Positions 1 through 64,000 of a stretch of DNA of 64,000 nucleotides are shown piece by piece (the first letter of the stretch is position 1; each line of letters begins with the position of its first letter). Made by a program: the position numbers and the translations under genes. Under the pieces are notes generated by a model. It made no database searches and was not told where the DNA came from. It saw only the letters and a list, made by a program, of their open reading frames with translations. The DNA comes from Promineifilum sp. (lineage in GTDB: Bacteria > Chloroflexota > Anaerolineae > Promineifilales > Promineifilaceae): assembly GCA_017983515.1 (NCBI GenBank), contig JAGOBF010000006.1, forward strand, positions 1 to 64,000, in the 5' to 3' direction.

Positions 1-188
1 CGGTAGAGCACCGGGCCGGGGGAATCGAGCCGCAGCAGGACGGCGATGACCAGCAGCAGCGGAGCGATGAGGATTAAGGTCGGCAGAGTCAGGGCATATT
101 CCAGGCCAAGCTTCAGCCAACGGTTCATCCACCCCATGTTGAGGGTGGGCAGTGTATTAACAGTGTTGGTTGCTGGTGCCCGAAACAT
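1..188 (-). CDS. Bacterial sugar transferase, N-terminal part (runs off the window)
   Basis: Only the first 62 codons are inside the window. After a short leader the product has one hydrophobic membrane segment (residues about 25-42), followed directly by RLDSPGPVLYR. That motif is the hallmark start of the polyprenyl-phosphate sugar-1-phosphate transferase family (WbaP/UndPP glycosyltransferases, PF02397). Such enzymes load the first sugar onto undecaprenyl phosphate at the inner membrane face for exopolysaccharide or glycan synthesis. I chose the ATG at 188; a second in-frame ATG lies at 137, close to the membrane segment, and could be the true start. The catalytic part is not visible, so the exact sugar is unknown. 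Its neighbours on the same strand are surface glycoside-hydrolase-fold proteins, which fits a glycan theme. Confidence 0.65.
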   Translation of the reverse strand, partial: MFRAPATNTVNTLPTLNMGWMNRWLKLGLEYALTLPTLILIAPLLLVIAVLLRLDSPGPVLY

Positions 189-310
189 TTCTTATCCCTT
201 GTCCTCGACGCCCGCATGAGCAAGCAGTCCTAATCGCCTAGGGATAGTGTAGAGGGCCTCGCTTACGAAAATCCTTACGGAAAACTAACGGGTTTTTCAC
301 GGCCGTAACG

Positions 311-404
311 CCGGTTTCTTAACCGGCATTCTGCCACGGCCTTGTCGCGTCGTTTTCCTAACCAGTTCCGGCGGGAGATAAGAAGAGGCTGGTTAAGAAA
401 CCGG
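311..404. repeat. Inverted pair of GGTTAAGAAACCGG repeats
   Basis: CCGGTTTCTTAACC at 311-324 is the exact reverse complement of GGTTAAGAAACCGG at 391-404, with 66 bases between. The same 14-mer occurs again at 16791-16804. The pair lies in the gap between the sugar transferase start (188) and the end of the CopD-like gene (409) and may help terminate transcription of the latter. The rest of the gap (189-310) shows no gene. Confidence 0.7.
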
Positions 405-408
405 GGTT

Positions 409-906
409 CTATACGGCCGTGGCAATAGCCGTAAAAAACAGCACCAACATCGCCGCCACCACATTCAGCCGCAGGTAGCGTATCTCACGGGCGGCCAGCT
501 TGTCGCGTTCGGCGGCGGCCGTCTCCGGGTTGGCCTCGGCCAGGAGGGCCAGCCGGCTCATGGCCGGGTAGAGCGCGAATTGCAGCGCCGCCGTCAGCAC
601 GATCATGCCGCCATAGGCCACGTGCTTCAGCAGGATGGCCCAGGCCCACAGGCTATCGACCTGCAGGAAGCCGTTGTAGTTCTCGTCATTGGTCATCTGG
701 ATGAAGCCGGTGATGAGCAGCACGACCAGCGCGGCATTGACCCAGGGCAGAAAACGCTTCTGCAACTGGAGCCACTGGTTGGCCGATAGCGCCCCCTGCC
801 GCAGCGCCGGCCAGGCGATGAAGGCCATCAGGGCAATCCCCCCCAGCCACACGACCGTCGCCAGCAAATGAACCCAATAAGATGCCACAAGTATCCAGAA
901 AGACAT
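409..906 (-). CDS. CopD-like/DUF4149-type integral membrane protein
   Basis: The 165-residue product has about four transmembrane helices. It starts with a pattern (SYWVHLLATVVWLGGIALMA) typical of CopD-like and related heme- or copper-associated membrane proteins: the His in the first helix and the W-x-G-G motif are characteristic. A second conserved His sits in the third helix region (LLKHVAYGGM). There is no soluble domain. The likely role is in copper handling or as a small membrane electron-transfer or assembly partner, but the family is loosely defined. I use the ATG at 906 because AAAGG lies six bases upstream; a GTG two codons earlier (912) is possible. The gene stands alone, with a repeat pair just beyond its stop. 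Confidence 0.6.
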   Translation of the reverse strand: MSFWILVASYWVHLLATVVWLGGIALMAFIAWPALRQGALSANQWLQLQKRFLPWVNAALVVLLITGFIQMTNDENYNGFLQVDSLWAWAILLKHVAYGGMIVLTAALQFALYPAMSRLALLAEANPETAAAERDKLAAREIRYLRLNVVAAMLVLFFTAIATAV

Positions 907-948
907 GGTCACCCTTTTTCTGTCGGTCAGTGGGTCAGCACAACCGGC

Positions 949-2097
949 CTACTGGCCTACCGGCCACTGCTCCGTAGATTCCTTCTCCATCTCTTTGAGC
1001 GCCTCATACGCCGGGCGCGGTGTGCCGTCGGGCAGCACAATCGACCACCACCACTGCTCATCGTCGGGCGTCCACTCCCAATCGGCGATGTAGATCGTCA
1101 CCATCAGCCCCATCCAGGGCTGCCAATTTTTGGCCGCGTACTGGTAGGCCCGCACCAGATAATCGGCCTGCGTCGCCTCGTCCACTCGGTGCCAGGCGTA
1201 GGTGGGGTTCACCTCATCCAGCGTCCAGCCCATCTCCAGGATAGCGACCTGCTTGCGGCCGTCACCGTTAGCCACCATCAGGGCCCGGCTGTCCTCGACG
1301 TGGCGAAAGGCGAACCAGCGCCCGCCGCCATATGCCTCGGCCTCGGCCTCGGCCGGGGATAGCTCCGGCGGGGCCTTATAGCCCGGCGCGTTGACCCCCA
1401 GCACGTCGAAATAGCCGGCCGCGCCCGCGTCGTACATGCCCTGCAGGAACTTCTGGTCGGGCATGGCCTCGGTGCTGTCGGTGCCCGTGGGGGCCAGACC
1501 GGCGGAGATGACAACAGCTTCCGGGTCGGCGGCCTTGATGGCCGTATAACACGCCTTCAGCAGCTCGGTATAGCCGGCCGGATCGGGCGGCCGCAGCCCC
1601 CACTCGCGGTCCAGATTCGGCTCGTTCCACACCTGATAGGCCCCGATACGGCCGCGATAGCGCCCGGCCACCGCGCCGCAGAAGTCGCCGAAATCGGCCG
1701 GGTCGCCTGGCGGCCCATTGTCCTGCCACTGATTATCGAGCGGCTCCGACCAAAACGGCTGGCGGTCGAGCCGCACCAGCAGCTTCAGCCCGGCCTGCTC
1801 CACCTGATCGACGATGTAGTCGGTGCGATACCAGTCAAATTGCCCCTTCTCGATGCCCTCGATCTCGCGCCAGGGGAACTTCTGCTTGACCCAAGTGAAG
1901 CCCATGTCGTTGATGAGACCCAGATCGCGCAGCGCCGTATCCGGCTTCCACCATAGAAAGGCGTGGACGCCGTAGTCGGGCGACGGGAAGGACATCACGA
2001 CCGGCTCGTCGCCCATAAGCGCCGGCTCGTCCGCGCCCGGCGCGCAGCCGGCGAGGAAGAGAGCAAGAAGCGGCAGGAGCAGCAACAGACGGCGCAT
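949..2097 (-). CDS. Surface lipoprotein with clan-A (GH39/GH5-like) glycoside hydrolase fold
   Basis: The 382-residue product begins with a lipoprotein signal (MRRLLLLL...LAGC, lipid Cys at residue 18), so it should be anchored outside the membrane. A TIM-barrel glycosidase domain follows. WNEPN (Glu159) matches the acid/base Glu of clan A, and ILEMGW (Glu288) matches the nucleophile strand. Aromatic residues and conserved Arg/Asp (RLDRQPFW) line the expected cleft. The substrate cannot be told from sequence. It is the smallest of three tandem paralogues (also 2210-3553 and the C-terminal third of 3713-6802), all on the minus strand with gaps of about 110-160 bases, so they may be co-expressed. 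Both catalytic Glu positions are kept, so an active hydrolase is more likely than a binding protein. Confidence 0.75.
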   Translation of the reverse strand: MRRLLLLLPLLALFLAGCAPGADEPALMGDEPVVMSFPSPDYGVHAFLWWKPDTALRDLGLINDMGFTWVKQKFPWREIEGIEKGQFDWYRTDYIVDQVEQAGLKLLVRLDRQPFWSEPLDNQWQDNGPPGDPADFGDFCGAVAGRYRGRIGAYQVWNEPNLDREWGLRPPDPAGYTELLKACYTAIKAADPEAVVISAGLAPTGTDSTEAMPDQKFLQGMYDAGAAGYFDVLGVNAPGYKAPPELSPAEAEAEAYGGGRWFAFRHVEDSRALMVANGDGRKQVAILEMGWTLDEVNPTYAWHRVDEATQADYLVRAYQYAAKNWQPWMGLMVTIYIADWEWTPDDEQWWWSIVLPDGTPRPAYEALKEMEKESTEQWPVGQ

Positions 2098-2209
2098 GGG
2101 GAAGTGGATTCGGTCAGCAGTGGATCAGTGGGCCAGTAGAATGGTAAGAAGTGACAGCATTGCGTCGCTCCTGCCGAGTTCATGACCTACTGACCCACTG
2201 ACCTGTTGT

Positions 2210-3553
2210 CTAGGGGTTCTTCGGCATATCGGCCAGCGCCCCATAGGCCGGCCGCGGGATGCCCTGTGTGTCGATGATGCTATACGGCACGGGGTCATCG
2301 GTCGGGCCGTTGCCCTTGTTGCCAAAGTCGAAGTTGAACAGAAACGCCAGCCAGACGTCGTCGGACTCGTTCATTTGCGTGAACGCCTGGACAATGTAGT
2401 CGGCCTGATCCTGCAACGCATTGTCCTGGGCAAACTCGAAGCCGGGCGGGAATTCCGCGTAACCTTCGGAGCTGGCCCAACCAAACTCGGTCACGCACAG
2501 CTTCTTGTTCGGATCGACGGCCTGCACCTTGTCGGCGTAGGTGTTGAGGGTGCTGTAAAAGCTCCACGAATGGTGCGGGTTATCGAACGGGCCGCGGAAG
2601 GTGGCCGTGGCCGCCTTGGCCGTCGCCCCGGCCGCGTCATAGGCCACATCCGGCCCGATGTTGTAGCCGTTGTGGTGCGCACCCACACAGTCCGCATAGT
2701 CGAGCATCCCCGCCGCCAGGGCGCGATCCAGATATTCGAAATCGTCGGCCCATTGCACCCAGTTGCCCGTGCCCGTCGGCGACAGCGCGCCGCTGATGAC
2801 GATGATATTGGGGTCCTTGGCCTTGATGGCGTCGTGGGCCACCTGCAGGAAGCGCACGTAATCCTCCGGGCTGATGCCATTGGTACTCGTCCATTCGCGG
2901 TCGAGGTTCTCCTCGTTCCACACTTCGATGGCGTCGATCTTGTCCGGATGGCGGTCGATCATTTCGCCCAGGAAGCGCGCGTACTCGTTGTAATCGTCGG
3001 GCGGGCCGTTCTCGCCGCCGGCGGCGCGCGTCCAGGCCGGCGCGCCGACCACGCTGAGCATCAGGCGCAAGCCTTTGTTGTGGGCCTCGTCGATCACAGC
3101 ATCATAGAAGAACCATTGGTCATCGCCGGCCGGATCAGCCTCCACCAGCCACCATTGAATCTGGGCTTTCACCCAGCTCATGCCCAGTTGGTCGTGGACG
3201 GCCGCCATCGTCTCGGCCGGGTTACCCACGGTGGCGTTGCCGTGAATCTGGATGCCATAGCCGAACGAATCTGGTGAAAAGGGGCCACTGACTTCCGGCG
3301 CTTCGGGCGGCGCGGCTTCCAGCGGCGCTTCGCCCTCGGCCACGGCCAGCGTCGGCGTGGGCAGGATTTCGTTGGCGATGACCGGCGGCGGCAACGTGAC
3401 GACGGCCGTCTCGGCCGGTTCGGTGGCCGCGTTCTGCTCCAGCGGCGCGGCCGGCTCCGGAGCAGCCTCTTGGCCGCCGCAGGCGACCAGCGCCGCCAGC
3501 AACACGATGAGAGCAACCATCAACCAGGGAATCATTTTGGGATGTCGCTGCAT
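2210..3553 (-). CDS. Surface lipoprotein with clan-A glycoside hydrolase fold, second paralogue
   Basis: The 447-residue product has a lipoprotein signal (LAALVAC, lipid Cys at residue 25), then an acidic, Pro/Ala-rich linker (about residues 28-90), and then a TIM-barrel glycosidase domain. The acid/base motif is WNEEN (Glu214) and the nucleophile motif is CVTEFGW (Glu356). The start is the ATG at 3553, with AAGGAG six bases upstream; an open frame extends further up but lacks a ribosome site. It is clearly homologous to the 949-2097 protein and to the C-terminus of the 3713-6802 protein (shared W-N-E-x-N-[LI]-[DE]-R-E-W). Palindromic repeats lie in the 159-base gap upstream. The likely role is extracellular polysaccharide cleavage or remodelling; substrate unknown. 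Confidence 0.75.
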   Translation of the reverse strand: MQRHPKMIPWLMVALIVLLAALVACGGQEAAPEPAAPLEQNAATEPAETAVVTLPPPVIANEILPTPTLAVAEGEAPLEAAPPEAPEVSGPFSPDSFGYGIQIHGNATVGNPAETMAAVHDQLGMSWVKAQIQWWLVEADPAGDDQWFFYDAVIDEAHNKGLRLMLSVVGAPAWTRAAGGENGPPDDYNEYARFLGEMIDRHPDKIDAIEVWNEENLDREWTSTNGISPEDYVRFLQVAHDAIKAKDPNIIVISGALSPTGTGNWVQWADDFEYLDRALAAGMLDYADCVGAHHNGYNIGPDVAYDAAGATAKAATATFRGPFDNPHHSWSFYSTLNTYADKVQAVDPNKKLCVTEFGWASSEGYAEFPPGFEFAQDNALQDQADYIVQAFTQMNESDDVWLAFLFNFDFGNKGNGPTDDPVPYSIIDTQGIPRPAYGALADMPKNP

Positions 3554-3617
3554 TGGTACTCCTTTTCCATCTGGCGTGGGGCGGTTACAAAGGGCCACCC
3601 CTACATGGGTAATTGCT

Positions 3618-3646
3618 TGTGGGGCGGGTTTAGAACCCGCCCCACA
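3618..3646. repeat. Palindromic GGGGCGGGTT-type repeat
   Basis: TGTGGGGCGGGTT is followed at once by its near-complement AACCCGCCCCACA, giving a near-perfect hairpin with almost no loop. It belongs to the same sequence family as 3685-3707 and as the copy inside the metal ATPase gene at 39805-39836. Confidence 0.8.
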
Positions 3647-3684
3647 GGGATGTTGATAGCAAGGATGGATATCAAAGATGGAAA

Positions 3685-3707
3685 GGGCGGGTTAGAAACC
3701 CGCCCCT
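3685..3707. repeat. Palindromic GGGCGGGTT-type repeat after the 3713-6802 gene
   Basis: GGGCGGGTT and AACCCGCCC pair across a very short loop. The hairpin lies 6 bases past the stop codon of the minus-strand gene ending at 3713, so it may act as its terminator although no T-run follows. Confidence 0.7.
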
Positions 3708-3712
3708 GCCCA

Positions 3713-6700
3713 TTAATTACCCATCGCCTGTCGCAGCGTCTCGCAGGCCGGGCAGCTGCCATTGGGCCGAATCATCGCGTAGCCGGCCTGCGGGTCGTCG
3801 CCGAACGTCTTGAAGTCGACGTTGAAGACGATGATCATGCGCACGCGGCCGCTCTGGACGCCGACGCGGACCGCCTCGGCCAGGTACTGGGCGTGTTCGG
3901 CCACAGTCAGGTTATAGGGCGCTCGCCACAGGAAGCCGGCCGGCAGCGAGCCCCATTCCTCGCCGCTCAGATAGCCCAGCTCGGTGAAGCACAGTGCCCC
4001 CGCCCCGGCGCTCGTGTAGGCATTGATCATGCCCTGGAAGTAGCGGGTGTAGTGGCCGCCCGCACCGCGCGGGTCGCCGCTGGTGGCGCTCGGCGGCATC
4101 AGGCCCTCATTGTAGTGGACGCCGATGCAATCCGAAGCGCTGCCCGCTCCGGCGGCCATCATGCCCGCGACATAGGGCGCGTCGTCGCAGCCCGCGCCGC
4201 TGCACCCGCCAAAGAAGCCGGTGGGCGCGGGCGCGCCGGTAATGACCATAACGTTGGAATTGGCGGCCTTGATCTTCTGGTAGGCCGGCCGCAGCATATT
4301 ATTCACGTACGACGTCGGGTCGATCTGGCCAATAGGCCATTCGCGCTCGATGTTCATCTCGTTCCAGACCTCGATAGCGTCCGGCCCCAGCGCGGCCACG
4401 CCGCCCAGGAAGTTGGTGTAAGCCTCGAAGTCGATGCTGCTGGGATAGAGCTGGCCGGGAATGCTGAGCAAGATCTTCATCCCCGAGCCATGCGCCTCGG
4501 CGATTAGCCCGGCCACGGCATCCGGCGAGTCGCCAGGCCCCCACTTGTGCTGCTTCTTCACCCACTTCATGCCCGCGTACTGCATCGTGCCCGAGGGCAT
4601 ACCGGCGGCCTGGCCGCCCAGCTCGAAGTTGCCCACGTTGCCCACCGCGGCCACGGGTGGCGGGGCTACAACCGGGGCGGCCGCCGCGCCGCTGCCCGGC
4701 GTGCCGCCCGCTGCCGCTGCCGGCGGCGGGGCCTCGACAACCGGCAGGCCGGCGGTGCTGAAGCCGGCGTTGACCGAAACCAGCTCGCCCAAAATCCAGC
4801 CCTCGTTGCCATTGGGCAGAGTGATGTTATACCAGTTGCCCGAGTCGTTGCGGCCAATGAGCTTGATTACCGTGCCCGCGCCCGCGCCGCCGGCAATTGT
4901 CCCGTAGGCGATGCCGGGGCCGGTGCGCACGTTGGCCGGGGAGTTGACTACGGCTGTGGCGTCGCCGGGCGCGCCGAGGTTAGCGGTGGGGGCCGGGGCG
5001 GCCGGTTGGACGCCCGTGCCGCCGGTGGGCGGCGTGGTGGCCGCTGCTTCGGGGGTGTCCGTCGGTGCTTCGGCCACTTCCGGCGCGCCGACGATCACTT
5101 CTATCTGGCCCAGATCGGCCGTGGCCTCGCCCAGTACCAGATCGGCTTCCACCACGTAGGTGCCGGGGTTTTCGGCTGCGGTCCAGGAGTAGTCCAGATC
5201 GCTGCCCGTCTCGCTGGCGATGACGCTGTCGTTGGCGTCGCGCACCGTCCAGGCGATGGCCGCGCCGCCGGGCTGGGGCGCGTCGCCCTGACCCAGATAG
5301 TTATTCAGCGCCGCGGCATAGGCCGGCCCGCTGCCCAGCGCCAGCCCGCGTACCGTCACGCCGCGCAGGTTGTAGTCGGCCGCCAGTTGCAGACGGTTGA
5401 CCAGCGCTGCCTCGCTGACCAGCCAGACCGTCTGTTCCTGCCCGGCCTGCTCGAAGGTATATTTGTAGGCCAGCGCGTTGCCGTCCCATTCCAGGGGCGT
5501 GGCTGAGCCTTCGAGAACCACGTCGACGGCCGCGCCGGGATCGACCTCAACCGCGCCGCCGGCCACGGCCAGCTGGCCCAGATGGGCCAGCGCTTGCTCC
5601 GCCGGCAACTCGGTGTAGGTGTCGCCGACGCGGTTAATGGCCCCGGCGGTCAGCAGCAGGTTGACCTTGCTGCGGTCGATCTGGCCCACGGTCCAGGCCA
5701 CCAGCCGCTCGGCCGGGCCATTTTCGACGTAGGACGTCGGATCGAGCGGCATCTGGACGTGGACGATGTCGGCCGCGCGGCCCACGGCGGCCCAGTTCTG
5801 GCCGCCCGTGTCCCAACCGTTGCCGATGGGGGCCGGCGTGCCCAGCGTGATCGCCAGCTGCAGTCCGTCGGCGTGCAGCGCATCGGCCAGCCGCGTCACC
5901 ACATCGGTGAAGGCGGCCGACATCGGGCCGGGAATACCCTGGTAGTCGAGGTGGACGCCGCTATACCCCTCGGCTTCGGCCTGTCCAACCAGGCTGCTGA
6001 TCTGGGCATCCTGCAGGGCGGTGTCATTGAGGAACGTGGTGATAGCTGCCTGATCGGTGACCGCGCCGCGGTTGGTGACGCGTAGAAAGACGGCCGCCCC
6101 TTCCGGCGCGGTGGCCACCTCGCCCGACAGACTGCCGCTCTCGTCGAGCACCAGCGCCCCGGCCGATACTTCGTCCAACAGGGCGCTCACGTCGTCGGGC
6201 GCACTCGCGTCCGGCGCGAGTTCGACGCCGATGATCGGCTGCGCGTTGGGGCTGGTGCGAACGAGCACCAGCGCTTGGGGCAGCGTGCCCTCGACGGCCG
6301 TCACCTGTCCGGCGTCGGCGTCGATCAGACCGGGCACATGGGCCCAGGTGCTGCCGTCCCAGCCGCGCAGGTCGATGTCGGCGACGTCGCTGCCGGCCAG
6401 CTCGTCCGGTAGCGGTACGGCGATCTGCCCGGTGGGCGCGTCGCCGCTGAAGCTGAGGACGTAGGCATCGCCGACGGCCGACCCGGCGGGCAGCGCGGCG
6501 GCGGCCGCGGCCAGAGCGCCCCCGGCGGTCGTGCCCAACTCGGCGGCGGCCATGCGGCTGACGCCGACGGGCGCGCCGTCACTCGTCGTCAGGCTGACGC
6601 CTTCCGGCAGTTCGGCCGAGATGGCGGCCGTCGCCTCGGCCGTGGCGCCGGCCGTTTCCTGTCCCCCACCCAGCCCCAGCCGTGTGCCCAAAGAGATGGG

Positions 6701-6802
6701 CGGGAGAAACAGTCCCACAAGAATGAGAGCAAGGACGACGATGAAGCCGACGATAATCGGCCACGACAGACGCTTGCCCGTACTGGTTTCGTTCTCTTCC
6801 AT
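3713..6802 (-). CDS. Membrane-anchored protein: degenerate GH18-like domain, SH3 domain, clan-A glycoside hydrolase domain
   Basis: The 1029-residue product has a single N-terminal membrane anchor (about residues 14-36) without a lipobox. Residues about 190-500 look like a GH18 (chitinase/YaaH-like) barrel. The hallmark catalytic motif reads GVHLDYQ (residues 282-288), with Gln288 where active GH18 enzymes carry Glu, so this domain is probably non-catalytic. An Ig-like stretch (about 510-575) and a Pro/Ala/Thr linker follow. Next comes a bacterial SH3 domain (about 618-678; NVRTGPG ... WYNI ... GWI) and a second low-complexity linker. Residues 725-1029 form a clan-A hydrolase domain homologous to the two downstream lipoproteins, with WNEMN (Glu815) and FTELGY (Glu941). 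The SH3 and GH18-like parts suggest cell-wall or glycan binding, with the C-terminal domain doing the cleavage. Two direct TGATCAGG repeats lie just upstream (6844-6861). Confidence 0.75.
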   Translation of the reverse strand: MEENETSTGKRLSWPIIVGFIVVLALILVGLFLPPISLGTRLGLGGGQETAGATAEATAAISAELPEGVSLTTSDGAPVGVSRMAAAELGTTAGGALAAAAAALPAGSAVGDAYVLSFSGDAPTGQIAVPLPDELAGSDVADIDLRGWDGSTWAHVPGLIDADAGQVTAVEGTLPQALVLVRTSPNAQPIIGVELAPDASAPDDVSALLDEVSAGALVLDESGSLSGEVATAPEGAAVFLRVTNRGAVTDQAAITTFLNDTALQDAQISSLVGQAEAEGYSGVHLDYQGIPGPMSAAFTDVVTRLADALHADGLQLAITLGTPAPIGNGWDTGGQNWAAVGRAADIVHVQMPLDPTSYVENGPAERLVAWTVGQIDRSKVNLLLTAGAINRVGDTYTELPAEQALAHLGQLAVAGGAVEVDPGAAVDVVLEGSATPLEWDGNALAYKYTFEQAGQEQTVWLVSEAALVNRLQLAADYNLRGVTVRGLALGSGPAYAAALNNYLGQGDAPQPGGAAIAWTVRDANDSVIASETGSDLDYSWTAAENPGTYVVEADLVLGEATADLGQIEVIVGAPEVAEAPTDTPEAAATTPPTGGTGVQPAAPAPTANLGAPGDATAVVNSPANVRTGPGIAYGTIAGGAGAGTVIKLIGRNDSGNWYNITLPNGNEGWILGELVSVNAGFSTAGLPVVEAPPPAAAAGGTPGSGAAAAPVVAPPPVAAVGNVGNFELGGQAAGMPSGTMQYAGMKWVKKQHKWGPGDSPDAVAGLIAEAHGSGMKILLSIPGQLYPSSIDFEAYTNFLGGVAALGPDAIEVWNEMNIEREWPIGQIDPTSYVNNMLRPAYQKIKAANSNVMVITGAPAPTGFFGGCSGAGCDDAPYVAGMMAAGAGSASDCIGVHYNEGLMPPSATSGDPRGAGGHYTRYFQGMINAYTSAGAGALCFTELGYLSGEEWGSLPAGFLWRAPYNLTVAEHAQYLAEAVRVGVQSGRVRMIIVFNVDFKTFGDDPQAGYAMIRPNGSCPACETLRQAMGN

Positions 6803-7093
6803 GAATCTTAAGCCCCTTCCCGGAAAGAATATTAATCTGAATGTGATCAGGTTTGATCAGGGATGGAAAAAAGGCGGCCCCATAACGCAGCCGCCCCCAC
6901 CCTTCATATTCCGGTTAAACAGTGCGCATTCTAGCACATGGCGGCCGGTGGGCAACCCCCTGGAAGCGTGCATAGGCGTTTCATAGGGCTTACATTGATA
7001 AAAGATTAAGCTAAGAGGGGAAATTCGGGTCAGAAACCGGACTTCTTCCGGCAATTCGGATTCAGGGCTTGGTTAGAAGCGAGAAGGGCGGCC
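6803..7093. other. Intergenic region between divergent genes
   Basis: I see no gene here. It holds two direct TGATCAGG copies (6844-6851 and 6854-6861), a GGCGGC/GCCGCC hairpin (6873-6878 with 6890-6895), and one copy of the AGAAACC-type repeat (7032-7046). The region probably carries the promoter of the minus-strand 3713-6802 gene. Confidence 0.5.
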
Positions 7094-7121
7094 TTGACAG
7101 AGGTAGGCGGCTTGCTATACT
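7094..7121 (+). promoter_or_regulatory. Sigma-70-type promoter for the SCP2 gene
   Basis: A perfect TTGACA (7094-7099) is followed after 16 bases by TATACT (7116-7121). The next gene on this strand starts at 7248, giving an untranslated leader of about 120 bases. Confidence 0.8.
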
Positions 7122-7247
7122 CATTTTTAAGATAGTACATCGTGCGCCCGGCGAACGTGACCCACGCCATCGTCGCCCGGGTTTTTACGTACTCGACACC
7201 ATGCCCGTATTGGGGGTAGTAAAGATTCAAGGAGAGGAGATTTCAAG

Positions 7248-7568
7248 ATGAGCGTATCCGAATTATTTAGCAACATGCCGGGCCGTTTCCAGGCCGATAA
7301 GGCGGCCGGGGCCGAGATGGGCATCCTTTTCAACCTGAGCGGCGATGAGGGCGGCCAATATTTCGTCAACATCAACGACGGTAAGCTCGATGTGAGCGAG
7401 GGCGCGCCGGTGGCCACCCCCAACGCGACCGTCAACATGTCGGCCGAAGATTTCAAGGCCATGTCTTCCGGCAGCCTCAACCCGATGATGGCCTTCATGA
7501 CCGGTAAGATCAAGGTCGACGGTGATCTAAACTCGGTGATGAAGTTCCAGTCACTCGTCGGCTTCTAG
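7248..7568 (+). CDS. SCP2 sterol-binding domain protein
   Basis: The 106-residue product is a stand-alone SCP-2-like lipid-binding domain (PF02036). The visible pattern is the beta-strand run ILFNLSGDEGGQYFVNINDG, followed by the helix-strand section with NATVNMSAEDFKAM and the C-terminal GKIKVDGDL signature. Length is normal for single-domain bacterial members. It is predicted to be cytosolic and to bind a hydrophobic ligand or acyl chain; no enzyme activity is implied. AGGAGAGGA lies upstream of the ATG at a suitable distance. It is a single-gene unit, bounded by the promoter at 7094 and a strong terminator at 7618. Confidence 0.85.
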   Translation: MSVSELFSNMPGRFQADKAAGAEMGILFNLSGDEGGQYFVNINDGKLDVSEGAPVATPNATVNMSAEDFKAMSSGSLNPMMAFMTGKIKVDGDLNSVMKFQSLVGF

Positions 7569-7617
7569 CGCGCGACGGCCGAATGGCCGTATTCAGCCGT
7601 CCACAGGTAACGTGACA

Positions 7618-7648
7618 GGGTGAGGATAACTCCTCACCCTTTTTATTT
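7618..7648 (+). terminator. Rho-independent terminator
   Basis: GGGTGAGGA (7618-7626), loop TAAC, and TCCTCACCC (7631-7639) form a perfect 9-bp stem followed by TTTTTTATTTT. It ends the SCP2 transcript. Confidence 0.93.
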
Positions 7649-7662
7649 TCCGGCCTAAACGC

Positions 7663-9474
7663 TCAGGGGCGCTCGTTGAAGTAGTCCAGCAGCAAGGCAT
7701 GGACAAAGCTGTAGCCGCCACCCACCTTGCGCAGCAGGTTACGCTCGGCGGCCAGATTGAGGAAGTCGGCCGCGTCGGCCGGGAAGCGGCCCCGGTCGTG
7801 GAGAATGGCGCGCAGGTGGCGATGTTGCAGGTAGGCCAACAGCCCGAACGACAACCCGCAGCCGACTCCCAGGTAGAGCGCCAGCCACAGCAGCCAGGCC
7901 GCGGCGGGCACGAGTGACCCCCGCCCGACGACGGCCGCAGCCCCGGCGACGGCCGCCCCACCGAGCAGGAGCATCACCGCCGCCACCAGTCCCAGCACCA
8001 TCAGCCCGTTGCGGCGCGATTGGGCCACACCTTGGCCGGGCGTCGTGCGCAACCGCAACTCGCCGCGCAGCAGGGCATTCTCGATCATCATCAGCGTGCC
8101 CCCGGCCACGGGCAGCAGAGCCGGCCACGGCGTATTCGTCCAGCGGTCGAGCCAGGCCGCCAACGCGCCCAGCGCCAGCCCAACGAGCGCCCCGACGCCA
8201 AAGCCCAGCGCCGCCCACGACCATGACCAGCCGAGCGATTCCACGGTCTCGATACGGCTGAAGGAGAGACGGCCGCGCACCAGGAAACGGCCGACGAGCG
8301 CGGGAACGACCGCCGCCAACAGACCGGTGAGCAGCAGCCCACCGGCCGCCGCCCAGCGGCCGAACAGCAGCAAAACGAAGGCGGCCGGCAGGGCTGCCGC
8401 CGCCAGCACGCCGAAGACAAGCCGGCGCGACCAACGGGCAAAGCGCCGGCTCTCGTCGGCCGGCAGCCACGAAGGCTGCATGTCCTCCAGAAAGAAAGTC
8501 GGCTTCAGCGCGCGCGTCATCTGTTTGGCCAGCCACGACAGCCAGCCGATCGTGTCGCTGGGCGAGTAGCTCATATTCTTGCCCCGGTAGCGCGCCATGC
8601 GCTCGACGTAGACGTCGAAGAGGTGACTACGGCTGAGCAGGCCGTCCCCCAGAGCGGCCGAGCCGCCCTCCGGCGGCCGGTTGGCGGCCAGGGTCATGAT
8701 CGACAGCATCAGCGGTGTCTGGGCCAGCTCGCGCAGCGTACGGTCGGCGGCCAGCGAGGCGCGCAGCCCGTCGAGCGTCTTGCCCCGCCGCGCCAGATAG
8801 GTGTCTATCTGTACCGACGTCAGCGGTTGCAGGATGATAGCCTTGTCCATGTGCAAGCGAGTAGCCAGAGCTTGATAGTCGCGGTTGCGGGCCGTCACCA
8901 GCAGCGCCACGTCAGGATGGCGGGCGCGAAACTCGTTGATGGCCTCGGCGCATGCCGGGCGATGGGCGGGATCGACCTCATCGAGGCCGTCGAGCAAGGG
9001 GATGAACTGTCCGGCCTCTACCCAGCGCTCGCCCAGTTTGCGCGGCACTTCGTAGTTGTTGGCCAGTTGCTCCACCAGCCATTGGGTCAGGCTGCGGCCG
9101 TCGGTATAGGCGGCCAGACTGAATACGGCCGGCATGGGGCACGCCTCGTCGGCCTCGGCCGCGGCCATCAGGTGGCTCACCAGTTGCAGCAGCATGGTCG
9201 TCTTGCCCGCGCCCGGCTCGCCCAGAACGAGCAGCACGCGCCCGGCGGCGGCGAAGACATCCTCGATCTTTGTACCCACCGGCAGCAGCAAGTCATACTC
9301 CGGGGCCTGTTGCCAGCTGGGCACGCCACTGTTGCCCAGCGCCGCCGGACGATGGGCGAAGCCGAGATCGATGATCTGTCCGCCGTGCAGCGACTCCTCG
9401 AGCACGCCTTCCAGCCAGACACTGCGCACCCGGCGCAACATGACCGCTCGATTGTGACGCTCCTGCTCGTTCAT
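7663..9474 (-). CDS. NACHT-domain NTPase with hydrophobic multi-helix C-terminus
   Basis: The 603-residue product has a NACHT/STAND-type P-loop ATPase: Walker A GEPGAGKT (about residues 95-102), Walker B FIPLLDGLDEVD, and a sensor-like LLVTARNRDY. It shows the NACHT winged-helix-like extension up to about residue 330. The C-terminal part (about 350-560) contains roughly six to eight hydrophobic segments that look like membrane helices, rather than the WD40, TPR or HEAT sensor repeats common in STAND proteins. I set the start at the ATG at 9474 (AAGG upstream) rather than the longer frame. NACHT proteins act as nucleotide-dependent signalling switches and some are phage-defence sensors. No nuclease, TIR or protease effector is fused here, so its role is open. 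It is isolated between a terminator and a divergent methyltransferase gene. Confidence 0.8.
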   Translation of the reverse strand: MNEQERHNRAVMLRRVRSVWLEGVLEESLHGGQIIDLGFAHRPAALGNSGVPSWQQAPEYDLLLPVGTKIEDVFAAAGRVLLVLGEPGAGKTTMLLQLVSHLMAAAEADEACPMPAVFSLAAYTDGRSLTQWLVEQLANNYEVPRKLGERWVEAGQFIPLLDGLDEVDPAHRPACAEAINEFRARHPDVALLVTARNRDYQALATRLHMDKAIILQPLTSVQIDTYLARRGKTLDGLRASLAADRTLRELAQTPLMLSIMTLAANRPPEGGSAALGDGLLSRSHLFDVYVERMARYRGKNMSYSPSDTIGWLSWLAKQMTRALKPTFFLEDMQPSWLPADESRRFARWSRRLVFGVLAAAALPAAFVLLLFGRWAAAGGLLLTGLLAAVVPALVGRFLVRGRLSFSRIETVESLGWSWSWAALGFGVGALVGLALGALAAWLDRWTNTPWPALLPVAGGTLMMIENALLRGELRLRTTPGQGVAQSRRNGLMVLGLVAAVMLLLGGAAVAGAAAVVGRGSLVPAAAWLLWLALYLGVGCGLSFGLLAYLQHRHLRAILHDRGRFPADAADFLNLAAERNLLRKVGGGYSFVHALLLDYFNERP

Positions 9475-9591
9475 TCTGCCTTGCTGGTATTGAATTGAGT
9501 GTCCGCGAGGGTGACGGAACAAGATCATTATACCCGCAGTCTGCCTGAGGTTATAATGAATTTGGCGATAAATCGGCCATAAAAAAAGGTA

Positions 9592-10482
9592 ATGACGCGG
9601 ATTTTACGGATGAACACTGATCCTGATACCCTGACCCACGCCCTGTGGCGCATCTACAACCGGCCCGACCGGCCGGCGCTGTGGCAGGGCGGCGGCAATC
9701 TGCCCTGGAACGACCCCGACTTCTCGGCGCGCATGCTGCGCGAGCATCTGGACGAATCGCACGGGGCGGCCACCCGGCAGGCGGCCGAGCGCGCGGCGCA
9801 ACTCGGCTGGCTGGGGGCGCACCTGGCGCTGCTGCCGGGCCGCCGGCTGCTCGACCTGACCTGCGGTCCCGGCCTCTATGCCGTGGCTCTGGCCGAGCGC
9901 GGGCTGCGCGTCACAGGCGTCGACTTCAGCCCGGCGTCTATTGCCTACGCCCGTCAATTCGCCGCGGAGCGGGGTGTGAGTGAGCGCTGTGAATTCACTG
10001 AGGCCGACGTGCGCGAGTTTGCGCCAGAGTCGGAGGCCTATGACGCGGCGCTGTTCCTCTACGGCCAGCTGGCGGTCTTCCCGCGCGATGAGACGGCGGC
10101 GCTGCTCGCCAAGACGGTCGCGGCCTTGCGGCCGGGCGGCCGGCTATGCGTAGAGTTGCTCGACCCGGCACGGGTGGACAAAACGGATAGCTCGTGGTGG
10201 TTCACCGACGATGCCGGGCTGTGGGGCGAGCGGCCGTTTCTGCACCTGGGCGAGCGGCGCTGGGAAGCGGCCGAGCGGGCCTCGGTCGAGCGCTATACCA
10301 TCCTGCACCTGGAGACGGGGGCGATGGACGAGATCGTGCTGTGCGACCAGACCTACGAAGTCGAGGAAATGACCGGAATGATGCGGGCGGCCGGCTTCAG
10401 CGCGGTGGCGACTTATCCGGGTTGGGATGGCTTGCCGTTGTATGACGCGGCCGAGTGGCTCAGCTATGTGGCTGAGAAATAG
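9592..10482 (+). CDS. SAM-dependent class I methyltransferase
   Basis: The 296-residue product has the SAM-binding motif I (LLDLTCGPGLYAVALAERG), motif II acidic residue (VTGVDFSP) and a motif IV-like DAALFLYGQLAVF, all typical of small-molecule methyltransferases of the Methyltransf_25/11 type. An N-terminal helical region (residues 1-75) precedes the Rossmann fold, and a C-terminal beta region probably shapes the substrate pocket. The substrate cannot be predicted. The start is uncertain: an ATG at 9592 has AGG too close to it, and the ATG at 9610 is equally plausible. The stop lies about 70 bases before the ccmA start; these genes may be read together, although ccmA has its own promoter-like sequence. 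Confidence 0.8.
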   Translation: MTRILRMNTDPDTLTHALWRIYNRPDRPALWQGGGNLPWNDPDFSARMLREHLDESHGAATRQAAERAAQLGWLGAHLALLPGRRLLDLTCGPGLYAVALAERGLRVTGVDFSPASIAYARQFAAERGVSERCEFTEADVREFAPESEAYDAALFLYGQLAVFPRDETAALLAKTVAALRPGGRLCVELLDPARVDKTDSSWWFTDDAGLWGERPFLHLGERRWEAAERASVERYTILHLETGAMDEIVLCDQTYEVEEMTGMMRAAGFSAVATYPGWDGLPLYDAAEWLSYVAEK

Positions 10483-10514
10483 ATGGCAGCGTGGTCGGTG
10501 CGGCCGGCTCTAAC

Positions 10515-10542
10515 TTGTCCGCCGCCGGCATTCGCCTACAAT
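10515..10542 (+). promoter_or_regulatory. Promoter directly ahead of ccmA, probably giving a leaderless mRNA
   Basis: TTGTCC (10515-10520), a 16-base spacer, and TACAAT (10537-10542) lie only eight bases before the ATG at 10551. Transcription would start at or next to the ATG, and no ribosome-binding site is visible. Confidence 0.55.
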
Positions 10543-10550
10543 CCATCCCT

Positions 10551-11252
10551 ATGATCCGTCTCAAGGCCGTCGTCAAGCAGTATGGGCTCAATCCTGTGTT
10601 ACGCGGGGTCGATCTGGCGGTCGAGCAAGGGGAGTTCGTCACCCTCGTTGGGCCGAACGGGGCGGGCAAAAGCACGCTGCTGAGTATCATCGCCACGCTG
10701 CTGCGGCCGTCGTCGGGCGACGTATCGGTCGGCGGCTGGCGGCTGCCTGAACAAGCCGCGCGCGTCCGTCGCCACATCGGTCTTGTCTCCCACCACTCGT
10801 TGCTCTATCGCGACCTGACCGCGGCCGAGAACCTGGCCTTTTTCGCGCGGCTCTATCGTCTGGACGATGCCGGCGACCGCGTGGCCGATGCGCTGCGCCA
10901 GGTCGGTCTCCTGGCCCGCCAGCGCGACCCGGTGGGCACGTTCTCGCGCGGCATGATCCAGCGCCTGACCATCGCCCGGGCCACGCTCCACGAGCCGGAC
11001 GTGCTGCTGCTCGATGAGCCCTACACCGGGCTGGATCAGGAAGCGACGGCGCTGCTGGATGACCTGCTGCGGGCCGAGACGGCCCGCGGCCGCACTATCC
11101 TGATGATCACCCACGACCTGGGCCACGGCCTGGGCCTGGCCGACCGCCTGGCAATCCTCTACGGCGGCCGCGTCGCCCATGAGGTCCGGCGCGAAGACAT
11201 CAGCGCGGCGGCCGTCTATGATCTCTATGCCGACGTGACGATGGGGGGATAG
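10551..11252 (+). CDS. ccmA: ABC transporter ATPase, heme exporter CcmA type
   Basis: The 233-residue product is a single ABC nucleotide-binding domain: Walker A GPNGAGKS (residues about 37-44), a signature replaced by FSRGMIQRL (the degenerate form usual in CcmA), Walker B VLLLDEPYTGLD, and the switch His in ITHDL. With CcmB and CcmC downstream it would form the inner-membrane CcmABC complex, which uses ATP to release holo-CcmE for cytochrome c maturation. The assignment rests on order with ccmB and ccmC. The chosen ATG gives a canonical ABC N-terminus; an upstream in-frame GTG (10491) would add twenty unconserved residues. The gap to ccmB is 125 bases and contains a repeat. Confidence 0.85.
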   Translation: MIRLKAVVKQYGLNPVLRGVDLAVEQGEFVTLVGPNGAGKSTLLSIIATLLRPSSGDVSVGGWRLPEQAARVRRHIGLVSHHSLLYRDLTAAENLAFFARLYRLDDAGDRVADALRQVGLLARQRDPVGTFSRGMIQRLTIARATLHEPDVLLLDEPYTGLDQEATALLDDLLRAETARGRTILMITHDLGHGLGLADRLAILYGGRVAHEVRREDISAAAVYDLYADVTMGG

Positions 11253-11314
11253 GTGGAACGCGGATGAAGAGACGCGTTCCGCAGATTATTAAAGCGCATT
11301 TTTTAACCCGCGAA

Positions 11315-11336
11315 ATCTGCCAAATCTGTGGATAAA
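11315..11336 (+). repeat. Partial copy of the ATCTGCC...GGATAA repeat, upstream of ccmB
   Basis: ATCTGCCAAATCT followed by GTGGATAAA resembles the fuller 31-base copies at 41958-41988 and 58642-58672. It has the same orientation relative to the following start codon (11378). Confidence 0.45.
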
Positions 11337-11377
11337 ACCTCTTTATCCTTATCCGATCGGGGTTTAATGTCTGGATT

Positions 11378-12079
11378 ATGAACGAATTCCTGGCGGCCGT
11401 GTGGGCCGTGGTCTGGAAAGACCTGCAAATCGAAGGCCGAACGCGCCAGACCGTGAGCGTCATGGTGATGTTCTCCCTGGCGACGATCATCATGTTCAAC
11501 TTCGCGCTGGGCATGGCCGTCAACGTCAACCTCAGCGCCGGGCGCGATGTTGCCCCGGCCCTATTCTGGGCCGTCGTGCTGCTGGCGGCCATTCTGGGTC
11601 TCAACCGCTCTCTGGCCCTCGACCGCGAAAATCGGGTCTTCGATGCCCTGCTCATCGCTCCCATCCCCCGCACCGCGCTCTATGTGGGTAAGGTAATCAG
11701 CATCAGCCTGTTCACTCTGCTGCTGGATGCCATCCTGATCGTGTTGTTCACCGTCTTCTTCAACCAGCCGTTCTATCTGCCGATGGTGTTGCTGGTGGTG
11801 GCCCTGGGCACGGTCGGCTACGTCATCGTCGGGGTGCTCATCACCTCCATGACCATCGAGAGCCGCACCCGCGAAGTCTTGTTACCGGTGCTGCTGCTGC
11901 CGGTGTCGCTGCCGTTGGTGCTGCCCGCGGCCATGGCGACGGCCACCTACATCGCCTCGGCCATGAGCGGCGAGGCATCCTGGGCTTTGGTGCAGGCGCC
12001 GGTCTTGCTGGTCATCGCCTACGATCTGCTGATGCTCGGCGTCAGTTTATTTGCTTACCAATTTGTGGTAGAGTCGTAG
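11378..12079 (+). CDS. ccmB: Heme exporter permease CcmB
   Basis: The 233-residue product has six predicted membrane helices and the CcmB pattern: WKDLQIEGRTRQ near the N-terminus, the cytoplasmic stretch LDRENRVFDALLIAPIPRT (conserved in CcmB, where the ATPase docks), and a C-terminal helix pair. Length matches the family (about 220-230). It is the channel-like partner of CcmA; CcmABC moves or remodels heme bound to CcmE on the outer face of the membrane. It follows ccmA by 125 bases and precedes ccmC by 92 bases. No strong ribosome site is visible before the ATG. Confidence comes from both motif and gene order. Confidence 0.9.
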   Translation: MNEFLAAVWAVVWKDLQIEGRTRQTVSVMVMFSLATIIMFNFALGMAVNVNLSAGRDVAPALFWAVVLLAAILGLNRSLALDRENRVFDALLIAPIPRTALYVGKVISISLFTLLLDAILIVLFTVFFNQPFYLPMVLLVVALGTVGYVIVGVLITSMTIESRTREVLLPVLLLPVSLPLVLPAAMATATYIASAMSGEASWALVQAPVLLVIAYDLLMLGVSLFAYQFVVES

Positions 12080-12171
12080 GAGAATTACGAACTACGCGTG
12101 AAGCGCGTGATTCGCCCTGATATCTATATTTCGTCGGTTTGTCCGTCAAATTTGTGTGGAGAACATTCCCG

Positions 12172-13158
12172 ATGTCTACCCTAACTCTTTCCAATCCGCG
12201 GCTTGATCGCGCGATTCGCGTCATGAACATCCTGGCGGTGATCGGAATGGTCATCGCCATCGGCGCCAACTTCTTCTTTGCGCCCACCGAAAACACCATG
12301 GGCAACGTGCAGCGCCTGTTTTATTTCCACGTCGGCGCGGCCTGGGTCGGCGCGGTGGTGTTCGGCGTGGCCCTGCTGTGCGGCCTGCTCTACCTGCGGC
12401 GCGCCAATCGTCTATACGACGTGCTGTCGATGGCGTCCATCGAGGTGGGGCTGGTGTTCCTGACCATGACCATCGTTGGCGGCTCGTTCTGGGGCAAGCC
12501 GGCCTGGAACACGTGGTGGATCTGGAGCCCGCGTCTGACGCTGATCACCGTGGCCTGGCTGGTCTATGCCGCCTACTTCATGCTGCGTGGGGCCATCGAA
12601 GATCCCCACAAGCGCGCCCGTTATGCCGCCGTCTATGCCATCATCTCCTTCGTCACGATCATCCTGACCTACCTCAGCATCCGTATCTTCCGCGATATCC
12701 ACCCGGTGGTGGTCGGCGGCACCACCGAAGCCGCCGCCGGCGCGGCCGAGGGCCTGCAACAGTTCAACGGCCTCGACTCGGCCAAGATGGGCATTACCCT
12801 GCTCATCAATGTCATCGGCTTCTCGCTGCTGGGCACGGCCTGGATCCTGATCCGCATCCGGCTGCAAAACCTGATCGACTATGCCGACACCCTGAAGGCT
12901 CGTGCGTCGGCCTATCTAAGCGGCCGACCCCTAAGCGGCCCGGCGATGGTCAACGGCCTGATGTTCACCCTGCCCCTCTTTCAGCCGCAGATCGAGAATC
13001 CCAACGGTTTCAACCAATATCTCATCGGCGGCTACACGATCATGTCGGGGCTGTGTCTGTTCTACATGCTCTACCTCCACATGCGTCAGCGCAACCTGCA
13101 AAAAGACGTCGCCCTGCTGGCGCAATTGTTACAGGAAGATAAGCGGCCGCGACGCTAG
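12172..13158 (+). CDS. ccmC: Cytochrome c assembly protein CcmC/CcsA family
   Basis: The 328-residue, multi-helix membrane protein carries the tryptophan-rich heme-handling loop WGKPAWNTWWIWSPRL (WWD domain) flanked by conserved His residues (FYFHVG before it, RDIHPVV after it) that would ligate heme on the outer face. This is CcmC of system I; its position after ccmA and ccmB supports that over CcsA of system II. It is longer than typical CcmC (about 240) because of additional C-terminal helices (residues about 200-310). I use the ATG at 12172, nine bases after GGAGA; an upstream GTG is less likely. CcmE, CcmF and CcmH are not in the window. Confidence 0.88.
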   Translation: MSTLTLSNPRLDRAIRVMNILAVIGMVIAIGANFFFAPTENTMGNVQRLFYFHVGAAWVGAVVFGVALLCGLLYLRRANRLYDVLSMASIEVGLVFLTMTIVGGSFWGKPAWNTWWIWSPRLTLITVAWLVYAAYFMLRGAIEDPHKRARYAAVYAIISFVTIILTYLSIRIFRDIHPVVVGGTTEAAAGAAEGLQQFNGLDSAKMGITLLINVIGFSLLGTAWILIRIRLQNLIDYADTLKARASAYLSGRPLSGPAMVNGLMFTLPLFQPQIENPNGFNQYLIGGYTIMSGLCLFYMLYLHMRQRNLQKDVALLAQLLQEDKRPRR

Positions 13159-13192
13159 CCGGGCCCGGCGCTCAAAGGGGGCGGCCGTGTGG

Positions 13193-13198
13193 TATACT
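13193..13198 (+). promoter_or_regulatory. Possible -10 box ahead of ccdA
   Basis: TATACT at 13193-13198 lies in the 191-base gap after ccmC. No convincing -35 is seen. The roughly 150-base leader that would follow contains a GCAGG/CCTGC hairpin. Confidence 0.35.
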
Positions 13199-13349
13199 CC
13201 CGGCGTAAGAAGGATGATGTGAACGTCGTCTGACCCGCAAAAGGGTGTGGGCTGTGGGCAGGTCTGGGCCTGCTACGTGCTCGACAAGATCACTCCACCC
13301 ATCACCCTTAGCGGAATGGTTACCCTATCCAGACGAGAGAAAATCCCGT

Positions 13350-14465
13350 ATGTCTGATCTGAAAGCGCCCGCACCGTCGCCGCGCAAATTATCGACCATC
13401 CAACTGGTGCTCATCGGCGTCGGCGTCCTCGTCGTCGCCTTCCTGATCATCGGCTCGGTCATCCGGCCAGACACCAGTGACCAGTTCGCCTTCGGTGTGC
13501 AGCAACAGCCCTTCGCCACGCTGGCCGTGCTGGCCTTCCTGGGCGGGCTGCTTAGCTTTGCCTCGCCCTGCACCCTGCCTATCCTGACCGCCTACTTTGC
13601 CTTCGCCTTCCAGAGCGACCGGCAGCGCATCGCCGCCAACACGCTGGCTTTCATGCTGGGTCTGGCGACGACCTTCACCCTGTTGGGCGCGACCGGTTTC
13701 GCATTGGGCCGCGTGCTGGGCCAGAATCAGGGCTTCATCATGCTCGTGGGGGGGGCGGCCATCGTCATTTTCGGCGTCATGAGCCTGCTCGGCCGCGGCT
13801 TCACCGGGGCCACGGGCCTGACCAATCAGGAGCGCAGCCCCGACATGCGCAGCTCTTACCTCTTCGGCCTGACCTTTGCCATCGGCTGGTCGGCCTGCGT
13901 CGGGCCTATCCTGGGTGTCATCCTGACCCTGGCCCTGCAGACGGCCACCGTCTGGCACGGCATGATGCTGTTGTTCATCTATACGCTGGGCTTAGGCCTG
14001 CCGCTCCTGGTCGTCTCGACCTTCTTCGGCCGCATGAGTCGCCAGAGTGTCTTCTGGCGCGCGCTACGAGGCAAAGGCTGGGCGTGGGATACCCACGTTT
14101 TCGTCGTGGCCCTCATCTGGGTACTGGCCCTGTGGCGTATCATCTCCGCTTTCGTCGAATACGCCGTGCGCCAGTTCGGCTTTCTCGACGGGCTGGCCTA
14201 TACGCCGGCTATCGAGTTCGGCATCCTGGGCCTGCTGCTCGTCGGGGCGGTGCTGTGGACAGTCACCGGCAGCGAGTCGCGCCACACCACCGTGCATCTG
14301 CATTCGACCCAACTTATCAGCGGCGCGCTGTTCATCCTGCTCGGCCTGCTGATGCTGGAAGGGCAGATGGGGCTGATCAACGGGGTGCTGGTGCGCTGGT
14401 CGGCGGTCATCGACGAGAGAACGCTGGCCTTCCAGGACTGGCTCCTAACCGTTCTCAGCCGGTAG
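13350..14465 (+). CDS. ccdA: Thiol-disulfide interchange membrane protein CcdA (DsbD transmembrane domain family)
   Basis: The 371-residue product has an N-terminal membrane helix (about 18-40) and then the CcdA core. One redox Cys sits in FASPCTLPIL (Cys74) and the second in GWSACVGPIL (Cys183), each at the start of a helix, as in CcdA/DsbD. It would carry reducing power from cytosolic thioredoxin across the membrane to the downstream TlpA-like thioredoxin, keeping apocytochrome CXXCH cysteines reduced. It is larger than minimal CcdA (about 220-240) with extra helices at both ends. The start is the ATG at 13350, giving a normal positively charged N-terminus; the frame is open further upstream. 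The stop is five bases before the tlpA-like start, so the two are one operon. Confidence 0.88.
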   Translation: MSDLKAPAPSPRKLSTIQLVLIGVGVLVVAFLIIGSVIRPDTSDQFAFGVQQQPFATLAVLAFLGGLLSFASPCTLPILTAYFAFAFQSDRQRIAANTLAFMLGLATTFTLLGATGFALGRVLGQNQGFIMLVGGAAIVIFGVMSLLGRGFTGATGLTNQERSPDMRSSYLFGLTFAIGWSACVGPILGVILTLALQTATVWHGMMLLFIYTLGLGLPLLVVSTFFGRMSRQSVFWRALRGKGWAWDTHVFVVALIWVLALWRIISAFVEYAVRQFGFLDGLAYTPAIEFGILGLLLVGAVLWTVTGSESRHTTVHLHSTQLISGALFILLGLLMLEGQMGLINGVLVRWSAVIDERTLAFQDWLLTVLSR

Positions 14466-14470
14466 CCCCG

Positions 14471-15151
14471 ATGATGGAACCTTTGGACCCCCAACAACCG
14501 CCGCCGGCCGACGCGCCCGTACCGCGGGCGGTGCTGGTCGTTTTTGGGTTGGCTGCGCTAATTTTGGCCGGCGCACTGATGTTCTACGCCTACGGCCGTT
14601 TCAGCGGCCGCGCGGCGAGCGATGAGCCGGCTCTCTTACAATCGATTCCGGCCTTCGGCGGCACGGCCGAGAGCGGTCTGGCCGGCGTGGGCGGTCTGAG
14701 CGACGATCTGCCCCAGGCGGGCGACCCGGCTCCGGACTTCGAGTTGCCCACGCCCGACGGTGCGACACTGCGCCTGAGCGACTATCGCGGCCGGCCGGTC
14801 ATCCTCAACTTCTGGGCCACCTGGTGCGCCCCCTGCCGACTGGAGATGCCCGAATTGCAACGGGCACAGACGGAGTTCGACGCCGCGTCGGCCGACGGCC
14901 CCATCGTCCTGACCATCAACCAGGGCGATTCGGCCGAGCGCGTGGATGAATTCTTCGCCGAAGTGGGCCTCACGCTGACGGCGCTGCTGGACGACGACGT
15001 CGCCGTGGGCGCGGCCTACGGCGCGTTTTTCCTGCCCACGACCATCCTGATCGGGCCGGACGGGACGGTAACGGCCGTTCATCGCGGCATGATCTCCCGC
15101 GACCAGCTCGACCGCTATCTGGCCGACATGCTCCCCGCCGAAGGCTCCTGA
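14471..15151 (+). CDS. TlpA/ResA-like membrane-anchored thioredoxin
   Basis: The 226-residue product has an N-terminal membrane anchor (about residues 22-43) and a periplasm-side thioredoxin domain from about residue 85. The domain has the AhpC/TSA-type start AGDPAPDFELPTPDG, the active site FWATWCAPC (Cys119, Cys122), and the cis-Pro region FFLPTTILIG. It fits the CcmG/ResA role of reducing apocytochrome c thiols for heme attachment, taking electrons from the upstream CcdA. Two adjacent ATG codons (14471, 14474) are possible starts. The TGA overlaps the ATG of the next gene (TGATG), which indicates translational coupling. Confidence 0.88.
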   Translation: MMEPLDPQQPPPADAPVPRAVLVVFGLAALILAGALMFYAYGRFSGRAASDEPALLQSIPAFGGTAESGLAGVGGLSDDLPQAGDPAPDFELPTPDGATLRLSDYRGRPVILNFWATWCAPCRLEMPELQRAQTEFDAASADGPIVLTINQGDSAERVDEFFAEVGLTLTALLDDDVAVGAAYGAFFLPTTILIGPDGTVTAVHRGMISRDQLDRYLADMLPAEGS

Positions 15152-15903
15152 TGATCGACCGCATCTTCTACACGTTGGCCCACCGCTGGCTGCTATTTCT
15201 CAATCTGCTGGTGGCCGTTTACGTGGGCTTGCCCATGCTGGCCCCGGTGCTCATGAACGCCGGGATGACCGGCCCGGCCAATCTCATCTATCGCGGCTAT
15301 AGCCCCATGTGCCACCAACTGGCCTCGCGCTCGTTCTTCCTTTTCGGCGAGCAGCCGGCCTACCCGCGAGCTATCACCGGCAGCGATCTGACGCCCATCG
15401 AGGCCTACATGCCCGGCATCCCCGAATTTGCTGAGGCGTCGCCCGACCCGGCCCAATGGGGCACGTTCCTGCTGCCGGCGCGCGCCTTCCGCGGCAATGA
15501 GCAGATGGGCTACAAGATGGCCCTGTGCGAGCGGGACATCAGCATCTATCTGTCGATGCTGATCGGCGGACTGATCTACGGCCTGTTGCGGCGGCGCGGC
15601 CCGGTGCGGCCGCTGCCGTTCTGGCTGTTCCTCATCGTGGGTCTGGGGCCAATCGCTCTCGACGGCTTTAGCCAGCTCTTTAGCCAGTTGTTCGTCGGGC
15701 TGGGTTCCACGGGTCTGATGCAACTCGTGCCCCTGCGCGAAAGTTCGCCGCTGTTGCGCAGTCTGACCGGGGCGATCATGGGCTTCAGCATCGTCTGGCT
15801 GATCTATCCCCGCCTCGATGACCAGTTCACAGCCACGGCCGACGACATCAAGCGGCGGCTGGCGGCCAAAGAGGCGACCCAGGAAGTCCTGCCGTCCGGC
15901 TAA
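15151..15903 (+). CDS. DUF2085 family membrane protein
   Basis: The 250-residue product has about five membrane helices. DUF2085 hallmarks are visible: CHQLASRSFFLFGEQ after the first helix and CERDISIYLSMLIG before the second, then a Gly-rich helix with the conserved D-G-x-x-Q (LDGFSQLF). Conserved Cys and His on the extracytoplasmic side suggest metal or redox chemistry, but no function is established for the family. It overlaps the TlpA-like gene by one base, so it is part of the cytochrome maturation operon. It may be an accessory factor for thiol or heme chemistry; that is inference from position. Confidence 0.8.
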   Translation: MIDRIFYTLAHRWLLFLNLLVAVYVGLPMLAPVLMNAGMTGPANLIYRGYSPMCHQLASRSFFLFGEQPAYPRAITGSDLTPIEAYMPGIPEFAEASPDPAQWGTFLLPARAFRGNEQMGYKMALCERDISIYLSMLIGGLIYGLLRRRGPVRPLPFWLFLIVGLGPIALDGFSQLFSQLFVGLGSTGLMQLVPLRESSPLLRSLTGAIMGFSIVWLIYPRLDDQFTATADDIKRRLAAKEATQEVLPSG

Positions 15904-15950
15904 ACGTGCCGACCTGACGGGTTTCGGACGCATGCCCCAGTTCGTGTCCC

Positions 15951-16754
15951 ATGATGAATCAATTACAGCCGGTCGATTCGATCAAACAGCAGGTGGGCGC
16001 ATTTCAGGCCGAACTTAGCCGGGCGCAGGAGGAACTGCGTATCGCCGAGGCCGAACTGGCCGCCGAACAGGCGGCCGTCAACGCCTTCCGCATGCACGCC
16101 CGGCTGATGCTCGACGACCTGGCCGACGCCATCGGGGCGCTGCTGGCCGAGAAGCAGTCGCTACTGACCCGGCTGGAGTTGCAGCGCCAGGCGAGCGACG
16201 ACAATCCGCTCGGCCCCGACGCCGAAGCTCCTTCGCCGGCCGACGCCGAATCCCATTCGCCGGCCGACGATGAGGCGCTCGACCTGCTGCCGACGGCCCT
16301 GCCGCGCGATAAGGCGGCCGAGAAGCACCTCTACCGCGAGCTGGCCCGCCGTTTCCACCCCGATTTGGCCGAGGGCGCGGCCGAGCTGGCCTATCGCACA
16401 TCGGTGATGACGGCCGTCAACAGCGCCTATGGGGCGGGCGACATCCAGGCCCTCTATGACCTGGCCGGGGAACTGGAGCCGGGCGAGATTCGCGAGCTGC
16501 AGGGGATCGAGACCCGCGAGTTACGCCAGTTGCGCGAGCGCATCCTGCAGTGCCACCGCCGCCGCCGCAAGGTGAGCCGCCGTCTCCAGGCACTGCGCGA
16601 GGACAAGACGGCCCGCCTGTGGCGCAAGGCCCGCACGCTGGACGACAGGAATGAGGACTGGTGGACGGCCGTGCGCCGCGATCTGGCGGCGGCACGGGCC
16701 CGGCTGGAAGAAGAGGTGGCGGTCCTACGAGAGAATGTAGAACGAGTGTCTTAA
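15951..16754 (+). CDS. Coiled-coil protein with a J-domain-like HPD segment
   Basis: The 267-residue product begins with a heptad-rich coiled coil (about residues 8-85), continues with an acidic low-complexity linker (Pro/Ala/Glu/Asp), and then a helical section with LYRELARRFHPDLAEG. The HPD tripeptide between two helices and the following FNxxAYxx-like NSAYGAGD resemble a DnaJ domain. A basic C-terminal coiled coil (RRRRKVSRRLQAL ... EEEVAVLREN) follows. It could recruit Hsp70 to a client, or just use the fold for binding. No zinc-finger or C-terminal DnaJ domain is present. Two consecutive ATG codons begin the gene. It lies 47 bases after the DUF2085 gene on the same strand. Confidence 0.65.
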   Translation: MMNQLQPVDSIKQQVGAFQAELSRAQEELRIAEAELAAEQAAVNAFRMHARLMLDDLADAIGALLAEKQSLLTRLELQRQASDDNPLGPDAEAPSPADAESHSPADDEALDLLPTALPRDKAAEKHLYRELARRFHPDLAEGAAELAYRTSVMTAVNSAYGAGDIQALYDLAGELEPGEIRELQGIETRELRQLRERILQCHRRRRKVSRRLQALREDKTARLWRKARTLDDRNEDWWTAVRRDLAAARARLEEEVAVLRENVERVS

Positions 16755-16790
16755 CCCATGATCTTTTCCCGTTTCCGGGCTTTCGTCGCG

Positions 16791-16804
16791 GGTTAAGAAA
16801 CCGG
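16791..16804. repeat. GGTTAAGAAACCGG repeat
   Basis: An exact third copy of the 14-mer found as an inverted pair at 311-404. It lies between two convergent gene ends (16754 plus strand, 16817 minus strand). Confidence 0.7.
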
Positions 16805-16816
16805 CGCTACCGTTGA

Positions 16817-17911
16817 TTAGATCTCCCATCGATAGTGAACGAGATAGCTGACATAATAGCGGCCTTCCCAGTGTTCGATGCCGACGAGCCACGTGCCCCA
16901 GTCGAATTCCTGGTCGGCCGGCGCGGGCCGATGGGCGCTATAAAAGCGCACCGCCTCGTAGCCCTGGGGTAGAAGGGTCTGGCCGGCCGTCGGCCCAAAC
17001 ACGCCCTCATCGCAGCGCCAGTCTGTGGCGGCCAGCAAGTCGCTATCCAGGCGCGGCAGAACGACGTCGCTGAACGAGCCACGGATGGGGTTGCCGCTGC
17101 CGTCCTCCGTACCCCAATCATACTTCTTCTGGGCGCGGAAAATCGTCTGCACGTCTTCTCCGGCAAAAACAACTTCACTGTTCCACCAGTTGAGGCGCAG
17201 GCGCAGACCACGGTCGGGATGAATGAGGTCGCTCATTAGCTTGCCGTCCTCTTTGGAGATGGCCTTCTTCAAACGGTCGAGCAGGTCGGTCACGGCCGTA
17301 TCGCCGCAGAATGCCTCGTGGCTCACGTCTTCGGTCAGGAAGCGGCTATTGACCCAGCCATCCCCGGCGGCCGTCTCCACCGGCAGCCAGAATCCGCCGC
17401 CGCGAATCGATTGCCCTTCGTCAATGACCTGGATGCCGGCCGTGCCAGGCAGCAACTCGGCGACAACGGACGCATCTGGATCGGGGCGACGACGCACGTT
17501 GAGCGTATCGTCGGCGCTCACGAAGGCCACCCGATAGCCGGCATCGGCGGCGGGGACAAAGGTCGCCACCGGGGTGGCCGTGGCCGCGGGAATCGGGCTG
17601 GCCGTGGGCGCAGCAGTTGGTTGGCCGCTGTTCGAAGTCGGCAAGGGGGGCGCGACAGTCGGCGGCGCGGGCAGAGTGGCCGTCGATTGGGGGCCGGCCA
17701 GGGTGGGCGTGGGAGCAATCGCCGACGGATCGACGGTCGGCTGCCCGGCGTCGGTCGTCGGGATAACGGCGGTGACGGCCGGCGTAGGGATTACGAGTAC
17801 GGGCGAATCGCCATCGTCGCCACAGGCGGCAAGTGTCAGGGCCAGGGTCAGGAGGGCAACCGCCGCCATCTTCCGGCCGGTAAATTTATCGATATTCATA
17901 AACATATCCAT
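16817..17911 (-). CDS. SH3-domain lipoprotein of unknown function
   Basis: The product of about 364 residues starts with a signal ending in the lipobox LTLAAC, so it is a surface lipoprotein. A Thr/Pro/Ala-rich linker (about 100 residues) comes next. Then comes a bacterial SH3 domain with the standard motif LNVRRRPDPDASVVAELLPG and the closing WLPVETAAGDGWVNSRFL. The C-terminal 160 residues contain a helical piece (FCGDTAVTDLLDRLKKAIS) and a Trp-rich beta region that I do not recognise; it ends with YYVSYLVHYRWEI. Similar architectures are common in Anaerolineae and probably bind wall or glycan. The start is one of three nearby in-frame ATGs (17911, 17905, 17899). Confidence 0.7.
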   Translation of the reverse strand: MDMFMNIDKFTGRKMAAVALLTLALTLAACGDDGDSPVLVIPTPAVTAVIPTTDAGQPTVDPSAIAPTPTLAGPQSTATLPAPPTVAPPLPTSNSGQPTAAPTASPIPAATATPVATFVPAADAGYRVAFVSADDTLNVRRRPDPDASVVAELLPGTAGIQVIDEGQSIRGGGFWLPVETAAGDGWVNSRFLTEDVSHEAFCGDTAVTDLLDRLKKAISKEDGKLMSDLIHPDRGLRLRLNWWNSEVVFAGEDVQTIFRAQKKYDWGTEDGSGNPIRGSFSDVVLPRLDSDLLAATDWRCDEGVFGPTAGQTLLPQGYEAVRFYSAHRPAPADQEFDWGTWLVGIEHWEGRYYVSYLVHYRWEI

Positions 17912-18190
17912 TATTGGGCCGGTCACGTCCTGGGGGCGAGGAAGGCTATGGCGGGAATGACCGGCGGCTACTAATTTTCTTCTGGTAATTAGACGCCGGG
18001 AGGGGGGCGAAGGTTCCCCAGGGTTCGTAGTCAGGCGATTCTGAAGATGAAGAATGAAACACCGACAGGACACGAATAAAGCGGATCGGATTAAACATTT
18101 CCGCTATCCTTCTCAGCCGTGCCCTATACGTGTTTAATTTTCTGATTTGCCCAACAAACGCCACGCACATGGCTAGCGGCGAACGGGGAT

Positions 18191-19279
18191 TTACAAATTG
18201 AACTTGATATTGAGCACATCGCCGTCGACCACGTTGTAGGTCTTGCCTTCCTGCCGCAGCTTGCCGGCCGTGCGCGCGCCGGCCATGCCGCCCAGCCCCA
18301 CCAAATCGTCGTAGTGGACGACCTCGGCCCGGATGAAGCCCTTGGCCAGGTCGCTGTGGATGGTTCCGGCGGCGTCGACGGCGCTGGCTCCGCGCTTCAC
18401 TTCCCAGGCCCGCACCTCATCCTCGCCAACGGTGAAGAACGACTGCAAGCCCATGAGGTCATAGCTGAGGCGGATGACGCGGTCGAGACTTAGCTCGGTG
18501 ACGCCGTACTCTTCCATGAACATCGCCAGCGATTCGTCATCACCGGCGGCGCTGAGCTGCGACAATTCCATTTCCAGACGGCCGCGAATATGGGCCAGAA
18601 TCGTGCCCGGCTGCTCATAGGTCAGCGCGGGTTCGGGCTGGTCGTCGCCCAGGTTGATGAGCACGATCTTCGGCTTCATCGTAAGCAGCCCATAGCCGCG
18701 CAGCCCCTTGAGCTGTTCGTCGGTCAGGTCGAGCGTGCGCAGCGGCCGATCGGCTGACAGGGTGGCATTCATCTCCTCGAAGAGCGCCAGTTCGAGCTGG
18801 GCGGCGGCCTTATCCTTTGTCGCGCCTCGCTTCAACCCTTCCTGAATCTTCTCGATGCGCCGCTCCACTGTACCCAGATCGTTGATCAGGAACTCCGTGT
18901 CCAGCACGGCCAGATCACGAGCGGGATCGACGCGGCCGTCGGGGTGAGGCACACTGGCGTTTTCGAAGGCGCGCACGACGTGGACGAAACCCTCCAGCCC
19001 GGAGAGATGGTTGAGCAGTTGCGGGCTGAGGCCGCCTGCATCGTCGTCGCTCTTCTGCAAGCCGGCCACGTCGCTGTAGGTGATGCGGGCGTAGGTCGTC
19101 TTCTTGGGGTTGAACATGCGGCTGAGCACGTCGACGCGCGGGTCGCGGACGTCGACGACGGCCGTCAGCACGTCGAAGCGGCCGCCCATGCTCTGGCCGG
19201 TAGGAGCGTTGCCCAAGGTTAGGGCGTTGAAGATGGTAGTCTTGCCCGCCGAGGGCAGACCGATAATGCCTAATTTCAT
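18191..19279 (-). CDS. ychF: YchF/OLA1-type P-loop ATPase
   Basis: The 362-residue product has the Obg-family G1 motif GLPSAGKTT at residues 6-14 and the YchF-type switch and G3 region (SDVAGLQKS). Its G4 motif is a variant NLGD, which in this family shifts specificity towards ATP. The C-terminal DUF933/TGS-like domain is present (DEVRAWEVKRGASAVDAAGTIHSDLAKGFIRAEV, quoted here only as the region ending near 18330). YchF associates with ribosomes and responds to redox stress. Length equals the family norm (about 363). The start is the ATG at 19279, which gives the canonical MKLGIIGLP beginning; upstream open sequence is not conserved. It is followed on the minus strand by no close gene. Confidence 0.93.
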   Translation of the reverse strand: MKLGIIGLPSAGKTTIFNALTLGNAPTGQSMGGRFDVLTAVVDVRDPRVDVLSRMFNPKKTTYARITYSDVAGLQKSDDDAGGLSPQLLNHLSGLEGFVHVVRAFENASVPHPDGRVDPARDLAVLDTEFLINDLGTVERRIEKIQEGLKRGATKDKAAAQLELALFEEMNATLSADRPLRTLDLTDEQLKGLRGYGLLTMKPKIVLINLGDDQPEPALTYEQPGTILAHIRGRLEMELSQLSAAGDDESLAMFMEEYGVTELSLDRVIRLSYDLMGLQSFFTVGEDEVRAWEVKRGASAVDAAGTIHSDLAKGFIRAEVVHYDDLVGLGGMAGARTAGKLRQEGKTYNVVDGDVLNIKFNL

Positions 19280-19297
19280 AAGAATGGAGTATAGCGC

Positions 19298-19312
19298 AGA
19301 AACCAGGTTTCT
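19298..19312. repeat. AGAAACCAGGTTTCT palindromic repeat
   Basis: A clean 15-base copy of the dispersed AGAAACCnGGTTTCT family between the ychF start and the end of the glucosidase gene. Confidence 0.75.
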
Positions 19313-19329
19313 CGGAAGAAAGTCGGCTT

Positions 19330-22008
19330 CTAGCCTTCCTGCGCCTTGCCCGACCGGTGGATCAGCTTGGCCACCAGCCCCGTCCAACCCGTCTGGTGGG
19401 TCGCCCCCAGCCCCAGACCGGTATCGCCGTGGAAATACTCATAGAACAGCAGGTAGCTGGCCCAATGGGGATCGTCGCGGAAGCGCGCCCGGCCGCGGTC
19501 GGCCGGGCGCTCGCCTTGCTCGTCGGGCACAAACAGGCCGATGAGCCGCCGCGACAGCTCGGTGGCCGCCTCATCGAGGGTGACGAAATGACCCGATCCG
19601 GTGGGCAGCTCCACTTTCATATCGTCGTCGTAGTAATGATGAAAGCGTTGTAACGCCTCGATCAGCAAATAGTTGAGCGGAAACCAGATCGGCCCCCGCC
19701 AGTTAGAGTTGCCTCCCAGAAGAGTGCTGCGCGAGACCCCGGGTTCGTAGGCGATGTGGAACGTGCGGCCGTCCACGTCCAGATGATAAGGGTTGGCCTG
19801 ATGATGGCGCGACACGGAGCGGATGCCGTGGGGCGACAGGAACTCCGCCTCGTCCAGCATGTAGCCCAGCAGCCGCACCAGCCGCTCGCGGGTGACGATC
19901 GACAGGAGCCGACGCCGACCCGCGCCCTGGGCCTCCATACCGGCCAAATTGCGCACCAGATGACCTTTGTGCTCAATGAACCAGCGCATACGGCGGGCGA
20001 AGTCGGGGAGTTGCTCCAGCAGTTCAGGCTCCAGCGTTTCCACCGCCAGCAACGGGATCAGGCCCACGAGCGAACGCACCTTCAGCAGACCCGATTCTCC
20101 GCCGGGCAGATGCAGGATGTCGTAGAAGAAGCCGTCTTCCTCATCCCACAGGCCCAGCCGCTCGACGTCGTGGCCGGTCATGGCGCGGGCGATAGCCAGA
20201 AAATGCTCGAGGAATTTGGTCGCCATGTCCTGGTTAGCCGGCTCCTCGCGAGCCAGTTCCAGGGAGATTCGCAACATTTCCAGCGCGAAGAAACCCATCC
20301 ACGCCGTGCCGTCGGACTGATCGAGCCGGCCGCCGGAGGGCAATCCATCGCTGCGGTCGAACAGGCTGATGTTGTCCAGCCCCAGAAAGCCGCCCTGGAA
20401 GACATTGCGGCCGTCTCTGTCCTCGCGATTGACCCACCAGGTGAAATTGAGCAGCAGCTTCTGGAAGATGCGTTGCAGGAAAACGCGGTCGTGGAAGCCG
20501 CGTTGCTTGCCGTCGATCTTGTAGACACGCCAGGCAGCCCAGGCGTGGACGGGCGGATTCGCGTCGCCGAACGCCCATTCATAGGCCGGCAATTCGCCGT
20601 TGGGATGCATATACCATTCGCGGGTCATGAGCAGCAGCTGTTCCTTGGCCAGATCAGGATCGACCCGCACCAACGACAGGCAATGGAAGGCCAGGTCCCA
20701 GGTCGCATACCAGGGAAATTCCCACTTGTCGGGCATGGAAATGACATCGAAGTTGTTGAGATGTGTCCAGCTATGGTTGCGGTGGCGGCGGCGTTCGGGG
20801 GGCGGCGGCGGCCCGGCGGGGTCGCCGGCCAGCCATTGCTCAACGTCGAAGTAATAGAGCTGCTTCGTCCACAACATGCCGGCCAGCGCCTGGCGCTGGA
20901 TGCGCGTTTGCACCTCATCCAGATCGGGCCGCTGGATCGTCGCATAAAAGGCGTCGGCCTCGCGGCGGCGTTGCTCGATCAGGTCGTCGAAGCCGTCGAA
21001 AGCCTCCGCGTCGTCGACGTCGACGGCGGCGCTAAGACGGAGCCGGATAACACGCTCCTCGCCGGCGGGGATCGTTAGCGCGTAATGGGCGGCCGCCTTG
21101 GTGCCGGTTTCGTCCGGGTTCACGGCGCTCTTTTCGCCGTCTATCAGATAGCGGTGGAAGGCGTCCTTCACGTAGGGCGTGGCGTTGGGCGCGCCGAAAA
21201 GGCGCTCGCGGTTGGTCTCGTTCTCGGTGAACAGCAGCGCCGGGTCGCCCTCGGCCCGCAGAATGTAGCGGCCCAGCACAGGGTGCTCGGCCTCGGTCGC
21301 GCCCGACCTGGTTCGCCCTAGCACCGGCTTGCCGTCGACGTCGTCCATAGGCCCGGCGGGATAGCCCCAACTCCACGTGTTGCGAAACCACAGGGTGGGC
21401 AGCAGGTGCAGCGGCGCGGCATCCGGGCCGCGATTGACCACGCGCACGCGCATCAAAACATCGTCCGGAGCGGCCTTGGCATATTCGACGAATACATCGA
21501 AGTAGCGATCCTCATCAAAGATGCCGCGGTCGACCAACTCGTACTCGTCGTCGTCCAGTCCCCGGCGCGCGTTCTCGTCCACCAGGCCGGCATAGGGGAA
21601 CGCGGCCTGGGGATATTTATAGAGCATCAACTGGTAGCTGTGGGTGGGAGTGTTGTCGAGGTAGAAGTAGGCTTCCTTAACGTCCTCGCCGTGGTTGCCC
21701 TCCGGCCCGGTCAGACCGAACAGGCGCTCCTTCAGGATGGGGTCGCGCTCGTTCCACAAGGCAAGCGCCAGGCACAGGTACTGGCGCTCGTCACAAAAGC
21801 CGGCCAGTCCGTCCTCGTTCCAGCGATAGACTCGGCTGCGGGCGTGGTCGTGGGGGAAATATTCCCAGGCCCGGCCATCGGCGCTGTAGTCCTCGCGCAC
21901 CGTGCTCCAGGCGCGCTCGCTTAGATACGGGCCCCATCGCTTCCAGACGGCCGCGCCGTCGCTCACCTGAGCCAGGCGATGGTGCTCGGGGGTGTCGCCG
22001 GGCAACAT
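19330..22008 (-). CDS. GH63-like (MGH1-type) glucosidase, cytosolic
   Basis: The 892-residue product matches the GH63/MGH1-like alpha-glucosidase family. It has an N-terminal beta-sandwich region ([21 protein letters not shown] ... [15 protein letters not shown]) and then an (alpha/alpha)6 barrel. The barrel contains the conserved stretches [35 protein letters not shown] and [24 protein letters not shown] and the Trp/His-rich loops are typical of the active-site cleft. No signal peptide is seen, so it should act in the cytosol on glucosylglycerate, mannosylglycerate or similar alpha-glucosides, some of which are compatible solutes. Substrate is inference. The gene is single, separated from ychF by a palindromic repeat. 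Confidence 0.85.
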
Positions 22009-22289
22009 CAGTGGCTATGTCCCGGCCGGGCGGCTGCCGGCCCGACGGAGATGGGCAGGTTCATCGGTCGCTTTCCTTTCGCCCCGCCAAAGGAGCGAGG
22101 GGGACGAACAGGAATTATACAGGAAATGACGGTGGGGAGCCGCATGGTCAACTTGCGACGCTATTCTTCAATCATCGGCTGTCCGGGTAGCGCCGGATTC
22201 TCATCCGGCTTCCCGGCCGCCGGTTAAGAAGGTGGCGCCACACTATTGAAAGGTTGGGTGAACGTCTTCGCCCATAAGAGCGACTCACA

Positions 22290-23270
22290 TCAGATCAACA
22301 CGCTCAGCAGATCGTCGGCGGTCATATTGACGAAATAATCACCCACGGCGAACGGGGCCAGCCGCCGCCGCAGTTCCTCCTGGCGATGGGGCGCGCCGTC
22401 CAGAGCGACGGCCAGCTCGGTCGGGTCGCGACGGGTGAAATAGTCGCCGTAGAAATGCGCCGAGCGGATCACGCCTTCATCAACTTCGAGCGCGGCCTCG
22501 ATGGTGCCGCCGGGGGTGCGCATCCGCTTGCTGAAGTTATAGCGCGGTGAATAGCCGTAATTCCATTCCCAGGTGACGTACTTGGCATCACGCAGTCTGG
22601 TGATGGCCGCGCGGTCGTCGTCGGTGAAGGTATAACGTTCGGCGTCCGGCGTAGCGGTCATGACGTTGTCCAGGAGGCGATCGCGAAATTGCAGCACCGT
22701 CATCGGCCGGGGCAGATGCTCGCTGATGTTGGTCACCCGGCCGCGCACCGACTTGACCGCCTTGTCGGCGAACTTGGCCGGGTCGGGACGCAGCGCCGCG
22801 GCCACGTCCGACATCTGCGCCGAGAACAGCAAGGTGCCGTGATGGAGGATGCGGCCGCGGCGAATGTACTCGGCGTTGCCGGAGAACTTGCGGCCGTCGA
22901 TAGTCAGATCGTTGCGCCCCTCAAATTGGGCGTCGACGCCCAAGCCCTGCAGCGTATCCAGGATCGGTTGGGTGAAGCGCCGGAAATCGAGGCCGGTGTT
23001 GTGGTCGCCCCGGGCTACAAAGGTGAAGTTGAGGTTGCCGAGGTCGTGGAAAACCGCGCCCCCGCCGGACATCCGACGCACGACGGGGATATTATGTTCG
23101 CGCACGTACTCGGCATTGATCTCGGCCAGCGTGTTCTGGTGGCGGCCGACAATGACGGCCGGAGCGTTGCGCCATAGCATGAAGCAGTCGCGGTCGAAGT
23201 GTTGCATGACGTACTCTTCGGCCGCCAGATTGAAGTAGGGGTCAGTCTCGTCTCGGATAATGCACAGCAT
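22290..23270 (-). CDS. lplA: Lipoate-protein ligase A
   Basis: The 326-residue product has the LplA signature: NLAAEEYV near the N-terminus, the lipoate/AMP-binding RRMSGGGAVFHDLGNLNF, and the Lys-containing DGRKFSGNAEY followed by HHGTLLFS. The C-terminal accessory domain (about 240-326) is present, as in E. coli LplA. It attaches exogenous lipoate to the E2 or H proteins of 2-oxoacid dehydrogenases and the glycine cleavage system. The start is an ATG preceded by an AGG-containing stretch. It is divergent from the heliorhodopsin gene, with a 215-base gap that must hold promoters for both. Confidence 0.92.
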   Translation of the reverse strand: MLCIIRDETDPYFNLAAEEYVMQHFDRDCFMLWRNAPAVIVGRHQNTLAEINAEYVREHNIPVVRRMSGGGAVFHDLGNLNFTFVARGDHNTGLDFRRFTQPILDTLQGLGVDAQFEGRNDLTIDGRKFSGNAEYIRRGRILHHGTLLFSAQMSDVAAALRPDPAKFADKAVKSVRGRVTNISEHLPRPMTVLQFRDRLLDNVMTATPDAERYTFTDDDRAAITRLRDAKYVTWEWNYGYSPRYNFSKRMRTPGGTIEAALEVDEGVIRSAHFYGDYFTRRDPTELAVALDGAPHRQEELRRRLAPFAVGDYFVNMTADDLLSVLI

Positions 23271-23485
23271 AATACCTCTCGGCTACAATTTTGGATGATA
23301 GCCGCGAGCGCGCCAAATGGCACGTGATCCGTGACCCCGGGCGAAATTCGCGGGTCAACTTCCAAGCCGTTGACAACTCCTCGGACCAGTTTTGGGCAAT
23401 ATAGTGCATTCGCGCCCATTGTCATAGAAAATTAGATTGGCTGACGCAGCTGTCGCCAAGAAATGCCTATTTACAGGAGAGCCAC

Positions 23486-24292
23486 ATGTCCAAGAGCAAA
23501 GTTACACCAACCCACACAAGTGCCGAAATGGAAAAGAAGTTCGCCGGGCTTCGCCGTTTCAACCTGATCATGGGATTTCTGCACCTCGTGCAGGGCATCC
23601 TCATGATCGTCGTCAGCAACGACACAACCTATCCGATCTTCACCAACTACCTGAATTTCGATCCCGCCACCTTCGCGCTGACGCCCAACTCGCAATTATT
23701 TTACGAGTTGCGCTTTGGGCCGGCGGTGGCCGCCTTTTTGCTGATCTCGGCCGTGGCCCATTTTTACCTGGGGACCATCGGTTACTCGCGCTATGTAGCG
23801 AACTTGAAGAAGGGGATGAACCCCATCCGTTTCTATGAGTACGCTCTAAGCTCCTCGCTAATGATCGTCCTCATCGGCATGCTGATCGGCCTGTGGGATC
23901 TGGGCGCCATCATCCTGATCTTCACCCTGAACGCGATGATGAACTTGTTCGGCATCATGATGGAACTGCACAACCAGCACACAAAGCGCACGGATTGGAC
24001 GGCCTTCATCTATGGCTGCATCGCCGGGATCGTGCCCTGGATTGTCATCATGCTCTACTTTGTGGGCGCGGTGAATTCCGGCGACGCCAAGCCGCCAGCC
24101 TTCGTGTACGCTATCGTGCCAACTCTGTTCGTCTTCTTCAACATCTTCGCCATCAATATGGTGTTGCAATACAAAAAGGTTGGCCCCTGGAAAGATTACT
24201 TGTTCGGCGAGCGAGTCTACATCATCCTCAGCCTGGCGGCTAAGACCGTACTGGCCTGGTTAATCTTCACCGGCACGCTCGCGCCTGTTTGA
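23486..24292 (+). CDS. Heliorhodopsin
   Basis: The 268-residue product has seven membrane helices and the full set of heliorhodopsin landmarks. The retinal Schiff-base Lys is Lys253 in helix 7 (SLAAKTVLAW, counterpart of Lys241 in HeR-48C12). The counterion is Glu118 in RFYEYALSSSLM (Glu107 counterpart), and the two buried His residues near the Schiff base are His33 (FLHLVQG) and His92 (AHFYLG). The long A-B loop (about residues 44-72) and the GVNSGDAKPPAFVYAI-type helix E-F region fit the family. Heliorhodopsins sit inverted in the membrane (N-terminus inside), have a slow photocycle and no known ion pumping; a sensory or regulatory role is suspected. No carotenoid cleavage (retinal synthesis) gene is nearby. 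A ribosome site (AGGAG) precedes the ATG by 5-8 bases. Confidence 0.95.
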   Translation: MSKSKVTPTHTSAEMEKKFAGLRRFNLIMGFLHLVQGILMIVVSNDTTYPIFTNYLNFDPATFALTPNSQLFYELRFGPAVAAFLLISAVAHFYLGTIGYSRYVANLKKGMNPIRFYEYALSSSLMIVLIGMLIGLWDLGAIILIFTLNAMMNLFGIMMELHNQHTKRTDWTAFIYGCIAGIVPWIVIMLYFVGAVNSGDAKPPAFVYAIVPTLFVFFNIFAINMVLQYKKVGPWKDYLFGERVYIILSLAAKTVLAWLIFTGTLAPV

Positions 24293-24430
24293 TGAAGCGG
24301 TTGAGCTGTTGACTTGGCGAGTGGGTGGGTGGCTTGGGGTGGAAACGGGCCGCCGATACCGCCTATCCACTGCGCCAATCTCTGTGACCAATTGGGGTCA
24401 ACGTGATGCGGCGGAGTCCCGTGCCTATGA

Positions 24431-24436
24431 TATAAT
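24431..24436 (+). promoter_or_regulatory. -10 box ahead of the CBS-ACT gene
   Basis: TATAAT at 24431-24436 in the context TGATATAATG, 116 bases before the next ATG. The -35 is not clear. Confidence 0.45.
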
Positions 24437-24552
24437 GAGCGCGTGGCTGAACAAGCGACCACGAGCCTTAGGGTCGCCGGCACATAGTTAAATCAAGAGA
24501 TGGGTCACGACCTGCTCTTCATAATCATCTCTCCCATCATCAGGAGGTTCCC

Positions 24553-25203
24553 ATGCTTGTCCGCGAACTCATGACTCCCAACCCCATCACTGTCCGGCCC
24601 GATACGCCGGTGCCCGACGCCCTGCACCTGATGCGCGAGCGCAAGGTGCGCCGCCTGCCGGTCGTCGACGCCCACGGCCGCCTCGTCGGCATCGTCTCCG
24701 ACAAGGACCTGCTCTATGCCTCACCCTCCCCGGCCACCACGCTGGCCGTCTGGGAGATCCCCGAACTGCTGGCCAAGCTCAAGGTCGAGAAGGTGATGGC
24801 CCGCGACGTCATCACCGTGTCCGAAAAGACGCCGCTGGAAGAAGCGGCGCGCATCATGGCCGACCGGAAGATCGGCGGCCTGCCCGTCATGCAAGGGCCG
24901 GACCTGGTCGGCATCATCACCGAGACGGACCTGTTCAAGAGCTTGCTGGAGCTGCTTGGCGGCCGGCGGTCGGGCGTGCGCATCGCCGTGGCCGTGCCTG
25001 CCGTCAAGGGCGCGCTGTCGAAGATCACGACGGCCATCTTTGATGCCGGCGGCGACATCGTTGGCCTGGGGATGAAGGGTATCCTGGGGTCCTATGGCGA
25101 TACGGCCGAGGTAGTGCTGAAGGTGCGAGACGTGGAGCGCGAGGCGCTGATAGCAGCGCTCAAGCCGGTCGTCACCGAAGTACTCGACGTGCGCGAAGTA
25201 TAG
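24553..25203 (+). CDS. CBS-pair protein with ACT-like C-terminus (AcuB-like)
   Basis: The 216-residue product has two CBS motifs (residues about 1-60 and 78-135, each with MTP/ITV ... RKVRRLPVVD and RKIGGLPVMQG patterns). A C-terminal ACT-like domain follows (about 142-216; RIAVAVPAVKGALSKITTAI ... EVVLKVRD). CBS pairs bind adenosine nucleotides and ACT domains bind amino acids, so this is probably a cytosolic ligand sensor. The CBS-CBS-ACT order matches AcuB-type proteins. The ribosome site AGGAGG sits six bases before the ATG. It is followed 22 bases later by the YdeI-like gene. Confidence 0.8.
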   Translation: MLVRELMTPNPITVRPDTPVPDALHLMRERKVRRLPVVDAHGRLVGIVSDKDLLYASPSPATTLAVWEIPELLAKLKVEKVMARDVITVSEKTPLEEAARIMADRKIGGLPVMQGPDLVGIITETDLFKSLLELLGGRRSGVRIAVAVPAVKGALSKITTAIFDAGGDIVGLGMKGILGSYGDTAEVVLKVRDVEREALIAALKPVVTEVLDVREV

Positions 25204-25225
25204 TGCATTGGAGGGACAAGGGTTG

Positions 25226-25675
25226 ATGAACTTTAGAACCACGCTGGAACTCAACGGCAAGACCGCCACGGGTATTCGCGTGCCGTCGGAGATTGTCGAG
25301 GCTCTCGGCTCCGGCAAAAAACCGGCCGTGCACGTTACCATCAACGGCTACACCTACCGCAGCACCGTAGCCGTCTATGGCGGCGAGTTCATGCTGCCGG
25401 TCAGCGCCGAAGTTCGCCTGGGAGCCGGCATCGCCGCCGGGGATGAGGTCGAGGTATCGTTGACGCTGGATACTGAACCGCGCACGGTGACTGTTCCGCC
25501 CGACCTGGCGGCCGCGCTGGATGCCGACGTAGTGGCGCGAGCCGCCTTCGACGGCCTATCCTACAGCAACCGGCGCGCGATCGTGCTGTCAATCGAGGGC
25601 GCCAAGACGGACGAGACGCGCCAGCGACGCCTTGCCAAAGCAGTCGAGAATCTGGGCCAGGGGCGCGCCGGATAG
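25226..25675 (+). CDS. DUF1905/YdeI-OmpD-associated family protein
   Basis: The 149-residue product has a DUF1905 beta domain (residues about 4-80, with GIRVPSEIVEALGSGKKPAVHVTINGY) and then the YdeI helical tail (FDGLSYSNRRAIVLSIEGAKTDETRQRR). That tail normally ends in a basic helix of RxxRxxKAVExLxxG, as seen here. The family is linked to bacteriocin or peptide resistance by an E. coli member, but its biochemistry is unknown. I use the ATG at 25226; a TTG six codons earlier is the alternative. Cytosolic. It follows the CBS-ACT gene by 22 bases, so co-transcription is likely. Confidence 0.8.
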   Translation: MNFRTTLELNGKTATGIRVPSEIVEALGSGKKPAVHVTINGYTYRSTVAVYGGEFMLPVSAEVRLGAGIAAGDEVEVSLTLDTEPRTVTVPPDLAAALDADVVARAAFDGLSYSNRRAIVLSIEGAKTDETRQRRLAKAVENLGQGRAG

Positions 25676-25736
25676 ATGAACCAGCCGGCGACCAGCCGGT
25701 GCACGGCCCACCCATGTTTTGAGCAGTGGAGATGGC

Positions 25737-26144
25737 ATGACGCGACGTCTGCTTGTCGGCCTTTCGTTGGGTGCGCTGATCGGCGCTGTATTGTGCGCGG
25801 GATTATTGGGGGTGGGGGCGCTCCTCGACGGAACCGGTCCGGCCGAGGCGTTCGGTTATAGCCTTATCATGGCCGTTGCCGGCGGCTTCCTGGGCGGGAT
25901 TGTCGGCGCGGTCGTCGGCCTGGGCGATCTGGGTCGTTTGGGCGGCGCGCTGGCCGGACTACTGGTATCGTTGGTCGTCGTCGGCCTCTACGTGGTTGGC
26001 TTCGGCCGCACCGGGCAGTATGGTCACTTCCTGAGCGAGTCGCGGGTGCTTATTGCCGGGCTGACCACACCGCTGATCGTCACCGGTTTCGCCGTCGCCG
26101 CCCTCCGCCGCTTGCTCGCCTCCACCCGAGACCCTCAGCGTTAG
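25737..26144 (+). CDS. Small integral membrane protein, unknown function
   Basis: The 135-residue product is almost wholly hydrophobic with four predicted helices and Gly-rich faces (GLSLGALIGAVLCAGLLGVGALL, GGFLGGIVGAVVGLGDLGRLGG). I recognise no family. The ATG at 25737 has GGAGA upstream. It is the last gene before a terminator that separates it from the ArsR module. Confidence 0.65.
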   Translation: MTRRLLVGLSLGALIGAVLCAGLLGVGALLDGTGPAEAFGYSLIMAVAGGFLGGIVGAVVGLGDLGRLGGALAGLLVSLVVVGLYVVGFGRTGQYGHFLSESRVLIAGLTTPLIVTGFAVAALRRLLASTRDPQR

Positions 26145-26150
26145 AAAAGC

Positions 26151-26190
26151 AAAACCGGGTTTTCCTCACCATCGGGAAATCCGGTTTTTT
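26151..26190 (+). terminator. Terminator after the membrane protein gene
   Basis: AAAACCGGGTTTTCC (26151-26165) pairs with GGGAAATCCGGTTTT (26174-26188) with minor mismatches, followed by a short T-run. It is a member of the AACCGGGTTT repeat style seen elsewhere in the window. Confidence 0.8.
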
Positions 26191-26195
26191 GGGTC

Positions 26196-26223
26196 TTGAC
26201 ATATTCCCATATAGGAATATAAT
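26196..26223 (+). promoter_or_regulatory. ArsR promoter with operator in the spacer
   Basis: TTGACA (26196-26201) and TATAAT (26218-26223) are 16 bases apart. The inverted repeat ATATTCC-CATATA-GGAATAT (26201-26220) fills the spacer, so a dimeric repressor bound there would block RNA polymerase. The ATG at 26231 follows seven bases after the -10 box, so the mRNA is probably leaderless. Confidence 0.8.
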
Positions 26224-26230
26224 ATAACTA

Positions 26231-26584
26231 ATGGCGCGAACGCCCACGACCTCAGACGCATTTAACGCCGTCGCCGAGCCGCAGCGACGCCGGATCATCG
26301 ACCTGCTGGCCCACAGCGAGCTGCCGGTCAACGACATCGCCGCGGCGCTGAAGATGCGCCAGCCGCAGGTGTCGAAACACCTGAAGGTATTGCGCGAGGT
26401 TGGCCTCGTGCGCGCGCGCGAAGACGGCCGGCAGCGGCTCTATAGCTTGAACAGCGAAGCCCTGCGGCCGATCTACGAGTGGGTCAGTCCCTATGAGCGG
26501 GCCTGGCGCGAGAGCTTCGAGCGTTTGGATGAACTGCTGGAAGAGATGAAGGCCGAGCCAACCGGGGACAGCCCCGGATCGTAA
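26231..26584 (+). CDS. ArsR-family winged-helix transcriptional repressor
   Basis: The 117-residue product is a compact winged helix: AVAEPQRRRIIDLLAHSELPVNDIAAAL, then the recognition helix QPQVSKHLKVLREVGLV, then the wing REDGRQRLYSL. There is no metal-binding Cys motif, so it belongs to the SRPBCC-linked ArsR group rather than metal sensors. The palindrome inside its own promoter implies autorepression. It is followed after about 60 bases by an AHSA1-type gene and then a DUF1579-type gene, the usual ArsR-AHSA1 arrangement. The inducing signal is unknown. Confidence 0.92.
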   Translation: MARTPTTSDAFNAVAEPQRRRIIDLLAHSELPVNDIAAALKMRQPQVSKHLKVLREVGLVRAREDGRQRLYSLNSEALRPIYEWVSPYERAWRESFERLDELLEEMKAEPTGDSPGS

Positions 26585-26644
26585 CCGGGTTTATGAGCAT
26601 GGGGCCACACGAATAGCCCCACAATCCACTGAAGGAGAAAGATC

Positions 26645-27115
26645 GTGTCAAAACTTACTGTCGTCGCTGAACCGGGAAAACAAGAGGTTATTCTGACGCG
26701 CGAATTCAATGCGCCGCGCGAACTGGTATTCAAGGCTTACACCGACCCAGTGCTTGTGGCCCGCTGGTGGGGCACGAGCAGTAGCACGACCTCCATCGAC
26801 AATCTGGAAGCGCGGCCGGGCGGCCAGTGGCGCTTCGTCGAACGCGACCCCGAAGGAAATGAATTCGCCTTCCACGGCGTTTACCACGACCTCGTCGCGC
26901 CGGAGCGGATCGTGCAAACCTTCGAGTATGAGGGAATGCCGGGCCACGTTCTGCTCGAAACGGTGACCTTTGAAGACCTCGGCGGCAGGACGAAAGTTGT
27001 CGGCCGCTCGGTCTTCCAGTCGGTGGAAGATCGCGATGGAATGGTGGCCGCGGGCATGGAATTTGGCGCGGAAGAAGGCAACCTGGCATTGGACGAACTG
27101 CTGGCTACGCTATAA
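26645..27115 (+). CDS. AHSA1/SRPBCC-domain protein
   Basis: The 156-residue product is an AHSA1-type START-like fold: ILTREFNAPRELVFKAYTDP, LVARWWG, ARPGGQWRFVERDPEGNEFAFHGVYHD, and the C-terminal helix GMEFGAEEGNLALDELL. These proteins have a hydrophobic cavity for small ligands; the exact role is unknown. The start is a GTG at 26645 with AAGGAG seven bases upstream. It is downstream of and probably regulated by the ArsR repressor. Confidence 0.9.
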   Translation: MSKLTVVAEPGKQEVILTREFNAPRELVFKAYTDPVLVARWWGTSSSTTSIDNLEARPGGQWRFVERDPEGNEFAFHGVYHDLVAPERIVQTFEYEGMPGHVLLETVTFEDLGGRTKVVGRSVFQSVEDRDGMVAAGMEFGAEEGNLALDELLATL

Positions 27116-27137
27116 AGGAGATATAGGAGTTATTATC

Positions 27138-27593
27138 ATGACCGACGATAGCACCGAACTGTATCCGCGGCCGGCTGGGCCGAATCCCGATCTGCGCGAG
27201 CTAGATCGACTGGTGGGCACGTGGCGCATCTCGGGCGAGGCCCAGGGCCAGGTGAGCTACGAGTGGATGGAGGGCGGCTACTTCCTGATGCAACGCGTCG
27301 AACTCTTATCCGAGGATGGCTCTTGGAATCGGGGCATCGAGATCATCGGCCACGAACAGCGGCTCATGGAAGCGCCGAGCGACGCGATCAAGTCGCGCTT
27401 TTACGGCAACGACGGCGCCACGTTCGATTATGTTCATGAGATGGACGGCGATACACTGACCATCTGGGCCGTGGAGAAGGGTTCCCCGGCCTATTACAAG
27501 GGCACCTTCAGCGCCGATGGCAACACCCTGACCGGCAGCTGGGTCTATCCGAACGGTGGCGGGTATACGACAACGGCGACCCGCATCAGTTAA
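27138..27593 (+). CDS. DUF1579-like lipocalin-type protein
   Basis: The 151-residue product starts with a short Pro-rich head. A beta-barrel pattern follows: LDRLVGTWRISGEAQGQVSYEWMEGGYFLMQRV ... IEIIGHE ... SRFYGNDGATFDYVHEMDGD, read here as consecutive strands. The GTW near the N-terminus and the YEWMEGGYFL strand are typical of DUF1579/THAP4-like lipocalin folds. The ATG at 27138 follows an AGGAG site by nine bases, 22 bases after the AHSA1 stop, so it is the third gene of the ArsR operon. Ligand unknown. Confidence 0.75.
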   Translation: MTDDSTELYPRPAGPNPDLRELDRLVGTWRISGEAQGQVSYEWMEGGYFLMQRVELLSEDGSWNRGIEIIGHEQRLMEAPSDAIKSRFYGNDGATFDYVHEMDGDTLTIWAVEKGSPAYYKGTFSADGNTLTGSWVYPNGGGYTTTATRIS

Positions 27594-27638
27594 AATCTTT
27601 TAACCTCTACCGAGCCTGGCCGGTTGCGGCGGCCGGCG

Positions 27639-28221
27639 CTAGAAACCGGGTTTCTCCCAGAAACCCGGTTTCTCATTCATGTGATGCAACGCCATTGCTA
27701 CCGCCGCCACCCAGGCCACCACCTTGAACTCGCCGGAGTGCAGGGCGGTACCGATTTCGTCCTTGCTGAGCCGGAGCAATTCTTGGTCTTCCAGGTCGTC
27801 GCTGTCAGGTTCGGCCACCGGCCGGGCGCCTAACGCCAGGAACAGGTACCTCGTCCCCACGCCACGATTGGGGTCGAGTACGTAGCTGCCCAGGTTAATC
27901 CACTTGCTAGCTTCATACCCCGTCTCTTCCAGCAACTCGCGCTGGGCGGCGGCCTGGGGCGCTTCGCCCAGCCCCAGCATGCCGCCGACAGGAGCGAGCG
28001 TCGGCCCATCGACCGCGTACTTGGTCTGCCGGAAGCAGAGGAACTGCCCCGTCGGTCACCGCGATCACGGTGGCCGCGTCCGGGCTAATGACCAAGGGCC
28101 AATCTGGAATCGTTCGACCGTCAGGGAGTTTCACGGTGTGGTTTTCCACCGTTAGGAACTTGCCGCAATCGAGAATAGTTTCGCGCGAGACCGTCTCCCA
28201 AACCCTCAGTTCGTGGCCCAT
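27639..28221 (-). pseudogene. NUDIX hydrolase with a one-base frameshift
   Basis: The upstream part reads MGHELRVWETVSRETILDCG ... DAATVIAVTDG. The downstream part in another frame reads GGMLGLGEAPQAAAQRELLE plus ETGY, a complete NUDIX box (G-x5-E-x7-RE-U-x-EE-x-G). Removing one G from the GGGG run (plus-strand CCCC at 28047-28050) restores a continuous protein of about 190 residues (VTDGQFLCFRQTKYAVDG ...), resembling ADP-ribose pyrophosphatase-type NUDIX enzymes. A homopolymer slip at this spot could be an assembly error or a recent mutation. The last codons (EKPGFWEKPGF) are encoded by the palindromic repeat at 27641-27673. Confidence 0.85.
27641..27673. repeat. Double AGAAACC palindrome forming the end of the NUDIX reading frame
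   Basis: AGAAACCGGGTTTCT (27641-27655) is the exact reverse complement of AGAAACCCGGTTTCT (27659-27673), giving a 15-bp stem with a three-base loop. It lies between converging gene ends and could also terminate transcription. Confidence 0.88.
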
Positions 28222-28374
28222 CCTGGTTGTCCTCCATGACCCCCGAAACTCAATCGGCTCGTTTAACCTATCTGTCAAGCTGTTTGTTATAATGGGCCTA
28301 CCATTTGCCGGCGGTGCTGAATACGGCTTTTAGTCGGCCGAGGTCTCTTTGTACGCGATCACGAGGTGCATACT

Positions 28375-28854
28375 ATGGTACGCTTGAGCCCCATGACGGA
28401 TGACGAATTCCAACCCTACTATCAGGACGCCGTTAGGGAATATGCCCAAGAGCATGTCGAGGCGGGCAACTGGCACCCGTCAGTGGCGATTGAGGAGTCT
28501 GAAAAACAGTTTCGGCAGCTTCTCCCCGACGGCGTAGCGTCCAAAGACCAATATCTATATGCCATTGTCGATGACTCCTCTGGCCTGAAAGTCGGTATGC
28601 TCTGGTTTGCCGTGCGCTATCAATCCGGTATCAGCCCTTATGCTTTCGTCTATGATTTTCGGGTTGACGAGCAGTTTCGCCGAAGAGGCTACGGCCGGCA
28701 AGCTTTTGAAGTGTTGGAAGAAAAAGTCAAGGAACTTGGCCTGGATTCGATCACGCTCCACGTGTTCGGTCATAATCACGCCGCCATAGCCCTGTATCAG
28801 GCGGCGGGTTACGAGATAACTGATCTTCAGATGGTCAAGAAATTGGCCGATTGA
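28375..28854 (+). CDS. GNAT-family N-acetyltransferase
   Basis: The product of 159 residues has the GNAT core: strand AFVYDFRVDEQFRRRGYGRQAFEVLEEK (acetyl-CoA motif R-R-G-Y-G-R at about residues 102-107), and the final HNHAAIALYQAAGYEITDL strand-helix. The N-terminal half carries the DEFQPYYQDAVREYAQEHVEAG type found in aminoglycoside 6'-acetyltransferase-like proteins. The target is unknown. The start is the ATG at 28375 (GAGGT seven bases upstream). It is divergent from the broken NUDIX gene. Confidence 0.85.
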   Translation: MVRLSPMTDDEFQPYYQDAVREYAQEHVEAGNWHPSVAIEESEKQFRQLLPDGVASKDQYLYAIVDDSSGLKVGMLWFAVRYQSGISPYAFVYDFRVDEQFRRRGYGRQAFEVLEEKVKELGLDSITLHVFGHNHAAIALYQAAGYEITDLQMVKKLAD

Positions 28855-28994
28855 ACCGCGAAAGCGCACGAACCTTGCCGCCCGGCCGATCGCGCCCCTG
28901 ATACGCTGGCCGGTCGTATGGCTGATTAGCGTGGGCCGCAACAAGGAGGCTGAAAGGGCGCAAGGATCGGGCTTTCATTCTGTGAGGCATCACC

Positions 28995-29453
28995 ATGAGC
29001 AGTGAAGAGATCTATAACTACCTCAAAGTCAATGATCGTCTCATCACCGGCGGCCAACCGACCGAGGACCAGCTGCGAGAGACCGCGGCCGAGGGCTTTA
29101 CGGCGATCATTAACCTTGCTCCCGTGAATCCGCCCTACACTCCGGAAGACGAGGCCGGGCTGGTGCAATCCCTGGGCTTGACGTATATTCACATTCCCGT
29201 TGACTGGCGCAACCCCACGGATGACGACTTTGCGGCCTTCGAGGCGGCCATGATTCGCCTGCCGGCCGAGAAAGTCCTCATTCACTGCGCCGCCAACTTT
29301 CGCGTCACGGCCTTCTATTCACTCTATGCCCGCCGGCATTTGGGCTGGACGGAAGAGCAGGCCCAGGCATTGCGCCAGATCATCTGGGCCAACGACCGCT
29401 ATCCGGTGTGGGAGGCGTTTATCGGCCGCAAGACGGCGGAGATCGAAACATAG
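28995..29453 (+). CDS. Tyrosine-phosphatase-like (DUF442/BLH-type) protein
   Basis: The 152-residue product resembles the beta-lactamase-hydrolase-like phosphatases: NDRLITGGQPTEDQLRETAAEG, then INLAPVNPP, then the P-loop IHCAANFRVTAF. The active-site loop is Cys-x4-Arg (HCAANFR), one residue shorter than the classic Cys-x5-Arg, a variant seen in this subfamily, so catalytic competence is uncertain. Cytosolic. A Shine-Dalgarno-like GGCATCACC context precedes the ATG weakly. It is the gene before urocanate hydratase, separated by a hairpin. Confidence 0.7.
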   Translation: MSSEEIYNYLKVNDRLITGGQPTEDQLRETAAEGFTAIINLAPVNPPYTPEDEAGLVQSLGLTYIHIPVDWRNPTDDDFAAFEAAMIRLPAEKVLIHCAANFRVTAFYSLYARRHLGWTEEQAQALRQIIWANDRYPVWEAFIGRKTAEIET

Positions 29454-29471
29454 GCGCTTTTTGTAGTGCCC

Positions 29472-29509
29472 CAGAAACCAAGTCTCCGGCAGAACTCGGT
29501 TTCTGCGCT
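29472..29509 (+). terminator. CAGAAACC/GGTTTCTG hairpin terminator
   Basis: CAGAAACC (29472-29479) and GGTTTCTG (29498-29505) form a perfect 8-bp stem followed by CGCTTTT. It is another member of the AGAAACC repeat family, here placed as a terminator between the phosphatase-like gene and hutU. Confidence 0.65.
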
Positions 29510-29529
29510 TTTCAGGAGAGGATATCCAA

Positions 29530-31182
29530 ATGACCCGCACCATCCGCGCCCCCCGGGGCACACAACTCACCTGCAAGGGCTGGCTGCAAGAGGCCGCCTA
29601 CCGCATGATCCAGAACAATCTCGACCCCGACGTGGCCTATGACCCGGAGCACCTCATCGTCTATGGCGGCCGCGGCCGGGCGGCGCGCAACTGGGAAGCC
29701 TTCGACGCCATTCTGCGCAGCCTGCGCGAGTTGGAGGACGACGAGACGCTGATGGTGCAGAGCGGCAAGCCGGTGGCCGTCTTCCGCACCCACGCCGACG
29801 CGCCGCGTGTCCTCATCGCCAACTCCAACATCGTCCCCCACTGGGCCACACAGGAGAACTTCGACCGCTGGGAGGCCGAGGGGCTGATCATGTACGGCCA
29901 GATGACCGCCGGCAGCTGGATCTACATCGGCACGCAGGGTATCTTGCAGGGCACGTTCGAAACCTTCGCCGAGGCGGCGCGGCAGGCCGGCTGGCCGTCC
30001 TTGCGCGGCAAGTGGGTGCTGACCGCCGGGCTGGGCGAAATGGGCGGGGCGCAACCGCTGGCCGTCACCATGAACGATGGCGTCGCCCTGGTCGTCGAAG
30101 TCGATGAGGCCCGCGCCCGCCGGCAGTTGGAGCACCGCTACATCGACGAGGTATCTGAAGACACCGACGACGCGCTGCGTCGAGTGCGCCATTACACCGA
30201 AGCGGGCGAGGCGCGCTCCATCGGGCTCATCGGCAACGCCGCCACCGTCTTTCCCGACCTGCTGGCCCGCGGCGTGCTGCCCGATCTCGTCACCGACCAG
30301 ACTTCGGCCCACGACTTCCTGGCCTATTTCCCCGACGACATGAGCTTCGAGGACGGCCGCGCCCTGCGCGACCTTGACCCGGCCGAGTTCGCCCGGCTGT
30401 CGGCGGCGTCGATGGCCCGCCACTGCGCGGCTATGGTCGAGTTCCAGCGGCGCGGCTCCATCGTCTTCGACTACGGCAACAACCTGCGCCAGCGCGCTTT
30501 CGACGCCGGCGTGACCGACGCCTTCAGCTACCCCGGCTTCGTGCCCGCCTACGTCCGGCCGCTGTTCTGCGAGGGCAAGGGGCCGTTTCGCTGGGTGGCC
30601 CTCAGCGGCGACCCGGCTGACATCCGCGTCACCGATGAGGCCGTGCTGGAGCTGTTCCCCAACGACGCCCATCTGCACCGCTGGATTCGCATGGCCCAGG
30701 AGCGAGTGCAGTTCCAGGGGCTGCCGGCGCGCATTTGCTGGCTGGGCTACGGCGAGCGGGCGCGGGCCGGGCTGCGCTTCAACGAACTGGTGGCCTCCGG
30801 CGCGGTGCAGGCCCCCATCGTCATCGGCCGCGACCACCTCGACGCCGGCTCCGTCGCCAGCCCCAACCGCGAGACGGAAGGCATGCTGGACGGCAGCGAC
30901 GCCATCGCCGACTGGGCCATCCTCAACGCGCTGATCAACACGGCCGCCGGGGCGACGTGGGTCAGCTTTCATCACGGCGGTGGCGTGGGCATCGGCTACA
31001 GCCTCCACGCCGGGCAGGTGATCGTCGCCGACGGCACGCCGGCCGCGGCCGCCCGGCTGGAGCGCGTCCTGACGGTCGATCCGGGAATGGGCGTGGCCCG
31101 CCACGTGGACGCGGGCTACGCGCGGGCGGTGGAAGTGGCGCGAGAGCGAGGGGTGAAGGTGCCGATGATGGAGAAAGAGTGA
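29530..31182 (+). CDS. hutU: Urocanate hydratase
   Basis: The 550-residue product matches urocanase along its whole length: start [32 protein letters not shown], the NAD-site segments [11 protein letters not shown] and [16 protein letters not shown], and the C-terminal [23 protein letters not shown]. The enzyme converts urocanate to imidazolonepropionate in histidine degradation using tightly bound NAD+. The other hut genes (hutH, hutI) are not adjacent. An N-formylglutamate amidohydrolase-like gene lies 19 kb away, too far to imply an operon. A ribosome site AGGAGAGGA precedes the ATG. Confidence 0.95.
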
Positions 31183-31238
31183 ACAACGACACTTCCGCCT
31201 TTTTCGCCCGGACATTGTAAACCTTTTGAGCTAATCCC

Positions 31239-32537
31239 ATGAAACGACCCATTTTCTACCTCATCACGCCGCTCCTGTTCCTGGCCATCGGCGTGCGGCA
31301 TTCCACGGCCACGGCCGAACCGGCCGCCGTCCCGCCCCCTTCCACCTTCGTCCCTATCCACGAGTCCGGCGCGGACTGGGCGGCCGACGAATACGCCTCC
31401 GCCATCGCCTTCGGCGACATCGATGGCGACGGCCTGGATGAGGTAGCGGTCGGCCGCCATGCCACCACCGGCCCGCGCGTCTTCGTCTACGACGACGCCG
31501 CGGCCGGCTTCGCTCCGCTGTGGAGCTTCGGCGAGGGCTGGGGCGTGGCCTCGTGGACGACGGGACTGGCCTTCGGCAATGTCGACGACGACCCGGCCGA
31601 GGAACTGGCCTTCACGCGCACGGCGGCGGTCAATGAGCGGGTTTGGGTGGTCGACGACGCGGCGGCCGGCTTCGTCGCCCTCGTGCGCTACGGGGCAGGC
31701 TGGCCGTCCGGGGTGTCGGCCGTCGGCGTGGCCCTGGGCGACGTAGACGGCGACGGCCGCGACGAGCTGGGCTACATCACCGACGCCGTCGACGGCGAGC
31801 GCATCTTCGTGCAGGATGACGCAATGATGACCTTTGCGCCGTTGTGGGCCGGGGACACAGGCTGGGGGCCGACGGCCGTCGCCACAGCGATCGCTTTCGG
31901 CGACCCCGACGGCGATGGTCTGGACGAATTGGCCGTGACCCGCAATCACAACATCAACGCCCGCGTCTTCCTCTATGACGACGCCGTCACCACGCCGCCC
32001 GGGTTCGGGCCGCTGTGGCAGTCGGGTCAGGGTTGGGGGCCGGGTTCCTATGCCACCGGGGTCGCCTTCGGCAACGTCGATAACGATCCGGCCGAGGAGA
32101 TCGGCGTGACACGCCGGGCCAGCCTCAACGAACGGGCCTACGTGTTCGACGACGCGGCTGCCGCCTTCTCCACGCTGCAAAAGTTCGGCGAATCGTGGGC
32201 GGCCAATGCCTGGGCCACCGGCATCGCCTTCGGAGACCTGGACGGCGACGGCCGCGACGAGGTGGCGTTTTCCCGCGTGGCGACGATCAACCCGCGCGTG
32301 TTCGTCCACGACGATGGCGCACCCGGCGACCAACGCTCCGCTTTCGGTTTGCTGTGGGGCGGCGGCACAGAATGGCCCGGTGGTTACTACGCCACGACCG
32401 TGGCTTTCGGGCAGGTAGACGAGTCGCCGGAGATGGAGCTGGGGCTGGGGCGCTTCGCGGACGAGGGGCCGCGGGCCTACGTGTTGCGGAGCGGCTGGGT
32501 GGGCTGGCTGCCGTTTGTGGCCCGTGGCACTCCCTAA
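31239..32537 (+). CDS. Secreted seven-bladed FG-GAP (VCBS-like) propeller protein
   Basis: The 432-residue product has an N-terminal signal peptide and then seven repeats of about 55-60 residues. Each has an AFGDxDGDGxDE calcium-loop motif or a variant (AFGNVDDDPAEE, ALGDVDGDGRDE, AFGDPDGDGLDE, AFGNVDNDPAEE, AFGDLDGDGRDE, AFGQVDESPEME). The seven units fit an integrin-alpha-like beta-propeller, and alternate blades keep or lose the D-x-D-x-D-G calcium ligands. It ends with WVGWLPFVARGTP, a C-terminal Leu-Pro hydrophobic tail also seen on two other exported proteins here. Exported; function probably adhesion or scaffolding. Confidence 0.85.
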   Translation: MKRPIFYLITPLLFLAIGVRHSTATAEPAAVPPPSTFVPIHESGADWAADEYASAIAFGDIDGDGLDEVAVGRHATTGPRVFVYDDAAAGFAPLWSFGEGWGVASWTTGLAFGNVDDDPAEELAFTRTAAVNERVWVVDDAAAGFVALVRYGAGWPSGVSAVGVALGDVDGDGRDELGYITDAVDGERIFVQDDAMMTFAPLWAGDTGWGPTAVATAIAFGDPDGDGLDELAVTRNHNINARVFLYDDAVTTPPGFGPLWQSGQGWGPGSYATGVAFGNVDNDPAEEIGVTRRASLNERAYVFDDAAAAFSTLQKFGESWAANAWATGIAFGDLDGDGRDEVAFSRVATINPRVFVHDDGAPGDQRSAFGLLWGGGTEWPGGYYATTVAFGQVDESPEMELGLGRFADEGPRAYVLRSGWVGWLPFVARGTP

Positions 32538-32716
32538 CAGGCCAACGCGGAACCGCCAATCAACAGATATGCGGCACTCTTATCGTCAATAACCTCAAGG
32601 CTCTTTGAGGGCGAGTGGTAACGAGATGCCCCTGATTGATGCGTCGCGGCCTCCTCAGGTTTTGCAGGCGCGCCGGTGCTGTTCGCGCAAGCCGGCGTTC
32701 TTTTTCGTCCGGCTCG

Positions 32717-33592
32717 TCATGGGGAGCCGTCACTTTCGCTGACCGAAAGGGCCTGATCGGCCAGCCAGTGCAGCACGACCGCCGCCGCATCATCCGGCGC
32801 TTCCAGCGTCAGCATGTGGCCGACTTCGCTCATCTCCACGAACGCGGCCGAGGGCTGCGCGTTCTGCCACAGCGCCCAGGCGTCGGGGAACAGCGTGTCC
32901 GAAGCCACACCGCGCACGGCCAGCGTCGGCAGCGTAAGGCGGGGAATCTCGTCCCACACGTCCAGCGGCGGGTGAGCATAGAAGGCCGCTTCCCAGTCGC
33001 GGGGGAAACTGAGTGCGACTTCGCCGGTGGTCGCGTCTGGGTGCAGCGCCTCGTTGACGTAGTCCCACAACGTCTCGTTGGGAAAATTGGCGAAGACGCG
33101 CTTCTGGCGATAGCGGTCGAAGGCGGCCTGTCGATCCGGCCAGCGGTCGCGACGACGGCGCGCGGCCAGCACGAAGGGCTGCTCGGCCGCGGCTTGCGGA
33201 TGGGCACGGGCGGCATCGAGAATCGCCGGCGGCAGAAAGACCGGCTCGATGAGCACCAGGGCGCGAAAGCGCTGCGGCTCGCGCAGGGCGGCTTTCATCG
33301 TTGCCACCGCGCCCAGCGAGTGGCCGACGCCGATGATGCCTTCCAGCCGCTGCTGGTCGAGGAAGCGCAGCAGATCGTCGGCGATGAGGTTCCAGTCGTC
33401 GAAAGCATCGGCCGAGGCCACAACCGGCGCGTCGGGCGACAGGTACCACAGTGCCCGGTGGCGAGCGGCGATGACGCGATGATGCGCTGTAAACGGCGTC
33501 AAAAAGCGCCGGAAACAGCGCGGCGTGTAGGCGTTGGGGTGGGAGAAGTGCAGCACGGGGCCGCGGCCGCCGAAGTCGTCGTAGGGAATCAT
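32717..33592 (-). CDS. Alpha/beta hydrolase
   Basis: The 291-residue product has the alpha/beta hydrolase layout: oxyanion-hole region VLHFSHPNAYTP near the N-terminus, nucleophile elbow GVGHSLGA (Ser about 93), the acid in VRGVASDTLFPD, and the catalytic His in SEVGHMLTLEAP. No signal peptide. The substrate is unknown; the fold covers esterases, haloalkane dehalogenases and others. A short, weak Shine-Dalgarno lies before the ATG. It converges with the FG-GAP protein on the other strand. Confidence 0.85.
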   Translation of the reverse strand: MIPYDDFGGRGPVLHFSHPNAYTPRCFRRFLTPFTAHHRVIAARHRALWYLSPDAPVVASADAFDDWNLIADDLLRFLDQQRLEGIIGVGHSLGAVATMKAALREPQRFRALVLIEPVFLPPAILDAARAHPQAAAEQPFVLAARRRRDRWPDRQAAFDRYRQKRVFANFPNETLWDYVNEALHPDATTGEVALSFPRDWEAAFYAHPPLDVWDEIPRLTLPTLAVRGVASDTLFPDAWALWQNAQPSAAFVEMSEVGHMLTLEAPDDAAAVVLHWLADQALSVSESDGSP

Positions 33593-33785
33593 AGCGATCA
33601 GGGGGTGATGCTCATTTCGCCGATCCAGTTTACCCAGGCCAACCCGGCGGTCTGGGCGGCATACGATACGGGCAAGCCTTTGTGCTGGCGTCCCAACAGG
33701 ATTTGCGCACGATACAAGTTTCCCGTGCGTCTACCTCACAACATATTATGCATTTACATAGGTGCAGACACAACACCTGGCAACG

Positions 33786-33800
33786 AGAAACTCGGTTTCC
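33786..33800. repeat. AGAAACTCGGTTTCC repeat
   Basis: A variant copy of the AGAAACC family, ten bases past the stop of the DinB gene; the 217-base gap 33593-33809 contains no gene. Confidence 0.6.
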
Positions 33801-33809
33801 AGCAAGGCC

Positions 33810-34298
33810 CTAGAGTTGCAGCGCCAGAATGCCGTTAGCCCCCAGCGTCAACGAAATTTCGCCGCCGTGGTGCAGATCGTGCTCGATGAGATGCCAGATG
33901 ACCCAGTGGCGCGTGATGAGCGCCGGCTCGCTATCGTCTTCGCCGGGCCAGGTGTCGGCCCACTGCTCGGGCGTCCAGCGGCCGATGGCCTCGTGCATCC
34001 CGGCCCAGGTGGTCTCCAATCCGTAGACAAGTTCCTCGGCCGTGCGCGCTTGCTGACCGGGCCGGTCCCAGCCGCCCAGCGCCTCGAACACGTCGCCGCC
34101 TTCGCCCAGGAGCATGCGGAACCAGCGCGCCCGCGCGCCGATAACGTGCGTCGCGATTTGGCCGACGGTGCGCAGGCCGGTAGCGGCCGGAAGCAGGAGC
34201 TGCTCAGCACCCAGCGGGGCAATCGCTTGAGTCAGTTGGGACTGATAAGCGTGCCAACCGTCAAAGATAGCGGCGATCAATGTTTGCGAGTTATCCAT
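33810..34298 (-). CDS. DinB/YfiT-like metalloenzyme family protein
   Basis: The 162-residue product is a four-helix DinB-type bundle with the three metal-ligand His positions: the second-helix His in QIATHVIG, and the HLIEHDLHHGGE pair near the C-terminus. The family includes thiol-dependent enzymes and stress proteins whose substrates are mostly unknown. The ATG at 34298 has GAGGAGA seven bases upstream. Stand-alone. Confidence 0.85.
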   Translation of the reverse strand: MDNSQTLIAAIFDGWHAYQSQLTQAIAPLGAEQLLLPAATGLRTVGQIATHVIGARARWFRMLLGEGGDVFEALGGWDRPGQQARTAEELVYGLETTWAGMHEAIGRWTPEQWADTWPGEDDSEPALITRHWVIWHLIEHDLHHGGEISLTLGANGILALQL

Positions 34299-34436
34299 CA
34301 GTTTCTCCTCAAATAATGAAAGCGGGATCGATTCGTGCCGCTCTAAAGGCGGGCCCACAATTCTGTTGCCGGAAAACCATCCAGAACGATCAGCGGCGCG
34401 TCCGTATGCGGCCGCTTCCAGCCTGAATCAGCCGGA

Positions 34437-36995
34437 TCAGTCGCCGGCGACGGTCGACGTCAATATCGCCAACAACCTCCGCGTCACGTCCTTCGTGTCC
34501 GGCCCGATGTCGGCCGGCGGGCCGACGCAGGCCGGGCAGCCGGCAGTGCAGCGGCAATCGCCCACCAGCTCCAGCGCCGCGGCCAGCAGCGTGTCGTGCA
34601 GCTCATACAGCCGTTCGCTGAAGCCAACCCCGGCCGGCACGCGCTCGTAGACCACCAGCGTCGGCGCGCGCGTCACCGGGCTAAGCGACTCGGCCGAGAC
34701 GCTGATGTCGCTGGGGTCGCACATCAGGAACAGCGGCGCCAGATTGCCCAGTGCGTAGCCCAGCCCGGCCAGCGCTGAGCGCGTCTGCTGCCCCAGTTCG
34801 GCCCGGCGGTGGCAGCTGGGGCACAGCGTCACCAGATTATCGAGATGGTTGGCGATCTGGTAATTCTCGTTCACGCCGGGCAAATAGCCGTACTCGCGGA
34901 AGGGCCGGATGTGGTGAATATGGAGCAGGGTCTCGTCGGCGCTCGCGCCGCATGTGCGACAACGGCGGCCGTCGCGCTCCAGCGCCAGCTTGCGCTGCCC
35001 CTGCCAATTCGGGCCGTAGTCATTGGGCCGCAGCAGGATGCCCAGGTCATAGAGCCGGCCGGTCAGCGCCTCGCTAAAGACCAGCCAGTAGCCGGTCGTC
35101 TCCAACGTCATGGCCGGCAGGTCGATGGGGCCAAAGCCGAGCGTCTCGCTGGTGTAGCGGCGCACCTTGCGGTAGCCGGTGGCCTGGGTGATGATCGTCG
35201 CCTCGCCATAGGCGACCGTCAGGCCGCCGTGCTCCCGCTCGGCCACGGCCTCCAGCCGCCGGATGCTGCTGCCGGAGGCGGCCCAGGTGAAGTAGTCCAC
35301 GTCCACCGGGCGCACGTCGGCCAGGCGGCCGTCCCAGTCGAGCCGCTCCACCAGATAGGTCTGGGCCTGATGGCTGTAGATCGCCCCCTCGTGGACCATC
35401 ATCGCCGCGCTGGCCAGCTCGACCTGCCCGATGACGTTGGGTTGGTCGCCGCTGACGTCCTGGATGACCACGGTTTCGTCACCGCCGGTGCGCAGCGAGA
35501 CGGCCGCCGACGGCGCGCCGTCGCCCACGTAGTGGTAATGATCGCGCGTGGCGTGCAAGTCGCCCGCCCGCGCCAGGTCGTCGAGCACCGGCTGAACCGG
35601 GTCGAAGCCGCCGAAAGCCTCGTCGGCGGCGAAAGGCAGTTCGAAGGCGGCACACAGCAGGTGGCGGGTCAGGATGGGCAGGTTGTCGGGGTTGGTCAGG
35701 GCGTGTTCCGGCGAGCGGCCGAACAGGTAGCGCGGGTGCAGGCACAGGTACTGATCGAGCGCGCCGTTGCCCGCCACCAGCACAGCCGCCGAGCGCGCGG
35801 CCCGGCGGCCGGCCCGGCCGACCTGCTGCCACGTCCCGGCGATGGTGCCGGGGTAGCCGGTCAGGACGGCCGCGTCCAGCGCCCCGATGTCGATGCCCAG
35901 TTCCAGCGCGTTGGTCGCCACCACGCCGCGCACCGCGCCGTCGCGCAGCCCGGCCTCGATGGCCCGCCGCTCCAGCGGCAGGTAGCCGCCGCGATAGCCC
36001 ATCACCAGCGGCGGTGCGTCGTCGCTCCCCTTCTCGGGGCCCCGAAAGGCCAGTTCGTCGCGCAAATAGGTGAGTAGCAGTTCCACTGTTTGGCGGGCGC
36101 GGGCGAAGACGATGGTCTGGATGTCCCGCGCCAGGAAGGTCAGGGCCGCGTCCTTGGCGGCCAGGACGGTGCTCGACCGCAGCCCCAGCTCTTCATCGAT
36201 GATGGGCGGGTTGTAGAGGATGAAGTCCTTGCGACCTTGCGGTGCGCCGTTGTCCGACTCATCGACGAGCGTGAACGGCCGTTCGATCAATCGTTCGGCG
36301 TGTTCGCGGGGGTTGGCGATCGTGGCCGAGGCGCAAATGAACTGCGGATCGCTGCCGTAGAAGTGGCACAGGCGCTGCAGGCGGCGCAGGACGTTGGCGA
36401 CGTGGCTGCCGAAGACGCCGCGATAGCTATGGATCTCATCTACGACGACGAACTCCAGACGTCCGAACAGCGCCCGCCACGAGGGGTGGAAGGGCAGGAT
36501 GCCGGCGTGGAGCATGTCGGGGTTGGTGATGAGAATGCCGCCGCCGGCGCGGATGCTCGGCCGCTTGCCGCGCGGCGTGTCGCCGTCGTAAGTGTGGACC
36601 TGCACCGGCAGCCGGGCGGCGGCAACGATGGCCGCCGTCTCCGCTTCCTGGTCGTGGGCCAGCGCCTTGGTCGGAAAGAGATAGAGGGCGCGCGCCGCCG
36701 GGTCGGCCGCCAGCCGCGACAACACGGGCAGCGTGTAACAGAGCGATTTGCCGCTGGCCGTGGTGGTGGCGACGACGACGTTCTCGCCGCGCCCCACGGC
36801 TTCGATGGCCATGGCCTGGTGTCTATAGAGCTGCTCGATGCCCCGCGCGCGCCAGGCGGCCGCCAGCCGCGGATCGAGCGAGTCGGGCATGGGCGCATAG
36901 CGGCCGGGGCGCGGCGGAATGCGCTCCCAGGCGACGACATTGGCGACGAAGTCGCGGTTGGCGCGGAGGTGGTCGAGGAGGGGGGGAAGCATCAA
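34437..36995 (-). CDS. SF2 (DExH) helicase of the MrfA/DUF1998 type with an internal HNH-like segment
   Basis: The 852-residue product has an N-terminal SF2 helicase: motif I ATTTASGKSLCY, motif II VVVDEIHSYRG, motif III SATI, and motif VI QQVGRAGRR. A DUF1998-like C-terminal region follows, with the terminal Cys cluster CRCTAGCPACVGP, the metal-binding mark of MrfA/YprA-type repair helicases. Between them (about residues 680-750) is CRTCG ... IHHIRPF ... CPSCHRRAE, an HNH-nuclease-like zinc-finger motif with His-His and two Cys pairs, unusual in this family. A fusion of helicase and nuclease would suit DNA repair or anti-invader activity. Two ATGs (36995, 36992) are possible starts. The next gene upstream on this strand is the nucleotidyltransferase (start 37460). 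Confidence 0.85.
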   Translation of the reverse strand: MMLPPLLDHLRANRDFVANVVAWERIPPRPGRYAPMPDSLDPRLAAAWRARGIEQLYRHQAMAIEAVGRGENVVVATTTASGKSLCYTLPVLSRLAADPAARALYLFPTKALAHDQEAETAAIVAAARLPVQVHTYDGDTPRGKRPSIRAGGGILITNPDMLHAGILPFHPSWRALFGRLEFVVVDEIHSYRGVFGSHVANVLRRLQRLCHFYGSDPQFICASATIANPREHAERLIERPFTLVDESDNGAPQGRKDFILYNPPIIDEELGLRSSTVLAAKDAALTFLARDIQTIVFARARQTVELLLTYLRDELAFRGPEKGSDDAPPLVMGYRGGYLPLERRAIEAGLRDGAVRGVVATNALELGIDIGALDAAVLTGYPGTIAGTWQQVGRAGRRAARSAAVLVAGNGALDQYLCLHPRYLFGRSPEHALTNPDNLPILTRHLLCAAFELPFAADEAFGGFDPVQPVLDDLARAGDLHATRDHYHYVGDGAPSAAVSLRTGGDETVVIQDVSGDQPNVIGQVELASAAMMVHEGAIYSHQAQTYLVERLDWDGRLADVRPVDVDYFTWAASGSSIRRLEAVAEREHGGLTVAYGEATIITQATGYRKVRRYTSETLGFGPIDLPAMTLETTGYWLVFSEALTGRLYDLGILLRPNDYGPNWQGQRKLALERDGRRCRTCGASADETLLHIHHIRPFREYGYLPGVNENYQIANHLDNLVTLCPSCHRRAELGQQTRSALAGLGYALGNLAPLFLMCDPSDISVSAESLSPVTRAPTLVVYERVPAGVGFSERLYELHDTLLAAALELVGDCRCTAGCPACVGPPADIGPDTKDVTRRLLAILTSTVAGD

Positions 36996-37007
36996 GCAAA
37001 TATGGGG

Positions 37008-37460
37008 CTACTTTGCAGCTAATCTAAGAGCCTCAACGTCGAGCAAGTCCTGAGGTCGGCCAGAGGCTAGTTTAGCGGTGATGAGGTCTTCTCTGGAGAT
37101 GAATGCTACATCAAGATCATCAAAGTCGACGACAATTCGTCTGCCCCATGCTTCTTCGAATTCGACGCCGGGTATACCCATTAGTATATCGATGCGAACC
37201 GGCGGCACACCCATCTGGTAGAAATACCCTTCTTCCGAAAAATCCGCTTCACTCAATCCCTCAAGTGGAGCACCAAATTTCAGCAATGTTTTGTAAATGG
37301 CGTGGGCGTTTCCGGTATCCGTGGCGACCCATACGTCCAGATCACCGGTAAATCGAGGCTCGGCATACTGAATAACGGCATAGCCGCCAATAACGAGGTA
37401 CTTAACGCCGTTGTCGTTGAAAAGACGCAACAGATCGCTGAAGTCGGAGTTGACGAACAT
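37008..37460 (-). CDS. Nucleotidyltransferase (AbiEii/DUF6036-like)
   Basis: The 150-residue product has the nucleotidyltransferase fold signature VIGGYAVIQY (GG-x-A) and the catalytic DxD pattern in FTGDLDVWVAT, with RIDIL as the third acidic strand. It resembles type IV toxin-like AbiEii and DUF6036 proteins. The gene overlaps the preceding 68-codon gene by 59 bases, an arrangement repeatedly seen for this pair. A role as the toxin of a two-gene module is plausible but not shown. Confidence 0.75.
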   Translation of the reverse strand: MFVNSDFSDLLRLFNDNGVKYLVIGGYAVIQYAEPRFTGDLDVWVATDTGNAHAIYKTLLKFGAPLEGLSEADFSEEGYFYQMGVPPVRIDILMGIPGVEFEEAWGRRIVVDFDDLDVAFISREDLITAKLASGRPQDLLDVEALRLAAK

Positions 37461-37608
37461 CTAGCCCTTTGACCTTTGCCGCATGACGGACAAGTTGCCA
37501 CGCCGCTTCAAATCGTGCGGAGGGCGGCTGTGCTTGCCAGAATTGAATATCGAATGATCGATCGAGGTCTTCAAGCCGGCCGGTACGTTCTATAAATCCT
37601 TCGCGCAT
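37402..37608 (-). CDS. Small partner protein of the nucleotidyltransferase
   Basis: The 68-residue product (MREGFIERTGRLEDLDRSFD ... FWQAQPPSARFEAAWQLVRHA ... RLQRSVASFQRQRR) is basic and helical. A family I recognise by pattern has this R-L-Q-R-S-V ending directly in front of nucleotidyltransferase genes. It overlaps the next gene by 59 bases and shares its promoter, so it is a likely cognate partner, possibly an antitoxin. The -10 box TATAAT sits eight bases before its ATG, so the mRNA may lack a leader. Confidence 0.65.
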   Translation of the reverse strand: MREGFIERTGRLEDLDRSFDIQFWQAQPPSARFEAAWQLVRHAAKVKGLDVRQLRLQRSVASFQRQRR

Positions 37609-37616
37609 AGTAAATA

Positions 37617-37622
37617 ATTATA
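37617..37622 (-). promoter_or_regulatory. -10 box for the nucleotidyltransferase pair
   Basis: TATAAT on the minus strand (ATTATA at 37617-37622) ends eight bases before the ATG at 37608. The -35 is weak. Confidence 0.5.
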
Positions 37623-37668
37623 GCACAAATGGTCGCTAATTCGACTATTTTTGTAGCGGCATTTCATT

Positions 37669-37950
37669 CTACTTCCAGTCGCTATACAATGGCTTGCGAA
37701 CGTGGGCCAACCACTCGTCGTCGAGTTCGAGCCTGTCACTCCCCGTGCCGAAGGCGCTCCGGGCGCGCTCTGGTTTGAGCGTCGATCTGATTGATCTCTT
37801 GCCAGCGGCGATATTCTCTATGCTAATTACCGCCATCTGCGGCCGGCCGAACGTCTCCACGACGTAGACGACCTTCTCTTCCTTCACCGCCTGAATGACA
37901 TCCGTCAACTTTTGTCTCAATTCGGTCGCGCCGATCTGCCTCTCTTCCAT
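37669..37950 (-). CDS. Phd/YefM-like antitoxin-type protein
   Basis: The 93-residue product has the Phd/YefM N-terminus (IGATELRQKLTDVIQAVKEEKVVYVVETFGRPQMAVISIEN), a fold that binds DNA and usually pairs with a Doc or YoeB toxin. No toxin is directly adjacent on this strand, so it may be an orphan, or its partner may have been lost. Start at 37950 (ATG), although the ribosome site is weak. It sits in an AT-rich, accessory-looking stretch. Confidence 0.7.
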   Translation of the reverse strand: MEERQIGATELRQKLTDVIQAVKEEKVVYVVETFGRPQMAVISIENIAAGKRSIRSTLKPERARSAFGTGSDRLELDDEWLAHVRKPLYSDWK

Positions 37951-38040
37951 CTTGTACCATGTCGAAATGAGTTTACAAGGCTTGTAAATATTCCAAACGT
38001 TATCAACGATCTGGTTTGAATTACCAACCAACTCTCTTCT

Positions 38041-38637
38041 TTAAGAAATAGTTGCGTATGGCCTGGCTGCTTTAAGCCACGCGTCACAGTATGGAGGCGC
38101 AATTCTCCGAACTTCGTCCTTTTCCATCTCACGTATGAACCAGTTAAGTAATCCATCCCAATTAGAAAAATCGCCTTTCTCGTGAAGCTGCCAGCCAAGT
38201 TCATCTAATGTCCAATGATCTTTGGCGCTATTTGTCAGCATAGAACAGGTAACCCAGTTTGACTTGTCATGGGCTCCGCCACGAGCCCGAGGGATGAGAT
38301 GGTCAACGGTAGGGAACAATTCCCAAAAGGCGATGTGAGTTGCCGACATTTTCCAATTTGGATGACTAGGAAATTGGTTAGGTAAGATTGTAGAGATCAA
38401 ATAAAATACAGGAGGGTATATAAGACGAGTTCCTCGGTATCGATCGATAAACCCATCTTCAATGAATACTTCCGTTTTTTGCTTAATCGTGAAGCTCCCT
38501 GAGATTTTAGGGATTGATTGAAAAGGGTAGTGGTTTAATATCTCACTTGACGCTCCAGCGATGTCCTTCCTTGAGATCAAGTCGCAAACTCGTGAGATAA
38601 TTGACGAACGCTCTTCCATAATCAGGTAAACCTCCAT
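38041..38637 (-). CDS. HNH-endonuclease-like protein
   Basis: The product of about 198 residues has the HNH pattern PTVDHLIPRARGGAHDKSNWVTCS followed by NSAKDHW (His in DHLIP, Asn in KSNWV, His in KDHW), placed at about residues 110-140. The N-terminal 90 residues are AT-rich, basic and unlike a known domain. An ATG at 38655 or 38637 begins it. Codon use and GC are lower than the neighbourhood, suggesting acquisition. Whether it cuts DNA is untested. Confidence 0.65.
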   Translation of the reverse strand: MEVYLIMEERSSIISRVCDLISRKDIAGASSEILNHYPFQSIPKISGSFTIKQKTEVFIEDGFIDRYRGTRLIYPPVFYLISTILPNQFPSHPNWKMSATHIAFWELFPTVDHLIPRARGGAHDKSNWVTCSMLTNSAKDHWTLDELGWQLHEKGDFSNWDGLLNWFIREMEKDEVRRIAPPYCDAWLKAARPYATIS

Positions 38638-38655
38638 AATCGTCCTCGCCCGCAT

Positions 38656-39141
38656 GATCCCTGTTTATTTTCCAACGCGTATCAATGCCACATCACGGGG
38701 TTGAGATTCAATAATGATGGCACGAATGGCCATAATCATGATAACACGCATTAACACAAGTCCCATCACTTCCCAATAATTTCTGAACAGCTCCGGGCTA
38801 AGCAGCCACTATGCAAAGCGAGAAACTACAAATGGACGTGGCGCGTCAGACCGGCGCGATCGCCCGTTCGGGCGAACCCTTCACCGACACGTTCATCGCC
38901 ACGCCGGGCAACCTGTAATTAAGATCGGCGGCATCGGCATCGGTGTGCCGGCCTTGCTGGAGCGGTACAAGAAGCCACCACCCCAGTTGCCAAAACGGCC
39001 ACCATTCGCTCCACCTGAGATAGCGCCGTTCATTCGCCATACCGACCCTTTTTTGCCTAAACCCGCCGCTGGGCCTGTTCTTTCCCAGCGGTGACGGCGG
39101 GTTTCATCCCTCTGTGAATAAGCGCAGAATACCGGCCGCTT
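38656..39141. other. Gene-poor, AT-rich stretch
   Basis: I see no confident gene. A 35-codon frame runs from 38811 to 38918 (plus strand, ATG to TAA; ending ITATPGNL-like), which could be a remnant. Confidence 0.4.
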
Positions 39142-39145
39142 TCGA

Positions 39146-39197
39146 TTGACTGGACCGCTTTATCTGCTAAGATTTAACCAGTGTTAATTTTAACACT
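39146..39197 (+). promoter_or_regulatory. Promoter plus operator ahead of the metal ATPase
   Basis: TTGACT (39146-39151), 16 bases, TAAGAT (39168-39173), then a perfect 18-base palindrome AGTGTTAATTTTAACACT (39180-39197) at the expected start of transcription. Such placement suits a repressor (ArsR or similar) that responds to metal. Confidence 0.65.
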
Positions 39198-39337
39198 AAC
39201 ACCAATTAATAATAATCTTGCCTTTTTGTCATACCTGGTACATGTCAAAGGACACTATCGGCGAAGGGGCGAGCGAGAGAGAAATAAAACAGGCGGCGGC
39301 AGGCACTATTGAACATCGCCGTCCTGGGGAACCGGAT

Positions 39338-41857
39338 ATGAGTGACCAAACGATCATTGAACCCTATGAGCACGAAGACGACCTGAGTTGCCTCGAACTC
39401 CTCGACGAGACGGTCGCTGCCCAGGACGGCATCCTCGACGTCGAACTTGACACGGCCGGCGAGACGGTGACCTTCGCCTATGACCCGCGCCGCGTGGCTG
39501 AGGGCGATATCGCCCGGCTGGCCCACGACGTCGCCCCCATCCTGCAAGACCGCTGGCAGACCTGCACCCTGCGGCTGGATAAGCGCGGCGGCCGCTCCTG
39601 CGAGTCGTGCGCCCTGGCCCTGGAACGGCAGGTGAGCCAGTTGCCCGGCGTGCGGCGAGCCACGGCCAGCTTCGCCGGCGGCGTCATGAGCGTCCACTAC
39701 GACGACGCGCTCATCTCCGCCGGCGATATCACCCGCCGTGTCGCGGGGCTGGGCGTCGGCGTCGGCCCGTCATCGGCGATCCTGCCCGCCAGCGCAGATA
39801 TTACTGTAGGGGCCGGTTTGAAACCCGCCCCTGCCACACCCGTCCCCACCAGCCTGCGCCAGTGGCTGACTCCGCAAAAGCTCCAGGCCATCCTGACCGT
39901 CATCACCTTTCTGGCGATGATGAGCGGCTGGCTAATCGAACGGTCTGTGGGCGCGCCCACCGCCATCACGACGATGCTCTTCGTCATCGCCTACGTGGCC
40001 GGCGGCGCGTTTGGCCTGAAGGGCGGCATCGAGTCGCTCAGGGCCCGCACCATCGACATCGATTTGCTGATGATCCTGGCCGCCCTGGGCGCGGCCGTCG
40101 TCGGGCAGCCGTTCGAAGGGGCCATGCTGCTGTTCCTCTTCTCGCTATCCAACACCTTGCAAGACTTCGCCATGGACCGGACGCGCCACGCCATTCGCGC
40201 CCTGATGAAGCTGCGGCCCAGCCAGGCCGAAATCTATCGCGGCGACCGGCTGGTGACGCTGCCCATCGAGCAGGTGCGCGTCGGCGACCGCATGCTGGTG
40301 CGGCCGGGCGACCGCATCGCCCTCGACGGCATGGTGATCACCGGCGCGGGCAGCGTCGACCAGTCTTCGCTGACCGGCGAGTCGCTGCCCATCTATAAGG
40401 AAAAGGGCGACCCATGCTTCGCCGGGACGATCAACCAGGACGGCAGCTTGGAGATAGGCGTCACCAAGCTCGCCAAAGACTCGACCATCGCCCGCCTGAT
40501 TCAAATGGTCGAAGAAGCCCAAAGCGAAAAGGCCGAGACCCAGCGTTTTATCGACAAATTCGAACAGTATTACGCGGTCGGCGTCATCGTCTTCACGGGG
40601 TTGGTGGCCGTCGTGCCGGTGCTGTTCATGGGCCAGGCGTTCAACGCCGCCTTCTACACGGCCATGACCGTCATGGTGGCCGCCTCGCCCTGCGCCATCG
40701 TCATCAGCACCCCGGCCACCGTTCTGTCGGCCATCGGCAACGGGGCGCGGCGCGGCGTGCTGTTCAAGGGCGGCATCCACGTGGAAAACGCGGCCACGGT
40801 CAAGGTGATCGCTTTCGACAAGACGGGCACGCTGACGATGGGCAAGCCGGAAGTGACAACGGTGCGGCTGTTCGACGAAGAGGCGGAGGAGTACGACAAA
40901 CCGCTAGTCCGTTCAGAGGCGATGGATGATGCCTGGCGTCCCGGCGTTTTGGCGTTGAATTCCGATGTCGATCTGCTGCGGCTGGCCGCGGCCGTGGAGG
41001 ATCGCAGCGAGCATCCGCTGGCGCGGGCGGTGCTGGTCGAGGCCGGGAAGCGCGGCATCGCCGTGCCGGAGGTGGCCAACTTCCAGTCAATCGCCGGGCA
41101 GGGCGTGCGCGGCCTGGTGGCCGACCCGATCCACGGCGCGACGGAGATCCACATCGGCAACCCGCGTTACTTCGCCGGCTTCGAGGACAACGGCCGGCTG
41201 GCAGCGGTGACGGCCGTCGTCAACGAGCTGGAGGCGGAAGGGCAGACAAGCGTCATCGTGGCCCACGTGACTGAGGGAACGGCCGCGCGCTACCTGGGCG
41301 TCATCGGCCTGGCCGACGCGCTGCGGCCCGACGCCCCGGCCGTCGTGGCCGAACTGAAGGCCGCCGGCGTCGAGCGGGTGATCATGCTGACCGGCGACAA
41401 CCAGCGCGTGGCCGAGCGCATCGCCGCCGCAGCCGGGGTTGATGAGGTCTTCGCCGACTTGATGCCGGAGGACAAGGTGGCCGCTGTGCGCTACGTGCGC
41501 GACCACTACGGCCCGGTGGCGATGGTCGGCGACGGCGTCAACGACGCCCCGGCGCTGGCCGCGGCCACCATCGGCATCGCCATGGGCGCGGCGGGCACCG
41601 ACGTGGCCCTGGAGACGGCCGACATCGTGCTGATGGCCGACGATCTGAAGAACATCCCCTACGTCATCCGCCTGAGCCGGGCCACGCGCCGGACGCTGAT
41701 CGTCAACCTGAGCTTCGCCCTGTTCATGATCGCGCTGATGCTGAGCGCCATTTTTGTCCGTGACCTGCCGCTGCCGCTGGCCGTCATCGGCCACGAGGGC
41801 GGCACGGTGCTGGTGTCGCTGAACGGGATGCGGTTATTAGCTTATAAGGGGCGGTAG
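39338..41857 (+). CDS. P1B-4-type heavy-metal (Zn/Co/Cd) export ATPase
   Basis: The 839-residue product has an N-terminal heavy-metal-associated region. Its second unit carries CESC (Cys88, Cys91), while the first lacks the usual Cys pair. A variable linker follows and then the P-type core: TGES, SPC in transmembrane helix 6 (ASPCAIVIS, Cys452), DKTGT (phosphorylated Asp494), the HP motif SEHPLA, and GDGVNDAP. The C-terminal GHEGGT motif and the SPC rather than CPC signature mark group P1B-4, which exports Co, Zn, Cd or similar. A palindromic repeat (39805-39836) is read in frame as VGAGLKPAP in the linker. Start at 39338 has GGGGA seven bases upstream; an ATG at 39242 is the alternative. Confidence 0.92.
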   Translation: MSDQTIIEPYEHEDDLSCLELLDETVAAQDGILDVELDTAGETVTFAYDPRRVAEGDIARLAHDVAPILQDRWQTCTLRLDKRGGRSCESCALALERQVSQLPGVRRATASFAGGVMSVHYDDALISAGDITRRVAGLGVGVGPSSAILPASADITVGAGLKPAPATPVPTSLRQWLTPQKLQAILTVITFLAMMSGWLIERSVGAPTAITTMLFVIAYVAGGAFGLKGGIESLRARTIDIDLLMILAALGAAVVGQPFEGAMLLFLFSLSNTLQDFAMDRTRHAIRALMKLRPSQAEIYRGDRLVTLPIEQVRVGDRMLVRPGDRIALDGMVITGAGSVDQSSLTGESLPIYKEKGDPCFAGTINQDGSLEIGVTKLAKDSTIARLIQMVEEAQSEKAETQRFIDKFEQYYAVGVIVFTGLVAVVPVLFMGQAFNAAFYTAMTVMVAASPCAIVISTPATVLSAIGNGARRGVLFKGGIHVENAATVKVIAFDKTGTLTMGKPEVTTVRLFDEEAEEYDKPLVRSEAMDDAWRPGVLALNSDVDLLRLAAAVEDRSEHPLARAVLVEAGKRGIAVPEVANFQSIAGQGVRGLVADPIHGATEIHIGNPRYFAGFEDNGRLAAVTAVVNELEAEGQTSVIVAHVTEGTAARYLGVIGLADALRPDAPAVVAELKAAGVERVIMLTGDNQRVAERIAAAAGVDEVFADLMPEDKVAAVRYVRDHYGPVAMVGDGVNDAPALAAATIGIAMGAAGTDVALETADIVLMADDLKNIPYVIRLSRATRRTLIVNLSFALFMIALMLSAIFVRDLPLPLAVIGHEGGTVLVSLNGMRLLAYKGR
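39805..39836 (+). repeat. Palindromic repeat inserted in frame inside the metal ATPase gene
   Basis: TGTAGGGGCCGGTTTG is followed by AAACCCGCCCCTGCCA, complementary except for two positions. It is the same family as the intergenic copies at 3618-3646 and 3685-3707. Translation gives VGAGLKPAPAT in the flexible linker before the first membrane helix. Confidence 0.85.
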
Positions 41858-41957
41858 GGGCCGGAAGAAGGGCCGCCCTATTCGCCGTAGGGAGCGGGGG
41901 AGTGCGTGGCGTTTACCGGCATAACCAGCCGGTGCGCTTATGGATTCCTTCCCAATG

Positions 41958-41988
41958 ATCTGCCTAATTTGCCCTATCCGCGGATAAT
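41958..41988 (+). repeat. 31-base ATCTGCC...CCGCGGATAAT repeat immediately before murE
   Basis: Matches the copy at 58642-58672 (reverse strand) at 25 of 31 positions. It ends with GATAAT ten bases before the ATG at 41999, so its end could serve as a -10 box. Confidence 0.7.
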
Positions 41989-41998
41989 CCCTCTTCAT

Positions 41999-43633
41999 AT
42001 GAGCACGAGCACCCGCCGACTGACCCATCTGCTGTCCGCCTGGCGACACGCCGTCCAGGCTACGGCCCACCCCCAGCCGCCAGCCTACGACGGCCCCGAC
42101 GTCGCCCTCACCCGCTTCACCGAGAAGACCAGCGAAGTCGAGCCGGGCTCGGCCTTCGTGGCCCGCGTGCGCGCCGGCAGCGACGGCCATCCCTACATCG
42201 CCACCGCCATAGAACGGGGCGCAAGCCTCATCCTGGCCCAGCAGCCGGCCGATGCCCTCGGCCTGACTGTCCCACCCGGCGTGGTCTATCTGACCGTGCC
42301 CGACACGGCCGAGGCGCTGGCCTGGCTGTCGGCCGCCTGGGAGGGCTTTCCCAGCCGCCAACTGGTCGTCGCCGGCATCACCGGCACCGACGGCAAGACC
42401 ACCACGGCCAACATCCTGTTCAACGTCCTGCGCGAGGCCGGGATTCGGGCCGGGCTGCTCAGCACCATCCGCGCTGTCATCGGCGACGAGGAAGAGCCTC
42501 TGGCTCTCCACGTCACCACCCCCGAAGCGCCGGTCGTCCAGCGCTACCTGCGGCGCATGGTCGACGCCGGGCTGACCCACTGCGTGCTGGAGGCCACATC
42601 CCACGCCCTGGCCCAGCACCGCGTAGCCGCCGTCGACTTCGACCTGGCCGTCATCACCAACATCACCCATGAGCACCTCGACTACCACGGCAGCTACGAG
42701 GCCTACTTCGCCGCCAAGCGCCGCCTGTTCGGCTATTTGCTCGATGACCTGCTCCACGTGCCAACCCACAACCGGGCCAAGGTCGACCTGCGCCGCACGG
42801 CCGTGCTCAACCGCGACGACCGCTCCTTCGCCCCGCTGGCCGATTTCCTGGCCGGGCGGCCGGTCGACGTACTGACCTATGGACTGGAAGCGACCGCCAA
42901 CGACGCTACGGCGACCGGCATCGCCTATGGCCCACAGGAGACGGCGCTGACGCTCCACGTGGGCGGGGCGTCCCTGCCCGTGCGCGCGCCGCTGCCCGGC
43001 GCGTTCAACGTCCACAACATGCTGGCCGCCGCCGCCGCCGCGTCGGCCTTGGGTGTTGGGCCGGAAACCATCGGCCGGGGGCTGGAAAACGTGGGCTATC
43101 TTAGCGGGCGCATGGAGCGTATCGAGCTAGGCCAGCCGTTCCGGGTCGTGGTCGACTTCGCCCACACGCCCAACGCCCTGGCGCGGGCCATCGACGCGGC
43201 GCGGAGCATGGCGGCGGCCGGCGGCCGGGTGATCGTCGTCTTCGGCAGCGCCGGCAAGCGCGACGTGGCCAAGCGGCGGCTGATGGCCGAGGTTGCCGCG
43301 CGGGCCGCCGACCTGACCATACTGACCGCCGAAGACCCGCGCAGCGAGTCGCTCGACGACATCCTGGCGATGATGGCCGCGGCGGCCACGGCCGCCGGCG
43401 GCGTGGAGGGGCAAACGTTCTGGCGCGTGCCCGACCGCGGCCGGGCCATCCACTTCGCGCTGTCGCCGGCCCGGCCGGGCGACGTGGTGCTCATCTGTGG
43501 CAAAGGCCACGAGCAATCGATGTGCTTTGGGGATGTCGAATATCCGTGGGACGATCGGGCGGCGGCGCGGGCGGCGTTGGCGGCCCAACAGCGCGGCGAG
43601 GCAATGGCCGATCTGGGGCTGCCGACCTACTAG
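41999..43633 (+). CDS. murE: MurE-type UDP-N-acetylmuramyl peptide ligase
   Basis: The 544-residue product follows the Mur ligase plan: N-terminal substrate domain (FTEKTSEVEPGSAFVARVRAGSDGHPYI), ATP loop GITGTDGKTTT, central LEATSHALAQHRV and ITNITHEHLDYHG, and C-terminal domain with ILTAEDPRSESLDDI and LICGKGHEQSM. The specificity loop reads EDPR where meso-DAP enzymes have DNPR and a Lys enzyme has DNPA, so the amino acid added is uncertain. It adds residue three of the peptidoglycan stem. The start ATG at 41999 yields the usual length. It lies directly downstream of the metal ATPase and upstream of a convergent M23 peptidase. Confidence 0.9.
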   Translation: MSTSTRRLTHLLSAWRHAVQATAHPQPPAYDGPDVALTRFTEKTSEVEPGSAFVARVRAGSDGHPYIATAIERGASLILAQQPADALGLTVPPGVVYLTVPDTAEALAWLSAAWEGFPSRQLVVAGITGTDGKTTTANILFNVLREAGIRAGLLSTIRAVIGDEEEPLALHVTTPEAPVVQRYLRRMVDAGLTHCVLEATSHALAQHRVAAVDFDLAVITNITHEHLDYHGSYEAYFAAKRRLFGYLLDDLLHVPTHNRAKVDLRRTAVLNRDDRSFAPLADFLAGRPVDVLTYGLEATANDATATGIAYGPQETALTLHVGGASLPVRAPLPGAFNVHNMLAAAAAASALGVGPETIGRGLENVGYLSGRMERIELGQPFRVVVDFAHTPNALARAIDAARSMAAAGGRVIVVFGSAGKRDVAKRRLMAEVAARAADLTILTAEDPRSESLDDILAMMAAAATAAGGVEGQTFWRVPDRGRAIHFALSPARPGDVVLICGKGHEQSMCFGDVEYPWDDRAAARAALAAQQRGEAMADLGLPTY

Positions 43634-43637
43634 CCCG

Positions 43638-44948
43638 TCACTGGCCCAACAGCGCCGGCACGTAGCCGCGCCAGTCCAGCCCGCGCACCGGCGTGCCCAC
43701 CGGCGGAGGCGTCGGCGACCCAACGGGCGTCGATGGTGCGCCCACGTTGAACGAGTGGCGATAGGACTGGCCGTTGAACGCGACCTCGAACTGCCACGTA
43801 CCGGTCGTGGCGTCGGCTGGGAAATCGTAGGCCCACCACCAGTAGGCCAGCGTGTAGTGCGGCTTGGGAATGGTGTGGCTCCACTGCGCGTAGACCGCCC
43901 CGTTCGGATCGATGATGCGATAGAGGCTCGGCCGCGTGTCCACCTGGTCGCGGTAGTAGGCGGTGAAGGTGATGCGGTCGCCCGGCTGAAATTGGGTCGC
44001 CTCGTGGGGCGTATCGGGCTGCGGGCAGGCTCCCCAGCTAACCGGCGCCGTGCCTGTCGCCAGCCGGTTGAGGCCCGAATCGTAGTAGTTGCGCTGCGAC
44101 GCCCACCACGCCCCGCCGTCCAGCGCGTTGCAACTCCCGGCGTAGGGGTCGGTCAATTTCCCGGCGACGTACAGCTCGAAGTGCAAGTGCGGTCCGGTAG
44201 AGTTGCCGGAGCTGCCCACCGTGCCCAGGTATTCGCCGGCCGCCACCGGCGCGCCCACGGCTTTGGGCGTCACCGAGCCGCGCTTCAGGTGGCCGTACCA
44301 GGCCACAGAGCCGTCGGCGTGGCGCACGTAGACGGCATTCCAACGATTGCTGTTGAAAGTGCAACTTTGGTCGGAGTTGCCGTCGGTGCGGCCGATGATT
44401 ATACCGCCGGCCGCGGCCACCACCTCCACGTCCCCCGCTGCCATCTTGTTCCAGGCAAACGGCCACAGATAGAAGTCCGTTCCCTGATGATTGTAGCCGG
44501 AATAGGAGTCATAGGTGCGGCCGCCGCAGGCGTAATCAAGCAGCTGGTTGGGGTAGCCGGCGGCGTGGTCGACAAAGCCGGTGACGGCATGGTAGCCGGG
44601 GTCGGTGAAGCCGTCGCGCCCGGCCAGCGGCCAGCCCAGCCCCATATGGCTCGCGGTGCGTGGATGGGGCAGCCGCCCCTCGGCCGCCAGCCGGGCCTCG
44701 TTGCTCGCCAACATGGCCTCGATGCCGGCCCGCTCGTCGGCGTCGATGCGGTCGGCCTGGGCCGGCACGTACTCCCCGCCGCCGAAGGCCGCCGGCGTCG
44801 GCCGCTCCGGCTGCGAGGCCACCGGCCCGGCCATCAGGAAGACGGCCATCAGCACAGCCGCCAGCAGCAACGCCGCGGCCGCCCATCGCCCGCGATTCGA
44901 GCCAACAGCGTCGCCACCATCGGGTGAAACTTGCTTTTCCCTTACCAT
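43638..44948 (-). CDS. Secreted M23 (LytM-type) peptidase
   Basis: The 436-residue product has a membrane anchor or uncleaved signal (about residues 21-45) and a helical stretch. An M23 domain follows with zinc ligands in NHQGTDFY (His, Asp) and GPHLHFEL (HxH). A beta-sandwich region (about 320-400) and a Pro/Thr-rich tail come next, ending in RGYVPALLGQ, similar to the Leu/Val-Pro tails of two other exported proteins in the window. It should cut peptidoglycan cross-links or related peptides outside the membrane. The ATG at 44948 lies 114 bases from the divergent 45063 start. Confidence 0.88.
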   Translation of the reverse strand: MVREKQVSPDGGDAVGSNRGRWAAAALLLAAVLMAVFLMAGPVASQPERPTPAAFGGGEYVPAQADRIDADERAGIEAMLASNEARLAAEGRLPHPRTASHMGLGWPLAGRDGFTDPGYHAVTGFVDHAAGYPNQLLDYACGGRTYDSYSGYNHQGTDFYLWPFAWNKMAAGDVEVVAAAGGIIIGRTDGNSDQSCTFNSNRWNAVYVRHADGSVAWYGHLKRGSVTPKAVGAPVAAGEYLGTVGSSGNSTGPHLHFELYVAGKLTDPYAGSCNALDGGAWWASQRNYYDSGLNRLATGTAPVSWGACPQPDTPHEATQFQPGDRITFTAYYRDQVDTRPSLYRIIDPNGAVYAQWSHTIPKPHYTLAYWWWAYDFPADATTGTWQFEVAFNGQSYRHSFNVGAPSTPVGSPTPPPVGTPVRGLDWRGYVPALLGQ

Positions 44949-45062
44949 AGCGATTGCTATTTTACCTCACCCGCTCCCGTTTGATCGTGCCCAATGCGTG
45001 AAACCGGCATATAATCATCCTGGCATATTTAGCGGTATATAACCCGATAATTACCCGCCTCT

Positions 45063-45922
45063 ATGATCGATGAGAAAACGGTCTGGGACGACATCTGGCC
45101 GGTCGTCGAGCGGCTCATCGCCGCCACCGTCGCCGAAGACCCCCAGGCCATCCGACAGCTCCTGCAACCCCACGGCCAGGCGGCCGACGCGCTGGATATG
45201 TTCGGCACGGTCGTCTTCGACATTCTGCTGAAGACAGTGCTGGGCCGCGAGCGGCTGGGGCTGACGCGGGCCATCGAGGGCGACGGTGGCCGGACGGCCT
45301 TCATCGAGTACGCCTGGCCCGATCCCACCACGACAGGCAGCTACACCGCCGTCGACGTGGCCGCCGTGCGTCTGGCTCTGAGCGATAACGGGTGGCTTGT
45401 CACCGAGATCAATCCCGCCGGCGCTGACCTGCCGCTCAACGGCATACGGGCGACGGGCATCCTGGCCGGGATGCAGGTGATGAACGACGAGGGCAAGCTG
45501 CCGTCGGAGCCGTGGGTTTTGCCCGTGGCGCTCTACGCCGGGTTACTGCAACTGCCCCTGGCCCCCGACGCGGCGGCCGATCCGGTCGAAGCGCGGCTGC
45601 TGCCGGGGCTACAGGCGCGCCAGTTCGGCTTCCTGCCACAGCTCTACGGTCGCCGCCTGTGGCGCGACTTCGCCGCCGCCGCCGGGCGCGACGCCGACGC
45701 CGCCGACCGGCCGGAGGCCTGGGCTGCGGCGGTCGAACTCATCATGGGCGAGCAATCGAATCGCGGCGAGACACAGGCCACCGTCGGCCGCCATTACCGC
45801 GCCTCGCTGGGGGCCGTGGCGGCCCGCGCCAAGCACATCCGGCGCTCGTTGGGCATCGAAGGCTTCGACGGGCGTTACAGCGATTTCAGTACCACAGAAA
45901 TTGTCTACAAGGAGACAAACGA

Positions 45923-45926
<4 letters not shown>
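45063..45926 (+). CDS. Protein of unknown function coupled to pgk
   Basis: The 287-residue product is soluble and acidic at its N-terminus ([20 protein letters not shown]). A beta-rich middle ([28 protein letters not shown]) follows, then a helical C-terminus with a helix-turn-helix-like element ([22 protein letters not shown]) that could bind nucleic acid. I cannot assign a family. Its stop overlaps the pgk ATG (ATGA), so translation is coupled to glycolysis's phosphoglycerate kinase, which suggests a functional or regulatory link. A -10-like TATAAC lies about 20 bases upstream of the ATG. Confidence 0.55.
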
Positions 45927-47137
<1,211 letters not shown>

Positions 47138-47272
47138 ATGGCGCTTGTCCTGACGATCAAGATTGATTCTTAATCGGTCGGCCGCTGACAACAAAGATGC
47201 CCGCCGGCGACGGCGCTGTGAAGCAGGCGCCGGCAAGCAGCGTTTGGCTTGGTTGCTCTATAACTATGTGAC

Positions 47273-47306
47273 ATCCTACTATTTAGGTAAATTACCAAAA
47301 TAGGAT
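47273..47306 (+). promoter_or_regulatory. Operator-like inverted repeat ahead of the toxin-antitoxin pair
   Basis: ATCCTACTATTTAGGTAA pairs imperfectly with TTACCAAAATAGGAT just before the ATG at 47313. AbrB-type antitoxins usually bind such palindromes to repress their own operon. Confidence 0.6.
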
Positions 47307-47312
47307 TATACG

Positions 47313-47594
47313 ATGGAACAACTGGTAAAAGTGACACGCGGCGGGCAGGTGACATTGCCGGCGTCGCTGCGACGGGCAGCGGGCATCGATATAGGTGACT
47401 ACGTCGAGATTGCGGTGACTGACGATGGGCTGGTTCTCAAGGCTAAACAGATCATCGACAAGGCTCAGGCGTATTTCTGGACGGCCGACTGGCAGGACGC
47501 CGAACGAGGAGCCCAGGTTGACATCGAGGAAGGGCGAACACAAGGCTTCGATTCCATTGAGGATCTAATCGCCGACCTGGATAGCAAGGATTGA
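47313..47594 (+). CDS. AbrB/SpoVT-type antitoxin
   Basis: The 93-residue product has the swapped-hairpin AbrB motif (EQLVKVTRGGQVTLPASLRR ... GIDIGDYVEIAVTDDGLVLKAK) that binds DNA, followed by an acidic helical tail able to cover a toxin. It ends one base before the next gene. Confidence 0.85.
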   Translation: MEQLVKVTRGGQVTLPASLRRAAGIDIGDYVEIAVTDDGLVLKAKQIIDKAQAYFWTADWQDAERGAQVDIEEGRTQGFDSIEDLIADLDSKD

Positions 47595-47595
47595 G

Positions 47596-47856
47596 ATGCA
47601 GTTCGTCCGTACCGAACGGCTCAAGCGCGCTTACCAGGGACTTGAGCCGGCGGAGCAGGAACTGGTGAAAAAAGCGTTGCGACAGGTGGCCACCGATCGC
47701 GCCCACCCCGGCTTGCGGGTCAAGCAAATTCAGGGCATAGCGAATATCTGGGAAATGCGCGCCGGACGCGACAGTCGCATTACATTTGAAATGACTGCGG
47801 AAACCACCCTCCTGCGTAACGTCGGTCACCACGACACGACACTGCGAAAACCCTGA
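47596..47856 (+). CDS. RelE/ParE-family toxin
   Basis: The 86-residue product has the RelE superfamily pattern: ERLKRAYQGLEPAEQELVKKALRQV, GLRVKQIQGIANIWEMRAGRDSRITFEM, and the final hydrophobic strand with LLRNVGHHD. Catalytic residues of RelE itself cannot be fixed from sequence alone. With the AbrB-type protein immediately upstream it forms a type II toxin-antitoxin pair. Confidence 0.85.
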   Translation: MQFVRTERLKRAYQGLEPAEQELVKKALRQVATDRAHPGLRVKQIQGIANIWEMRAGRDSRITFEMTAETTLLRNVGHHDTTLRKP

Positions 47857-47964
47857 GCATGCGGCCGTTTCAGCAAATGGGCGAACGCAGAAACTCCTCT
47901 TCCGGCATCCTGGCATAGTTCAATTCGCCGTGGCCTATCGTCGGTTTACCTCCCGCTTAATTCG

Positions 47965-48438
47965 TCACTCGTCATTCGTCACTCGTAACTCCACCAATCG
48001 TTGCCGCTGCCACGCCCGTTCGGCGGCGATTGCCTCGGCGGCTTCCTCGGCTCTGCTGGCGCGATGGATGGCCTGCAGGGCGTAGATGGCCGCGCCGGGT
48101 GCGTGGCCGCGCGCGTGGGCCGTCGCCACCGCCTGCCCGGCGGCACGAGCGGCCGACCGCGCCGGGTTGTCCTCGCCCACCTCGCGCGCGGCGGCGTGGG
48201 CATCCAGCGATGCCTTGCGGATGACGGCCATGTGGAACTCGCCCGTGTCGATCCACGCTTGCAGCGTTTCCAGCGCCCGGCGCGGCCGTGGGTCGTCGGG
48301 GTAGGCCGCCTCGAAGTAGGACAGTACCCGCTCGGCGCAGTCGATGGCCCAGGCGGCCAGCATCTGGTGGTCGATACCCTGGATCATCTCGCGCAAGGGA
48401 TCGACTTCGGTAATGAGAGAGAATTTTGGCTTTTTCAT
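47965..48438 (-). CDS. Imm5-like putative immunity protein
   Basis: The 157-residue product is entirely helical, with the pattern HQMLAAWAIDCAERVLSYFEAAYPDDPRPRRALETLQAWIDTG and Ala-rich repeat-like helices ARAAGQAVATAHARGHAPGAAIYALQAI seen in proteins annotated as 'putative immunity' (Imm5-like). No toxin effector is next to it, so whether it protects against anything is unknown. Confidence 0.65.
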   Translation of the reverse strand: MKKPKFSLITEVDPLREMIQGIDHQMLAAWAIDCAERVLSYFEAAYPDDPRPRRALETLQAWIDTGEFHMAVIRKASLDAHAAAREVGEDNPARSAARAAGQAVATAHARGHAPGAAIYALQAIHRASRAEEAAEAIAAERAWQRQRLVELRVTNDE

Positions 48439-48609
48439 GGGGGTGGTTCCAGTTGTTGAGAGTATCTCAATTATAGTTGTAAAGTAGAGAACAGGTCATC
48501 AGAACCCCGGTTAACGAAAAGCGCGGGATTACATGTTATAGTATGGCTCGGTTGCCGGTCCAGCGGTTGAAATTTGCCGTCCCTATCCTGACCTACAGCG
48601 AGAAAATTA

Positions 48610-49377
48610 ATGTCCCACGAACTCCCACTCACCCCCGCCAACCGTCTGCGCCTGTCCGAGGCCTTCCGCCACAACCCGCGCGTCGACTGCTCCATCGATT
48701 GCGCCGTGGAGGGCCAGATGGGCCTCGCCTATGTCGATGACCTGGAGCGTCCGGCCGCCTGGCGCATCACCGTCGGGCCGTTCTGGTACTTCGCCGGCGA
48801 CGCGGACAGCCCCGGCGGCCGCGCCCTGCTGGCTGAGCTGCCCCCATACAACATGCTGATGCCGTCACTTCCGGCATGGGCTGCCGCCGCCAGGAAGACG
48901 TTCGGCGAGCGCCTGGTGACGTTTCCCCGCTACACCTTCGACGCCGCCGGCCTGACCGAAGCCCACCTGAGCGCCGTACTCGAAGCCTCGCCCCACCGCG
49001 ACAGCGTCCGGCGCGTCGACGCGGCGCTGCTGGCCCGGCCCGACAACTACGTGGAGTTCGATGACTTCGACTCGGCCGAGGATTTTCTGGAGCGCGGCGT
49101 CGGTTATAATTTGATGGAAGAAGGCAAGCTCACCGGCGCGGCGTATTCGTCGCTGGTGTGCAACCGGGGGATCGAGGTCAGCCTGTTCGTCGATGAACCC
49201 TACCGGCGGCGCGGCGTGGCGACGGCGATATCGGCGGCCTTGCTGTTGGAGTGCGTGCGGCGCGGGCTTTGGCCGAACTGGGACGCGGCCAACCTGGAGT
49301 CGTGCGCGCTGGCCGAGAAGCTGGGCTACACGCCGGCCGGATCGTACGAGTCGTATTACTATCCACCCGCATCATAA
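48610..49377 (+). CDS. GNAT-fold acetyltransferase (GNAT_acetyltran type)
   Basis: The 255-residue product has a two-lobed N-terminal region (GQMGLAYVDDLERPAAWRITVGPFWYFAGDA) and a C-terminal acetyl-CoA motif EVSLFVDEPYRRRGVATAISAAL with the final ESCALAEKLGYTPAGSYESYY. This is the PF12746 arrangement rather than a bare GNAT. Substrate unknown. Confidence 0.8.
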   Translation: MSHELPLTPANRLRLSEAFRHNPRVDCSIDCAVEGQMGLAYVDDLERPAAWRITVGPFWYFAGDADSPGGRALLAELPPYNMLMPSLPAWAAAARKTFGERLVTFPRYTFDAAGLTEAHLSAVLEASPHRDSVRRVDAALLARPDNYVEFDDFDSAEDFLERGVGYNLMEEGKLTGAAYSSLVCNRGIEVSLFVDEPYRRRGVATAISAALLLECVRRGLWPNWDAANLESCALAEKLGYTPAGSYESYYYPPAS

Positions 49378-49447
49378 CGCGCCTTTTCGGTCGCGACCTG
49401 CCTGATCAGAAACGACTGAGTTTCAATTCTTGTTCTGGAGTATCACT

Positions 49448-50167
49448 ATGCATGGACTTATCGGCAAAATGATCGCCACGCCGGGAGCGCGTGATGAACT
49501 GATCGCCATCCTGCTGGAGAGCATCGCCGGCATGCCCGGCAACCTGAGCTACATCGTCGCCCGCGACCCGGCCGACGAGGACGCGATCTGGATCACCGAA
49601 GTCTGGGACAACGCCGAGAGCCACGGCGCGTCGCTTTCCCTGCCCGCCGTGCGCGAAGCCATCAGCCGCGCCCGGCCGCTCATCGCCGGGTTCGGCGACC
49701 AGACCGTCACCACGCCGGCCGGCGGCAGCGGGTTGGGCGCGGCGGCCGGCGGCATTGCCAACCGCTCCATGCCGCCCGGCGCGATCATCCCCGAACTAGC
49801 CTATGACGACGTGGACGCCGCCGCCGCCTGGCTGTGTGCCACGTTCGGTTTCCGCGAGCGGCTGCGCATCGGCCATCACCGGCGGCAACTCGTCTACGAT
49901 GGCGAGTCGCTGATCGTCACTCAGGCCACGGAAGGGCCGGCCCAGCGTGATGAGCGCCACTCGGTCATGGTCCGCGTGCCCGACGTGGACGCCCACTACG
50001 CCCACGTCAAGCAAGCCGGCGTGCCTGTCCTGGGCCAGCCGCAGACCCACGCCTTCGGCGAGCGACAGTATTCGGTTGAGGACGTCGGCGGCCACGTCTG
50101 GACGTTTAGCCAATCGGTGGCTGACATCGACCCGCAGGAATGGGGCGGGCAATTGATTGCGCCGTAG
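49448..50167 (+). CDS. Fusion of an ABM-type monooxygenase domain and a glyoxalase/VOC domain
   Basis: The 239-residue product has an ABM fold at residues about 1-95 (GKMIATPGARDELIAILLESIAGMPGNLSYIVARDPAD). After a Gly-rich hinge, a VOC/glyoxalase domain follows (about 125-239; IPELAYDDVDAAAAWLCATFGFRE, and the C-terminal EDVGGHVWTFSQ). The two folds are both small-molecule binders, and the fusion may be an enzyme or a resistance-like protein. The ATG at 49448 has GGAGTA upstream. Confidence 0.75.
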   Translation: MHGLIGKMIATPGARDELIAILLESIAGMPGNLSYIVARDPADEDAIWITEVWDNAESHGASLSLPAVREAISRARPLIAGFGDQTVTTPAGGSGLGAAAGGIANRSMPPGAIIPELAYDDVDAAAAWLCATFGFRERLRIGHHRRQLVYDGESLIVTQATEGPAQRDERHSVMVRVPDVDAHYAHVKQAGVPVLGQPQTHAFGERQYSVEDVGGHVWTFSQSVADIDPQEWGGQLIAP

Positions 50168-50174
50168 GCCACCG

Positions 50175-50714
50175 GTGATCGTCGCGGCAACCGCGCGCCT
50201 CGTCTTGCGGCGCTTCGTCCCGGCCGATCAGGAAGCCCTGCTACATGTCTTCGGCGACGCTGAAGTAATGCGTTTCGGCGATGGCATCCAATCGGCCGAA
50301 TGGGTCGGCGGCTGGCTGGGCCGCGCCCTGGAAAGCTACGAGCGGCGCGGCTACGGCCCTTGGGCCGTCGTCGAAAAGAGCAGCAGCGTGGTCATCGGCT
50401 ATGGCGGTCTGTTTCTCTTCCCCGACGTCAACGGCCGGCCCGAAATCGAAGTCGGCTACCGGCTGGCTCGCCCGTTCTGGGGCCGGGGCTACGCCACCGA
50501 GGCGGTGATCGCCGTCCGCGACCACGCCTTCAGCACGCTTGGCCTGACGCGCCTGATCGCCATCATCGACCCGGGCAACATCGCCTCGATCCGCGTGGCC
50601 TGCAAGGCCGGCATGCGTTACGAGACGGAGGTGATGTTGCCGGGCTATACCTACCCCGATCAGCTCTACTCGATCCAGACCTTCGCAGATCGCGATCTGC
50701 GAAATACGGGATAA
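50175..50714 (+). CDS. RimJ/RimL-like GNAT acetyltransferase
   Basis: The 179-residue product has the RimJ-type N-terminus TARLVLRRFVPADQEALLHVFGDAEVM and the acetyl-CoA motif RLARPFWGRGYATEAVIAVRDHAF. A GTG at 50175 is the likely start, eight bases after the previous stop; a TTG at 50157 would overlap it. It probably acetylates an N-terminal Ser/Ala, an amine or a small molecule. Confidence 0.8.
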   Translation: MIVAATARLVLRRFVPADQEALLHVFGDAEVMRFGDGIQSAEWVGGWLGRALESYERRGYGPWAVVEKSSSVVIGYGGLFLFPDVNGRPEIEVGYRLARPFWGRGYATEAVIAVRDHAFSTLGLTRLIAIIDPGNIASIRVACKAGMRYETEVMLPGYTYPDQLYSIQTFADRDLRNTG

Positions 50715-50747
50715 AAACGCCTCGTTCTCGCTCGCATGCCCTTCTCT

Positions 50748-51491
50748 TCATAGGGCCAGCATCGGCGCCAGACGCTCGAACGCCGCCACAGCGCGGGCGA
50801 TGCCTGTCGGGTCGCCCTGGAAGTCGCCGGGCCACTTGTCCGGGTCGCGCCGCCGGACGATACGCAGATCGGCGCACAGCTCGAATTGCGCTGCGTGAAT
50901 GCCCAGCTCCTCGGTGGCGAAGCGGGTTACGGTGTGGCTGGTCAGCCCGCCGGTGAAGCGGCCGTGGTTGACGACGAAGCAGTCCCAGCGCAGCCTTGGG
51001 AAGGCTTGCGCCTCCTGGGCAGTCGTCTCGACGAAGCCGGCCGCGGTCAACGTCGCGACGATGAGCTTCTCGTGGCGTCGCCGGCAACTGGCCCCGCACA
51101 TTGTGCCCACGGCAATGCCGAACTTGTGGCGATTCGACATGCCATGAATATCGGCCACGAAGCGGATGTCGCGCGCCGCCGCTATCTCCCGCAGCGCGCT
51201 CTTGTAGGCTGATTCCCGGTCCCAATTCGGATCGCTTTCCGATTGGGCAAAGGCGTAGAGGACGTGGGCGCCGGTGCGCTCGGCCAGCAGGCGGGCGAAG
51301 GCGGCGGTGTATTCGTCTTCCTGCTTATAGCGGCCGTCGCGCCGGTGGGCCGCGCCGTGGGGGGCGGAGATCAGGATGGGCAGCGTCCCCGGTTCATAGC
51401 GAAAGGGCGGCTGCCCGTCGGCCGGGGATTGGCGATAGGTCACATCCGCTTCAAAGGCGGCGAGATGGTCCAGAACGGCCGATGATTCCAT
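50748..51491 (-). CDS. N-formylglutamate amidohydrolase-like protein
   Basis: The 247-residue product has the N-formylglutamate amidohydrolase pattern PILISAPHGAAHRRD, EDEYTAAFARLLAERTGAHVLYA, FVADIHGMSNRHKFGIAVGT, and the C-terminal VNHGRFTGGLTSHTVTRF. It would be a metal-dependent amidohydrolase; a link to histidine breakdown with hutU is possible but not proven. It converges with the acetyltransferase gene. Confidence 0.75.
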   Translation of the reverse strand: MESSAVLDHLAAFEADVTYRQSPADGQPPFRYEPGTLPILISAPHGAAHRRDGRYKQEDEYTAAFARLLAERTGAHVLYAFAQSESDPNWDRESAYKSALREIAAARDIRFVADIHGMSNRHKFGIAVGTMCGASCRRRHEKLIVATLTAAGFVETTAQEAQAFPRLRWDCFVVNHGRFTGGLTSHTVTRFATEELGIHAAQFELCADLRIVRRRDPDKWPGDFQGDPTGIARAVAAFERLAPMLAL

Positions 51492-51508
51492 ATCTGCACG
51501 TGATCATG

Positions 51509-51700
51509 TCAGATCACTACCAAAATTCCTTCTGCGTCCCGCGGCGAAATCGTTCCGGCACATTGCATCAGGCGCCGGCCGGCGACCCCACCCGGAACGG
51601 ACGCAGCCAGCGCGCGGATAAACTCCGGCGCCCGGCTCTGCCTATCGTGCGGCCGGCCTTCTAGTTGTTCGACAACCTCATCGACAATCGTTATCTGCAT
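51509..51700 (-). CDS. Short antitoxin-like protein or remnant
   Basis: The 63-residue reading frame (MQITIVDEVVEQLEGRPHDR ... GVAGRRLMQCAGTISPRDAE) resembles the tail of small antitoxins, where a GRxLLxxAGTIxxxD segment is followed by an acidic helix. Here the acidic helix is lost after ILVVI, so it may be truncated. No toxin is adjacent. Confidence 0.3.
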   Translation of the reverse strand: MQITIVDEVVEQLEGRPHDRQSRAPEFIRALAASVPGGVAGRRLMQCAGTISPRDAEGILVVI

Positions 51701-51886
51701 GCCGGCTTCCAATTGATAAGCAAGCTTCGTTCGATTCATATAATCATACCATACCGGTCGGGCAACGAAGGATATCGACAGCAGGCCAAAGCCTTCCCCC
51801 AAAAATGCCCCGTCATTCACATTCTATTTCTGCCCTCTCCCCGAACGTGGTATCTTTAGCCCAATTTATCCTATGGAGCGTTGCCC

Positions 51887-53914
51887 ATGTCCGACACGCA
51901 GACCCCCGACACCCCCCGGCTGACCGCGGCCGATGATCTCTACCGCTTCGACGTGCCCGCCGATCCGCAGATTGCCCCGGACGGCCGCCACGTCGTCTAC
52001 ACCGTCCGGCGCGTGGAGCGCGAGACGGAGAAGAAATACACCAACCTCTGGCTGGCCAACACCGATGACGGCCGGTCGCGCCGATTCACCCACGGCAAAT
52101 GGAGCGACAGCCAGCCGCGCTGGTCGCCCGACGGCCAGACCATCGCCTTCCTGTCTAACCGCGCCAACGAGGATCAGGCGCAGATCTACCTGATCCCCGT
52201 CGACGGCGGCGAGGCCCGGCCGCTGACCGATCTGAAGGGCAGCTTCGCCGCTTACGAATGGTCGCCCGACGGGACGAAGCTGGTCGTCCAATTCCGCCGC
52301 AAGGACGCCGACGTGCTGGAGCGCGAGAGGGACGAGGGTAAGAAGAAACTCGGGCTCTCGTCCCGTCGGATCACCCGTACCGACTACAAGTTCGACGGCG
52401 CGGGCTATCTGCCGCAGGAGCGCTGGCACGTGTGGGTCATCGACGCCGAAAGTGGCGAAGCGACAGAATTAACCGACGGCGACAAGGACGAAACCGAGCC
52501 GCGCTGGTCGCCCGATGGCCGGCATATCCTGTTTGTCTCCAACCGCAGCGAGCAGCCGGACATGGACCTCGATGCCACCGAGCTTTACCTGATCCCGGCC
52601 ACAGGCGGTGATATGCGCCGGATCGAGACACGCCCCGGCCGTAAGTTCAGCCCCGTGTTTTCGCCCGACGGGGCGCGCGTGGCCTTTCTGGGGCGCGACA
52701 AGCCCGGCCGCTGGTATCAGAACGCGCGGCTCTACGTGGTCCCAACGGATGGCGGCGATGCCATCGATGTCAGCGGCGCGCTGGACCTGCACCTGGCCCC
52801 GGCGACCAACGGCGACGCCTTCAACGAGTCCGCGCCGTTTCTGCCAGTCTGGTCGGCCAACGGCCGCCGCGTAATCTGCCTGGCGACGACGCGCGGCAAC
52901 GAGTCGCTGGTTTCGATGGCCGTATTCGAGCCGAATGATGAGCCGCTGTGGATCGTCGCCGAGCCGGGCGTCCTGGGCGGCTACACCTTCGACCGTGACC
53001 GCCAGCGCGTGGCCTATCTGTGGTCAACGCTCGACGATCCGGCCCAACTGCTCGTCCGCGACGTGGGCGAAGATGGCCCGGGCGAACCGCGCCCGTTGAC
53101 GGCGTTCAATCCCTGGTTGGCGGAGATCGAGACGGGCGAGCTGGAAGAGGTATGGTTCAAGGCCGCCGACGGCTTCGACCTGCACGGCTGGATTCTCAAA
53201 CCGCCCGGCTTTGTCCCCGGCCGGCAGTACCCGTCTATCCTGGAGATCCACGGCGGGCCGCAGACGCAGTACGGCAATATGTATATGCACGAGTTCCACT
53301 ACCTGGCCGCGGCCGGCTACGTGGTCACCTGGAGCAACCCGCGCGGCAGTCAGGGCTACGGCGAGGCCGTCACCGGAGCCATCTACGGCCAGTGGGGTAC
53401 GGTCGACTACGACGACGTGATGGCCTGGGCCGACTACGTGGCGCAGCTGCCCTACATCGACCCGGAGCGCATGGGCGTGACCGGCGGCAGCTATGGCGGC
53501 TACATGACCACGCTGATCATCGGCCGCACCGATCGCTTCAAGGCCGCCGTGGCCCAGCGCGTGGTCAGCAACTTCCTCAGCTTCTACGGCTCCAGCGACC
53601 TGAACTTCGGACTGGAGAACCTGGCGGGCACGCCCGCCCCTTGGGAAGATGTGGCGACTAACTGGGCGCAGTCGCCCATCAGCGCTATCGGCAATGCCAA
53701 GACGCCGACGCTGGTCGTCCACAGCGAGAACGATTATCGCTGCGACCAGGAGCAGGGCGAGCAGGTGTTCATCGCCTTGCGCCGGCTGGGCGTAGACACG
53801 GAGCTATTGCTGCTGCCGGGCGAGTCCCACGGCGTCAGCCGCGGCGGCCGCACCGACCGGCGCATCGCCCGGCTCGAGGGGATGCTGGGATGGTTTGAGA
53901 AGTATTTGAAGTAG
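51887..53914 (+). CDS. S9-family serine peptidase (acylaminoacyl-peptidase/prolyl-oligopeptidase type)
   Basis: The 675-residue product has an N-terminal beta-propeller with repeated PxWSPDGxxIxFxS blades (residues about 20-400). An alpha/beta-hydrolase domain follows with the nucleophile GGSYGGYM (Ser535), acid in HSENDYRC (Asp616) and His648 in GESHGVSRGG. No signal peptide, so it is a cytosolic oligopeptidase. The ATG at 51887 follows GGAG by nine bases. Confidence 0.93.
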   Translation: MSDTQTPDTPRLTAADDLYRFDVPADPQIAPDGRHVVYTVRRVERETEKKYTNLWLANTDDGRSRRFTHGKWSDSQPRWSPDGQTIAFLSNRANEDQAQIYLIPVDGGEARPLTDLKGSFAAYEWSPDGTKLVVQFRRKDADVLERERDEGKKKLGLSSRRITRTDYKFDGAGYLPQERWHVWVIDAESGEATELTDGDKDETEPRWSPDGRHILFVSNRSEQPDMDLDATELYLIPATGGDMRRIETRPGRKFSPVFSPDGARVAFLGRDKPGRWYQNARLYVVPTDGGDAIDVSGALDLHLAPATNGDAFNESAPFLPVWSANGRRVICLATTRGNESLVSMAVFEPNDEPLWIVAEPGVLGGYTFDRDRQRVAYLWSTLDDPAQLLVRDVGEDGPGEPRPLTAFNPWLAEIETGELEEVWFKAADGFDLHGWILKPPGFVPGRQYPSILEIHGGPQTQYGNMYMHEFHYLAAAGYVVTWSNPRGSQGYGEAVTGAIYGQWGTVDYDDVMAWADYVAQLPYIDPERMGVTGGSYGGYMTTLIIGRTDRFKAAVAQRVVSNFLSFYGSSDLNFGLENLAGTPAPWEDVATNWAQSPISAIGNAKTPTLVVHSENDYRCDQEQGEQVFIALRRLGVDTELLLLPGESHGVSRGGRTDRRIARLEGMLGWFEKYLK

Positions 53915-54064
53915 GGTATTTCGCAACCCCAGGTTGTACAATCGCTGATCGGGCGATCTGCCTGATGGGCCGCGCTCGATGCCGAAAAATTCGGGCGGCC
54001 CACATCCGGCAATTGGCCGCCGAAAAACTATGCCATCGGGGCAAGCTGTGGATTTATTTGTTTT

Positions 54065-55144
54065 ATGAATAATCTATTCGACAAACTGGACAAGGTCGTC
54101 GACCACTACAACGAGATCGAGCGAAAGATGGCCGAGCCAGACGTGCTGGCCAACCACACCCGGCTGACCGACCTGGCTCAGGAGCGCATGGACCTGAACG
54201 AGCTGGTGGAGACCTACCAGCAGTACACCCAGTTGCGCCAGGAGCTGAGTCAGGCCGAGGAGATGAGTGCGGCCGAGGAAGACGAGGAGATGGCCGCGAT
54301 GGCCGCCGACGAGATCGGCCGCCTCACGACCCAACTCGAAGGCCTGGAAGGCCGCCTGCGCTCCTTGCTGATCCCCAAAGACCCGCGCGACGACAAGAAT
54401 GTCTTCATCGAGATTCGGGCCGGCACGGGCGGCGACGAGGCCGGCATCTTCGCCGGAGACTTGCTGCGCATGTACATGCGCTACGCCGAGGCCCGGCGCT
54501 GGAAGGCGGAGATCGTCGACGAGAACGAGACCGGCGTGGGCGGCTACAAGGAAGTGATCCTGGCCGTGAAGGGCCGGGGCGCTTACTCGCGGCTGAAGTA
54601 CGAAAGCGGCGTCCATCGCGTGCAGCGCGTGCCACAGACTGAATCGCAGGGGCGCATCCATACCAGCGCGGCCACGGTGGCGGTGATGCCCGAACTCGAC
54701 CCGGTGGACATCACCCTGGATGAAAGGGAACTGGTCATCACGGCCGAGTTCTCATCCGGCCCCGGCGGCCAGCACATGCAGAAGAACGCCACGGCCGCGC
54801 GCGTCGTCCACAAGCCCACGGGCATGTTCGTCAAGATTCAGTCCGAGCGTAGCCTGTCGCAAAACAAGCAACTGGCGATGGCCATCATCCAGGCCCGGCT
54901 GGAGGAGATGGAACAGGAGAAGCAGAGTTCGGCCGAGGCCGCCAACCGCAAGGCGCAGGTGGGCAGCGGCGATCGCAGCGAGAAGATTCGCACCTACAAC
55001 TACCCGCAATCGCGCGTCACCGACCACCGCGTCGGCTTCACCAGCTACAACCTGCCGGTCGTCATGGACGGCGACCTGGATCCATTCATCGACGCCCTGA
55101 ACCTGGCCGACGAGGCCGAGAAGCTGGCCGCGGCGACTGAATGA
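54065..55144 (+). CDS. prfA: Peptide chain release factor 1
   Basis: The 359-residue product has the release-factor GGQ motif (PGGQHMQKN, residues 234-236), the RF1-type recognition loop in RVPQTESQGRIHTS (P-x-T), and a coiled-coil N-terminus. RF1 reads UAA and UAG and triggers peptide hydrolysis through GGQ. Length is normal. No prmC (N5-glutamine methyltransferase) partner follows, which is common but not universal. Confidence 0.96.
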   Translation: MNNLFDKLDKVVDHYNEIERKMAEPDVLANHTRLTDLAQERMDLNELVETYQQYTQLRQELSQAEEMSAAEEDEEMAAMAADEIGRLTTQLEGLEGRLRSLLIPKDPRDDKNVFIEIRAGTGGDEAGIFAGDLLRMYMRYAEARRWKAEIVDENETGVGGYKEVILAVKGRGAYSRLKYESGVHRVQRVPQTESQGRIHTSAATVAVMPELDPVDITLDERELVITAEFSSGPGGQHMQKNATAARVVHKPTGMFVKIQSERSLSQNKQLAMAIIQARLEEMEQEKQSSAEAANRKAQVGSGDRSEKIRTYNYPQSRVTDHRVGFTSYNLPVVMDGDLDPFIDALNLADEAEKLAAATE

Positions 55145-55316
55145 CGTTGCGTACTTCCGGAAGCGTCTCAATGCGGAAGTTGGGCGACCGGTTGTTAGCG
55201 AGGTCTTCGACAGCGACGGCATCCTGATCCGTTTTCCGGTGGAGTTCGAGGGTTTGGTGATAGGCCGAGCCGTCATAATCTCTATTGCAGCTCCCGGCCT
55301 TTCCGGTTCCAATTAG
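55143..55316 (+). pseudogene. Fragment of a nucleotidyltransferase-like gene
   Basis: A 57-codon open stretch reads DVAYFRKRLNAEVGRPVVSE then VFDSDGILIRFPVEF. The SEVFDSDGILIRF part aligns with IEDFDSDGILFFI of the next gene (55350-56180), and about 26 of 31 bases match around 55199-55230 versus 55590-55621. There is no start codon, so it is a decayed partial duplication. Confidence 0.55.
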
Positions 55317-55349
55317 CCGGTTCCCTCAGCGGAAAACTGCGCCGCCGCA

Positions 55350-56180
55350 ATGGTGACCCTTATGCAAATCGACTCTCCAAACCACCAAGCTATTCTTGAC
55401 CGCTTCATAGCCGCCTGCCAAGCCGATCCCCGCGTCCTGGCCGCCACGCTCTATGGCTCCCACGCCCGGGACGCGGCCGACGAATGGTCCGACCTCGACA
55501 TCGGCGTCATCGTCGCCGACGAGAACTACGATGACTTCGCCGCTGGGCGCGAGGACTTCATGCGGCGATGGGGCGAGCCACTGTTCATCGAGGATTTCGA
55601 CAGCGACGGCATTCTGTTCTTCATCCTGGCCGACGGGACCGAAGGGGAGCTATCTATCGACCGGACGAGCAACTTCATCGAGCCGCATGGGCAGTGGCGA
55701 ACGCTGGTGGACAAGACCGGCGTTTCGGCGACAGCCAAACCCCATCCGGCGGCCGATGTCACTGAGCAAGTCGAAACGCTACGCCGCCAGGTCGCCTGGT
55801 TTTTCCACGACTTGTCCCACTTCATCACGGCTATGGGACGCGATCAGTTATGGTGGGCGGCGGGCCAGTTGGAGATAGTGCGGCGCGTTTGCATCAATCT
55901 GGCCCGGCTGCATCACGACTTCGACGACGGTGAAGTCGGCGATGAACCGTGGTTCAAACTCGATAAGGCGTTGCCGCCGCAAGCCCTGGCCGGCCTGGAA
56001 GCGACCTTCGTACCACTGGAGCGCTCGGCCATGCTCGCGGCCGCGCAAATCATCCTCGACTTCTATCGGTCGTTGGCCGTGCCGTTGGCGGAGGCTCACG
56101 GCATTCCCTATCCCTCCGGGCTGGAGCGTTTGATGTCGGCCCGATTGAAGCGATTGGCAAGCCCGGACAACTCTCTATAA
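55350..56180 (+). CDS. Nucleotidyltransferase-domain protein (aminoglycoside-adenylyltransferase-like)
   Basis: The 276-residue product has a Pol-beta nucleotidyltransferase head: YGSHARDAADEWSDLDIGVIV with the catalytic GS and DxD (Asp-Leu-Asp), then an Asp-containing strand LSIDRTSN, and a helical C-terminal domain of the HEPN/AadA type. The target could be an antibiotic, RNA or protein. Start at the ATG 55350 or 55362. Confidence 0.75.
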   Translation: MVTLMQIDSPNHQAILDRFIAACQADPRVLAATLYGSHARDAADEWSDLDIGVIVADENYDDFAAGREDFMRRWGEPLFIEDFDSDGILFFILADGTEGELSIDRTSNFIEPHGQWRTLVDKTGVSATAKPHPAADVTEQVETLRRQVAWFFHDLSHFITAMGRDQLWWAAGQLEIVRRVCINLARLHHDFDDGEVGDEPWFKLDKALPPQALAGLEATFVPLERSAMLAAAQIILDFYRSLAVPLAEAHGIPYPSGLERLMSARLKRLASPDNSL

Positions 56181-56270
56181 TTAGATTGACACCCGCAACC
56201 TTTCGCCGATAGGCGTTATCATTCTAATAACCCGGTTTGGGGACGAACTCGGTTATAGGGGAGATGAACT

Positions 56271-56465
56271 ATGATGCGACGATTATCTGCTCTCACGATC
56301 CTGTTGACGGCCCTGTTCGCGGCCGCGCAGCCGGCGCTGGCCCAGGAGGAAAACCCTCTGGCCCATGCCGTCCTGTTCGACAATGTGACCGGCTGGGCGC
56401 TTGTTGGGCTGGCCGCCCTGCTGATGTTGCTGTTCATTTTGCGGACGCGCCGCGGGCCGAATTAA
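56271..56465 (+). CDS. Small exported membrane protein
   Basis: The 64-residue product has a signal peptide (MMRRLSALTILLTALFAAAQPALAQ), a short polar segment, then one membrane helix (GWALVGLAALLMLLFIL) and a basic end. Unknown function. AGGGGAGA lies eight bases before the ATG. Confidence 0.65.
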   Translation: MMRRLSALTILLTALFAAAQPALAQEENPLAHAVLFDNVTGWALVGLAALLMLLFILRTRRGPN

Positions 56466-56511
56466 CGTTCGTCTCGTAAACCGTGACCGGCGTCCTTAGG
56501 CACCGGCCGAC

Positions 56512-56590
56512 TTATCCTTCCATAACCACCCGCAAATCGAATCCCTGCTTCAATAGTTCCTCGGCGAAGGCCGGGCCGGGTCCGCGCCAC
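56512..56590 (-). pseudogene. C-terminal fragment of a saccharopine-dehydrogenase-like gene
   Basis: The reverse strand reads GPGPAFAEELLKQGFDLRVV then MEG and a stop. This is nearly the same as the end of the intact gene at 57393-58574 (LPGPAFADELLMRGFDLRVTWRE). The rest of the second copy is gone or unreadable. Confidence 0.75.
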
Positions 56591-56860
56591 CTTCCCAGCC
56601 TAGCACGGCGGCCGTTTCGGGGTGAACTCCAGGTAGTCATAGGTGGCGGCGACCAAAAGTATAGGGAGTCATGATCGACCGCCTTGGCTGACTTGGGCCC
56701 TGACTATTCCTTATTTACTTTTTTCTCATTTTCTTTTATCCTGTTGCCAGGGTTAGAAACCTCCACCATTGCCAGTGAGATGGAGAGGATCGACCCCCGA
56801 TCAATCCGGTTTTGGTCTTCATCTTATCAACGCAGACAACCAATCCTTAGGAGGTATATC

Positions 56861-57253
56861 ATGTCCGTCGACAGCACCATTGAAACAATGACGCGTTATT
56901 TCGATTCCGAGCATTCCGATGTCAGTATGATGGCCGAAGACGTCGTCTTTACCATCATGGCCACCGGGCAGGAGCATCATGGCCGCGAGGGTGTGATGGG
57001 CATGCTCAATTATTTCTACCATATCGCCTTTGATGCGATGGCGACGACTGAAAACACGATTTTCGGCGACGGGAAAGCGTTGGTCGAGGGCGACTTCGTC
57101 GGCAAGCACATCGGCGAATTCGCCGGCATCCCGGCGACGAATAAAGATGTACGCGTGCCTATCTGCGTGGTGTACGATTTGGAAAACGATAAGATCAGCA
57201 GGGGCCGGGTCTACTTTGAAATACCGGCCTTGATGCAGCAGTTGGGGGTCTAG
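56861..57253 (+). CDS. SnoaL-like (NTF2-fold) protein
   Basis: The 130-residue product has the NTF2-fold layout of SnoaL-like cyclases (IETMTRYFDSEHSDVSMMAED ... GREGVMGMLNYFYH ... GKALVEGDFVGKHIGEFAGIPATNKDVRVPICVVYDLENDKI). The ATG at 56861 has TAGGAGG seven bases upstream. A perfect terminator follows. The ligand or reaction is unknown. Confidence 0.8.
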   Translation: MSVDSTIETMTRYFDSEHSDVSMMAEDVVFTIMATGQEHHGREGVMGMLNYFYHIAFDAMATTENTIFGDGKALVEGDFVGKHIGEFAGIPATNKDVRVPICVVYDLENDKISRGRVYFEIPALMQQLGV

Positions 57254-57271
57254 CGGTATCATGCTTGTATA

Positions 57272-57302
57272 AAACCCGAGTTTCTGGGTGAAACTCGGGT
57301 TT
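57272..57302. terminator. Terminator hairpin after the SnoaL-like gene
   Basis: AAACCCGAGTTTC (57272-57284), loop TGGGT, and GAAACTCGGGTTT (57290-57302) form a perfect 13-bp stem related to the AGAAACC repeat family. Confidence 0.85.
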
Positions 57303-57392
57303 ATACCTTGGGGCGGATTGCGTTTGCACTTCGAGCAAGATTAGACGGCCCTGACCTACCGGCCTATTTGATATTGTTAACTGCCTCCCTCT

Positions 57393-58574
57393 CTATTCTC
57401 GCCACGTTACCCGCAGATCAAACCCGCGCATCAACAGCTCATCAGCGAAGGCCGGGCCGGGCAGCGCCAGTTCGACCGGCACGCCGCCGCGTGGGGTCAG
57501 ACCGCGGGCCTGGGCGGCGCAGATGATGGCCGCGTGCCAGCCCGTGGTGCGCTCCATCGCCGTGAAACCCGTCGCCTCATCATAGCGGTCGAACAAGTCC
57601 ACGATCACCTCGCGCTCTCGGCCGTCCTTCAGCCCGCGGCCGATGATGCGCACGATGACCAGATCCCGGTCGCCCGATTGGGCGTTGATCTTTGGCCCGA
57701 GAACGGCGTGGAGCAGGTGGCGCGGCACGACCATTTGGCCGTCCACCTCGACCGGCTCCAGGTCGATCAGCCCTGCGTCGCTGAAGGCCTTCCATTGGGC
57801 GAAGTGGCCCGGCCAGCGAATGGTCTTGTTTTGCAGCGTGCGCAGCTTGCCGGCCCACGTCCAGGGCATGGTGCTCGTGCCGCCGGCGGTGGTGAAAGCC
57901 TCCAGCGTGCCGATCCCTTCACCGAAATCGATCAGCTCGTACTCGTCATCGCGAAAACAATCCATCTCCACCAGCCGGCCGTCGCGGATGAAGGCTGTCG
58001 GCCCGAAATATTCGTTGGTCAGCCCCTCGATGTTGAAGGTCAGGATGTAGTTCCACGGCGGCCGCGGCTCGGCCGGAATGCCGCCATCGTACATGATCAG
58101 ATCGCGGCACTCGTCGAACAGGCTCATCGTGTAGGCGCACAGTGAATTGCCCAGCCCCGGCACCTGGCCGCAGTCGGGCGTCAGGGTGATGCCGGCGGCA
58201 CGGGCTTCGGCGTCCAGGGCCAGTTGAGTGCGGGTCTGGTCGGTGTTACCGCCAAAGTCGGCCATGCTGGCCCCGGCGCGGATGGCCGCATGGGCCAGCG
58301 CCAGGTTGAAGAAGTAGGGCGCGCCGGAGATGAAGGCGTCGGTGCGATGGGCCGTCAGCAGGGCGACCACGGCGTCGGCGTCGCGCACGTCGAGCGCGGC
58401 GGCCGTGGCGACCGCGCGGCCGGCCAGCCGGTTGACGCGCGCGGCGGCGCGTTCGGCGGCCTCCGGCTGCCAGTCGGCCATCAGGATGGCGACGGCGTCG
58501 CCGTGGACGGCCAGGTCATAGGCGGCGGCCGTTCCCTGGCGGCCGGAGCCGAGGATGGCGTAGCGATGGAGCAT
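57393..58574 (-). CDS. Saccharopine dehydrogenase-family protein
   Basis: The 393-residue product has the NAD(P)-binding start YAILGSGRQGTAAAYDLAVHG and the family signatures GAPYFFNLALAHAAIRAGASMADFGGNTDQ and TLTPDCGQVPGLGNSLCAY. It then has the C-terminal catalytic lobe (GAPA/DVRD region and GWHAAIICAAQARG). It is likely a lysine 6-dehydrogenase or similar carbon-nitrogen oxidoreductase. A partial second copy lies downstream at 56512-56590. Confidence 0.88.
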   Translation of the reverse strand: MLHRYAILGSGRQGTAAAYDLAVHGDAVAILMADWQPEAAERAAARVNRLAGRAVATAAALDVRDADAVVALLTAHRTDAFISGAPYFFNLALAHAAIRAGASMADFGGNTDQTRTQLALDAEARAAGITLTPDCGQVPGLGNSLCAYTMSLFDECRDLIMYDGGIPAEPRPPWNYILTFNIEGLTNEYFGPTAFIRDGRLVEMDCFRDDEYELIDFGEGIGTLEAFTTAGGTSTMPWTWAGKLRTLQNKTIRWPGHFAQWKAFSDAGLIDLEPVEVDGQMVVPRHLLHAVLGPKINAQSGDRDLVIVRIIGRGLKDGREREVIVDLFDRYDEATGFTAMERTTGWHAAIICAAQARGLTPRGGVPVELALPGPAFADELLMRGFDLRVTWRE

Positions 58575-58911
58575 GTTGGACCTCCAGAAGAGAAACTACA
58601 GATTTCACGGATGGGACGGATTGAAGGATCAAATCGAAAGAATTATCCGCGGTTTTGGCCGATTGGGCAGATATAGTCGAGGCGATTTCCGGCGAAAGAT
58701 GTGCCGGTTATGGACGGATTCGCTGACCCTCGGTTAGTTTTTCCTCAGAAAATCATCAATTTTCCCAATTACATGATACAGTTGCCTAGAACAAACGGGC
58801 GAATCCTGTCGCGTTATGCGGCGCGCCCGGGGGAAGAGGCGCCGCCCCTGTGAAGGGAGTGCGCCTTCGTTTTGTAAACTGTGCAGCATTAAAGTTAGAG
58901 GAGGTGCCGGA
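58575..58911. other. Divergent intergenic region with a dispersed repeat and a GC hairpin
   Basis: No gene is seen. It contains the 31-base repeat at 58642-58672 (on the minus strand, in the same orientation as the dehydrogenase gene that follows) and a GCGGCGC/GCGCCGC hairpin (58818-58845) in the leader of the small gene at 58912. Confidence 0.6.
58642..58672 (-). repeat. 31-base ATCTGCC...CCGCGGATAAT repeat upstream of the dehydrogenase gene
   Basis: On the minus strand it reads ATCTGCCCAATCGGCC then AAAACCGCGGATAAT, 25 of 31 identical to the copy at 41958-41988. It lies 68 bases before the start codon at 58574. Confidence 0.7.
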
Positions 58912-59112
58912 ATGGCATTCAAATTTACGAACAGTAAAGGTAAGGATTATTTTCTTCACTCGCGAGTCGTCGAACTGAAGGGCGGCCGCAAGCAGCAGCT
59001 CTATTTCTTCGCCAAGGAACCGAGTCAGGGCGCGCTCGACGCTGTCCCTTCCGGTTACCAGGTGGCCGAGTCGAAGAACGGCCTACCCGTGTTGAAGAAG
59101 CAGCAGGCCTAA
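58912..59112 (+). CDS. Small conserved-looking protein of unknown function
   Basis: The 66-residue product (FTNSKGKDYFLHSRVVELKGGRKQQLYFFAKEPSQ ... ALDAVPSGYQVAESKNGLPVLKK) forms a beta-rich domain. A strong ribosome site GAGGAGGTG precedes the ATG and a perfect terminator follows, so it is probably made at high level. Confidence 0.8.
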   Translation: MAFKFTNSKGKDYFLHSRVVELKGGRKQQLYFFAKEPSQGALDAVPSGYQVAESKNGLPVLKKQQA

Positions 59113-59124
59113 ACCTGCCTCATA

Positions 59125-59161
59125 AAAAAGAGCGGAGCCGAAAGCGGCTCCGCTCTTTTTT
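59125..59161 (+). terminator. Rho-independent terminator
   Basis: AAAAAGAGCGGAGCCG (59125-59140), loop AAAG, and CGGCTCCGCTCTTTTT (59145-59160) form a perfect stem with a T-run. Confidence 0.95.
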
Positions 59162-59217
59162 GATCCCGTGGCTGTTTCCTGCCCACGGCCATAATCAATA
59201 GTCCACCTTCGTTTCGG

Positions 59218-60348
59218 CTAGTGGCTGGAGCCTCTGGCCTCCGGCGAATAGATGTCCGTGTCCCAGTCGCCGTCCACTATCAGGAGACCGGCCGCGCCTT
59301 TCTGCGTGCGATAGAGGGCGTGGTCGACTAGCAGATACTCACCCGGCACATCCAGCCCCAGCTCAAAGGTGGAGACGGAGCCCGGCGGCACGTACCATAC
59401 TTCCTCATTGCTGAGGAATGTTTCCGGCGAACCGGTGTAGACTTTGTCGAATACCTCGCCGATGATGTGGAAGTTCGAGCCGATATTGGGCCCGCCCACA
59501 CCGAAGAAAACGCGCACCGTCTCGCCGACTTCGGCATGCAACGGATAGATCTTGCTCAGCGCGTTAACGTGGCCGTTGAAAGTGAAGTACTCAGGATTTT
59601 CGGCCAGCGCCTTCTCCGCGCTAAAAGGCTGGTGCCCCTTATCGCCATACCGGCCCACCGTGTACCAGTCGCCCTGCATGATGTAGAACTCGCGGTCGAC
59701 CGGCGGCAGGCCGCCAACCGGCTCGACGAGGATCGCGCCGTACATGCCCTGGGCGATGTGGTGCTGCGGCGGCGGATAGGCGCAATGGTAAACGTAGACG
59801 CCGGCATGAAGGGCCTTGAAGCTGAAGGTCTTCGTCTCGCCGGGCAAGACGTTGGTGACGGCCGCGCCGCCGCCGGGGCCGTTGACGGCGTGAAGGTCGA
59901 TGTTGTGGCCGCTCTTGCTTTCCGGCGGATTGACGAGCGTCAGTTCCACGGTATCGCCTTCCATCACGCGGAGCATGGGGCCGGGCACGGTGTTATCAAA
60001 GGTCCAGAAGTCATAGGTGGTGCCGTCGGCCAGTTCGGCCGTGACCTCATGGGTGACCAGGGTGATTTGCACGGTGGTTGGCTCCGTACGAGTGATGGGC
60101 GGCGGCACGTTGGCCGGGTCGTAGGCGACGTTGGGGACGTGGGTCGTGTGTGCCGGTTCGAGTGTCGCGGATATGCCAATGCGGTTAACGGCCGTATCGG
60201 TGCGCGCGGCCGAAACCTCAAGCGCGGCCGAGGCCGCTGTCAGCTCTTGCTGAAGGGTGTTGGCGCGGATGAAACCATAGACGCCCAGGATGATTCCAAG
60301 GGCGGCCAGAACGAGGGCCAGGAGACCCGTCAAACTCTGACGATTCAT
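59218..60348 (-). CDS. nirK: Copper-containing nitrite reductase (NirK type)
   Basis: The 376-residue product has one N-terminal membrane anchor or signal (about residues 8-28) and two cupredoxin domains. The copper ligands match NirK: type 1 His148, Cys189, His197 and Met202 (HNIDLH, HCAYPPPQHHIAQGM); type 2 His153, His188 and His343 (HALYR). The catalytic Asp is Asp151 and the second active-site His is His294 (FHIIGEVF). It would reduce nitrite to nitric oxide outside the membrane. Electrons may come through a cytochrome c or cupredoxin, which fits the ccm cluster elsewhere in the window. No nirV, nor or nnr regulator is adjacent. Confidence 0.93.
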   Translation of the reverse strand: MNRQSLTGLLALVLAALGIILGVYGFIRANTLQQELTAASAALEVSAARTDTAVNRIGISATLEPAHTTHVPNVAYDPANVPPPITRTEPTTVQITLVTHEVTAELADGTTYDFWTFDNTVPGPMLRVMEGDTVELTLVNPPESKSGHNIDLHAVNGPGGGAAVTNVLPGETKTFSFKALHAGVYVYHCAYPPPQHHIAQGMYGAILVEPVGGLPPVDREFYIMQGDWYTVGRYGDKGHQPFSAEKALAENPEYFTFNGHVNALSKIYPLHAEVGETVRVFFGVGGPNIGSNFHIIGEVFDKVYTGSPETFLSNEEVWYVPPGSVSTFELGLDVPGEYLLVDHALYRTQKGAAGLLIVDGDWDTDIYSPEARGSSH

Positions 60349-60813
60349 AATCTTTTCAACTCTCCCAAATAACTCAGTGGAACGTTCTCATGTCAATCTG
60401 CGCCCCGACGCCGGATCGAACCATCCAGGGATCGATCCGGCGTTCTCCAGGGCTTGAGAGGCCAGGGCCGGCAACCGAATGCTCATGACGTGAAGCGCAC
60501 TACGCTCGTATCATGCCGGCCGGTCTCCCAGAATATTCATGATTATATCGTTATTCGATATGATTTACGACATGTCGCCCACGATCCGTATACGGGCGGC
60601 GCGACGACGGCAAACCGTTCATCCGTCACCGCTCTGCCCCGGCGGAGCGACCGGCCGCTGAGTTCGTCGATAGATACGTTCGACAGATTAGTGGGAATCA
60701 GGCTGACCAGCGCCGCAGCACCACGTGGAAAGACCGCGGGGAGAATGGCGGGGCGGGCGCGTCGGCGACGTGGCAGTCAATGGGCCCGCTGGCTCGGCGG
60801 ACAGGAACAGGGC
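60349..60813. other. Upstream region of nirK, no gene
   Basis: A possible nirK promoter on the minus strand has TTGACA and, 18 bases on, TTATTT. Centre features are GAACGTTC and a separate ATATCG/CGATAT inverted repeat at 60545-60561. No convincing FNR box is seen. Confidence 0.45.
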
Positions 60814-60862
60814 ACGGGCGATTTTCCGACACTCCAGAGGAGCTGGAAAATCGCCCGTCTGT
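60814..60862. terminator. Bidirectional hairpin between nirK upstream region and the DUF6345-like gene
   Basis: ACGGGCGATTTTCC (60814-60827) and GGAAAATCGCCCGT (60844-60857) form a perfect 14-bp stem just beyond the stop at 60871. Confidence 0.75.
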
Positions 60863-60870
60863 TTTAGCTA

Positions 60871-63003
60871 TTACTCCGGCGACAATACGACCGGCAGATA
60901 GGTCACGGTGTTGATCGTGACATCGACAGAGGCCGTCGCCGACTGACCGTTGGCATCAGTCACCTGAAGGGTGATGACGTTCGGCCCATATCCACCGGCG
61001 CGGGTATCGGGTGTCAGCATGACATCCGGGACCATGGCATCCGTGCCCAGAACACCATCGACGTTGGAAGTCCACAGGTAGGTATAGGGGGCAACACCGC
61101 CCGTCGCTTCGCCGGCCAGATTCACCATCTCGCCCGGCATCAGCACCGTGCCCGAGATGGGCGAAGTGATCGTCACGTCGGGCAGCGCGGCATCATCGGC
61201 CGCGGCGGGCAAGTAGATCATGGCATCATCGGCCATCAGATGCATGGCATCGGTCGCGCGGGTGGGGTTGCCGTCATCCACAAACAGATCGGCCACGAAA
61301 ACCCAGACCGGAATCAACTCCGCCTGCTCCACCGTTGAAGGCTGCTCATAGTAGGCCAGCGTCGGCAGCGTCACGTCCGACAACACATATTCGTCGGCCC
61401 GCGGCGGTTGAGCCACGGCGGTTTCCGGATTTTCCAAAAACGCCTTCCATGCGTCTTCGGCCGAGCGAATAGGTGTTGTAGCGCCGCCGGCGTCCATGAC
61501 GGCCGGCCGCCAGCCGCCCTTCAGACCAATGACCTCGCCACCATCGCCCATGTAGACGTTCTGGCGCGAGCCAGGGCCCACAACGGACACTTTCGTGCCT
61601 GCCTGGTCAATCTGAACGGTGCGCATGAAGCTCATGGCATAGTTCATATCATTTGTCGCCAGCGGCCGCGTCGCCGTCTGGTCGGCCGAGGCCATCTCCG
61701 TGACGGACTCCAGCTTCACCGTCGGCGTGATTTCCCGGTCGAAATCGAACACGCCGGGCAGGTTGTCGTGCTGGCCGAGGAAACTGATTACCCGATCCCT
61801 GACTTCGCTCTCGCTGTCCGGCAAGTTTCTCGGCCGCTCCGGGTCGGTCCACAATTCATTCAGGTCCTGATAGTAGAACGCACCGCTGACGGCATCGACG
61901 CGCACCTGCTTCGCATCCTCATCGCCGCCGACCATGTAGAAGAATCTGCCATCCGGCGACGCCAGAACCTGTGAAGTTAGCCCGAACGCCGCGCCGATAT
62001 TCTGGACGTAGTTGTCATCGACGGTCGGGGGAGCGAGGCGAAACACCGGCAATTCGCCAATCGCTTCGGCCAGCGGCAGCGGAGCGGGCGTACCGGCCAC
62101 GTGATCCCAATACCAGAAATAGCCGTTATTGGGGTAATCGGGGCTGACATAGCCCTGGCCCCAAATATAGTCGTTGTAGCTGTCGAGCTCTTCGGCCACA
62201 ACACGCGCCCGTACTCCGGATGGCTGCTGGTCATCGGTGGCCGAGAACCACGCCTGGGTGACCGTTTTGGCCCCGTGCCCAAAAATCCACCAGCCTTTCG
62301 CCCGCATCTGATCGCCCCACGCCCCACCGTCACCGGGATAGACGACATACATCGTGTTGGCGAAGCCGGTCATCAGGTGCAGGCCGTTGAAGGTCGCGTG
62401 CCAGTAGGCCACGCTGTTATCATCCAGTACGCTGCACGAATCGAAGGCCAACCATTCCAGGTCGCTATCGCCGAAGGAATGATAGGCATCGCCGGGCGAA
62501 AGGTGCCAGTCGGCATTGTTGGTGCTGAAGTAGACCGAACTGAGGTCCTTGTTCCAAAAAGCATCCCACTGGCCCGAGCCGTGGGTGCCGATCATGCCGA
62601 GATCGACCGAGTCGATGTAGACATTTTCGGAGCCGCCGGCCGCGGCGCGCTTGAAGTCCGTCTCCCAGGCCAGATTGTTGCCATAGTTAAATCGCTGGAC
62701 CCAACCGGCATCACCCAATTCGTTATAAAGACCGACAGCTGAGTAATACCAGTTGGCGCGGTCGTCGGCCGTTCCCGGCCAATCGGTGATCCACTCGACG
62801 CCGACCTCGGCCGTGCCACCATCATCCGTGGGAGCCTGAGGCTTATCGGGGACGCGTTGCTGCGCCAACCCGATTCCCGAAATCAACAGGACATTCAATA
62901 ATGCCCCAATGACAAGAAAAAAGATCAGGCGGCCGAGCGTAAAACGCCTCGACCCGGTCCTTTTCCTGTCGCTACCACTGTCCTCATTCTGTTCATCGAA
63001 CAT
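60871..63003 (-). CDS. DUF6345-like membrane-anchored protein with caspase-clan His and Cys motifs
   Basis: The product of about 710 residues has one N-terminal membrane helix (about 24-47). The following domain contains LGMIGTHGSG (His141) and EWLAFDSCSV (Cys190): a hydrophobic strand then His-Gly, and another strand ending in Ser-Cys. This is the pairing used by clan CD (caspase, gingipain) peptidases and reported in DUF6345-type proteins. A beta-rich central section (about 340-500) and a PKD/Ig-like domain (about 620-700) follow. It ends with TVTYLPVVLSPE, a Leu-Pro-type tail. The start is the ATG at 63003 with GGAGG six bases upstream. Activity and substrate are unknown. Confidence 0.72.
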   Translation of the reverse strand: MFDEQNEDSGSDRKRTGSRRFTLGRLIFFLVIGALLNVLLISGIGLAQQRVPDKPQAPTDDGGTAEVGVEWITDWPGTADDRANWYYSAVGLYNELGDAGWVQRFNYGNNLAWETDFKRAAAGGSENVYIDSVDLGMIGTHGSGQWDAFWNKDLSSVYFSTNNADWHLSPGDAYHSFGDSDLEWLAFDSCSVLDDNSVAYWHATFNGLHLMTGFANTMYVVYPGDGGAWGDQMRAKGWWIFGHGAKTVTQAWFSATDDQQPSGVRARVVAEELDSYNDYIWGQGYVSPDYPNNGYFWYWDHVAGTPAPLPLAEAIGELPVFRLAPPTVDDNYVQNIGAAFGLTSQVLASPDGRFFYMVGGDEDAKQVRVDAVSGAFYYQDLNELWTDPERPRNLPDSESEVRDRVISFLGQHDNLPGVFDFDREITPTVKLESVTEMASADQTATRPLATNDMNYAMSFMRTVQIDQAGTKVSVVGPGSRQNVYMGDGGEVIGLKGGWRPAVMDAGGATTPIRSAEDAWKAFLENPETAVAQPPRADEYVLSDVTLPTLAYYEQPSTVEQAELIPVWVFVADLFVDDGNPTRATDAMHLMADDAMIYLPAAADDAALPDVTITSPISGTVLMPGEMVNLAGEATGGVAPYTYLWTSNVDGVLGTDAMVPDVMLTPDTRAGGYGPNVITLQVTDANGQSATASVDVTINTVTYLPVVLSPE

Positions 63004-63483
63004 ATTATCCTCCAACAGGGTGATTGACGGGCGGTAATTCGCCCGCACAGCAGGATATGCGAAGAGAAAGTGGGATATCCGGCGCTAGGGCCAAAGCGGA
63101 AGCGTCGGCCACTACGATGGATGGCCATGCGTGATAACGAAGCCAGGACGACACCAATCGCCAGTGTAGCACAACGGTTTGGCCTTTATATGAGAGCGAG
63201 GCTAGGGAAAGCTTTCACAATCCGCCGGCGCGAACGGTTTGTACGCGGGATACAAACAGAGGTTAATTTAGAGTAATTGGCCGGAGCGCGGGACGTGGAG
63301 CACGATGATCAGGCCCATTTGACTCATTCGCTGCGGCGGTTTACCGTATGACCCGGTCAATACCTGGCCCGCGCCAGCAGCATGGCGCCGGGCTTCAAGA
63401 TTTACTCGTCAGGACAATTGCTACGCCTTGACACGATAAACGCCCCATGCTAGACTGTCGCCAATCACATAGCAAATGACGTT
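63004..63483. other. Gene-free region before the T-box
   Basis: No gene is seen. A GTTTGTA...TACAAAC inverted repeat (63237-63257) may be an operator. Confidence 0.5.
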
Positions 63484-63771
63484 GATTCGGAAGAGTATCC
63501 CACAGAGCGGGTCGCAGAGAGCCGGGCAGAAGCTGAAAGACCGGCGTCAGCGCGGTGGGTGAATGGACCGAGGAGTCGCCGGGGTGAAGACAGTGACCAC
63601 TGCATAGGGGTCAGTAAACAGTAGTCCCGGCCGGTGTGGCCTCCGTTAGCGGGCCAGGGCCTATGAAAGTTGGGCCGACCAGAGTGAAGTCGCGACGCGC
63701 GGCTTAAGCAGGGTGGTACCACGGGAGATTTAGACGCTCTCGTCCCTAGTATGGGGACGAGGGCGTTTTTA
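63484..63771 (+). ncRNA. T-box riboswitch, tryptophan-type
   Basis: The conserved T-box bulge AGGGTGGTACCACGGG (63709-63724) is followed by a perfect terminator (63734-63746 with 63754-63766) and T-run. In the stem I region a TGG codon (63564-63566, followed by A) fits the specifier for tRNA-Trp. The tryptophan synthase beta gene begins at 63875. Uncharged tRNA-Trp would stabilise the antiterminator and allow transcription. Confidence 0.88.
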
Positions 63772-63874
63772 TTTGGCCGGGAGGAAGACGTCCAGGGCGC
63801 TCTGGCAAATCGGCGGCGCGTCCCGGCCGGCGACAAGCTATCTTAGTGAAATCATTGATGAAAGGAGAACGATC

Positions 63875-64000
63875 ATGACCGAGAGAACGAAATTCCTGTT
63901 GGACGAGAGCAAGCTGCCGGAGGCATGGTACAACATCAACGCCGACATGCCGACGCCGCCGCAGCCGGTGCTGCATCCGGGCACGCTGGAGCCGGTGACG
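63875..64000 (+). CDS. trpB: Tryptophan synthase beta chain, TrpB2 type (runs off the window)
   Basis: The first 42 codons read MTERTKFLLDESKLPEAWYN then INADMPTPPQPVLHPGTLEP, the N-terminus of the TrpB2 subgroup (KFLLxE ... WYNIxADMP). AAGGAG lies seven bases before the ATG. It is controlled by the preceding tryptophan T-box and makes tryptophan from indole and serine. Confidence 0.85.
   Translation, partial: MTERTKFLLDESKLPEAWYNINADMPTPPQPVLHPGTLEPVT

Follow-up and report, generated by a model that had tools for sequence, protein, structure and literature searches.

We have analyzed a window of 64,000 nucleotides from a Promineifilum sp. contig (JAGOBF010000006.1), and find that it contains what, judged by its sequence, is an intact heliorhodopsin (HeR) gene, a well-supported addition to the known family and an ordinary member of it. 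The HeRs are membrane proteins that sense light and bind retinal, the aldehyde of vitamin A. It is very probable that the gene is selectively maintained and that it encodes a photosensor with a regulatory role rather than an ion pump, with retinal that is most likely taken up. Our analysis bears on the gene itself, its residues, the fold, the topology signature, purifying selection, the variability of the locus and the absence of known cleavage enzymes; the photocycle, signaling and uptake are carried over from HeRs studied elsewhere.

The open reading frame runs on the forward strand from an ATG at 23486 to a TGA stop at 24290-24292 (helR, 23486-24292), and encodes a complete protein of 268 amino acids that was identified by profile, structure and alignment evidence. 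The Pfam profile PF18761 is matched from end to end (positions 1-242 of 242) with 341.6 bits (cut-off 26.7; E = 2.9e-102), and the NCBIfam equivalog NF038020 ("heliorhodopsin HeR") with 377 bits (cut-off 100). The family match is far above chance. On searching the PDB, the top match was TaHeR (6is6; E = 4e-78), and 48C12 was matched with E = 1e-59.

Sixteen functional positions were chosen from the structural literature (PMC9726877, PMC9448325). In an alignment of the three proteins all sixteen (N26, H33, Q36, S88, H92, Y103, R115, E118, Y119, S122, E160, Q228, E242, S249, K253 and W258) are identical in the window HeR, TaHeR and 48C12. The SxxxK motif of TM7 reads S249-L-A-A-K253 (24230-24244, forward strand, as are the codons that follow). 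S249 corresponds to S237 of 48C12, and K253, the retinal-binding residue, to K241 of 48C12 and K238 of TaHeR; this Schiff-base lysine is invariant across 19 aligned HeRs. TM3 carries the single glutamate counterion of the Schiff base, E118 (23837-23839; E107 in 48C12, E108 in TaHeR). The buried histidine pair is also present, comprising H33 (23582-23584; H23 in both 48C12 and TaHeR) and H92 (23759-23761; H80 in 48C12, H82 in TaHeR), together with the polar network of N26, Q36, S88, Y103, R115, S122, E160, E242 and W258. An earlier note on this DNA had named Lys253, Glu118, His33 and His92 as landmark residues and had proposed alignment with 48C12 and TaHeR. All four residues are confirmed at the correct coordinates, and Lys253 and Glu118 fall in the Schiff base and counterion columns. 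Its description of a complete, functional-looking photoreceptor agrees with the intact reading frame, the profiles and the residues, as far as these can indicate function.

Comparison with characterized proteins places the window HeR among well-studied relatives. The HeR of Bellilinea caldifistulae (BcHeR, L085) comes from the same phylum, is 81% identical and has all key residues, but it belongs to another family and has a different gene neighborhood. Laboratory work has been published for BcHeR (its photochemical characterization is Shibukawa 2019, PMID 31150215, as cited in PMC7807009), in contrast to the window HeR. TaHeR is 51% identical but archaeal, and the window HeR is about ten residues longer at the N terminus. 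48C12 (6su3) is 46% identical, but is actinobacterial and stands in another gene context.

An AlphaFold2 model of the window HeR was built with 18 relatives (pLDDT 82). It predicts seven helices, a long A-B loop (residues 48-76) that would form strands, and a helix in the B-C region (residues 100-108); such a loop and helix have been described as particular to HeRs (PMC9385722). The model overlays on TaHeR with Z = 31.3 and an rmsd of 1.8 Å over 250 residues, whereas Z is only about 21 for the predicted structure against type-1 rhodopsins. Lysine and arginine residues cluster at the N terminus and in the B-C, D-E and F-G loops; the A-B region and the E-F loop have a single one each, and the final ten residues have none. 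Because of this distribution an N-inside, C-outside orientation is predicted, and the loop charges fit the inverted topology of the HeRs.

Where might the retinal come from? The assembly containing the window (26 contigs totaling 2.81 Mb, with a completeness of 68.6%) was searched as a whole, as the earlier note had suggested. Neither Blh (PF15461) nor RPE65 (PF03055) was found in it, although the third of the genome that is missing could still hold a Blh gene; the earlier statement that no retinal-synthesis gene lies near the HeR is borne out. We extended the search to a set of 148 genomes, comprising the window's own and 147 relatives, 22 of which carry HeR, the window's own included. Neither Blh nor RPE65 was found in 21 of these 22 carriers. 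Since 11 of the 22 reach a completeness of at least 90% and show little contamination, incompleteness alone is unlikely to be the reason. Across the set Blh gave one full match, confirmed by TIGR03753, in a genome lacking HeR, together with a fragment in G014 that stays below the cut-off, and RPE65 was found in seven genomes, among which only G014 has HeR. Because Blh is rare in the whole group, its absence from the HeR carriers does not amount to a statistical anti-association.

The genome does contain a carotenoid cluster on another contig (C10, L036:5416-10191), in the order crtB-crtI-P450-lycopene cyclase. The four products are identified as a phytoene synthase, a desaturase of the CrtI family, a P450 and a lycopene cyclase with two domains; the last of these matches TIGR03462 with 134.7 bits (cut-off 39.4). 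The P450 matches many P450s with similar scores, plant carotene hydroxylases among them, leaving its substrate undecided. From these genes the bacterium probably makes beta-carotene or a related carotenoid, and the missing step would therefore be cleavage to retinal. The earlier proposal, that import or synthesis encoded elsewhere in the genome must provide the retinal, is thus sharpened: a beta-carotene-type cluster does exist elsewhere, but no known cleavage enzyme was found.

The chromophore could be made in the cell if beta-carotene from this cluster were cut by an enzyme whose gene is missing from the assembly or whose family is unrecognized. The four genes in a row speak for this, as does the same type of cluster joined to the HeR itself in a Chloroflexota MAG (L069, below). 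We nevertheless regard synthesis in the cell as rather unlikely, given the single full Blh gene in 148 genomes (beside the G014 fragment), which is in a genome without HeR, and the coincidence of RPE65 with HeR in one genome of seven. Moreover, the TIGR03462-type cyclase was not found in 11 of the 22 carriers, in a search that covered that cyclase type only, and phytoene synthase was not found in 6 of them. It is a more speculative idea, and one we would put forward only tentatively, that the HeR carriers of this lineage as a whole obtain their chromophore without Blh or RPE65, either by an unrecognized cleavage enzyme acting on the products of the crtB-crtI-P450-cyclase cluster or by binding a hydroxylated carotenoid directly. 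HeR carriers repeatedly have a beta-carotene-type cluster but no known enzyme to cleave its product, which makes the source of retinal a concrete and testable question. For TaHeR, whose host also lacks the pathway, uptake of exogenous retinal through a lateral opening (fenestration) has been proposed (PMC9385722), and uptake appears to be the simplest and best reading for the window HeR.

Type-1 rhodopsins were found above the cut-off in three genomes (G011, G014 and G109), and the window's genome gave no PF01036 match that would indicate a second rhodopsin. G014, a member of the same family, brings together HeR, a type-1 rhodopsin, RPE65 and the Blh-like fragment below the cut-off (L025, L137, L048).

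We also examined the setting of the gene. The HeR lies between a divergent gene for lipoate-protein ligase (LplA, TIGR00545; 22290-23270, reverse strand) and a gene for a protein with two CBS domains (24553-25203, forward strand), each of which also occurs in relatives without HeR. The earlier note had placed the HeR alone between a lipoate ligase and a CBS-ACT gene; both neighbors stand, but Pfam gave only the CBS pair and the ACT part was unconfirmed. None of the known partner genes (glutamine synthetase, photolyase, DUF2177, ABC transporter, MerR and others) shares an operon with the window HeR, the neighbors being LplA and CBS.

Within the genus the lplA-CBS site holds HeR in three members, is empty in one and contains a different gene in one. 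The order is LplA, HeR, CBS in the window and LplA, HeR, APH-like kinase, CBS in G006, while in G007 the HeR is split over two contig ends with LplA on one and CBS on the other. G004 has LplA, APH-like kinase, CBS, and in G003 LplA and CBS adjoin with about 210 bp between them, both without HeR. CBS and LplA are far apart in G001, which lacks HeR, and G005 keeps CBS without any HeR. No HeR remnants were found in the gaps of G003 and G004, that of G004 being filled by the unrelated APH-like gene. The conclusion that emerges is that the HeR is an accessory gene carried at the intergenic site between lplA and CBS. Since this site is variable within the genus, the flanking LplA and CBS genes are not evidence of a partner or function for the HeR.

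Could the HeR nonetheless act as a functional unit with the CBS protein or the lipoate ligase? HeR and CBS are on one strand, 260 bp apart, and at least two members of the genus (the window and G006) have the HeR between LplA and CBS, with the G007 HeR adjoining each on separate contigs. Yet LplA and CBS are side by side without HeR in G003, the kinase takes the place of the HeR in G004 and separates it from CBS in G006, and CBS is retained without HeR in G001, G004 and G005. Upstream of the CBS gene there is a 36-nt stretch with a TATAAT-like hexamer (24402-24437, forward strand) that is 81% similar to the same place in G004; its similarity in a genome that has no HeR suggests that the CBS gene may have its own promoter. 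Outside the genus, clustering of flanking genes placed the LplA/CBS pair as immediate neighbors at no HeR locus. A functional unit of this kind is thus very unlikely. One genus with occupied, empty and replaced versions of a single site points to HeR as a gene of gain and loss, and warns against inferring partners from isolated neighbors.

A shared promoter upstream of the HeR in the three genus members was considered and rejected, the alignment being weak. The only sigma-70-like match on the coding strand (23261-23289) is some 200 bp upstream of the gene and hardly stands out from the shuffle background, and terminator-like matches lie within the HeR gene. Further along the window, at 26231-27115, reading of the open reading frames suggests an ArsR-like regulator followed by an AHSA1/SRPBCC-like protein.

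The earlier note had called partner and role unknown for the whole family, but this no longer holds, as partners have been published for some HeRs, namely glutamine synthetase (PMC9529153), photolyase (PMC9769723) and an ABC transporter (PMC11109279). Published HeR neighbors further include carotenoid genes, photolyase, MerR and DUF2177 (PMC8612252, PMC11109279). In L069 (positions 6-6465) HeR, CrtB, P450 and lycopene cyclase form a run that is divergent from CrtI and a B12-binding MerR regulator. Its HeR is 82% identical to that of the window, while the carotenoid proteins compare with those of the window's genome at 50% (P450), 55% (CrtB), 44% (cyclase) and 30% (CrtI) identity. On this gene arrangement the L069 cluster is a candidate light-controlled carotenoid-HeR unit, and a search for function would be better started there than at the window. 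L064 encodes a photolyase-related protein, DUF2177 and HeR in succession, and the phytoene synthase genes of L037 and L038 are no more than about 2.5 kb from the HeR. A protein read from its sequence as DegV-like adjoins the HeR in four sequences of one clade, a neighbor reported earlier for other HeRs (PMC9385722).

The window's own HeR copy stands outside any light-stress operon and its neighbors differ among genus members, so its role is carried over from relatives. Because the HeRs of close relatives are found in operons with carotenoid and B12-MerR genes and with photolyase and DUF2177, the window HeR is likely to be a sensor of light or photo-oxidative stress. For its photocycle, signaling and retinal uptake we infer the following course from HeRs that have been studied. 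The chromophore, most likely retinal from outside, would enter by the membrane-facing opening known in HeRs and become bound to Lys253 as a protonated Schiff base, Glu118 being the single counterion. Green light would isomerize the retinal, and a proton would pass through Glu118, Ser88 and His92/His33. The cytoplasm-facing polar network (N26, Y103, E242, R115 and E160) and W258 would then rearrange, altering the cytoplasmic loops slowly enough for a signal, which would most likely feed a response to light or photo-oxidative stress.

A viral HeR that transports protons is known, and the paper describing it names E191 as the hallmark of ion-transporting HeRs (PMC9448325). The V2HeR3 group is recognized by glutamate at the E191 position and tryptophan at W195, in TM6 (PMC9448325). 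The window HeR resembles V2HeR3 in family, counterion and one proton-accepting position, and E242 and Q228 match positions in the proton-accepting group of V2HeR3, but these are common to non-transporting HeRs. The gate residues E191 and W195 are replaced by L214 and F218, as in HeRs that do not transport, and proton transport is therefore unlikely on the sequence; we give hardly any credence to a light-gated proton transporter of the coccolithovirus type.

The gene has been under purifying selection. By the method of Nei and Gojobori, dN/dS was 0.07 against the G006 copy (91% amino acid identity) and 0.03 to 0.08 in all pairs that could be estimated, with synonymous sites close to saturation in the more distant pairs. 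Least credible of all would be a decaying or non-functional relic, since for all its patchy presence in genus and family (22 of 148 genomes) the frame is open, every key residue is kept and dN/dS remains in that low range. A recent foreign origin was rejected: the GC3 of the HeR gene (0.80) resembles that of neighboring genes, although the HeR tree departs from the family.

Most relatives live without HeR, and so the gene is non-essential. Scanning genome contigs for relatives of the HeR yielded 273, the best 80 of the 273 being mostly from Anaerolineae and other Chloroflexota with 69-91% identity. The window protein and the G006 HeR are sisters in a maximum-likelihood tree (100/94), in which HeRs of the same family are interspersed with those from other families and many of the shallow forks are weak. 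This scatter and the presence in 22 of 148 genomes fit repeated gain and loss.

HeR was also found in 12 of 39 genomes of the Trueperaceae (Deinococcota; loci L096-L098, L101, L103, L104, L115 and L120), forming one clade (100/100) inside the Chloroflexota HeRs. The outer-membrane marker Omp85 is present in three HeR-bearing Trueperaceae genomes (G148-G150) and was not found in Bellilinea, the window's genome (G000) or G006. Among the papers searched none names HeR and Trueperaceae together, and the occurrence of HeR in this diderm family may matter more than the window gene itself. Three MAGs labeled Spirochaetota (L091, L105 and L126), in which mis-binned contigs are possible, carry HeRs 67-76% identical to that of the window, and all three genomes contain Omp85.
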